Below are positions 1-33,020 of a stretch of 33,020 bases of DNA, one piece after another. The DNA is from Rhodobiaceae bacterium (GTDB lineage Bacteria > Pseudomonadota > Alphaproteobacteria > RS24), in the NCBI GenBank assembly GCA_018673175.1, contig JABHDF010000071.1, positions 1 through 33,020 of the forward strand, given 5' to 3'. How positions within the stretch are numbered: position 1 is the stretch's first letter; the number at the start of each line of letters is the position of its first letter. The notes beneath the pieces are model-generated. The model was not told the DNA's origin. It did not search any database and saw only the letters and a program-made list of their open reading frames with translations. A program made the translations under genes and the position numbers.

Positions 1-155
1 CTCAAAGTCATGAGCTCAAAGTCATGAGCTCAAAGTCATGAGCTCAAAGTCATGAGCTCAAAGTCATGAGCCCAAAGTCATGAGCCCAAAGTCATGTCGC
101 CCAAAGTCATGAGCCCAAAGTCATGAGCCCAAAGTCATGTCGCCCAAAATCATAC
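1..155. repeat. 14-bp tandem repeat array, about 11 units, truncated by left edge
   Basis: Five identical units CTCAAAGTCATGAG occupy 1-70. Six diverged units follow: CCCAAAGTCATGAG at 71-84, 100-113 and 114-127; a 15-bp variant ending in GTCG at 85-99 and 128-142; and a degenerate last copy at 143-155. Unit junctions in the first block create GAGCTC, and each unit contains the palindrome TCATGA. Because 14 is not a multiple of 3, every frame on both strands soon meets a TGA, so the array is not coding. The next gene, gatC, starts 105 bp downstream. The function is unknown; it could be a protein-binding array, a copy-number-variable spacer, or a repeat at which assembly stopped. Confidence 0.95.
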
Positions 156-260
156 TGCACTTCGTCCTGAAGGTCTCTGGGTCTTGAAGTTCTCTGGCGG
201 CTTTGCTAGTTTCCGCCCAGATGAGCTTTGCCTCGCCTTTAAACCTTAGGAAAGTCTGAT

Positions 261-548
261 ATGTCCGTAGACGAAAAAACGGTGCGCCGCATCGCCACGC
301 TTGCCCGCATAGGGCTGAGTGAGGCCGAAGTGCCGGCGCTGGCCAAAGAGCTGAACGCCATTATTGGCTTTGTCGAACAATTATCCGAAGTCGACACGAC
401 AGGCGTAAAACCGTTTACCAGTCCGGTCGAAAATAAAATGCGTCGGCGCGAGGATGTCGTGAATGACGGCGGCTATGCCCAAGACGTGTTGGCCAATGCG
501 CCCGAAAAAGATGACGAGTATTTCGCTGTGCCGAAAGTGGTAGACTAA
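261..548 (+). CDS. gatC: Asp-tRNA(Asn)/Glu-tRNA(Gln) amidotransferase subunit C
   Basis: This is the small subunit of the GatCAB amidotransferase, which converts misacylated Glu-tRNA(Gln) and Asp-tRNA(Asn) into Gln-tRNA and Asn-tRNA in the cytoplasm. GatC wraps around GatA and stabilises its contact with GatB. The 95-residue length is normal for the family. The N-terminus ([14 protein letters not shown]) and the later VKPFTSPVE region are typical of GatC. The ATG at 261 follows an AGGAAAG-like ribosome site at about 249-255. gatA starts 1 nt after the stop codon, so the two are translationally coupled, and the order C-A-B continues through gatB. Confidence 0.96.
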
Positions 549-549
549 A

Positions 550-2025
550 ATGAGCAAGTTAACTGATTTAAATCTGGCACAAGCCCGCGATGGGCTGGCC
601 AGCAAAGCGTTTTCCGCCACCGAGCTGACCCAAGCCCATATCGAGCGCGTCGAAGCCTCGGATAAGCTGAACGCCTATGTTTTAAAGACGCCGGAAAAGG
701 CCATGGATATGGCCAAAGCCAGCGACGTGAAATTCGCCGATGGCACGGCCGGTCCGCTGGAAGGTCTGCCGATTGGCGTGAAAGATTTATTCTGCACGAA
801 GGGCATTCGCACGACGGCCAGCTCGAAAATTCTTGGCGAGTTTATTCCGCCCTATGAAAGCACCGTGACGCAAAACCTTTGGACGGATGGCGCGGTTCTG
901 CTTGGCAAATTAAACAATGATGAATTTGCGATGGGCTCCTCAAACGAGACCTCGAGCTTTGGTCCGGTGAACAATCCCTATCAAGGTGCCAATGGTGAAA
1001 ACCTTGTGCCAGGCGGTTCGTCAGGTGGCTCTTCGGCTGCCGTTGCGGCGCGCCTTGGCGTGGCCGCGACCGCTACCGATACGGGCGGCTCTATTCGCCA
1101 ACCGGCGGCTTTTACGGGCACCGTAGGGTTAAAACCCACCTATGGTCGTTGCTCGCGTTGGGGCGTGGTGGCGTTTGCCTCGTCGCTAGACCAAGCGGGC
1201 CCGATTACGCAAACCGTTCGCGATGCGGCCATTATGCTTGGTTCTATGGCCAGTTTCGATAGCCGCGATACGACCTCGGTCGAGCGCGACGTGCCAAATT
1301 ATGAAGCCGCTTTGACCGGAAACATCAAAGGCCTGCGCGTGGGTATTCCCAAAGAATACCGCGTTGACAATATGCCGAGCGAAATTGAATCGCTCTGGCA
1401 GCAGGGTATTGATTGGCTGAAGGAGGCAGGCGCCGAGATTGTCGATGTGTCTTTGCCGCACACGAAATATGCGCTTCCTGCCTATTATATTATTGCCCCT
1501 GCCGAGGCCTCGTCGAACTTGGCCCGCTATGATGGAGTGCGGTATGGCGCGCGCCAAGCGGGGGTCGATATTGATGACATGTATTCGAACACGCGCGCGG
1601 CCGGGTTTGGCGACGAAGTGAAACGCCGCATCATGGTCGGCACTTATGCTTTGTCGGCGGGCTATTATGACGCCTATTACATCAAGGCGTTGCAAGTGCG
1701 TCGTCTGATTGCCGACGACTTTACGCAAGCCTACGAAAAATGCGATGTGCTGCTGACCCCAACCACGCCTTCGGCCGCTTTTGCCGTGGGCAAGGACGTC
1801 GAAGATCCGTTGGAAATGTATCTCAATGATGTGTTTACCGTGACGGCCAATTTGGCAGGTCTGCCGGGTCTGTCGGTGCCAGCTGGGCTAGATGCCAATG
1901 GCTTGCCTTTGGGCCTGCAATTGGTTGGCAAAGCCTTTGGCGAAGAAGAATTGCTGCGCGTTGGCGAGGTGCTGGAAACAGCCGCTGGTTTCACCACGCG
2001 GCCTAAAGAATGGTGGAGCGCATAA
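550..2025 (+). CDS. gatA: Asp-tRNA(Asn)/Glu-tRNA(Gln) amidotransferase subunit A
   Basis: GatA is the amidase-signature subunit that hydrolyses glutamine and passes ammonia through a channel to GatB. At 491 residues it has the usual family length. The catalytic Lys-Ser-Ser set is visible: Lys78 in PIGVKD, Ser157 in the GGSSGGS loop (155-161), and Ser181 in [10 protein letters not shown], with the family's 24-residue spacing between the two serines. No interruption is seen. The start at 550 lies 1 nt after gatC, and the stop codon overlaps the gatB start codon (TAATG at 2023-2027), so the three subunits form one operon. Its role is essential in bacteria that lack GlnRS and/or AsnRS. Confidence 0.97.
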
Positions 2026-3503
2026 TGGCGAGCAATCAAAATCTAATCGGCGGCGCGACAGGCGACTGGGAAATTGTTCTGGGTCTGGAAATTCACGCGC
2101 AAATCGCGTCCAACTCAAAATTATTTTCCGGCGCCTCCACCGAGTTTGGCGCCGAACCAAACAGCCAAGTGTCTTTGGTCGATGCTGCCATGCCTGGCAT
2201 GTTGCCGGTCATTAATGACTATTGCGTTGAGCAAGCGGTGCGCACTGGGCTTGGCCTCAAAGCGCAGGTGAATACCTATTCGGTGTTTGACCGGAAGAAT
2301 TATTTCTATCCAGATTTGCCGCAAGGCTATCAAATCTCGCAGTTCCTGCAGCCGATTGTGGGCGAAGGCGTGATTGAAATTGACTTGCCCGATGGCTCCG
2401 TGAAGACCATTGGTGTCGAACGTTTGCACCTCGAGCAAGATGCCGGCAAGTCGTTGCACGACCAGCACCCGAGCCAAAGTTTTGTCGATTTAAACCGTTC
2501 GGGCGTGGCCCTCATGGAAATCGTGTCGCATCCCGACATGCGCTCGGCCGCGGAGGCGCAAGCCTATGTGAAAAAAGTGCGCGCGATTTTGCGCTATTTG
2601 GGCACGTGCGATGGCAATATGGAGCAGGGCAGTCTGCGCGCCGATGTGAACGTTTCGGTACGTCGTCCTGGCGACGAGCTGGGCACGCGGTGCGAAATTA
2701 AAAACGTCAATTCCATTCGGTTCATCGGTCAAGCGATCGAGCATGAAGCGCGTCGCCAAGTCGACCTCATTGAAGATGGCGGCGTGGTGCAGCAGCAAAC
2801 GCGTTTGTTTGACCCCAAGAACGGAGAAACGCGGGCCATGCGCTCGAAAGAAGAAGCGCATGATTATCGCTATTTCCCCGACCCAGATTTGCTGCCGTTA
2901 GAATTTGACCAAGCCTTTGTCGACGCGATTGCCAAAGATTTGCCAGAGCTGCCAGACGATAAAAAAGCGCGCTTTATCGCCGACTATAAGTTGTCGCCCT
3001 ATGATGCCAGCGTGCTGGTTTCGGAAGCTGAGAATGCCGCGTTTTTTGAAGCCGCTGCCGAAGGTCAAGACGCCAAAGCGGTGGCCAATATGGTTATCGG
3101 CTCAGTGTTTGCAGGCCTCAATAAAGCTGGCCTTGCGATCGCCGATAGTCCGGTGACGCCGCAACAAGTGGGCCAATTGGTCGGGCTCATCAGCGATGAC
3201 ACGGTTTCCAATAGTATCGCCAAAGAAGTGTTTGAGATGATGTTCGACGAGGGGCCTGACCAAGGCAAAGACGCGGACGTGATTGTCGACGAAAAAGGCC
3301 TCAAGCAAGTCACGGATATGGGCGCCATTGAAGCGGCTGTCGATGAAGTGATTGCGGCCAATCCCGACAAAGTGACCCAAGCCCAAGAGCGCCCGAAAAT
3401 GGCAGGCTGGTTCGTTGGCCAAGTGATGCAAGCCACGGGGGGCAAAGCCAACCCACAGGCGGTCAATAAATTGGTCTTGTCGAAACTCGGGCTCGACGGC
3501 TAG
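2025..3503 (+). CDS. gatB: Asp-tRNA(Asn)/Glu-tRNA(Gln) amidotransferase subunit B
   Basis: GatB carries the phosphorylation (kinase-like) active site that activates the mischarged aminoacyl-tRNA, and the C-terminal helical/YqeY-like tail that binds tRNA. The sequence begins with the family hallmark GLEIHAQI, has [14 protein letters not shown] and RADVNVSVR in the cradle domain, and ends with the typical NPQAVNKLV tail. An ATG at 2010 is in frame, but the ATG at 2025 is preferred: it has GTGGAG at 2013-2018 with good spacing and overlaps the gatA stop, giving 492 residues. The stop overlaps the stop of the convergent gene through CTAG at 3500-3503. Confidence 0.96.
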
Positions 3504-4838
3504 TCGTTTAACGTCGCGTCTTCAATCGCCTGATAGGTGAGGCTCCACATGTCTTGGCGCAGGTTCATACGATGCGGCAGAACTTGCGTCATGAAGAGAA
3601 CAATCATCTCGTTTTTGGGGTCGATCCAAAACAATGTGCCTGCCGCGCCGCCCCAGAAATAGCTTTCTTCTGGCATCGGTAATTGCGATAGGCCCTGCTT
3701 TTTAATCATGCCAAAGCCCAAGCCAAACCCAATGCCATCGTTAGGCATGGTGCTGGTATAGCGCACCCGCGCGCGGCTTTTGCCGATATGGTCTTGGCGC
3801 ATCATTTTGATGGTATTCGGGGCCAAAAGGCGCTGGCCATCCAGCTCGCCATCGTTCAGCAACATGCGGGCGAAACGCAAATAATCTGCCGTCGTGGACA
3901 ACAGTCCGGCGCCGCCGCTTTCGAATTTTGCATCGGGAAAATAATTTGTCAGAACGCTTTTATGCGCTGACTCTAAGCCGGGGCCTGTTTGGCTGGGCGC
4001 GCATGCCTTTTCTGACGAATTGTTCCGGTACGCCTTTTTGCGAATAGAGCGTGGCTTGGCGGTCGGCCTTGGCAGGGTCGAAATGAAAGCTCGTGTCGAC
4101 CATGGCGAGGGGGCCAAAAATTCTCTCCTGCAAAAACGTAGAAAAACGTTGTCCCGAAACCACTTCCACCAAACGCCCCAAAACATCTGTGGAGAGCGAA
4201 TAATGCCAATACTCGCCAGGGTCGAACTTCAACGGCATTTTGCCGAGTTGTGTAACGAAGCCTTTTAGGTCGGTGTGAATGGTCGCGCCCAAACCCTGTC
4301 GGCGGTATAGCGCGCCCAGCGGCGAGGCGTCGAACGCACCATAGGTGAAACCGGCTTGATGGGTGAGCACATCATGGATGGTCGGCTGGCGTTTGGCGGC
4401 GCGTGTGGGCAGACGGTTTTTCGTTTGCGTCTTTTTATTGGGCGCATAGACCCGCAAATTAGCTAGCTCTGGAATATATTTGGCAATCGGCTCGTGCAGT
4501 AGAAATTTGCCTTCTTCCAACAACATCATCACCGCAACGGAAGTGACGGGTTTGGTCATTGAGTAGATATGAAAAATCGTATCATTCTGCATTGGCGCCT
4601 TGCGCGCAAAATCGCGATAGCCCCAATTGCGTTCATAGACAAGGCGGTCGTTTTGATAAATCAGAGCGCGAGCGCGGGCAACTTGCTCGGCCTCAATGGC
4701 TTTTTGGTAGTGCGCGTCGATGCGTGCCAGTCGAGATTGATCAAAGGCCAAATCACCGGTCGTAGAGAAAAACCCCAGACCCGCGATCGCGCCACCCAAG
4801 ATAAGCACCAAGCTTAAAGCACGAATATAAGTTTTCAT
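3500..4838 (-). pseudogene. Beta-lactamase-family serine hydrolase, frameshifted
   Basis: The reading frame begins at 4838 after GGGAGAG and encodes a hydrophobic N-terminus (signal peptide or membrane anchor), then the nucleophile motif SMTK and a YSLSTDVLGRLVE segment equivalent to the second active-site motif. It runs into a stop at about 3960. The rest of the domain (GGAGLLSTTADYLRFARMLL, then WGGAAGT equivalent to the KTG-box strand) is in another frame down to 3500. The frames join if one base is removed from the GGGG run at 3980-3983. The restored protein would have about 445 residues and resemble EstB-type esterases and class C-like hydrolases of PF00144. This may be a real pseudogene or a homopolymer sequencing error. 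It lies downstream of two crotonases on the same strand. Confidence 0.85.
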
Positions 4839-4897
4839 TGCACTCTCCCTTTTTAAGAAAAGCCTAGCGAAAACTCGGATGAAAAGAAAGCGTCGGC

Positions 4898-5704
4898 TTA
4901 TTTGCCTTCGAAGTCAGCCTCGCGTTTTTCGTTAAAGGCGGTGACGCCCTCGACGAAATCGCGCGACCAGCCCGCTTTTTGCTGCGCCCAGCGTTCGTTG
5001 TTGAGCTGCTCTTCGTAAGTTGCATCCACGCTATCCCACAAGAGATTGCGGATGAGCCCCAAAGACATCGGCCCTTTGGCCAGTTCTTCGGCCAGCGCGC
5101 GGGCTGTGTCGAGGAGCGCATCATCTTCGACAACGCGGTTGATCAGGCCCCATTCCAGCGCTTTTTTAGCTGGCAGGCGTTCGCCCATGAGAGCCAATTC
5201 TTTGGTCCGAGCCAAGCCGATGAGACGCGGCAAAATATAGGTCGAGCCGCCATCTGGCACCAAGCCAATGCGGCGGAAAGCTTGCAAGAAGAAAGCCGAT
5301 TTATTGGCCACAACCATATCGCCCATGAGCGCGAAGCTCATGCCAACGCCGGCGCAAGGGCCGTTGACGGCAGAGACAATTGGGCAAGGCATGTTGCGCA
5401 GTTGGCGCAGCAGCGGATGATAGACGCGCTCTAGTCCAGCGCCCGCATCGTTTTTCGAACCGCTTGAGCTGTCGCTTTCCTCGCCGCCGTCCATGCGCGC
5501 CACATTGGCACCTGCACAAAAGCCACGTCCTGCCCCGGTTAAAATCACGCACCGAATGCCGCTGTCTGGGCTGGCCGCCGCCGTCAGGGCAATGTCGAGA
5601 CTGGCGAGCATTTTCGGGCTCATGGCGTTTAGCGCATCGGGGTCGTTAAAGGTGATGGTGGCAATCGTGCCTTCGACTTCATATTTGATCAGATCAAGTT
5701 GCAT
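4898..5704 (-). CDS. Enoyl-CoA hydratase/isomerase family protein, PaaG-like
   Basis: This is a crotonase-fold acyl-CoA enzyme of 268 residues, full length. The oxyanion-hole segments are present (GRGFCAGAN and NGPCAGVGMSFAL). Neither catalytic Glu of classic enoyl-CoA hydratase is kept: the GGGCEL-type Glu position is Ser and the PE-type Glu position is Phe. Instead it carries the Asp in GLVPDGGS that is characteristic of PaaG and related isomerases. A double-bond isomerase or ring-epoxide isomerase role is therefore more likely than hydration; the substrate cannot be read from sequence. The start at 5704 has AGGAAA upstream. The gene lies 10 nt after a paralogue and shares its promoter. Confidence 0.9.
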   Translation of the reverse strand: MQLDLIKYEVEGTIATITFNDPDALNAMSPKMLASLDIALTAAASPDSGIRCVILTGAGRGFCAGANVARMDGGEESDSSSGSKNDAGAGLERVYHPLLRQLRNMPCPIVSAVNGPCAGVGMSFALMGDMVVANKSAFFLQAFRRIGLVPDGGSTYILPRLIGLARTKELALMGERLPAKKALEWGLINRVVEDDALLDTARALAEELAKGPMSLGLIRNLLWDSVDATYEEQLNNERWAQQKAGWSRDFVEGVTAFNEKREADFEGK

Positions 5705-5714
5705 GAGATTTTTC

Positions 5715-6566
5715 CTATTTAGATTTCTGTTGGGTTTCGCGAGCCGCTTGCATTTGAGCGGTTTCGACGTCGCGGAAATTCGGTTTGCGTTTTTTCATAA
5801 AGGCGCGCGCGCCTTCTAAAAATACCGGCTGGTCACAAAAGTGGCCTTGCTGATCGCGCTCATAATCGAGCTGCTCATCATAGGTGTTGGTCATCGCCAC
5901 GTCATGCGCGCGCGAGGTGGCTTTAATGCCGGTAATGGCGCCTGCGGCCATGCGTTCGGCCAGCTGCATGGCGGTGTCCATCAGCGCATCGTCTTCGACG
6001 CATTGCCAAACCAAGCCCCAGTCTTCGGCCTTTTCCGCTGGTAGGCTGTCGCCCAAAAGGGCCATGCCATTGGCCCGCGTGCGGCCGATTAATTGTGGCA
6101 CCAACCAAGAGGCACCGACATCTGGAATAATGCCAAGCTGCGGCGCAAACACCAATTTGAAGGAAGCGCTTTTCGCGGCAATTACCAAGTCTCCGCTCAG
6201 CGCCACGCCGACGCCGGCCCCTGCGGCCACGCCATTGACGGCGCAAACGACGGGTTTATCGCAATCGTGAATCGCGCGGCCCATGACGTTGAAACCAATG
6301 TCCATATTGTGCCAGGTCATCTCGCCGTGGGTTTTGCCTTCCAAACGGGGGAAGTCGCCACCGCTTAAATCGGCGCCCGCGCAAAAGCCGCGGCCCTTAC
6401 CGGTCAAGATGATGCAGCGTATGTCATCATTGTGATTGGCTTGTTCGAAAACCTCAATGACCGCCATAACCAACGGATAGTTGAGGCTGTTGAGGCTATC
6501 TGGACGATTCATATAGACGCTGAGGACGCCTGTATCGCTGAGGTGGGTCTCGATGGTATCTGACAT
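5715..6566 (-). CDS. Enoyl-CoA hydratase/isomerase family protein, second copy
   Basis: This is a second crotonase of 283 residues, first gene of the minus-strand operon 6566 to 3500. Oxyanion-hole segments GRGFCAGAD and NGVAAGAGVGVAL are intact. As in its neighbour, both hydratase glutamates are replaced (Gly and Phe at the aligned positions) and the Asp in GIIPDVGAS is retained, pointing to an isomerase-type activity. The start at 6566 follows AAGGAGA. The C-terminus carries a short basic and Gln-rich tail beyond the usual fold. The adjacent pair may act on successive or alternative intermediates in the breakdown of unsaturated or aromatic acyl-CoAs, in keeping with the nearby aldehyde dehydrogenase and glutaryl-CoA dehydrogenase. 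The substrate is unknown. Confidence 0.9.
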   Translation of the reverse strand: MSDTIETHLSDTGVLSVYMNRPDSLNSLNYPLVMAVIEVFEQANHNDDIRCIILTGKGRGFCAGADLSGGDFPRLEGKTHGEMTWHNMDIGFNVMGRAIHDCDKPVVCAVNGVAAGAGVGVALSGDLVIAAKSASFKLVFAPQLGIIPDVGASWLVPQLIGRTRANGMALLGDSLPAEKAEDWGLVWQCVEDDALMDTAMQLAERMAAGAITGIKATSRAHDVAMTNTYDEQLDYERDQQGHFCDQPVFLEGARAFMKKRKPNFRDVETAQMQAARETQQKSK

Positions 6567-6670
6567 TTGGTTCTCCTTGATTTGGGGGGAGTTTAATCAC
6601 AAAAGGGCTATTGGCAAGCGTCGGTTAATCTGGTTAACTTTTTTCAGTTCAAACCATGAGGGAGATAATC

Positions 6671-8128
6671 ATGAGTGCTGCAGAAAAAATGCCGGTATTG
6701 CCGGAGACACCCGAACAAGAAATTCGCGATCTAATCGCAGCCCAAAAGAAAGCGCACATTGCTGAAGGCCCGATGTCGGCTGAGCGTCGTATCGATCTCA
6801 TCGACCGCACGATTGCGCTTCTCGTCGAGAATGGCGACCGCATGGTCGACGCGCTGATGGCCGATTTCGGCAGCCGTAGCCCAGAAGGCACGCTGGCCAC
6901 CGACGTTGGCGGCACTTTGGGCTCCCTAAAATATGCCAAGAAAAATCTGCGCAAATGGATGAAAGCTTCCAAGCGTCATTCCATGTTCCCGCTCGGCCTT
7001 TTGGGCGCCAGCACCCGCGTGGAATATCAGCCAATCGGCTGTGTCGGCAATGTTGTGCCGTGGAATTTCCCGTTCAACCTTTGCTTCAGCCCAATGGGGT
7101 CGATTTTCGCGGCCGGTAACCGGACGATTATTAAGCCATCCGAATATACCGTGCATAGCGCCTTGCTGACCAAAGAGCTTTGCGAGAAATATTTCGACCC
7201 GACTGAAGTGGCTGTGGTTCTAGGCGGCCCAGAAACTGGCGCAACTTTCTCGCGCATGCCGTTTGACCATTTGCTGTTCACTGGCGCGACAGGCATTGCC
7301 AGCCACATTATGCGTGGCGCGGCCGAAAACCTAGTGCCCGTAACCCTCGAGCTGGGTGGCAAGTCGCCGGTTATCGTTTCCGATACGGCAGACATGAAAA
7401 AAGCCGCCGCGCGCGTGATGACAGGCAAAACGCTGAACGCAGGCCAAATTTGCTTGGCGCCCGATTACGTGATGGTGCCAGAAGGCAAAGTCGATGATTT
7501 TGTAGCTGAAGCCACGGCCTCGGTTACCAGCATGTTCCCGACTTTGAAAGACAATGAGGATTACACCTCGGTTGTGAACCAACGTCACTATGACCGTCTG
7601 CAAAGCTATTTGGACGATGCCCGTGAGAAGGGTGCCAAGATTGTCGAAATCAATCCAGGCAATGAAGATTTCTCGCAGCAAGAGCACCGTAAAATTCCGC
7701 CAACGATTGTTGTCAATCCAACGGAAGACATGAAGGTGATGCAGGAAGAAATCTTTGGCCCAATTTTGCCCATTAAATCTTACAAAGCCGTCGACGATGC
7801 CATTGGCTATGTCAACGACCATGACCGTCCTTTGGGTCTGTATTATTTCGGCGATGACCGCACGGAAGAAAACCGTGTCATCAATTCCACCACATCGGGC
7901 GGCGTATCGGTAAATGACGTGATTACCCACATCATGCAAGACGATGCGCCTTTCGGCGGCGTTGGCCCTTCGGGCACAGGCGCGTATCATGGTAAGGAAG
8001 GCTTTGTGAACTTTAGCCATGCCAAAACCATTTTCCGCCAAACGCCATTTGAATTTGCAGCCGGTGCGTTGCGCCCGCCTTATGGTGAGAAAACCCGTAA
8101 AATGTTGGCTGGCATTATTAAGAAGTAA
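6671..8128 (+). CDS. Coniferyl-aldehyde-dehydrogenase-like aldehyde dehydrogenase
   Basis: This NAD(P)-dependent aldehyde dehydrogenase of 485 residues oxidises an aldehyde to the carboxylate. Catalytic residues are visible: Asn132 in PWNFP, Glu227 in LELGGKSP and Cys261 in GQICLAPDY. The N-terminal pattern ADFGSRS followed by LRKWM, and APDY after the catalytic Cys, are typical of the coniferyl aldehyde dehydrogenase (CalB-like) branch, which also includes enzymes acting on fatty or general aldehydes. The ATG at 6671 is preferred over the in-frame ATG at 6656 because GGGAGA at 6659-6664 precedes it. It diverges from the crotonase operon across about 100 bp and is closed by a strong terminator. 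Confidence 0.92.
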   Translation: MSAAEKMPVLPETPEQEIRDLIAAQKKAHIAEGPMSAERRIDLIDRTIALLVENGDRMVDALMADFGSRSPEGTLATDVGGTLGSLKYAKKNLRKWMKASKRHSMFPLGLLGASTRVEYQPIGCVGNVVPWNFPFNLCFSPMGSIFAAGNRTIIKPSEYTVHSALLTKELCEKYFDPTEVAVVLGGPETGATFSRMPFDHLLFTGATGIASHIMRGAAENLVPVTLELGGKSPVIVSDTADMKKAAARVMTGKTLNAGQICLAPDYVMVPEGKVDDFVAEATASVTSMFPTLKDNEDYTSVVNQRHYDRLQSYLDDAREKGAKIVEINPGNEDFSQQEHRKIPPTIVVNPTEDMKVMQEEIFGPILPIKSYKAVDDAIGYVNDHDRPLGLYYFGDDRTEENRVINSTTSGGVSVNDVITHIMQDDAPFGGVGPSGTGAYHGKEGFVNFSHAKTIFRQTPFEFAAGALRPPYGEKTRKMLAGIIKK

Positions 8129-8145
8129 GCCAGCTTCGACAAAAG

Positions 8146-8183
8146 ACCCGCATGCGATATTATGTTGCATGCGGGTTTTTTTT
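8146..8183 (+). terminator. Rho-independent terminator after aldehyde dehydrogenase gene
   Basis: A perfect 10-bp stem, ACCCGCATGC (8146-8155) with GCATGCGGGT (8167-8176), encloses an 11-nt loop and is followed by a run of eight T (8176-8183). It lies 18 nt after the stop of the aldehyde dehydrogenase gene and only 34 nt before the gcdH start codon. Confidence 0.93.
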
Positions 8184-8217
8184 GTTCTGCTTTTTGAAAA
8201 CTGTGAGACACTGACGT

Positions 8218-9402
8218 ATGGAAAAAATTGCAAAATTCAACGCCGAAGACCCGTTCCTGCTCGACGAGCAGCTAACGCCAGAAGAACGCATGATATCTGA
8301 CAGCGCCGCCGCCTATGCGCGCGAAAAGCTGCTGCCTCGGGTCAATGATGCCTTTCTCCATGAAACGGTTATGCCAGAGATTTTCGCCGAAATGGGCGAG
8401 CAGGGTCTTTTGGGCGTCACCATATCGCCAGAGCTTGGCGGGGCGGGCGCTTCCTACGTTTCTTATGGGTTGGTGTCGCGCGCGGTAGAAGCCGTCGATA
8501 GCGGCTATCGCTCAATGATGTCTGTACAGTCGTCTTTGGTGATGCACCCAATCAATACGTTCGGCTCGCAAGCCCAAAAAGAAAAATATCTGCCTAAATT
8601 AGCCAGCGGCGAGTGGATTGGTTGCTTCGGCCTGACCGAGCCCGACGCAGGTTCCGACCCGGCTGGCATGCGCACCAACGCCAAGCCCGTCGATGGCGGA
8701 TTTTTGATGAATGGCTCCAAAACTTGGATTTCTAACGCGCCGATTGCCGATGTTTTCGTCGTTTGGGCGAAGTCGGCCGCGCATGACGGCAAGATTAAAG
8801 GCTTCGTTCTCGAGAAAGGCATGGCCGGATTAAGCGCGCCAAAAATCGAAGGCAAATTGTCTTTGCGCGCCTCCGTGACTGGCATGATTATGATGGAAGA
8901 CGTCTTCGTGCCCGAAGAAAACATGTTGCCAGATGTAGAAGGCCTCAAAGGCCCGTTTTCGTGTTTGAACCGCGCGCGCTACGGCATTAGCTGGGGTGCC
9001 ATGGGCGCCGCAGAGTTTTGCTTCTCGGCCGCCCGCGACTATGGTCTCGAGCGTCATCAGTTTAACAAACCCTTGGCTGCCAATCAGCTATATCAAAAGA
9101 AGCTAGCCGATATGCAAACAGAAATTGCGCTGGGGTATCAAGCCAGCCTGCGCGTCGGGCGTTTGATGGACGAGGGCCGCTTTGCACCGGAAATGGTGTC
9201 GATTGTCAAACGCAATAATGTCGGCAAAGCCCTCGACATAGCGCGCCAAGCGCGCGACATGCACGGCGGCAATGGCATTGCGGGTGAGTATCACGTGATG
9301 CGCCATCTGATAAATCTGGAAACCGTCAATACCTATGAAGGCACGCATGATGTGCATGCGCTGATTTTGGGTCGGGCGATTACCGGCATTGCCGCGTTTT
9401 AA
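8218..9402 (+). CDS. gcdH: Glutaryl-CoA dehydrogenase
   Basis: This is an acyl-CoA dehydrogenase flavoprotein of 394 residues that converts glutaryl-CoA to crotonyl-CoA and CO2 in lysine, tryptophan and benzoyl-CoA degradation, passing electrons to ETF. Support for this branch: N-terminal [11 protein letters not shown]; Arg98 in SGYRSMMS, the carboxylate-binding position of this subfamily; [34 protein letters not shown]; and the catalytic base Glu374 in NTYEGTHD. The start at 8218 gives the family's normal N-terminus. Its stop overlaps that of the convergent globin gene (TTAA, 9399-9402). The enzyme probably feeds crotonyl-CoA to beta-oxidation; the nearby crotonases may be linked. Confidence 0.94.
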
Positions 9403-9782
9403 ATCTGCGCTTTTTGCAAATCGTCTAGCATCGTGTTCCAAGCTTCCGCGTGGGCTGGGGTGAACGCGTCTGCCAGAGCCTCGGCGATGACATCTCGGGT
9501 AATCTCAAAGAACGTATGAAAAGCGCCTTCTACGCCATAGGTGATATGGCTCATTTGCGCGCCGACCACGCGATTCGCGGCCGCATTGCGATCCGCCAAA
9601 TAGGTGCTGATAATCTCCAAAGTGGTGCGCATCATATTGCGCCGCAAGCCTTCATCTGTATCGAGCAAAAACAGCCCCTCATAGGTGCTGTCCATGGCAT
9701 AAAGCTTGGCATAAACCGCGTCATAGGGGTCGCCATAGTGGCTTGCGTAGAGGGTGAGGGTTTGTTCGATTAGCCTTGTCAT
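9399..9782 (-). CDS. Small single-domain globin-like protein
   Basis: This 127-residue, mostly helical protein looks like a globin. Phe38 in YEGLFLL fits the conserved CD1 Phe. His79 in MSHITYGV fits the proximal haem ligand with the usual His-x-x-Tyr-Gly-Val context, followed by FHTFF. The end, [16 protein letters not shown], resembles the globin H helix. No sensor or reductase domain is attached, so it would be a free haem protein for oxygen, NO or peroxide chemistry. It is transcribed divergently from a peroxiredoxin gene, with a candidate iron-responsive operator between them, which supports a haem-protein reading. The family assignment rests on motif recognition only. Confidence 0.72.
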
Positions 9783-9826
9783 GGCGCAAGTTTATCGCAG
9801 CGCTTTCCGGCTGTGCAATATATTTG

Positions 9827-9841
9827 TTAGAACCATTCTAA
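9827..9841. promoter_or_regulatory. Candidate Irr-type operator (ICE-like palindrome)
   Basis: TTAGAA-CCA-TTCTAA is a perfect 6-bp inverted repeat with a 3-nt spacer. It matches the core of the iron control element bound by the haem-responsive regulator Irr in alphaproteobacteria (half-sites TTTAGAA and TTCTAAA, from memory); the outermost T and A are both G here. It lies 45 bp upstream of the globin start and 85 bp upstream of the peroxiredoxin start, so one site could serve both genes. Regulation is inferred. Confidence 0.5.
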
Positions 9842-9925
9842 GTTCCTTGACGCTCGCCTGGGGAAGATCTATATCCAACCCTCAGTCTTTTGAAGGGCGT
9901 GATTCACTTTAACCAAGGAAAAAAC

Positions 9926-10447
9926 ATGATTGGTACTAAAATCCCACAAGTAACGTTTCAAACCCGCGTGCGCGACGAAAGCATCGGTGGCGACAACCCA
10001 TTCCGCTGGCAGGAAATGACCACTAGCGATTATTTTGCAGGCAAACGCGTTGTCATATTTTCGCTGCCTGGCGCCTTCACGCCGACCTGCTCGACGTTCC
10101 AACTGCCAGATTTCGAAAAACTTTTCCCAGATTTCCAAGCCGCTGGCATTGATGCGATTTATTGCATCTCGGTCAATGACGCTTTCGTCATGAACGCTTG
10201 GGGCAAATCTCAGGGCGTTGAAAACGTAGGTCTCATCCCAGATGGTTCGGGCACATTAACCCGTCAAATGGGCATGCTGGTCGACAAAGACAATCTTGGT
10301 TTTGGCATGCGTAGCTGGCGTTATGGCGCGGTCGTGAACGACGGCGTTGTAGAAAGCTGGCACGAAGAGCCAGGCTTTGAAGATAATTGCGGTAGCGACC
10401 CTTACGGCGAAAGCTCCCCGCAAACCATTCTCAAAGCGATTTCCTAA
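9926..10447 (+). CDS. Prx5-type peroxiredoxin
   Basis: This atypical or glutathione/glutaredoxin-dependent peroxiredoxin of 173 residues reduces hydrogen peroxide and organic hydroperoxides. The peroxidatic Cys55 sits in PGAFTPTCST, the hallmark of the Prx5 subfamily. A further Cys at about residue 80 (IYCISVND) is in the position common to this group, and another occurs near the C-terminus (EDNCGSDPYG). The ATG at 9926 has AAGGA at about 9915-9919 and gives the normal N-terminus; an in-frame ATG at 9890 would add an unlikely 12-residue leader. A palindromic iron-type operator lies 85 bp upstream, and the divergent gene encodes a globin. Confidence 0.92.
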   Translation: MIGTKIPQVTFQTRVRDESIGGDNPFRWQEMTTSDYFAGKRVVIFSLPGAFTPTCSTFQLPDFEKLFPDFQAAGIDAIYCISVNDAFVMNAWGKSQGVENVGLIPDGSGTLTRQMGMLVDKDNLGFGMRSWRYGAVVNDGVVESWHEEPGFEDNCGSDPYGESSPQTILKAIS

Positions 10448-10511
10448 TTTAAACTTCCGTTTAAATTTGAAAAAATAATAAGCCGGCTATCGCTTTCGCG
10501 GGGGCCGGTTT
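10446..10511. terminator. Bidirectional terminator region
   Basis: Two hairpins separate convergent genes. AATTTAAAC (10446-10454) pairs perfectly with GTTTAAATT (10459-10467) across TTCC. AAGCCGGC (10480-10487) pairs with GCCGGTTT (10504-10511), with one G-T wobble. Read on the minus strand, the second stem is followed by TTATTATTTTTTC, a good T-tract for ending the flavoprotein transcript. Read on the plus strand, the tract after it is short (TTTATTG). The second stem overlaps the flavoprotein stop codon. Confidence 0.7.
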
Positions 10512-11733
10512 ATTGCATCCAGCTCTTGGGTTTTATGGTTTCATCGGTCAGCGCATCGCGATCGATTGTGGCTTCGCCTTTGGCTGATTTTTCGATGAGG
10601 ATGCGCCCCGCCATAAACTCAGCCGGACGGTTGACGGCGGTGACGCCAGTCAATTGATCGCCCGTGAAATAAAACCACGCGAAACTATTGCTCGTGTCAT
10701 CGCCGCGCAAAACCTTGTGGTCAATCTGCGTCGGCACGCCTGCGATTTGCAGTTTCACATCATATTGATCCGACCAAAACCATGGCACTTGATGGTACGG
10801 CTTGGGCGCGCCGCAAATGGCCGAGGCCACGGCTTTGCCTTGCTCAATGGCATTGGGCACGCTTTCTAGGCGCAAGGTGCGGCCCAACACATTATTGGGA
10901 TGCTGGGTGCAATCGCCGGCGGCGTAAATATGCGTGTCCGAGGTTTGGCCCAGCTCATTGACCACAATGCCATTGTCCAAACTCAGACCGGCGGCTTGCG
11001 CCAATTCGATATTGGGCAGAATGCCGATGCCGGTAATCACAATATCGGCGTCAATTACCGTGCCATCGGCCATTTGTATGCCGCTCACATTGGCCTCGCC
11101 GACGAAGCCTTCGATGTTGGATTGGGTGATAATGGTAACGTTTCGGGCCTTGTGAATGCGGTCGTAAAAGGCCGAGATTTCAGGCTCGGCAACGCGCGCC
11201 AGCAAACGCGGTGCGGCTTCTAACACATGCACCTGCAGTCCCATATCGGCAGCCACAGCCGCAGCTTCTAAGCCTATGTAGCCGCCGCCGATGACCACGA
11301 GCTTTTTGCCCGCAATGAAATGCGGCTGCATGGCATCAATATCGGCCATGCCGCGTAAATCAAAAATATTGCCCAAATCTCGACCGGGTAAATCTAGGCG
11401 GCGAGGGCGACTGCCAGTGGCGATGATCAGGTCTTCATAGGCCAAGCTCTCGCCACTCTCGAGCGCTACGGTTTTGGCGCCAGCATCAAGGCTGGCCACG
11501 CGGGTGTCGAGCTTTAGGGTGACGTTGTTTTCGGTGAAAAAAGTCTCTGGCTTGAGGAACAAGCGGTCGCGTTCCATTTTGCCAGATAAATAGGCTTTGG
11601 AAAGCGGCGGGCGTTGATAGGGCAAATAGGCTTCATCGCCAATTAAGGTAATGGCTTGCGTGTAGCCAGATTGGCGCAAGCTCACAATGCTTTGAAGGCC
11701 AGCTTGGCCGGCTCCGATGATAATAACGCTCAT
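10510..11733 (-). CDS. FAD-dependent ferredoxin-NAD(P) reductase (rhodocoxin/putidaredoxin reductase-like)
   Basis: This 407-residue pyridine nucleotide-disulfide oxidoreductase lacks the redox-active CxxC. It has an N-terminal FAD-binding IIGAGQAGL (about 5-13), a PPLSKAYL segment typical of putidaredoxin and rhodocoxin reductases, a second Rossmann motif VIGGGYIGLEAA for NAD(P)H at about 146-157, the FAD motif IYAAGDCT, and the C-terminal reductase domain with WFWSDQYDVKLQIAG. Such enzymes pass electrons from NAD(P)H to a [2Fe-2S] ferredoxin serving a P450 or ring-hydroxylating oxygenase. No ferredoxin or oxygenase partner is adjacent; the divergent gene is a TauD-type dioxygenase that normally needs none. 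The start at 11733 follows GAGAGA. Confidence 0.92.
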   Translation of the reverse strand: MSVIIIGAGQAGLQSIVSLRQSGYTQAITLIGDEAYLPYQRPPLSKAYLSGKMERDRLFLKPETFFTENNVTLKLDTRVASLDAGAKTVALESGESLAYEDLIIATGSRPRRLDLPGRDLGNIFDLRGMADIDAMQPHFIAGKKLVVIGGGYIGLEAAAVAADMGLQVHVLEAAPRLLARVAEPEISAFYDRIHKARNVTIITQSNIEGFVGEANVSGIQMADGTVIDADIVITGIGILPNIELAQAAGLSLDNGIVVNELGQTSDTHIYAAGDCTQHPNNVLGRTLRLESVPNAIEQGKAVASAICGAPKPYHQVPWFWSDQYDVKLQIAGVPTQIDHKVLRGDDTSNSFAWFYFTGDQLTGVTAVNRPAEFMAGRILIEKSAKGEATIDRDALTDETIKPKSWMQ

Positions 11734-11849
11734 GTGTCTCTCGATTATTTGGCAAATTTCACTGCCATTTTATAACAGCAATTGCGATTGACCGCCTAGA
11801 AGTTTAACGCCAAACTCTTTTGCAAATGAAGGTATTGGGAGAGATGAAC

Positions 11850-12686
11850 ATGACGGATTTTTCGAGATTTAAACTGAACGCGCTAACCCCCGCCATCGGC
11901 GCGGAACTATTGGATTGCGACCTCACGAAAATAGACGCGACTTTGGTCGAACAAGTGCGCGCCGCGTTGTTGCAACACCGCGTGGTTTTCTTTCGTGACC
12001 AAGAGCTGACACGCGAGCAGCATATTGAATTTGCCGCCCAATTTGGCGAATTGGAAATTCATCCCGCAACGCCCAAAGACCAAGCCGACCCAGAGGTTTT
12101 GCGCATTGCCCATGGGGCCAAGTCGCGCGGCGCAGAAAACATGTGGCACTCAGACGTAACTTGGCGCGAGGCGCCGTCTTTGGGCTCGATTTTGCGCGCC
12201 ATTGAATTGCCAAAAGTCGGCGGCGACACTTTGTTCACCAATATGGTGATGGCCTATGACCGCTTGTCGGATGAGATGAAAGAAAAAATTGAAACGCTGT
12301 CTGCCTCGCATGATATCGCGCGCGTGTTCGCCAAACGCTTGGGCAAAGCGCCGGAAGATTTGCACGATAAGTTTCCGCCGATGGTGCATCCCGTGGTGCG
12401 CACGCATCCGGAAACCAACGAGCGTTTGATTTATGTGAACGGTGCCTTCACCGATCATATTGTGGATATGGACCCAGAGGAAAGCCGCCAGCTTTTGGAC
12501 ACGCTTTACAAGACGGCTTGGAATCCAGAGCTGCAATGCCGCTTCCGTTGGCGCGAAGGCTCTATGGCTTTTTGGGACAATCGCTCGTGCCAGCATTTTG
12601 CGGCCTCCGATTATTTCCCCGATGTGCGCGTGATGGAGCGCGTGACCATTGCGGGCGACCGGCCTTATTTCGACGCTGCCGCCTAG
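11850..12686 (+). CDS. TauD/TfdA-family Fe(II)/2-oxoglutarate dioxygenase
   Basis: This non-haem iron dioxygenase of 278 residues uses 2-oxoglutarate and O2 to hydroxylate a substrate, often with loss of a leaving group (sulfite from taurine, glyoxylate from 2,4-D). The iron triad is visible: His100 and Asp102 in WHSDVTW, and His249 in CQHFAASD. Arg264 in MERVTI fits the 2-oxoglutarate-binding Arg. The ATG at 11850 is preferred because GGGAGAG at 11837-11843 is ideally spaced; upstream in-frame starts at 11820, 11826 and 11844 are worse. It heads a three-gene operon with a GST (11 nt later) and a halohydrin-dehalogenase-like protein. The substrate is unknown; taurine is not implied. Confidence 0.92.
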   Translation: MTDFSRFKLNALTPAIGAELLDCDLTKIDATLVEQVRAALLQHRVVFFRDQELTREQHIEFAAQFGELEIHPATPKDQADPEVLRIAHGAKSRGAENMWHSDVTWREAPSLGSILRAIELPKVGGDTLFTNMVMAYDRLSDEMKEKIETLSASHDIARVFAKRLGKAPEDLHDKFPPMVHPVVRTHPETNERLIYVNGAFTDHIVDMDPEESRQLLDTLYKTAWNPELQCRFRWREGSMAFWDNRSCQHFAASDYFPDVRVMERVTIAGDRPYFDAAA

Positions 12687-12697
12687 GAGGTTTTGCC

Positions 12698-13612
12698 ATG
12701 TCTGATTTGATTTTGCATCAATACACGATGTCGCCTTTTTCGATTAAAGTGATTAAAATTTTGGCGCACAAAGGCTTGGCTTGGCACGGTGTGGCGCAGC
12801 CCGTGATTGCCCCTAAGCCCGATTTAACGCCGCTCACAGGCGGCTATCGGCGCATTCCTGTTTTGCAAATTGGCGCGCATATCTATTGCGATACCACTTT
12901 AATTTTGCGCCAAATTGAACACCTGCACCCCAGCCCGCCTTGCACGCCCGCCGCGCAGCAGGGGGCGGCCGATATGATTGCCGATTGGGCCGACCATCGC
13001 ATGTTCGCCCACGCGGCCATGCCCACGGTGTTTGAAGCGCTCGACGCTTTGCCGGAGAAATTTCTTGAAGACCGGGCCGCTATGCAGCCTGCCAATGCGG
13101 GGGCGGGCGCGCCGGTCGAGCATTCCATCGCGCAATTTCAGCAAGATTGTTTGCTGCTCGAGCGTCAGCTTGCGGCCACCCCGTTTTTGCTCGGCGATAA
13201 TTTCACCCTTGCCGATGCGGCCGCCTATCACGTGGTTAACTTCACGAGGGCTGCGCCGAGTCTAGTGAAAATCAACTCGAGCTTGCCAAGGCTGTCGGCT
13301 TGGTTGCAGCGCATTGACGATATGGGCGAGGGCGAACGCGCCGATATTTCGCCGCGCCAAGCGCTCGACATCGCGCGCGAGGCAAGCCCCGACGAAACCC
13401 CGCCTGTGGATGCGATTGCGGATGCCGCCTTGCCCAATGGCGCCAAGGTGCGCATCCAGCCAGATGACTATGGCCAAGAAGTGACGAAAGGCGAGATTGT
13501 CTGGACAACCGCCGATGAGTTGGCCGTGAAACGCCACGATGAAACCGTCGGCGACGTGATGGTGCATTACCCACGGGCTGGTTATTTAATAACGCTGGAA
13601 ACCGCCTCATGA
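12698..13612 (+). CDS. Glutathione S-transferase with extra C-terminal segment
   Basis: This 304-residue protein has a thioredoxin-like N-terminal GST domain (about 3-78; MSPFSIKV is the likely glutathione-activating loop and RIPVLQ holds the cis-Pro54) and an all-alpha C-terminal domain (about 85-215; FLLGDNFTLADAAAYHVV is the conserved helix-6 motif). A GST is usually 200-230 residues. Here a linker and a segment of about 60 residues (245-304, GAKVRIQPDDYGQE to the end) follow, looking like a small beta-rich add-on. TAGGAGG at 12684-12690 fixes the start. It sits between a dioxygenase and a halohydrin-dehalogenase-like gene whose start codon overlaps its stop (ATGA), so it may conjugate or open an electrophile made in the same pathway. 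Confidence 0.9.
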   Translation: MSDLILHQYTMSPFSIKVIKILAHKGLAWHGVAQPVIAPKPDLTPLTGGYRRIPVLQIGAHIYCDTTLILRQIEHLHPSPPCTPAAQQGAADMIADWADHRMFAHAAMPTVFEALDALPEKFLEDRAAMQPANAGAGAPVEHSIAQFQQDCLLLERQLAATPFLLGDNFTLADAAAYHVVNFTRAAPSLVKINSSLPRLSAWLQRIDDMGEGERADISPRQALDIAREASPDETPPVDAIADAALPNGAKVRIQPDDYGQEVTKGEIVWTTADELAVKRHDETVGDVMVHYPRAGYLITLETAS

Positions 13613-14289
13613 GCGAGCCACGCCTAGCCAATAAACGGGTTTTGGTCACCCAAGCCGATGACTATATGGGCCCGATTACGTGCGAAGTGTTTGCCGAGCA
13701 GGGCGCCGAGGTCATTGCTGACACCTCCGATTTGACCGATCCCGCTCGCGCCGCTGCCTTGATTGCAGAGACGGGCGAGATTGATGTTTTGGTGGCCAAT
13801 TTGGCCGCCTCCGCCAATTTGGGCGTGGCCGCTGCCGAGATGTCAGACGACATGTGGGAAAGCATGTTTGATGTCATGGTGCATCCTTTACATCGGCTCA
13901 CCAAAGCGGTCTTGCCACAAATGATGGCCCGCAAAGCTGGTAAAATTCTCGTCTACGGCAGCGCCACGGGCGTGAAAGGCATGGCAGGCGTCAGTGCCTA
14001 TGGCGCCGCTCGCCACGCGCAAGTAGGCTATGTGCGTGCCACAGGCGCTGAAATTGCGCCGCATAATATTCAGATGAATTTAATCGCGCAAAACTTCGTC
14101 GAGAACCCAATTTACTTTCCGCCGGCTTTTACCGAGACGCAAGCGTTCCAGGAATTACTTAAAAATGTGCCAGCGGGGCGTTTGGCGACAGCGCGCGAAG
14201 ACGCGATGTTTGCTGTCTTCATGGCATCGAATGAAAGTGATTTCTTTGTCGGCCAAGCCATTCCGTTCAGCGGCGGCTGGGCGCAATAG
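13609..14289 (+). CDS. Halohydrin dehalogenase-like SDR-fold protein
   Basis: This SDR-fold protein of 226 residues is not a typical dehydrogenase. The nucleotide-binding GxxxGxG is replaced by Thr14-x4-Tyr19-x-Gly21 (TQADDYMG). The catalytic set is Ser118-x12-Tyr131-x3-Arg135, with Arg instead of the usual Lys (YGAAR). These are the two motifs used to define halohydrin dehalogenases (T-x4-F/Y-x-G and S-x12-Y-x3-R), which expel halide from vicinal haloalcohols to give epoxides without NAD(P). Other stretches also resemble HheC, notably the NFVENPIYFPP region and the QAIPFSGGW end. The start overlaps the GST stop (ATGA), so the two are translationally coupled. An alternative is a cofactor-independent SDR with another lyase-like activity. 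Confidence 0.78.
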   Translation: MSEPRLANKRVLVTQADDYMGPITCEVFAEQGAEVIADTSDLTDPARAAALIAETGEIDVLVANLAASANLGVAAAEMSDDMWESMFDVMVHPLHRLTKAVLPQMMARKAGKILVYGSATGVKGMAGVSAYGAARHAQVGYVRATGAEIAPHNIQMNLIAQNFVENPIYFPPAFTETQAFQELLKNVPAGRLATAREDAMFAVFMASNESDFFVGQAIPFSGGWAQ

Positions 14290-14291
14290 CT

Positions 14292-14462
14292 TTAGTGGCG
14301 ATGATTGGCCGGATTGGTCTGCTCGAGATAGAGATAGAAATCGGAGTTGGTGATGAAGATATATCCCACGCCTAGCATCGCCAAGCTTATCAAAGTAAGG
14401 CTGGTGTAAAGGGCGATGGCCTTCAGGCGAGCGGGCGCCAAGAGAGAGCGAAATTTCGACAT
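14292..14462 (-). CDS. Small single-pass membrane protein, unknown function
   Basis: A 56-residue protein reads from the ATG at 14462, or 60 residues from the ATG at 14474. It has a basic N-terminus (MSKFRSLLAPARLKA), one clear hydrophobic helix (about residues 14-38, IALYTSLTLISLAMLGVGYIFI) and a short polar tail ending NPANHRH. Its stop is 2 nt from the stop of the convergent SDR gene, the tight packing seen at other convergent junctions here. The ribosome site is weak (GAAAG before 14462). Family not recognised; it may be a chance frame, but the composition is that of a real membrane protein. Confidence 0.45.
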   Translation of the reverse strand: MSKFRSLLAPARLKAIALYTSLTLISLAMLGVGYIFITNSDFYLYLEQTNPANHRH

Positions 14463-14580
14463 ATCTTTCAACATAGCTTATGTAAAGCAAGTCTGCGGTA
14501 AGAGGCAAGGTGCCTGCTGGATTGCTGAGCTTGGGTCTGCTAAACACAAAAGAACATAATAACAAGAGAAAGCTCGTACC

Positions 14581-15135
14581 ATGGATATGACTTCAATTAC
14601 CTTAAGCGCAATGCCTGCTGACATTGTTACTTCGGGCGGGCAAGGCTTGGCGTTGGCCTATGAAATTTACCACGGCCCGTTTGACGATTTGCTATTAGTG
14701 TCCTCGCGCTATGGCTTAACCCATGCGCTGTTTGCGGGCGAGGCAGAAGCCTTGGTGCGCCTGCGCAAAGACTATCCAAAAGCCGATATCACCCGCGAGA
14801 GCACGGCGCATCACCGTGCGGCTTTGAGCTATTTCAAAACCGGCACACAAGCGGCACCCTTGCCTTTGGCGCTGAAAGGCACCGCGTTTCAATTGCAAGT
14901 CTGGCAGGCGTTGCTGGCGGTGCCAATGGGGCAGACGGCCAGCTATAAGCAGATTTGTGCCTCTATAGAAAACCCAAAGGCCAGCCGCGCGGTGGGCAGC
15001 GCGGTGGGGCGAAACCCGGTTTCGTTTTACGTGCCGTGCCATCGCATCCTCGCCCATAATGGTGGCCTTGGCGGCTACTATTGGGGGCTAGATAAAAAGC
15101 GCGAACTGTTACGCTGGGAAGGCGTCTCGGCCTAG
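14581..15135 (+). CDS. ogt: Methylated-DNA--protein-cysteine S-alkyltransferase
   Basis: This suicide DNA-repair protein of 184 residues moves the alkyl group from O6-alkylguanine to its own cysteine. The active site is Cys153 in VPCHRILAHNGGLGGYYWG; the recognition helix SYKQICASIENPKASRAVG precedes it. No AraC/Ada N-terminal domain is present, so this is Ogt-type. The start at 14581 (or the in-frame ATG at 14587) follows AAGAGAAAG. The stop overlaps the stop of the convergent acylase gene through CTAG at 15132-15135. It lies 291 bp after the GST and halohydrin-dehalogenase-like genes, which would handle alkylating electrophiles; a functional link is speculation. Confidence 0.93.
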   Translation: MDMTSITLSAMPADIVTSGGQGLALAYEIYHGPFDDLLLVSSRYGLTHALFAGEAEALVRLRKDYPKADITRESTAHHRAALSYFKTGTQAAPLPLALKGTAFQLQVWQALLAVPMGQTASYKQICASIENPKASRAVGSAVGRNPVSFYVPCHRILAHNGGLGGYYWGLDKKRELLRWEGVSA

Positions 15136-17282
15136 CGCGCGAGCGGCAACCACAAGCGGGTATGCGGCGCGGCCAAAACCGCCTCTCTCGTCAGCGCAAC
15201 GGGGCGAAATTTTTCCGCTGCGAAAAGCGGTGCTTGGTCGTCATAATGCACCGATTTGGGGCGCGTGCTGGCGGCGCCAAAATTATGCACCGTGCCAGCC
15301 GATTGCTTGCCATTTTTGTCCCAGCTCGTATAGACCACCAGCCCATCGCCGGCCACGGCCTTTAATTGGCCGCGCGCGTTGGCCAGCCCATAAATGGCGC
15401 GCAAGACATCTGGCCCGCCGCCCAAAGCGATATTCGTATCGCCCCGAATAAGCCGATTGCGCTGCGACCAAAGCGGGTCAAGCCGATTAAAATGCGTCAG
15501 CAGCTCGTCCAAGCAAGCGTCATAGACGGGCGCGATATCGGGGGCAGGCTTTTGCTTTTGTTCGGCCTTCCATTCCGCCGACAAAAGACAAACCCCCAGC
15601 GCGGCGGCGCGATTGTCCAGCGCGGTTTCGCCGTTCCAGCTGGCCAATAGTTTTTGTCCCTCGGCATGGCGGCTGTCGGCGGCAAATTTCAGGTTTTGAA
15701 TTTGGCCGACATAGCGCATGGCGCGCGATTGCGGCGCGTAAGCCTTGTCCCATTTGATGGCCAGAAAATCGGCCTCGCTCAAACGGCGTTTGGCGGCAAA
15801 CATATCGAGGCCGCGGTCGGCGCGATTGGTCATGCGGGTTTGCAAGCCCAGCTCAGGCGGATAATCCGCGCGGTTCAAATTATCGCGCGCCGCTGTAACG
15901 TTGAACGGCGTTTGATTGGTCGATAGCAAATAGCCCGAAGATGGATTGGTCAGCTGCGGCATGGCGGCAAAGCTGATTTGCTTTTGCCAAATCAAATCGG
16001 AGCGATCGCCGGGTAAATATTTCTGCCAATCCCACCCCGAGGCGCGCTCGGGCGAGCGGTTGTTGTGCAAGAAAAACACATTGCCGCCCTTGTCGGCATA
16101 AACATAATTGAACGAAACAATCGCCTGCATGGCCATGGCTTTTTTAAATTCGGCGAGGTTACGCGCTTTGTTCATCGCCATCCATTGCATCGGTTGGCGC
16201 ATTTCTTGATGGCCCGCAAAACGCACGGCATAGGTGCCATGGCTCGTCTCAAGGGCGGGCCCGTGCTGGCTGGCCAAGAGGGTGCGCGGGATGGGCAGAT
16301 AAAAATTGCCGAAAAGTTTAAGCTTCAGCCAAGCGCGGCGGGTTTCAAACGCGACGCTTTTGCCATCCAGCAGATAGCCATTTTCGGTCGGGGTTAATTT
16401 ATAGACGTCGACTAAATCGGGTTTATTCACCGTCACGCCCCAGCCGATATCGGGGTTAAAGCCTTTGGCGATAAACGGCATGCCGGGAAAAATGCCGCCA
16501 TGCATGTCCCAGCCTTCTTGGCTTTTCACATGCGCCTCATACCAAGCCACGGGGCCGTTCAGGGGTTGGTGCGAGTTAATGATGATGCGGGTGCTGCCAT
16601 CGCTCGACTTTTTGGCGTTCATGGCAAAAGCATTGGAGCCGACAGGCAGGCCAGCCGCGCCGATGTGGCGAGACAGCGCATTGTCTGGCGCAAGTGCCAA
16701 TTCGCGTTGCGGGCTATCGGCGAACAGCTCGCCAATATGGCTTTCAAAACCATAGAAGAGAAGGTGCTGTAGCAAGAAGCCAACCGCGAGGTCTTTACCG
16801 CTCATGGGAAATAATTTCGGGTCGGCCTCAAACGGATGCTGCGCCGCATAGTAATTCATGCCATCGGCATAGGCCTGCAAATGGGCGCGGATTTCTGGTG
16901 TCAGCACTTGTTCGTAATTGGCTTCCACGAAACTGCGCACATCGAGCCATTGCACCAGATAGTCGATGGGCAGGCCGTCCATGCCAAGCGAGCGACCCAA
17001 TTGGCCACGGTAAAACGGCACCAGAGATTGCATGGTTTCGAAATCATCTTCGGCTTGGGCATAGGCCAGCCCGAAAGCGACATCGGCATCGCGCGCGCCA
17101 TAAATATGCGGCACGCCGAAGGCATCGCGGACGACCTCGACTTTATAGGTTTGGGCTTGCTCGATGGCGGCTTGTGGCTGCCAAGCGGCGCTGCGCCAAG
17201 CTTCGATGGCCAGATTTGCCATAACCAAAAGCGGCACGACGGCCAGAGTTGTTATCCAAGTTTTCCGAATAAGTTTGCGCAT
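15132..17282 (-). CDS. Penicillin acylase-family N-terminal nucleophile hydrolase
   Basis: This secreted or periplasmic amidase of 716 residues is made as a precursor that cuts itself into alpha and beta chains. An N-terminal hydrophobic segment (about 9-27) is a signal peptide or anchor. The alpha chain has VEVVRDAFGVPHIYG and FGLAYAQAEDDF. The predicted beta-chain nucleophile is Ser216 in LPVGSNAFA, followed by NSHQPLNGPVAWYEAH. The family includes acyl-homoserine-lactone acylases, cephalosporin acylases and aculeacin acylase; the true amide is not predictable. The start at 17282 is chosen because GGGAGAAG precedes it and it begins at the signal peptide, although the frame stays open upstream to 17885 across a divergent gene. 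Confidence 0.9.
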   Translation of the reverse strand: MRKLIRKTWITTLAVVPLLVMANLAIEAWRSAAWQPQAAIEQAQTYKVEVVRDAFGVPHIYGARDADVAFGLAYAQAEDDFETMQSLVPFYRGQLGRSLGMDGLPIDYLVQWLDVRSFVEANYEQVLTPEIRAHLQAYADGMNYYAAQHPFEADPKLFPMSGKDLAVGFLLQHLLFYGFESHIGELFADSPQRELALAPDNALSRHIGAAGLPVGSNAFAMNAKKSSDGSTRIIINSHQPLNGPVAWYEAHVKSQEGWDMHGGIFPGMPFIAKGFNPDIGWGVTVNKPDLVDVYKLTPTENGYLLDGKSVAFETRRAWLKLKLFGNFYLPIPRTLLASQHGPALETSHGTYAVRFAGHQEMRQPMQWMAMNKARNLAEFKKAMAMQAIVSFNYVYADKGGNVFFLHNNRSPERASGWDWQKYLPGDRSDLIWQKQISFAAMPQLTNPSSGYLLSTNQTPFNVTAARDNLNRADYPPELGLQTRMTNRADRGLDMFAAKRRLSEADFLAIKWDKAYAPQSRAMRYVGQIQNLKFAADSRHAEGQKLLASWNGETALDNRAAALGVCLLSAEWKAEQKQKPAPDIAPVYDACLDELLTHFNRLDPLWSQRNRLIRGDTNIALGGGPDVLRAIYGLANARGQLKAVAGDGLVVYTSWDKNGKQSAGTVHNFGAASTRPKSVHYDDQAPLFAAEKFRPVALTREAVLAAPHTRLWLPLAR

Positions 17283-17417
17283 AACCGCTTCTCCCCAAGT
17301 AAGCGAAATTAGATTTAGCACATTGGGGCAGAGCGTTGAAGGACCCTTGCGCGCGGCATTTAGCGGGCGAACCGAATTTTCAGTAGGGAGATTGCGCAAC
17401 TCTGCTATAAGCCGCCT

Positions 17418-18641
17418 ATGAGTGATGTTCAAAGTGACGAAAAATTTGATGTAATTATTATAGGCGCGGGCGCCGCAGGGCTGATGGCCGCCATTGAGGC
17501 GGGCAAACGCGGCCGCAGCGTGTGGCTGGTCGACCATGCCACGAAGATTGCCGAGAAAATTCGCATCTCGGGCGGCGGGCGGTGTAATTTCACCAATACG
17601 CGCACCAAGCCAGAGAATTATCTGTCGAGCAATCCGCATTTTTGCAAATCTGCGCTGAAGCAATACACCCAGCACGATTTCATATCTTGGGTGGAAAGCC
17701 ACAATATTGCGTTCCACGAAAAAGCGCTGGGGCAGTTGTTTTGCGACCATAGCGCGCAAGATATTATCGACATGCTGCTGTCGGAGGCCGCCTCGGCGGG
17801 CGTGCAATTGGACATGCAAACCGATATTGTGTCCGTAGCTCGAGCTGGCGAGGGGCACGGGTTTGAGGTCATCACACAATCGCAAAACGAGGGGGATGCG
17901 CCGCTAACCACCTTGTGCGAGTCGCTGGTGATTGCGGCGGGGGGATTATCTATCCCTAAAATTGGCGCGACGAAATTCGGCTATGACGTGGCGCGCCAAT
18001 TCGGCCTAGACATCGTCGAGACCCGCGCCGCCTTGGTGCCGCTAACCTTTCAGGCCGATTTGCTCGACCGCTGCAAAGCGATGTCTGGCCTCGCGGTCGA
18101 TGCGGTGGTGAGTTGCCAGAAGGCAGATTTTAAAGAAGCCATGCTGTTCACCCATCGCGGCCTGTCGGGGCCATCGATTTTGCAAGTCTCGTCTTATTGG
18201 CGCGAGGGGCTGACGATTAAAGTTGATTTGGCGCCCGACGTCGATGTGACGGCGCATCTTTTGGCGCGCAAAAACGAAGGCGTGAAATTAGATGTCGCCA
18301 GCGTGTTGAACGAAGTCTTGCCTAAGAAATTGGCGCAAGACATGTGCCAAAGCCAAAACTTAGCGGGTCGATTGGCCGAGGCCAATAACGCCAAACTAGC
18401 GCAACTCGGCGCCGCCGTGAACGATTGGGAGCTTATGCCCGCCGGCTCGGAAGGCTATCGTACGGCAGAAGTTACACTCGGCGGCGTGGACACCGAGGCT
18501 TTGTCGTCGAAAACCATGCAAGCTAAAGACCACGAAGGGCTTTATTTCATCGGCGAAGTGGTCGATGTGACGGGGCATTTGGGCGGTTATAATTTCCAAT
18601 GGGCGTGGTCGTCGGGCTATGTCGCGGGACAAAACGTCTAG
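17418..18641 (+). CDS. HI0933/YhiN-family FAD-binding flavoprotein
   Basis: This 407-residue flavoprotein has an N-terminal dinucleotide-binding motif (VIIIGAGAAGLMAA, about 12-25), the family signature RISGGGRCNFTN (about 50-61), and a C-terminal FAD motif near YFIGEVVDVTGHLGGYNFQWAWSSG. The group is annotated as aminoacetone-oxidase-like or BaiN-like; the physiological substrate is mostly unknown. It diverges from the acylase gene across 135 bp. The start at 17418 gives a normal N-terminus, though no strong ribosome site is visible. The next gene, a SulP transporter, starts 71 bp downstream on the same strand. Confidence 0.92.
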   Translation: MSDVQSDEKFDVIIIGAGAAGLMAAIEAGKRGRSVWLVDHATKIAEKIRISGGGRCNFTNTRTKPENYLSSNPHFCKSALKQYTQHDFISWVESHNIAFHEKALGQLFCDHSAQDIIDMLLSEAASAGVQLDMQTDIVSVARAGEGHGFEVITQSQNEGDAPLTTLCESLVIAAGGLSIPKIGATKFGYDVARQFGLDIVETRAALVPLTFQADLLDRCKAMSGLAVDAVVSCQKADFKEAMLFTHRGLSGPSILQVSSYWREGLTIKVDLAPDVDVTAHLLARKNEGVKLDVASVLNEVLPKKLAQDMCQSQNLAGRLAEANNAKLAQLGAAVNDWELMPAGSEGYRTAEVTLGGVDTEALSSKTMQAKDHEGLYFIGEVVDVTGHLGGYNFQWAWSSGYVAGQNV

Positions 18642-18712
18642 CCGAGCCTCGCAAAACGCGCTACCACGCTCGAACCTTGAACCAGACCTCCAGTGAAAAG
18701 TGAATTGACCTA

Positions 18713-20314
18713 ATGTCCTCCGCCATTTCCAAAGTACAAAACTACATTCTCGGCGTGCCGTTAAACCAGCCGCCGCAAGGGCTGACCATCGCGCAAGTGC
18801 GGATGGACATTCTGGCGGGTCTGACCGTCGCTTTGGCGCTTGTGCCAGAGGCGGTGGCTTTTGCTTTCGTGGCGGGCGTTGACCCCTTGGTGGGGCTTTA
18901 TGCGGCTTTCATCGTCGGGCTGATAACGGCCACGATTGGCGGGCGCCCGGGCATGATTTCGGGCGCCACCGGCGCGCTGGCCGTGGTCATGGTGGCTTTG
19001 GTGGCGCAACATGGCGTGGAGTATTTATTTGCCACCGTGGTGTTGATGGGTATTTTGCAGTTAATCGCAGGCGCTTTGCGTTGGGGTAAATTTATCCGCA
19101 TGGTGCCGCATCCGGTGATGTTGGGATTTGTTAACGGGCTGGCCATTGTTATCGGTCTGGCGCAATTGGAGCAGTTCAAAACCACCAATGACATGGGCGT
19201 CACCGAATGGATTGGCGGCTTCGAATTGCTGGCGACAGGCGGGCTGGTGGTCGCCACGATGGCGCTGATTTGGGTCACGCCGAAACTCACCAAAATCATT
19301 CCCGCGCCATTGGCGGCCATCGGCTTGGTTACGGCCTTGGTGTTGGGCTTTGATATCCAAGTGCCGCGCGTCGGCGATTTGGCCAGCCTATCGGGCGGCC
19401 TGCCGAGTTTTGCCATTCCCATGGTGCCGTTCACGCTAGAAACCTGTGCGATTATTTTTCCCTATGCGGTTATTCTGGCGGCCATTGGGCTGATTGAAAG
19501 CCTGCTGACGCTCAACCTCGTGGGCGAGATTACCGAACAACGCGGCGGTGCGTCTCAAGAATGCATGGCGCAAGGCGCGGCCAATTTAGCCACCGGATTT
19601 TTCGGCGGCATGGGCGGCTGCGCGATGATTGGCCAGTCGATGATCAATGTAAATTCGGGCGGTCGAACCCGCATAGGCGGACTGGCGGCGGCTCTATTTC
19701 TCTTGGTGTTCATTTTGTTTGCCTCGGGTCTCATCGAGCAAATCCCCATCGCGGCTTTGGTTGGCGTCATGTTTATGGTGGTCATTGGCACTTTCGCGTG
19801 GAACTCGCTGAAGACGCTTTTCAAAGTGCCGCGCGCTGATGCTTTGGTGATTATCGTCGTGACGATTGTCACCGTGGCCGAAGATTTGGCGATTGCCGTT
19901 GTGGTGGGCGTCATCATGTCGGCGCTGGTTTATGCATGGAATGCGGCCAAACGCATTCATGCCTCCAAGCGCCCGTCTGCGCGCGAGAAGGGCGCCATTG
20001 TTTATGACATCCAAGGGCCGCTGTTCTTCGGCTCAGTAACGGGCTTTCGTCAATTGTTCGACATGGCCGACGACCCCGACACGGTCATTATCGATTTCTC
20101 CGACTCGCGCGTGGTCGACCAATCGGCCTTGCAGGCGATTGAAGATGTGGCGGATAAATATGCTGACTTGGGTAAACGCGTCATGTTGCGCCACCTCTCG
20201 CCCGATTGCCATCGCTTGCTCACCAAAGCGGGTCAGCTGATGATCGATAGCGACGACGACCCAGATTATGGCATCGCGGTAGACTATGACGTCAATATCG
20301 GCGCGTTTCGCTAG
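18713..20314 (+). CDS. SulP-family anion transporter with STAS domain
   Basis: This inner-membrane anion transporter of 533 residues belongs to the SLC26/SulP family (sulfate, bicarbonate or other anions). A hydrophobic domain with many membrane spans covers about residues 25-420 and starts with the typical DILAGLTVALALVPEAVAFAFVAGVDPLVGLY, after which GRPGMISGATGALAVV is the anion-binding segment. A cytoplasmic STAS domain covers about 435-533 (VIIDFSDSRVVDQSALQAIED). The substrate is not deducible; some marine SulP proteins import bicarbonate with sodium. The gene for a renalase-like flavoprotein begins 8 nt after the stop, so the two are probably cotranscribed. Confidence 0.92.
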   Translation: MSSAISKVQNYILGVPLNQPPQGLTIAQVRMDILAGLTVALALVPEAVAFAFVAGVDPLVGLYAAFIVGLITATIGGRPGMISGATGALAVVMVALVAQHGVEYLFATVVLMGILQLIAGALRWGKFIRMVPHPVMLGFVNGLAIVIGLAQLEQFKTTNDMGVTEWIGGFELLATGGLVVATMALIWVTPKLTKIIPAPLAAIGLVTALVLGFDIQVPRVGDLASLSGGLPSFAIPMVPFTLETCAIIFPYAVILAAIGLIESLLTLNLVGEITEQRGGASQECMAQGAANLATGFFGGMGGCAMIGQSMINVNSGGRTRIGGLAAALFLLVFILFASGLIEQIPIAALVGVMFMVVIGTFAWNSLKTLFKVPRADALVIIVVTIVTVAEDLAIAVVVGVIMSALVYAWNAAKRIHASKRPSAREKGAIVYDIQGPLFFGSVTGFRQLFDMADDPDTVIIDFSDSRVVDQSALQAIEDVADKYADLGKRVMLRHLSPDCHRLLTKAGQLMIDSDDDPDYGIAVDYDVNIGAFR

Positions 20315-20322
20315 GGGCGACT

Positions 20323-21324
20323 ATGGGCGCACAGGCAAAACCGGCTATTGCGATTATCGGCACGGGGATGTCTGGTCTGGCTTGTGCGGATGGTTTGGCG
20401 CAAGATTTTGAGCTGTCTTTATTTGATAAATCGCGCGGCCTATCGGGGCGCCTATCCACGCGGCGCGCGCCGGCCCATGCTTTCGACCATGGCGCCCAAT
20501 ATTTTCGCGCCCAGAGCGCGCTGTTTCAGCAATGGCTTCAGCCGTTTGAAGCGGCAGGCCACGTGCAGCGTTGGACGCCACGTCATGTAACCATCGCCGC
20601 CGATGGCAGCCAAAGCCCAAGAGAAGACGCACACCCCAAATGGGTTTTCACCCCGGGTATGAGCGCCATTGGCAGGGCCTTGGTGGTGGGTCGGCCGCGG
20701 TGGAAACTATATCTCGATTGCGGGGTGGAGGGCGTGGAAGGCCAGGCGGGCGATTGGTTTTTGCGGGCTGGTGGGTCGCGGTTCGGCCCCTTCGCCCATA
20801 TTGTTTTCGCTATGCCGCCCGCACAAATCAAAGCGCTTTTGCCCGTAGACACAAGCTTCTCTGCGGCTTTGGCCAAAACGCAAATGCGGGGCTGTCATAC
20901 GCTGATGCTGGGCTTTGCGCCAAGCGAGGCGCCGCAGCTTGATTGGCAATGCGCACATTTTGACGATGACGTGCTGGGTTTTGCGGCGGTTAATTCTAGC
21001 AAGCCCAAGCGGAGTGACGATTTGGCTTTGGTGCTGCAAACGCAGCATGACTGGTCGCAAGCTCATATCGAAGACGACGCCGTGGACGCGACGATGAAAG
21101 CGCGCTTTGAAGCCCTGACGGGAAGCCAGATTTCGGCCTCAGGGTATGACCGCGTGCATCGCTGGCGCTATGCCTCAACCCAGACGCCCGCCGCCTCGCC
21201 AGACCAGCCCTATTTGCTAGACCACGCGCAAGGTCTCTCGGCCATCGGCGATTGGTGTTACGGCTCGAAAGTTGAACAAGCGTTTTTAAGCGGCGCGACA
21301 CTGGCCACGCGTTTGCGAGCCTAG
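20323..21324 (+). CDS. Renalase-like FAD-dependent amine oxidase family protein
   Basis: This 333-residue flavoprotein has an N-terminal FAD motif IAIIGTGMSGLACADGL (about 9-25), then SLFDKSRGLSGRLSTRR and FDHGAQYFRA, the pattern of bacterial renalase-like proteins (COG3380), and a C-terminal FAD-contact region LSAIGDWCYGSKVEQAFLSG. Bacterial renalases oxidise stray dihydro-isomers of NAD(P)H; whether this one does so or acts on an amine is unknown. It follows the SulP gene by 8 nt. The C-terminus is complete and no interruption is seen. Confidence 0.85.
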   Translation: MGAQAKPAIAIIGTGMSGLACADGLAQDFELSLFDKSRGLSGRLSTRRAPAHAFDHGAQYFRAQSALFQQWLQPFEAAGHVQRWTPRHVTIAADGSQSPREDAHPKWVFTPGMSAIGRALVVGRPRWKLYLDCGVEGVEGQAGDWFLRAGGSRFGPFAHIVFAMPPAQIKALLPVDTSFSAALAKTQMRGCHTLMLGFAPSEAPQLDWQCAHFDDDVLGFAAVNSSKPKRSDDLALVLQTQHDWSQAHIEDDAVDATMKARFEALTGSQISASGYDRVHRWRYASTQTPAASPDQPYLLDHAQGLSAIGDWCYGSKVEQAFLSGATLATRLRA

Positions 21325-21412
21325 GGCGTCGAGAACCTGCTTCCTGTGTTGCTTCCAGTCGAGGGTTCAGTCTAGTTTATGGCAAGATTAGTCCGGGTAG
21401 AGGGAGGCTTCG

Positions 21413-22483
21413 ATGCCTAATAAAGTTAAATTCGCAAGCGGCAAAGAGATGAAGAATGAGTTCATGCTCGCGCCGCTCACCAATATGCAAAGCCTTGAAG
21501 ATGGCACTTTGGGCGACGATGAATATACATGGCTGACCAAACGCGCCCAAGGCGGCTTCGGCCTGACGATGACTTGCGCGGCCTTCGCGCAGACATCCGG
21601 AAAAGGCTTTAACGGGCAGCTAGGTGCCAGCGCCGACAGCCATTTGGATGGTTTGAAAAGATTGGCCGAAGGTATCCACCAGCACGACAGTTTGGCCTAT
21701 ACGCAAATTGTCCATGGCGGCATGCGCACGTTCAAAAAATTCACCGGACAAGAGCCCGTGTGTCCTTCAGCGAACGAAGAAACAGGCGCCCGCGCGATGA
21801 CGCTTGATGAGATTAAAGCGACAGAAGCGGCTTTCGTGGAGGCGGCTTTGCTATCGCGAAAAGCCGGCTTTGACGGCATGGAAATTCACGGCGCACATGG
21901 CTATCTGCTGTGCCAGTTTTTATCGTCAGACATTAATAAGCGCGACGATGATTATGGCGGGGCGCTGGTCAATCGCACGCGCATCCTTGACAATATCATT
22001 GCAGGTGTGAAGCAATCTTGCGGTGCGGATTTTAGTTTGGCCTTGCGCCTATCGCCGACCCGCTTCGGCATTCAGCTAGACGAGATTATTAGCTATTATG
22101 AACGCTTGTGCCAAACGGGCGCCCTTGATTTTATCGATATGTCGCTTTGGGATGTGTTCGAGGAAGTGAACGAAGGCTCACATGCAGGCCAACGGCTTGT
22201 CGATGTGTTTGCCAAATTGGAGCGCGGCGATACCAAGCTGACCGTGGCCGGCAAAATTATGACGGCTAAGCATGTGCGCGATGTATTGGCGGCGGGCGTG
22301 GATTTCGTGGCCTTGGGACGCGCCGGTATTTTGCACCACGACTGGCCGCAAAAATTTGCAGCGGATGAAAATTTTGCGTCCATCGCAACGCCGGTATCAA
22401 GAGAGCATCTAACGGTAGAAGGGCTTGGCGCCAGCTTTGTCGATTATATGTCGACTTGGGCGGGCTTCGTGGAGACGGCCTAG
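21413..22483 (+). CDS. NADH:flavin oxidoreductase / Old Yellow Enzyme family
   Basis: This FMN-containing TIM-barrel ene-reductase-like protein has 356 residues. It opens with KNEFMLAPLTNMQS, the FMN-binding strand 1. The active-site pair is His159 and His162 with Tyr164 in HGAHGYL, equivalent to the His-x-x-His-x-Tyr of YqjM-type enzymes. DDDYGGALVNRTR is the usual segment after it, and the phosphate-binding end is VALGRAGILHHDWP. Likely substrates are alpha,beta-unsaturated carbonyls or nitro compounds; the physiological one is unknown. GGGAGG at about 21402-21407 supports the start at 21413. It stands alone, 88 bp after the renalase-like gene, and is the last gene before the base composition becomes AT-richer. 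Confidence 0.92.
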   Translation: MPNKVKFASGKEMKNEFMLAPLTNMQSLEDGTLGDDEYTWLTKRAQGGFGLTMTCAAFAQTSGKGFNGQLGASADSHLDGLKRLAEGIHQHDSLAYTQIVHGGMRTFKKFTGQEPVCPSANEETGARAMTLDEIKATEAAFVEAALLSRKAGFDGMEIHGAHGYLLCQFLSSDINKRDDDYGGALVNRTRILDNIIAGVKQSCGADFSLALRLSPTRFGIQLDEIISYYERLCQTGALDFIDMSLWDVFEEVNEGSHAGQRLVDVFAKLERGDTKLTVAGKIMTAKHVRDVLAAGVDFVALGRAGILHHDWPQKFAADENFASIATPVSREHLTVEGLGASFVDYMSTWAGFVETA

Positions 22484-22512
22484 ATAGGCTTTCGGGCGTG
22501 TTTATCCGATGC

Positions 22513-22531
22513 AGGCTCCGAGCCTACTTTT
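22513..22531 (+). terminator. Weak terminator-like hairpin after OYE gene
   Basis: AGGCT (22513-22517) and AGCCT (22521-22525) form a short stem with a CCG loop, and TTTT occurs at 22528-22531. It lies 30 nt after the stop codon. Both stem and T-tract are short, so function is uncertain. Confidence 0.35.
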
Positions 22532-22693
22532 GGGATTTGATCAGCAATCGGTTTTAGATCATTTGAATGGTTTTATGCAAAGCCAGTTTGAAAACTAGGA
22601 CCTCTTTCCGGCTCGCAAATGAATGGCCCCGCAGCGATATCGTTTCACCTCCAAGAGCCTGCAAGCGGGCGGCCTTATCTGGCCAAAATTTTG

Positions 22694-23149
22694 TTAATCG
22701 TGCTTGGCTCGTTGGCGCGCCATCATATCGTCAAAGCAGGATTCACCAATCACTGTGCCGTCTTTGGCCAAACTTTCGGCCAGTGAATTGTCAACGGCCT
22801 TAAGTTTGAACAGCACTAGCGCCCCTTCCGGGCCACCATGTTCCATATGCACATCGCCGGGTTCTTTATGGGCATAATCCCCTGCCTTTCGGATTTTCTT
22901 CGATAAGGTTTCCCCTGTTTCCGGGTCTATATCGACGACATGCAGCTCCCCTGCCAAAACAACCGATGTGGTCTCCGCCGTGTGGCGATGAAAATGGCAA
23001 TAGCTATTGGGGGCCCAGCGATACAATAAATCGACATGGCCGCCCTCGCGAAGGCTTAACAGCGCCGCTTCATAATCAATGGGGTAATCAAAGCTATCAT
23101 CGCCAACAAAGCGCCGCCATTTCAGATTATCATTGTCAAGTAAGTTCAC
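22694..23149 (-). CDS. Cupin-domain protein
   Basis: This small protein of 151 residues has a single cupin barrel. Cupin motif 1 is HFHRHTAETTSVVLAGEL (52-69; His52, His54 and His56 with Glu59 are likely metal ligands). Motif 2 is PGDVHMEHGGPEGALVLF (98 onward; His101 or His104). It resembles ChrR-type and other metal-binding cupins; the reaction is unknown. The start is a GTG at 23149 with GAGG placed 7-10 nt upstream; the frame stays open to a TTG at 23197, but no ATG occurs near the cupin N-terminus. Its upstream region is AT-rich and it sits at the boundary with the polysaccharide locus. Confidence 0.8.
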   Translation of the reverse strand: MNLLDNDNLKWRRFVGDDSFDYPIDYEAALLSLREGGHVDLLYRWAPNSYCHFHRHTAETTSVVLAGELHVVDIDPETGETLSKKIRKAGDYAHKEPGDVHMEHGGPEGALVLFKLKAVDNSLAESLAKDGTVIGESCFDDMMARQRAKHD

Positions 23150-23532
23150 AGATGACCTCAAACGTGAAATAAATTCATAAAATTGTATTCTAAACAATTC
23201 GGCAAAGCAAGCCGCATACGATTCATTAACTTATCTATGGCGTGGTCGATGAGCAGGGGTGATATAGGCACAATAGAGCTAAATAATGGCACAGACGGGG
23301 GGAGGCCCTCTGCACTCGACCTTTCGTTGCTTTAACACAAGCCTGCAGAAAATAGGAGTCAACTCTAATAATGAGATATTTCCTACCTTTGCGCGATGCG
23401 AAATATCAACGATCACTATAATATTGTTGAAGCTTAATTTTTAGAATGCCTATCATGGATAGCGACAACAATATAGGTCGCATATTAGTATGTCACCAAG
23501 CCAACTGACGAAAACAGCAACCTTTCAGCCGA
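23150..23532. other. Intergenic region between cupin and wecA-like genes
   Basis: No credible gene is seen on either strand. It contains an inverted repeat GATATTTC (23375-23382) and GAAATATC (23400-23407) with a 17-nt spacer, which could be an operator or a weak RNA hairpin. Short frames here (16-25 codons) lack proper ribosome sites. The cupin promoter must lie in its left part. Confidence 0.5.
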
Positions 23533-24600
23533 TTAGTACTTTGGGTTGGAAATTTCGACAAGCCTCCGACAGGCCCATTGAATTGAGAAATAATACACCG
23601 GTATGAACGCTAAAAATCCGATGATACTGATCGCTTCGCCGAATTGGACCGTCAAGCTAAAACCCAGCCAAAAAGCCCCGACCGCAGATAAAATCAAAAT
23701 GAGTAAGGTTCGTCGTGCCGAAAACCCATTATCCATAATTCTATGATGTATATGTGTTCTGTCCGGCGTCATAGGCGAACGACGGTCGGCGAGCCTGCGA
23801 ATTGTAACAAGCACGATATCGGTAACTGGGATAACAATGAGCCATAGGCATAGAGATACGGGAATTTTCGGACCTTCAACGAGCCGCGAAATGTCTTGGC
23901 TTGCGGAAATGATAGTATTTGAGACTATGAGGCCGATCAGCATGGAGCCGCTGTCGCCGAGGAAAACCTTGCGACCGTTAAAAATTTGTAGATTAAACAC
24001 AAGAAACCCCGCGATGGAGCCTGAAAACAAAACAGCGAAAACAGCAAAGTCAGGCGGTGTTGCACCATGAATCAGGTTGAAAGCAAGTTGAGCATGAGTC
24101 AGTGTAAGTAACGCCATGCTAGCGGCTAAGCCATCAATACCGTCAATCATATTGAAGGCATTGATAATCATCACAATGAAAAAGACTGCTATGATCGAAT
24201 GTAAACTGGCAAAGTCTGGCGATCCAAATGTTTCGTTGAAAATGCCAATATTAGAAACTGCCAGGTTTTCGCCCATAACAACAATGGTGGCAGCAGCAAT
24301 ATGGAAAACGAGCTTTATGACCGCAGGCACAGGTTGTCGGTCGTCAACCATTCCTAGAATAACGAGCATGGTTGCCGCCATTATCCCGCCCCAGGGAGGG
24401 TTTGGAATAAAAATCAAAAGTCCTACAACCACCACAAGCCAAATTACAGGCCCCCCGATGAGAGGTATTTCACCTTTATGCTGTTTACGCGCAGACGGTT
24501 TGTCGACCAGCCCTAAGCGGGTTGCTAGGGGTATTAAGGCAATAACAAGTGCTGTTGTAAGCAACGACGCAATAACCGAAATGTAAATTAGGGAGAGCAT
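23533..24600 (-). CDS. WecA/MraY-family glycan-1-phosphate transferase
   Basis: This polytopic membrane enzyme of 355 residues transfers a sugar-1-phosphate from a UDP-sugar to undecaprenyl phosphate, starting synthesis of a polysaccharide repeat unit. WecA/MraY motifs occur in order: KPSARKQHKGEIPLIGGP (34-51), Asp86-Asp87 in GMVDDR for Mg2+, NAFNMIDGIDG (147-157), FLGDSGS (213-219) and the cytoplasmic DRTHIHH (280-286), typical of the WecA side rather than MraY. About ten membrane helices are expected. The start at 24600 follows AAGGAAA. It lies 10 nt after a Wzz fragment and in the same transcript direction. A second, broken copy of this family lies at 26816-27183. Confidence 0.93.
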   Translation of the reverse strand: MLSLIYISVIASLLTTALVIALIPLATRLGLVDKPSARKQHKGEIPLIGGPVIWLVVVVGLLIFIPNPPWGGIMAATMLVILGMVDDRQPVPAVIKLVFHIAAATIVVMGENLAVSNIGIFNETFGSPDFASLHSIIAVFFIVMIINAFNMIDGIDGLAASMALLTLTHAQLAFNLIHGATPPDFAVFAVLFSGSIAGFLVFNLQIFNGRKVFLGDSGSMLIGLIVSNTIISASQDISRLVEGPKIPVSLCLWLIVIPVTDIVLVTIRRLADRRSPMTPDRTHIHHRIMDNGFSARRTLLILILSAVGAFWLGFSLTVQFGEAISIIGFLAFIPVYYFSIQWACRRLVEISNPKY

Positions 24601-24610
24601 AAATATTTCC

Positions 24611-24876
24611 TTACTGAGCAGCCTGATTATGTCGACCCAACATAAAATGTCTAATCAAAGTGAGGCTTGAGTTCAGCCCGTTATATAGGTCCATTTGAGT
24701 GCTGTTGTGGTACAGAAGTTTTAAGATCGCCTTTTGGCCTGGCTCATAAATAAATACCAAAAACGCGAAAACCGGTGCAATAATCAATGCGCTCAACCCG
24801 GCATCAACCATTTGCCATTCCAGATAATTTGGAATAATTCGACAAGATCGATTTCGTCATAGTGTACTTCTGTCAT
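24611..24876 (-). pseudogene. Wzz-type chain-length determinant, frameshifted N-terminal fragment
   Basis: An excellent ribosome site (AAGGAGAGG, 24881-24889 on the plus axis) leads to an ATG at 24876 and a 27-codon frame ending at 24793. Its EIDLVELFQIIWNGKW is the N-terminal signature of Wzz co-polymerases and parallels EIDLKELIVTLWEGKL of the intact Wzz at 32181. A one-base deletion near 24800 then shifts the frame. Restoring it gives KWLIAGLSALIIAPVFAF, a good first membrane helix, continuing to a stop at 24611. The total would be about 88 residues against roughly 300 or more for a Wzz; the periplasmic domain and second helix are missing. The downstream 66-codon frame (from 24811) might be expressed alone, but most likely this is a relic. 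Confidence 0.75.
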
Positions 24877-24933
24877 AAAGCCTCTCCTTACCGTATTTTG
24901 TTATATGCTAGTGAAACACTAAAATGAACGTTG

Positions 24934-24964
24934 ATTATTGATATTTTTAATTATTGATATTTTT
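24934..24964. repeat. 15-bp direct repeat, two copies, 16-bp period
   Basis: ATTATTGATATTTTT occurs at 24934-24948 and again at 24950-24964. The pair lies between the 19-codon ORF and the Wzz fragment, in their common leader if they are cotranscribed. It could be a pair of regulator sites or simple AT-rich slippage. Confidence 0.6.
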
Positions 24965-24996
24965 TGGCTTTTTTGGATACGCCGAGGCGCGGGATA

Positions 24997-25056
24997 TTAA
25001 GTGATTACAAATAATCCGAACGCTGCATAGCCGATGAGTGAGAAGTAAATGTACAT
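24997..25056 (-). CDS. Candidate 19-residue hydrophobic peptide ORF
   Basis: The ATG at 25056 is preceded by GGAG with 5-nt spacing, and the frame encodes MYIYFSLIGYAAFGLFVIT followed by TAA. The peptide is uniformly hydrophobic, like a minimal membrane-spanning peptide. Its ribosome site lies in one arm of a perfect 7-bp hairpin. It reads toward the Wzz fragment and WecA gene, so it could be a leader peptide or an independent small membrane protein. No family is recognised, and with 19 codons chance cannot be excluded. Confidence 0.4.
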   Translation of the reverse strand: MYIYFSLIGYAAFGLFVIT

Positions 25057-25058
25057 GA

Positions 25059-25102
25059 TATCTCCATATTATATAGGAGATACCTTTCTATCGAATAGAA
25101 AG
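25059..25102 (-). promoter_or_regulatory. Tandem hairpins, one covering a ribosome site
   Basis: On the minus strand, CTTTCTAT-TCG-ATAGAAAG (25102-25084) is a perfect 8-bp hairpin. It is followed by TATCTCC-TATATAATAT-GGAGATA (25082-25059), a perfect 7-bp hairpin whose 3' arm contains the GGAG ribosome site of the 19-codon ORF. This geometry is that of a translation-control leader. The loop contains TATAAT, so the same bases could instead be a -10 promoter box. On the plus strand the first hairpin is followed by TTTTT (25103-25107) and could terminate transcription, though no plus-strand gene ends there. Confidence 0.5.
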
Positions 25103-25227
25103 TTTTTGCAAGTTAATTATGGTATATATCTATTTAGTAGGCACACAAATTTGTTAAGCGTTTTGTTGTTATGAGTTTTGGCTCTTTCATTTAATGCGGA
25201 TAAAGTTATCAAAAAAAGCGTTTGTAA

Positions 25228-25521
25228 ATGAGTAAGTTAGGCACTTATGCGGAACTTAGTGCAGTGTTGCATGCGATGAAAGAAGATATTGACTTAGGTA
25301 ACGATACCTCTGCTGAAAAAAATATACTTTCAGCTGTTGCTCAATTGCAAAATAACGAGCCCTGAGGCATGTTTGTGCAATCGAGCGAAATTAAAATGCA
25401 TCCACTTTGCGCTCAAATGCCTAATCCTAGCTTCTTTAGAGCTTTGAAAGAGCTTCTGGATGATGGCGCTATCAGCCTTCCGATGAATCGGAAAAAAGGG
25501 CTTTACCGACTAGGGGCCTAA
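25228..25521 (+). pseudogene. Small regulator-like gene interrupted by in-frame TGA
   Basis: An ATG at 25228 opens a 45-codon frame (MSKLGTYAELSAVLHAMKED...) ending in TGA at 25363-25365. The same frame continues after one codon (GGC) with an ATG at 25369 for 50 codons (MFVQSSEIKMHPLCAQMPNP...) to TAA at 25519. Because both parts share one frame, they read as one 97-codon gene with a premature stop. The second part, SFFRALKELLDDGAISLP then KKGLYRLG, looks like a recognition helix and wing of a winged-helix protein. Alternatives are two coupled small genes, TGA readthrough or a sequence error. Family not recognised; a regulator of the adjacent polysaccharide genes is plausible. Confidence 0.55.
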
Positions 25522-25590
25522 AGTGACTTAATTCTTGAGTGTCAATTTTTGACACTGACCTGTTCAAGCAAAAACGTTAAGTATGTTCAT

Positions 25591-26184
25591 ATGATTAAAA
25601 TAATAAATCGTTATCGTTTTAGTAAAGAAGTTTTTACAATAGTTTTCTCAAGCTATTGTATCTGCTTTTTGTTTGTAGAATTATTGATTTCACCTCTTCA
25701 ATTATTAGCTGGCTTGCCGCAAACGAGCTACGCATCTCTTATGTACCTGCCTCATGGTATCCGGGTTCTATCTGTATGGCTTTATAGAGAGAAGGCGGTT
25801 ATCCCACTATTTTTTTCGCATTTATTTATTTATGTCGTGTTCTGGCTTGAGGGGCTCACTGTCGCCGAAAATATAGCCATGGTCCTTGTAGGTACCCTTT
25901 GTGCGCCCTGGGCGTTTCTTTTCGTTGGCTGGATTGGCTTTGATGTATCGGTAAGAAATTCAAAAATCATGCATTGGCGTTCGATTTTATTAGTTGGTTT
26001 CCTTGCCTCAATTATCAACTCGCTTGGTAACTCATTTATTTTATCGCCACATATCGAACCATCCTTGCATCTACTCACAGCATCTACATATTTAATCGGC
26101 GATACTTTGGGTGTGTTCATTCTGCTCCTTATTTTATTATTTGGTTTCCGCCTGGCGCGGAAAATAAGTGTCTTTCACACCTAA
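25591..26184 (+). CDS. MASE1-like integral membrane protein, no output domain
   Basis: This 197-residue, very hydrophobic protein has about six membrane helices. The stretch YLPHGIRVLSVWLYREKAVIP and the end helix YLIGDTLGVFILLLIL resemble the MASE1 sensory membrane domain, which usually precedes a histidine kinase or GGDEF domain. Here the protein stops right after the last helix (RLARKISVFHT), so it would be a stand-alone sensor or channel-like module, or a truncated one. The ATG at 25591 is preferred; an in-frame TTG at 25549 would add 14 polar residues. The ribosome site is weak. It lies between the interrupted regulator gene and the NusG-like gene in AT-rich DNA. Confidence 0.6.
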   Translation: MIKIINRYRFSKEVFTIVFSSYCICFLFVELLISPLQLLAGLPQTSYASLMYLPHGIRVLSVWLYREKAVIPLFFSHLFIYVVFWLEGLTVAENIAMVLVGTLCAPWAFLFVGWIGFDVSVRNSKIMHWRSILLVGFLASIINSLGNSFILSPHIEPSLHLLTASTYLIGDTLGVFILLLILLFGFRLARKISVFHT

Positions 26185-26211
26185 AATGCAACTATCACTT
26201 AATATTTTATG

Positions 26212-26231
26212 GCCCATCTGAAGTGGGTTTT
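26212..26231 (+). terminator. Weak terminator-like hairpin after MASE1-like gene
   Basis: CCCAT (26213-26217) and GTGGG (26223-26227) can pair with one G-T wobble across a 5-nt loop, and TTTT follows at 26228-26231. It is 28 nt after the stop codon. The stem is short, so this is tentative. Confidence 0.25.
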
Positions 26232-26301
26232 GATTGAAGAAATACGTCAAGATAAAATCGTTAGTTGAAATAAGTGGTGAGAGTGGTTTAAAAAATAAGC
26301 C

Positions 26302-26808
26302 TTGTCGGCCAATTGGTATGCCGCACAGCTAAAAGCAAACGGCTTCTCAAAGTCTTTTGCAAATCTCGATCGCCAGGGTTTCCAGTCCTTCATGCCGCTT
26401 CGACGCGCAACGGTCAGACATGCCCGACAAGTGCGCGAAACCTTAAAACCTATTTTTCCGGGTTACCTCTTTAACCGCTTTGGCGAAAGCCATAGTGATT
26501 GGCGGAAGGTAAATGCTACAACAGGTGTGTCAAAGCTCATAAGTTTCGCGCAGAACCTGCTCGCGCCCGTGCCACAGGAGTTAATAGACAGCCTGAGGCT
26601 GCGCTGCGATCAAAAAAATATTTTATTACCGCTGACCGACTTGGCCGCGGGTGTCCGGGTTAAGGTATTATCAGGGGCATTTTGGGAGTTTAATGGTCAA
26701 GTCGAGACGCTACTTCAAGGTGATTGTACCCAGCTGTTATTGGAGTTTATGGGGCAAACTACGCGCGTTGATATATCGAAAATTGAGCCTGAAAGGTCTG
26801 AGATTTGA
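26302..26808 (+). CDS. NusG/RfaH-like transcription antitermination factor
   Basis: This 168-residue NusG paralogue would bind RNA polymerase and let it read through long polysaccharide operons. The N-terminal NGN domain starts with NWYAAQLKANG and holds LKPIFPGYLFNRF (about 48-60), a strong family motif. A KOW-type C-terminal domain begins near residue 114 (AAGVRVKVLSGAFWEFNGQVE). The start is a TTG at 26302: an in-frame TAA lies just 2 codons upstream and the protein already begins at the first beta strand. There is no good ribosome site, so expression may be low. No ops-like GGCGGTAG element was seen in the window, so its recruitment site is unknown. The likely targets are the genes from 27389 onward. 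Confidence 0.85.
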   Translation: MSANWYAAQLKANGFSKSFANLDRQGFQSFMPLRRATVRHARQVRETLKPIFPGYLFNRFGESHSDWRKVNATTGVSKLISFAQNLLAPVPQELIDSLRLRCDQKNILLPLTDLAAGVRVKVLSGAFWEFNGQVETLLQGDCTQLLLEFMGQTTRVDISKIEPERSEI

Positions 26809-26815
26809 AACGTTT

Positions 26816-27183
26816 TCATAGGCCACGACAAGCCTGACCGAATTCGCTAAATAGAGCTTTCCTAGTTTCTATGGCGAGCCTAAATAAGGGGTTTACATCC
26901 TTGATGTCGTCCCAAATGCCAATGGCGAGGATTAAACCTAAGGGCAAGATTGCAAGGCCAACTGTTTCAAGCTTAGGAAAGGCGGAGAACAAGCCGGAAA
27001 AATAGACAAATGCTATAATAGGCCCACCTAGAAGGGAAATTTGCCCGTTATTGGGGAGTTGCGTTCATCTGGCTCATCAATAAGTCCAAATTTGCTAGCA
27101 TAGAGCCTTATAAAATAGGCAATACCAATGACACTAATGACAGCTAACACGCCGAGATAGAGAAGTGACACAAGTTGAAACAT
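26816..27183 (-). pseudogene. WecA-family glycan-1-P transferase remnant
   Basis: From an ATG at 27183 the minus strand encodes a membrane helix and FGLIDEPDERN, the WecA N-terminal loop. A one-base deletion in the GGGG run at 27053-27056 (plus strand) shifts the frame, which then continues GQISLLGGPIIAF, another helix and IGIWDDIKDVNPLFRL, matching the DD metal motif, to a stop at 26816. Aligned to the intact copy at 23533-24600, it has only the first third: NAFNMIDGIDG, GDSG and HIHH are absent. It is therefore truncated regardless of the frameshift. It lies tail-to-tail with the NusG-like gene (8 nt apart) and on the strand opposite to the export genes. Confidence 0.85.
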
Positions 27184-27369
27184 TAAACTCTGACTTTGGG
27201 AATTTTAAAGTCCTTATTGCCTAGACCGGAGATTGCAAGCGTCAAAAACTGACATGCTTTTTAAACAAATGTGAAAAGAACTTACGAAAATGTAGGGTTT
27301 TCCAGTAAAAAGCGGCATTAAAGTATCAAATTTATATTTATTTTATTTGTTTTTATGTAACAATCCTCG

Positions 27370-27387
27370 GATTAACCTAATTTAATC
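27370..27387. promoter_or_regulatory. Inverted repeat just upstream of secreted-protein gene
   Basis: GATTAA (27370-27375) and TTAATC (27382-27387) are inverted around 6 nt and end 1 nt before the ATG at 27389, where a ribosome site would normally lie. No purine-rich ribosome site is visible. The repeat may be an operator or just AT-rich sequence. Confidence 0.35.
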
Positions 27388-27388
27388 A

Positions 27389-28090
27389 ATGCGCAGGCAA
27401 ATTCAGGCTTCTATTTTGAGTAAATACTTACTTGTTTTGGTTTTATCAATTATTTCCTTTGGCCAGATGTCTGGGCTTGCGGCTGGTCCAATTGCCAGAG
27501 GTAATGTGGGACTTCGCCCTATCATCCAGCATTTCAACGAGGTCGAAGGCAATAAAGAGTATTTTTTAGCAAACCCTCAAGATTTTGAAGACGGCCCGGT
27601 TGCCGAGTTTTTCAGTCTTGTTGACCTAGATGGAGTCACCGAAAAATTACTTGGGCTGGATTCTCTAGAACGATTGGAGGATGAAAACCTTCAAAGATTT
27701 AAATTGGCGATAAGAGAGACGTTTCGGAGGTATCTCTATGAATGGCTGTTGAGTGATTTAGAAATGCAGCTCTCGGTTTCCCCGAAGTCTCTCAAAGGCG
27801 TTCCGAAAGAAACCCTCACAGATGAGTATGAATTGCCGGTAAAGTTGGAGATACGCGGTTTGCCGGATGTAACCCTATATTTTAAGGCCAGAGGTAAAAG
27901 CGAAGACTTAAAAATCCGTGATGTTGGGTTTTTATTTACAAGTTATGCCTCATTAAAGGGGCATCGGCTTTCAAATAGAGAACCGGAAAAAAAACTGAAG
28001 AAAATAATAGAGGTGCTCAAACAAAAAAATGATAATTTTTGGTCAGAAAAGCCCTTGGCTGATAGTCCAAACATATTAGTGAGCCAGTGA
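27389..28090 (+). CDS. Secreted protein of unknown function in polysaccharide locus
   Basis: This 233-residue protein has a signal peptide (basic start, hydrophobic core at about 12-30, probable cleavage near GLAAG). The mature part is helical and acidic, then has a region (VKLEIRGLPDVTLYFKARGKSEDLKIRDVGFLF in outline, about 152-184) that could pair as beta strands. The layout, a helical FRRYLYEWLL stretch then strands ending in an 'I.DV' segment, vaguely recalls MlaC/Ttg2D-type periplasmic lipid-binding proteins, but I do not assign it. The ATG at 27389 is the only sensible start (in-frame TAA two codons upstream) and lacks a ribosome site. Nine nt separate it from the Wzi gene, so they form an operon. 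Confidence 0.75.
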   Translation: MRRQIQASILSKYLLVLVLSIISFGQMSGLAAGPIARGNVGLRPIIQHFNEVEGNKEYFLANPQDFEDGPVAEFFSLVDLDGVTEKLLGLDSLERLEDENLQRFKLAIRETFRRYLYEWLLSDLEMQLSVSPKSLKGVPKETLTDEYELPVKLEIRGLPDVTLYFKARGKSEDLKIRDVGFLFTSYASLKGHRLSNREPEKKLKKIIEVLKQKNDNFWSEKPLADSPNILVSQ

Positions 28091-28099
28091 TCGAGAAAA

Positions 28100-29575
28100 A
28101 TGAATTTTAAAAACAAATTTAAGCGCTTTAGCGTTATTTTGGCGTGTCTTTTGGCCATGACTACCTCAAGCCAGGCTTTAAGTCTCTCAACAGGGTCGCA
28201 AAACTGGCTGCGCGCTGATCTCGAAGCGCTTTCGCGGTCTAAAATTATTAAGACCCCTATTTCTACCTGGCCTGTTTTTTGGCCAGCTATTGAAGCAGAT
28301 CTTAAAAATATTGAAATATCTTTGGTGCCACCCAAATTGCGCGCCGCTCTTGCTCGCGTAAAATTGGAAGCCACTAGGTCTCTTCAAGGGAATAATATTG
28401 CAAATCTCGATATCCGTCTCGCCTCAAAAACCACGCCATTAACTCAATTCGAACAAAACGCCTCTATTGGAGATAGATTGTCCCTGTCGCTAGAGAAGCA
28501 GTTCGGGAAATTTGAAGCTCATTTGCGACTTAATGCGGAAGATGATGACCGTTATACAACTATGGACGGATCCTATATTGGATATCGGTCGGCAAAAAAC
28601 TTCGTAGGTGTCGGAAAGATCAATCATTATTGGGGCAATGGTCAGGTGCAGTCCCTGGCAATGGGGAATACCGCGCCCCCAAGAAATGGGCTTTTCTGGC
28701 GCTCCGCATCTGCTTCATCATTTGAATTACCGATACTGCGACTATTAGGACCCTTTAGTTTATCAGCTTTTGCAGAAATATTAGATGATGAGAGACATAT
28801 CCCAGATGCAAGGCTTATTGGATTTTCTGCAAGCTTTAGGCCCTTTACTTGGGTTGAGCTAAGCGGACGCCGATTAATGCAATGGGGTGGCGAGGGCAGG
28901 CCCGAAACAGCTGATAATTTCATAGATCTGCTTATTGGCGGGCGAGACAATTGCTCAACGCCAGATTGTAAAAGCGACGAGCCTGGTAATCAAATCGGGG
29001 CTCTAGAAGTAAGTTTTGACATTCCTCAAATTAGCTCGTCGGTCTTCATTCAATATATTGGCGAAGATGAAGCCAATTATTTTCCTTCTCGGGGAGCCTT
29101 TCAATATGGCTTGAAACACGACATTGAAATCAAACAGAACTTATTGAGTTTTTTCGTTGAATATTCCGACACAGTCGTCGGCCGACGCAATGGCGATTTA
29201 ATGTTTAATACGCTTTATAATCACGGCATTTACAAATCCGGTTACAGATTTCATCAAATATCCTTGGGCGCGCCGACAGATAATGATAGCCGGCGCTTTT
29301 CTCTTGGTGGAAGTTCTGTATTACGCTCTGGCGACAGAATTCGTTTTTTAGTTGATAGCGCTGACTTGAACTATGAGAGCCTGGATGGCGTTCTCTCTGC
29401 CCATTCCTTAGCTCCAAATGGCGCGGAATATAGAGGCGTCGAGGCAGCTCTTAAAAAAAGCTATGGCAAATTTGATTTAGAATTTGAATTCTCTTATCGC
29501 AATGCAGTTGGTGGCGATATTTTTGGTCTGGATGAGGGCGGTGGGTTTTCTCTGGATTTCCAGAAATCATTTTGA
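28100..29575 (+). CDS. Capsule assembly Wzi-family outer-membrane protein
   Basis: This 491-residue outer-membrane beta-barrel-type protein has a signal peptide (cleavage near residue 26, SSQA-LS). The N-terminal SQNWLRADLEALSRSKIIKTPISTWPVFW pattern, read in outline, is typical of PF14052 (Wzi/CapsAssembly), as are the later HYWGNGQVQSLAMGN and the alternating hydrophobic strands. It ends in Phe (FQKSF), the usual signal for the BAM complex. Wzi of Escherichia coli and Klebsiella binds capsule at the cell surface and anchors it; here it would hold the polysaccharide exported by the next gene product. It starts 9 nt after the secreted-protein gene and is followed by 104 bp before the export gene. 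Confidence 0.86.
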   Translation: MNFKNKFKRFSVILACLLAMTTSSQALSLSTGSQNWLRADLEALSRSKIIKTPISTWPVFWPAIEADLKNIEISLVPPKLRAALARVKLEATRSLQGNNIANLDIRLASKTTPLTQFEQNASIGDRLSLSLEKQFGKFEAHLRLNAEDDDRYTTMDGSYIGYRSAKNFVGVGKINHYWGNGQVQSLAMGNTAPPRNGLFWRSASASSFELPILRLLGPFSLSAFAEILDDERHIPDARLIGFSASFRPFTWVELSGRRLMQWGGEGRPETADNFIDLLIGGRDNCSTPDCKSDEPGNQIGALEVSFDIPQISSSVFIQYIGEDEANYFPSRGAFQYGLKHDIEIKQNLLSFFVEYSDTVVGRRNGDLMFNTLYNHGIYKSGYRFHQISLGAPTDNDSRRFSLGGSSVLRSGDRIRFLVDSADLNYESLDGVLSAHSLAPNGAEYRGVEAALKKSYGKFDLEFEFSYRNAVGGDIFGLDEGGGFSLDFQKSF

Positions 29576-29679
29576 TTGGGAATATGATAAAATATTGACT
29601 TAATTGGGATAAACGGTAATTGTTGCCAATCTGAGAGAAATAGCTTGCGACAAATATTTTTGCAAAGCGAAAGATAAAT

Positions 29680-32169
29680 ATGAGACGTTTTTTAATAATT
29701 TCATTACTGGCTTATTTTAACTTTGCCTACACGCAAGTCTTGGCGCAAGGTCTGCCGGCTGGCGTAACGCCGAGTATGATCGAGCAGGTTAAGAAAATGT
29801 CACCTGCCCAGCAAAGAGCTCTCGCCAAGCAATATGGTGTTAATGTTGCCGCTATTCAGGGTGGTGGTGCAGCAGCATCAAAGGCCAGTGAAACGGCTGT
29901 GGGTCAAGTAAAGGCTCCTGAAAAGCAAGTTGTGTCGGCCCCAGTGAGGCAAAAATCATCGCGCATTTTCGGTGCAAATCTTTTTAGTCGCTCTGTCAGC
30001 ACATTTGCACCGGTCGATAATGCGCCTGTTCCAGATGATTACCGCATTGGGCCTGGGGACCAATTAGTCGTTCAGATTTTTGGCGGAGAAAACCAGACCC
30101 TTTATCTCGACGTGTCACGCAATGGGATTATTAATTTTCCAAACCTTGGGCCAATTAATCTCATGGGACTGAATTTCAGTGAGACACGCAAGCTTTTGCA
30201 AAAGAAAATATCTGAGGAATTTGTTGGCCTGAGCAGTGTCATAACGCTTGGCAATATGCGCGCAATTAACGTGTTTATGGCTGGCGAAATTGCCGTTCCG
30301 GGCGCTTATTCGATCTCTGCGCTATCAACCATTACGCAAGCTCTGTTTGCGGCGGGCGGGGTAAATGGCCTGGGTAGTCTTAGGGACATTCAGGTTAAGC
30401 GTAATAACAAGACTATCGCGCGCTTTGACCTTTATGATCTTCTGATGCGCGGTGATGCCAGCAAAGATATTCGCCTAAACTCGGGCGATGTTTTATTTGT
30501 GCCACCCCATGCTGGTCTTGTTGAGATCAGTGGCGCGGTTAAAAGGCCATTTATCTTTGAGTTTAAAAAAGGCGAAACTCTGAGTGATCTCGTTAAATTT
30601 GCCGGCGGCTTTAAAGAAAATGCCTTTAGCGCCACATTGCAATTGGAGCGTGTTGCCAAGCAAAATGCGCTGCCGAAAGTACTGACACTGGATTTTGGCA
30701 ACGAAAAAAATACGAAATTATCGCCTGGGGACCGAGTTCAGGTCCCAGAAAGCTCAGATTATTTGGATAATGCTATTGCCGTGCGCGGTTCAGTGGTGCG
30801 TCCCGGCAATTACCAATGGCGCAAAGACTTAAGAGTTTCAGATATTATTACCGGTGCGCGCTCTATGCTCCGGATTACAACTGATACGGGCTACGCGCTG
30901 ATCGTGCGCACGATAAATGAAAAGCTCGATATTGAAGTTCTTCAATTTGATTTGGGCGCTGTATTAACTGATCCGCTAAATGAAAATAATTTACTTCTCC
31001 AGCCAAGAGATGAGATCCTTATTTTTGATCTGCCGGATACTGATGCTCGCGATGACAAAGATGTTGATGGGCTCGAGGGCGAGGGTATTACCGATGCTGG
31101 TGGCGCAAAGCGCATGCGCCTCTTAGCTCCGGTCATCTCTAAATTGAACCGCCAAGCGCGTTTTTCTGAAAATGTGCAGACAGTTTCAATTAGTGGCGCT
31201 GTCAAAGCGTCAGGTACTTATCCGCTAACTAAAAATCTCGGAATTAACGGATTGGTTCAAGCGGCAGGCGGTTTTGAAGATTTTGCCTATCGCGAAAAAG
31301 CAGAATATCGAGAGCTGACACTTAATGGCGACGGCGAGATTAAGATCGATTATCGCAATATTGATCTTTCTGCGGGCAATAATGACCTACCATTAAAAAG
31401 CCGCGATCATTTGTTTGTGAGGTTTGTTTCAGATTGGAACCCAACTGATAGTTTTACAATCTCTGGCGAAATTCGTTTTCCCGGCACTTACTTGATTAAG
31501 GATGGGGAGACCCTCGCGAATGTCATAGAGCGTGCTGGCGGGTTCACGGATGAAGCGCATATTGATGCGGCTATTTTTACGCGGGTTTCTGTAAGAGAGA
31601 ATGAATTACGCCGCGCACGAGAGTTTTCAAGAAGCATTCAACAATCCTTCGCAGCATCGCTTTTGACCCAAGAAGACCAAAAGACAATGGATTTTGGTAT
31701 GCTGCAGCAAATCTCTACCGCAATCGCAAACCCCGAAGTCATGGGGCGCATGATTGTTGATTTAGACGGTATTTTAAAAGGTAAAAAAGGTGCAGATACG
31801 GTTCTTGTAGATGGTGACCAGCTTATTGTTCCGAAATTCAATGACACAATTTCAGTTATTGGGGAGGTGCAGCGCTCTGCTTCTCACAGCTTTAATAAAC
31901 GTCTTGATGTTGATGATTATATTTCTTTGGCGGCTGGTTTTACCGCGCGGGCGGATCGCGACAATGTCTATATTGTTAAAGCCGATGGTCGAGTTGTTGA
32001 ACCAAAAAGCGGGTTTCTCGGTCTTATTGGCAAAACAAAATTAGAGCCAAGCGATACGATTGTTGTGCCGATTAATGTTAAATACCGCGATACGCTGCCT
32101 CTATGGCGGGATGTAACGGCGATAATTTATCAAACCGTGATCTCTCTGGCCGCGCTGGCTGCGATTTAG
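29680..32169 (+). CDS. Polysaccharide export outer-membrane protein, Wza type, multi-SLBB
   Basis: This OPX-family exporter has 829 residues, far longer than Wza (about 380). A signal peptide covers residues 1-23. No lipobox Cys is seen at its end (LAQG). A Poly_export domain lies at about 117-190 (DDYRIGPGDQLVVQIFGG). Six SLBB-like repeats follow, starting near 197, 282, 366, 502, 592 and 724, each opening with a V/ISG-E/A-V..PG.Y-like strand; examples are VFMAGEIAVPGAYSI and FTISGEIRFPGTYLI. The C-terminus (LWRDVTAIIYQTVISLAALAAI in outline) is a hydrophobic helix suited to spanning the outer membrane, as in Wza. Extra SLBB repeats likely lengthen the periplasmic barrel to meet the Wzz protein encoded 11 nt downstream. 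Confidence 0.93.
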   Translation: MRRFLIISLLAYFNFAYTQVLAQGLPAGVTPSMIEQVKKMSPAQQRALAKQYGVNVAAIQGGGAAASKASETAVGQVKAPEKQVVSAPVRQKSSRIFGANLFSRSVSTFAPVDNAPVPDDYRIGPGDQLVVQIFGGENQTLYLDVSRNGIINFPNLGPINLMGLNFSETRKLLQKKISEEFVGLSSVITLGNMRAINVFMAGEIAVPGAYSISALSTITQALFAAGGVNGLGSLRDIQVKRNNKTIARFDLYDLLMRGDASKDIRLNSGDVLFVPPHAGLVEISGAVKRPFIFEFKKGETLSDLVKFAGGFKENAFSATLQLERVAKQNALPKVLTLDFGNEKNTKLSPGDRVQVPESSDYLDNAIAVRGSVVRPGNYQWRKDLRVSDIITGARSMLRITTDTGYALIVRTINEKLDIEVLQFDLGAVLTDPLNENNLLLQPRDEILIFDLPDTDARDDKDVDGLEGEGITDAGGAKRMRLLAPVISKLNRQARFSENVQTVSISGAVKASGTYPLTKNLGINGLVQAAGGFEDFAYREKAEYRELTLNGDGEIKIDYRNIDLSAGNNDLPLKSRDHLFVRFVSDWNPTDSFTISGEIRFPGTYLIKDGETLANVIERAGGFTDEAHIDAAIFTRVSVRENELRRAREFSRSIQQSFAASLLTQEDQKTMDFGMLQQISTAIANPEVMGRMIVDLDGILKGKKGADTVLVDGDQLIVPKFNDTISVIGEVQRSASHSFNKRLDVDDYISLAAGFTARADRDNVYIVKADGRVVEPKSGFLGLIGKTKLEPSDTIVVPINVKYRDTLPLWRDVTAIIYQTVISLAALAAI

Positions 32170-32180
32170 GGGTTTTTCTG

Positions 32181-33020
32181 ATGAGTGATACGCCAGATAT
32201 TTACGATGATGAGATTGATCTCAAAGAGCTGATAGTCACGCTTTGGGAGGGCAAGCTCGATATCATTCGCATTACGGGCGTGTCTGCTGTTTTTTCTGTT
32301 GTTTTCGCCCTCTTGCTACCAAATATTTATCACTCAACAGCGACATTGGCGCCTGCTACAATGGGCGAGCAGGGCATGCTCGGCAATTTAGCCTCTCAAT
32401 ATGGCGGGCTTGCAAGCTTGGCCGGTGTTAACCTTCCTGAAGGTGCGCTGACGAAAAAAGATCTTGCCCTTGAGGTGGTTAAATCGCGCAAGTTCATTAA
32501 TCAATTTGTGAAAACTCATAATATTAAGCCGCAATTAATGGCTGTTGATTATTGGGATAGCGAAACAGGTGAGCTTGTCCTCAATGACAGTGTCTATGAT
32601 GTCAAAGCCAAGAAATGGCTTGAGGATGAAGAGCCTCTTAATATTGATGTTTATGAGAGCTTCGAAAGTGCTCTCATATTGGAAGATGATCAATCAACTG
32701 GCATTGTTAAATTGGGCTTTAAACACAAAAGCCCGGTGGAAGCTCAAAAATGGACAAATTGGCTGCTCACAGATCTCAATAATGCCATTCGCGAAAAAGA
32801 TATTACAGAAGCTGAAAGTGCCATTGAATATTTGCGTCAACAAGTTCGCGCGACACCGCTCGCTGAGCTGAAGAAGGTTTTTTACACCCTTATTAGGTCG
32901 CAAACAGAGACAATAATGCTCGCTCAAGTGCGCGAAGAATATGTTTTTACAGCTATTGATCCGGCAGTTGTCCCCGAAAAGAAATCTGAACCAAGCCGCG
33001 CCTTAATCTGTATTTTAATC
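32181..33020 (+). CDS. Wzz-family chain-length determinant / co-polymerase, cut by right edge
   Basis: An ATG at 32181, 11 nt after the export gene with GGGG at 32169-32172 region as ribosome site, opens a frame that runs to the window end without a stop (280 codons). It begins EIDLKELIVTLWEGKL, followed by the first membrane helix (about 29-50), an alpha-helical periplasmic region (about 50-260), and the proline-containing segment DPAVVPEKKSEPSRA that precedes the second membrane helix, which starts as the window ends. Wzz proteins set polysaccharide length in the inner membrane and contact Wza. Whether a tyrosine-kinase domain is fused beyond the edge cannot be seen. An N-terminal relic of a paralogue lies at 24611-24876. 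Confidence 0.9.
   Translation, partial: MSDTPDIYDDEIDLKELIVTLWEGKLDIIRITGVSAVFSVVFALLLPNIYHSTATLAPATMGEQGMLGNLASQYGGLASLAGVNLPEGALTKKDLALEVVKSRKFINQFVKTHNIKPQLMAVDYWDSETGELVLNDSVYDVKAKKWLEDEEPLNIDVYESFESALILEDDQSTGIVKLGFKHKSPVEAQKWTNWLLTDLNNAIREKDITEAESAIEYLRQQVRATPLAELKKVFYTLIRSQTETIMLAQVREEYVFTAIDPAVVPEKKSEPSRALICILI

Follow-up and report, generated by a model that had tools for sequence, protein, structure and literature searches.

A 19-codon hydrophobic ORF with a predicted hairpin over its ribosome binding site, next to a decaying wzz-wecA locus

Sequence conservation among type I toxins is too low for homology searches to detect them, and gene finders miss very short membrane peptides. 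Sequestration of the Shine-Dalgarno (SD) sequence, limiting translation of the toxin mRNA, is common but not universal in type I systems. IbsC is a membrane toxin of 19 residues and the SD of the Fst mRNA is hidden in a stem-loop (PMC8309996), while the one charged residue of IbsC is dispensable for its toxicity (PMC11449926). In the window analyzed here, meaning the whole stretch of 33,020 nucleotides from a Rhodobiaceae bacterium, a minus-strand ORF (Table 1) encodes a peptide that resembles the toxins of the Ibs/Sib type I toxin-antitoxin systems in having the same length of 19 residues, in being hydrophobic and nearly uncharged, and in its intergenic location. In contrast to Ibs/Sib, it exists in a single copy, an antisense RNA is here only conceivable, and no sequence similarity was found, as the peptide had no match in Pfam at E-values up to 10. 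The locus shares with Fst/par an mRNA SD buried in a hairpin and a pair of direct repeats nearby, but the peptide is shorter than Fst and unrelated to it, the repeat follows the ORF, and a counterpart of RNAII would be putative at most.

Table 1. Positions of the features discussed, numbered from the first letter of the window
Feature	Position	Strand	Details
wecA-type glycosyl-1-phosphate transferase, intact	23533-24600	-	PF00953; TIGR02380 below its cut-off
wzz relic, N-terminal part only	24611-24876	-	PF02706 match; reading frame lost after about 25 codons
Promoter-like TTGTTA-16-TAAAAT, facing the ORF	24898-24925	+	speculative antisense start; such sites expected by chance
Tandem direct repeat, head-to-tail 16-nt pair	24931-24946 and 24947-24962		15/16 identical
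19-codon ORF, MYIYFSLIGYAAFGLFVIT	25056-24997	-	ATG at 25056, stop TAA 24999-24997
Hairpin 2, TATCTCC-TATATAATAT-GGAGATA	25082-25059	-	7 Watson-Crick pairs, 10-nt loop
GGAG, SD	25065-25062	-	paired, 3' arm of hairpin 2
TATAAT, candidate -10	25073-25068	-	hairpin 2 loop, exact dyad centre
Hairpin 1, CTTTCTAT-TCG-ATAGAAAG	25102-25084	-	8-bp perfect stem, 3-nt loop
Divergent gene of about 97 codons, one in-frame TGA	25228-25518	+	homologues uninterrupted in four further species of the genus
NusG paralogue	26302-26808	+	RfaH and UpxY models score highest, under their cut-offs
Second Wzz gene, open	about 32196-33020	+	runs off contig end

A preliminary description of this DNA had claimed two perfect tandem hairpins, the second covering the GGAG of an entirely hydrophobic 19-codon ORF, and direct reading of the sequence confirmed two perfect stems in tandem on the minus strand within 24982-25110. 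Hairpin 1 has a predicted folding energy of -4.9 kcal/mol at 37°C. As RNA, hairpin 2 is predicted to gain a G-U and a G-C pair, giving nine pairs at 25084-25057 and -11.1 kcal/mol at 37°C, with its end at 25057 directly abutting the ATG; the extending G-U pair is possible in the minus-strand RNA only. Folding also bore out the coverage of the GGAG, since each of its bases had a probability of being unpaired of at most 0.001 in a temperature series from 4 to 42°C. The 129-nt stretch as a whole (24982-25110, minus strand) folds at -26.1 kcal/mol, corresponding to a z-score of -2.04 against dinucleotide shuffles. The claim of complete hydrophobicity had to be softened: the peptide is hydrophobic, with 19 residues, a GRAVY of 1.74 and no charge, yet it contains Y, S, T and G. 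Among the 38 short ORFs of the window that are preceded by an SD, it is the only one with a GRAVY of at least 1.5.

When the locus is compared with the hallmarks of type I toxins, a short (<60 aa) hydrophobic membrane peptide is predicted from sequence and SD sequestration from the fold, whereas a match to a known toxin family was found neither in Pfam nor as a homologue in phages or in the sampled genomes of the class. Searches with Rfam covariance models likewise returned no match to the element at gathering score, and only chance-level matches below it. By these tests, the element lies outside every known family.

How often such an arrangement arises by chance was estimated on dinucleotide shuffles of the spacer of approximately 350 nt (348 nt for the ORF tests). 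Tandem stems of such kind occurred in 0.125% of the local shuffles, although some tandem stem pair was present in 10% of shuffles of the whole window. A hydrophobic, uncharged ORF of 15-30 codons led by an SD appeared in 0.23% of the 348-nt shuffles, and a short SD-led ORF with its SD inside a stem of at least 7 bp in none of 6000. These tests are post hoc, as the feature was first picked by eye from 33 kb, and they argue for more than chance without proving it. The arrangement is real, statistically odd and lineage-specific.

The genes on the left side of the element proved to be those previously claimed. The first 27 residues of the wzz relic match PF02706 (E-value 0.00099), after which the frame is broken and the remainder is missing, and wecA follows intact; a wecA search of a collection of genome contigs returned distant relatives only. 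The stop codon of the 19-codon ORF is separated by 120 nt from the relic and by approximately 400 nt from wecA. A direct repeat previously given as 15 bp is present in this interval, but measures 16 nt per unit. On the right side, the divergent gene at 25228 belongs to a family of approximately 97 residues with 47-57% identity within the genus and no Pfam or NCBIfam match, and next to it is a membrane protein that, read by eye, resembles a gene near its homologues in relatives. The NusG paralogue heads a polysaccharide export cluster, with Wzi and a polysaccharide export protein further to the right, and its surroundings yielded no ops-like site. The second Wzz gene in the same contig may explain how the first could decay.

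The element DNA, its dyads and the peptide occur as a single copy in their own genome and are absent from the other 27 genomes of the family (28 in all), and element DNA and peptide are also absent from 385 sampled genomes of the class. A peptide match of 55% in one genome (G308) was discarded as chance because it lies antisense within a long ORF. A mobile or repeated element was likewise set aside, given the one copy and the lack of matches in viral contigs, phages and plasmids for those pieces of the element that were searched there. Two relatives, G006 and G024, retain an intact wzz-wecA with a divergent gene ahead of it, and neither a hairpin pair nor a hydrophobic ORF is present upstream. 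The divergent gene of G006 is MarR_EPS-like (TIGR04176), as judged on partial sequence and below the cut-off. Homologues of the divergent regulator at 25228 sit elsewhere in relatives, and in those examined the units that flank the element lie apart. Since the gene order of relatives differs from that of the window, the element would seem to sit at a junction made by rearrangement. Because no relative carries the element, its function is a guess, and without a second copy or a homologue in these family and class genomes nothing points to selection.

Between the divergent gene and wzz, both relatives carry TGTTCA...TGAACA palindromes (L004 of G006 and L006 of G024), which are likely operators. 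Just upstream of the divergent gene beside wzz-wecA, we also observed TGCGGTAGCGTGG (L004, ~3833, plus strand) and TGCGGTAGCATGC (L006, ~3861, plus strand), which we take to be close to the ops/JUMPstart element of RfaH.

The preliminary description had likened the arrangement to an RNA thermometer or to leader-peptide control of polysaccharide initiation, and an SD under a hairpin upstream of a polysaccharide initiation gene does invite a thermometer or an attenuator controlling wecA. ROSE and fourU thermometers also place a hairpin over the SD; however, the stem found here has no internal mismatches and is predicted to be closed at all tested temperatures, nor does the ORF belong among heat-shock or virulence genes. 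With the SD predicted to remain paired throughout the range of 4 to 42°C, we do not find a simple thermometer credible, and the distance from the ORF stop to the relic makes translational coupling to wecA equally not credible. Moreover, attenuation finds no terminator-like site or alternative structure between hairpin and relic, no run of regulatory codons for the peptide and no such leader at the wzz-wecA loci of relatives, and the lack of an Rfam match counts against both forms. We therefore consider control of wecA by either route very improbable, which leaves three options: the peptide itself is silenced, the element acts at the DNA level, or it has no role.

In a role at the DNA level, the inverted repeats would be protein-binding dyads, the wzz relic and wecA would be transcribed leftwards from a promoter with TATAAT as its -10, and the ORF would be incidental. 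A regulator on dyad 2 would then sit over the -10, and a regulator on dyad 1 over the -35 region. TATAAT had already been named as a rival promoter, and its position agrees with promoters that carry a palindromic operator over the -10, as it is exactly central in dyad 2 and dyad 1 follows approximately 22 bp upstream, near -32, or about two helical turns away. The palindromes upstream of wzz in the relatives, beside the divergent gene, make an operator here plausible, but the dyads share no sequence with them, and a convincing further copy of either dyad is found in neither the genome nor the genus. As a promoter the site scores poorly: its -10 is perfect but its -35, TTCGAT at 16 bp, is poor, its best score is 7.17 where the best site of a shuffled region has a median of 8.07, no further sites of this kind are present, the regulator is only hypothetical, and since the loop of hairpin 2 is all A/T, TATAAT would arise in it by chance in ~8% of cases by our own estimate. 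An operator common to the element and the 25228 regulator was rejected, as all homologues of that regulator lack upstream dyads of this kind. Altogether, we regard a DNA-level role as unlikely. Slightly less doubtful is that the spacer is non-functional debris, an AT-rich rearrangement junction where a decaying wzz-wecA unit meets a displaced unit with the regulator, and in which the stems and the open frame arose by chance. The broken wzz, the in-frame TGA of the neighbor at 25228, the separation of the flanking units in relatives, the GC content of 0.316 in the spacer against 0.513 in the window, the retention of the element in no relative and the frequency of tandem stems in whole-window shuffles all fit this reading. 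On the other hand, the joint occurrence of a stem over the SD, correct spacing and an uncharged hydrophobic ORF was not seen in any of the 6000 local shuffles.

Our preferred, though tentative, reading, to which we assign a probability of approximately 0.35 and which we rank barely ahead of debris and then of an operator or promoter, is a lineage-specific membrane micropeptide that would be translationally silenced by the logic of Ibs-, TisB- and Fst-type I toxin mRNAs. The analysis establishes the sequence, the predicted fold, the uncharged hydrophobic ORF and how seldom they arise in shuffles; transcription of the minus strand, translation, membrane insertion and any antitoxin are inferred. 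The minus-strand RNA would begin upstream of hairpin 1 and fold two stable stems, of which hairpin 2 would hold the SD and the spacer up to the start codon and so block ribosome loading, until the stem is opened by, for example, processing, an antisense RNA or a standby-binding ribosome. The product would be a tiny, membrane-inserting peptide whose own mRNA keeps itself silent. A silenced micropeptide is favored by the nine-pair stem that reaches the ATG and stays closed, by the rarity of its parts in shuffles, by its standing as the sole strongly hydrophobic SD-led short ORF of the window, by the extending pair restricted to the minus-strand RNA, and by the parallels with IbsC and the Fst mRNA. 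Against it stand the single copy without homologues, the decaying locus with its broken wzz and interrupted neighbor, the post hoc statistics, and the lack of a convincing promoter on either strand of the region in promoter-site scoring.

Read on the plus strand, hairpin 1 runs into TTTTT and gives a weak terminator-like site (25084-25107, -4.9 kcal/mol, two G-C pairs) that could end an antisense RNA. Together with the promoter-like site facing the ORF, it makes a plus-strand antisense RNA of about 175 nt conceivable, but both signals are weak or at chance level. A complete lineage-specific type I toxin-antitoxin system of ~170 nt, in which the SD-hairpin-silenced peptide would be paired with such an RNA ending at the hairpin and TTTTT at a rearranged polysaccharide locus, would be an improbable extension of the silenced micropeptide. 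If the micropeptide is real, an SD-occluding hairpin before an uncharged tiny ORF would be a usable search signature outside well-studied bacteria; if the locus is a promoter or debris, it is a warning not to infer an RNA switch from one sequence.

Other palindromes were observed in the window. Two similar ones, TGTCAAAAATTGACA (25538-25556) and GTCAAAAACTGACA (27241-27256), lie in two spacers of the cluster and are possibly the operator of one regulator, and a 22-nt palindrome, TGAGCTCAAAGTCATGAGCTCA, occurs twice at the contig end (11-32 and 39-60), 28 nt apart.

Follow-up and report, generated by a model that had tools for sequence, protein, structure and literature searches.

The closest described systems for the locus analyzed here were small winged-helix regulators of the MarR, TrmB, and PadR types, the MASE1 membrane sensory domain (PF05231), and pseudogenes with an internal stop; the locus was also compared with translationally coupled split genes and selenoproteins. 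MarR dimers are not built with a single helix preceding the domain and no helix following it. As for interrupted frames, one source (PMC11017572) documents assembly errors as an origin of internal stops, and another (PMC10666635) gives the cost of a +2-nt gap in three E. coli pairs as 5, 20, and 70% of coupling.

The locus lay in a 33,020-nt stretch of DNA from a Rhodobiaceae bacterium (contig JABHDF010000071.1), hereafter the window, and its plus strand displayed at 25228–25521 a frame of 45 codons opened by the ATG at 25228, then TGA–GGC–ATG–49 more codons–TAA (25519–25521). The TGA (codon 46; 25363–25365) was the sole internal stop of the frame: no second stop was found in the 96 sense codons, and the reverse strand of the region was closed in the register translated. 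The original prediction of a frame open on either side of a single TGA, with an ATG two codons later, was confirmed from the window sequence; an open frame alone is weak evidence, but the homology found on both sides of the TGA made it more than chance. Very probably, this region was one winged-helix regulator gene, which stands beside a MASE1-like gene in relatives and is here cut by a single nonsense codon, rather than a programmed two-product gene. Based on frame, alignment, and orthologue model, its modules were assigned as follows: (i) a first half (25228–25365, +) that comprises an N-terminal helix and, from the winged-helix domain, helix 1, and that closes with the TGA, which fell in the loop between helix 28–42 and strand 50–51 of the orthologue model, and (ii) a second half (25369–25521, +), starting with the ATG 3 bases past the TGA and containing helix 2, the recognition helix, and the wing. 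Ahead of the regulator, 24601–25227 (about 630 bases) had little coding content, and a 66-codon hydrophobic frame without Pfam match was present at 24611–24811 (−).

The regulator was searched for in 97 genomes and then in the 28 genomes of the family (the order comprised the same 28). It was present in seven of these 28 (its own genome, G001, G002, G008, G011, G017, and G022), and five of the seven contained it as an uninterrupted single frame, the two interrupted copies being those of the window genome and G022. Read through the TGA, the window regulator aligned gap-free, with no indel, over 95 positions with the five intact orthologues, which showed 57, 48, 47, 47, and 40% identity to it. 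The search was also applied to 385 genomes drawn from the class (own included), of which six were matched, namely its own and five others, and all 8 places in these five other genomes were free of internal stops (weakest E 0.0014). An E 0.0059 match in a 385-codon frame of G093 and others at E 0.06 and worse, all from the 97-genome search (E <= 1), were left out of the counts. Whether orthologues were fused had been proposed as the check on the original prediction, and fused they were, in the five intact family copies and in the remoter places alike. Two unrelated genes were ruled out as a candidate because one homologous frame spanned both halves; going by the relatives, 25228–25521 is one gene, not two. 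Rescue by a paralogue found no candidate, since the window genome otherwise gave no match better than E 0.068, this one with the second half.

The sequence comparison of 13 of the 15 regulator copies (the interrupted G022 copy and that of G247 were omitted) revealed, for the first half, a helix beginning with conserved LT/LSxxE and, for the second, a stretch resembling a recognition helix plus a G-x-Y wing end. Pfam matches among these 13 members were weak: TrmB in six (best E 1.8e-4), MarR_2 in two (3.6e-4), and PadR in one (1.1e-4), with the MarR family profiles PF01047/PF12802 reaching at best 3.9e-4 (1/13 members) and 3.6e-4 (2/13) and never matching the window protein. At up to E 10 in Pfam and NCBIfam, neither half nor the read-through window protein was matched, except for SHOCT (E 0.12) with the second half, and PDB searched by sequence gave E 0.87 and worse.

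AlphaFold2 was run on the intact orthologue L028 with five sequences as input; the best model had a mean pLDDT of 74.7, and the remaining four ranged from 39.4 to 59.4. The best model contained helices 3–20, 28–42, 52–56, and 66–78, short strands 50–51 and 82–83, and strand 92–95, and at moderate confidence it followed the winged-helix element order helix 1, strand, helix 2, recognition helix, and two-stranded wing. Winged-helix chains of PDB superposed on about residues 24–96 (VIA-align): the top match was 4mqv_A, a C-terminal domain of RPA32 (64 residues aligned at 1.5 Å, Z 10.2), and further matches included BlaI 1sd4_A (Z 8.7) and MarR 3cjn (Z 8.1), and entries of BlaI, PefI, BpsR, and MarR spanned 8.1 to 8.9, the BpsR alignment being poor (6 to 7 Å). 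Foldseek alone was weak on this model (best E 0.011). The best structural rows were mostly eukaryotic winged helices, and thus the model names a fold, not a family. Because the solved chains aligned over about residues 24–96, codon 46 was placed inside one winged-helix domain, and going by the model, the TGA would split a single DNA-binding domain between its first helix and the remainder. The first half would be the N-terminal helix plus helix 1 of the common domain, so that two products would each be incomplete. The location of codon 46 within the domain was the chief finding that spoke against two independent products. The description of the frame as regulator-like therefore gained support from the winged-helix fold of the orthologue model, and the helix-turn-helix/wing pattern expected of the second half was borne out by the recognition helix and wing there; the "independent" first half was not, this half being a long N-terminal helix plus helix 1 of the same domain. 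The regulator is best read as an unnamed winged-helix protein of about 96 residues, an ordinary small regulator.

Of the 34 positions that do not vary among the five intact relatives, the window copy retained 27, as a working split gene would likewise; by halves, 11/16 were kept in the first and 16/18 in the second, and the corresponding values for the intact G017 copy were 11/19 and 16/23. In relative-rate tests over the whole protein, unique changes numbered 10 vs 6, 10 vs 11, 9 vs 10, and 10 vs 10 (p 0.45 to 1), and by half, the non-independent counts were 6 vs 2 or 3 (first) and 3 or 4 vs 4 to 8 (second), with p >= 0.23. Faster decay of one half was rejected on these values, and the looser first half is a hint, not a result. 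Lacking excess substitution, the window regulator would carry a young stop, one produced by assembly error, or one that is tolerated; with one nonsense codon and no second lesion, the stop would be young if real. Synonymous sites were mostly saturated, which made dN/dS unusable, and at 0.2 neutral changes per site, the probability of the frame remaining free of stops would be 14 to 20%, which left the age bound drawn from missing further stops weak.

The original prediction had allowed for stop-and-restart or readthrough giving two products, the ATG lying 3 bases past the stop; neither gathered positive evidence. Restart, with ribosomes ending at the TGA, resuming at this ATG, and the fragments assembling into one winged helix, is unlikely. 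Restart can work over distances such as this +3-nt gap (PMC10666635), only the window copy has the ATG (the five intact relatives carry GAG, GAA, or GAT there), and the 20-base stretch upstream of it reaches −5.6 kcal/mol in pairing with the anti-Shine-Dalgarno, a stronger pairing than that ahead of 8 of the 9 other window genes; however, the GAGG lies 1 base from the ATG, a spacing too short for a usual Shine-Dalgarno. An ATG within two codons of the stop had an expected frequency of 3.9%, and any ATG, GTG, or TTG one of 13.3%, as calculated from codon use in nine window genes, and a start codon shortly after the stop was only mildly unusual. Conserved residues kept in both halves, a protein evolving at the normal rate, and a cut falling in a loop of the orthologue model would all suit a split regulator, but the split would divide one small domain, leaving the recognition helix without helix 1, and all 5 family and 8 class copies were fused, so the conserved split arrangement of a translationally coupled split gene was found in no relative. 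G022, the sole other interrupted copy, had its break in the same loop as the window copy, for which chance gives about 5% to within 2 codons: its halves lay in different frames, with the switch in an A run, on a contig named with a coverage of 3.49. From the last in-frame stop to the conserved part of its second half, no ATG, GTG, or TTG was found, and thus restart of the kind considered for the window copy is excluded for G022. Neither the proximity of the ATG nor the shared loop counts as strong evidence for a split. A functional split would amount to an unusual winged helix occurring naturally in two pieces, and the G022 cut would hint that the loop tolerates cutting; that UGA-GGC-AUG naturally divides the domain between helix 1 and the recognition half into two peptides that reassemble, giving matched dosage or extra control over the MASE1-like partner, is quite improbable.

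Decoding of the TGA by selenocysteine or a suppressor tRNA, giving the full-length protein, is still harder to credit. The frame does run on in register past the TGA, but both SelB and tRNA-Sec, as a selenoprotein would need, were nowhere over cut-off in the assembly, an absence that its 89.9% completeness keeps from being absolute: selB (TIGR00475) had eight matches below the curated cut-off, presumably other GTPases, and tRNA-Sec (RF01852) scored at best 44.9 against a gathering score of 47, and the eight scanned among its 11 sub-threshold matches were all ordinary tRNAs (two Ser, two Leu, Tyr, Gly, Cys, and Asp). Many shuffled sequences folded as well as the RNA past the TGA (z −1.24, 0.22, and −1.09), the intact relatives had E, A, E, S, and A in the TGA column and neither cysteine nor tryptophan, and nine other window genes (3486 codons, in frames chosen open) showed no sense TGA, three of them ending in TGA.

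A single regulator gene cut by a nonsense codon remains the preferred reading. The codon would have arisen in the winged-helix domain, within the loop that follows helix 1, the likeliest cause being a recent inactivating mutation (some two thirds of this reading) and the next likeliest a consensus error of metagenome assembly (some one third). On a true TGA allele, translation would end at codon 46, and the fragment released by the ribosomes would lack the recognition helix. The same stretch had lost a gene before, as indicated by remnants near the regulator: two truncated pieces in different frames at 27174–27055 and 27052–26834 (−; tblastn E 4e-5), taken by us to derive from a WecA-like glycosyl-phosphate transferase (26834–27174), with an intact homologue at 23533–24600 (−). 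If the case is ordinary, as seems likely, its annotation would be corrected to one interrupted gene.

In the window, the regulator was followed at 25591–26184 (+) by a gene for a MASE1-like membrane protein (alternative upstream opening at TTG 25549), and this neighbor recurred. By tblastn, it adjoined the regulator or lay one frame off in the 5 intact family copies and in 5 of the 8 class copies; G062 had a weak candidate (18% identity), and no such partner was seen around the regulator of G247 or the second copy of G238. Six of the 28 family genomes contained the MASE1-like gene, and all six also held the regulator (hypergeometric 2e-5, uncorrected for shared ancestry), while G022, with its frameshifted regulator, had none at E <= 0.001. 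The aligned partners shared invariant P-H, R, W, N, and G-D positions in a hydrophobic protein. Of the two neighbors named in the original prediction of control of the locus, the MASE1-like one thus recurred, but the NusG-like one looked local, as tblastn at E <= 1 did not find it in the 14 loci read around relatives, each of about 4.5 to 18 kb. In relatives, the regulator probably controls the MASE1-like membrane gene, and it may act on that gene in response to a signal. Literature searches on MASE1 with regulators or exopolysaccharide, on reinitiation, and on pseudogenes yielded nothing on a regulator/MASE1-like module, which is not proof of absence.

Two variations of the pair were observed: (i) three pairs in one class genome, G404 (L054, L055, and L056), each with the membrane gene first and two of them followed by what we take to be integrase-like frames, and (ii) an extra frame of about 137–151 codons, winged-helix-like by eye, inside the pair in L002–L004 (G002, G001, and G008), which was absent in the window, G011, and G017. 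The conserved pair, present in more than one alphaproteobacterial family, was a useful by-product of the analysis and is a testable membrane-signal-to-transcription module.

Compared to known systems, the locus displayed the following likenesses and differences. The regulator shared with small MarR/TrmB/PadR-like regulators the helix–strand–helix–helix–wing order and, in its relatives, the weak Pfam matches, but the window protein had no Pfam or NCBIfam family assignment and was interrupted, and compared to MarR dimers, the regulator had one helix ahead of the domain and none after. Its partner resembled the MASE1 membrane sensory domain in being hydrophobic, in its invariant positions, and in matching PF05231 in 4 of 9 aligned members (best E 8.6e-7), but it had about 200 residues with no attached output domain, and the window copy was unmatched in Pfam. 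The interrupted frame had in common with internal-stop pseudogenes, whether real or assembly-made, that it was conserved apart from a single nonsense codon, and it differed from them in being free of a second lesion.
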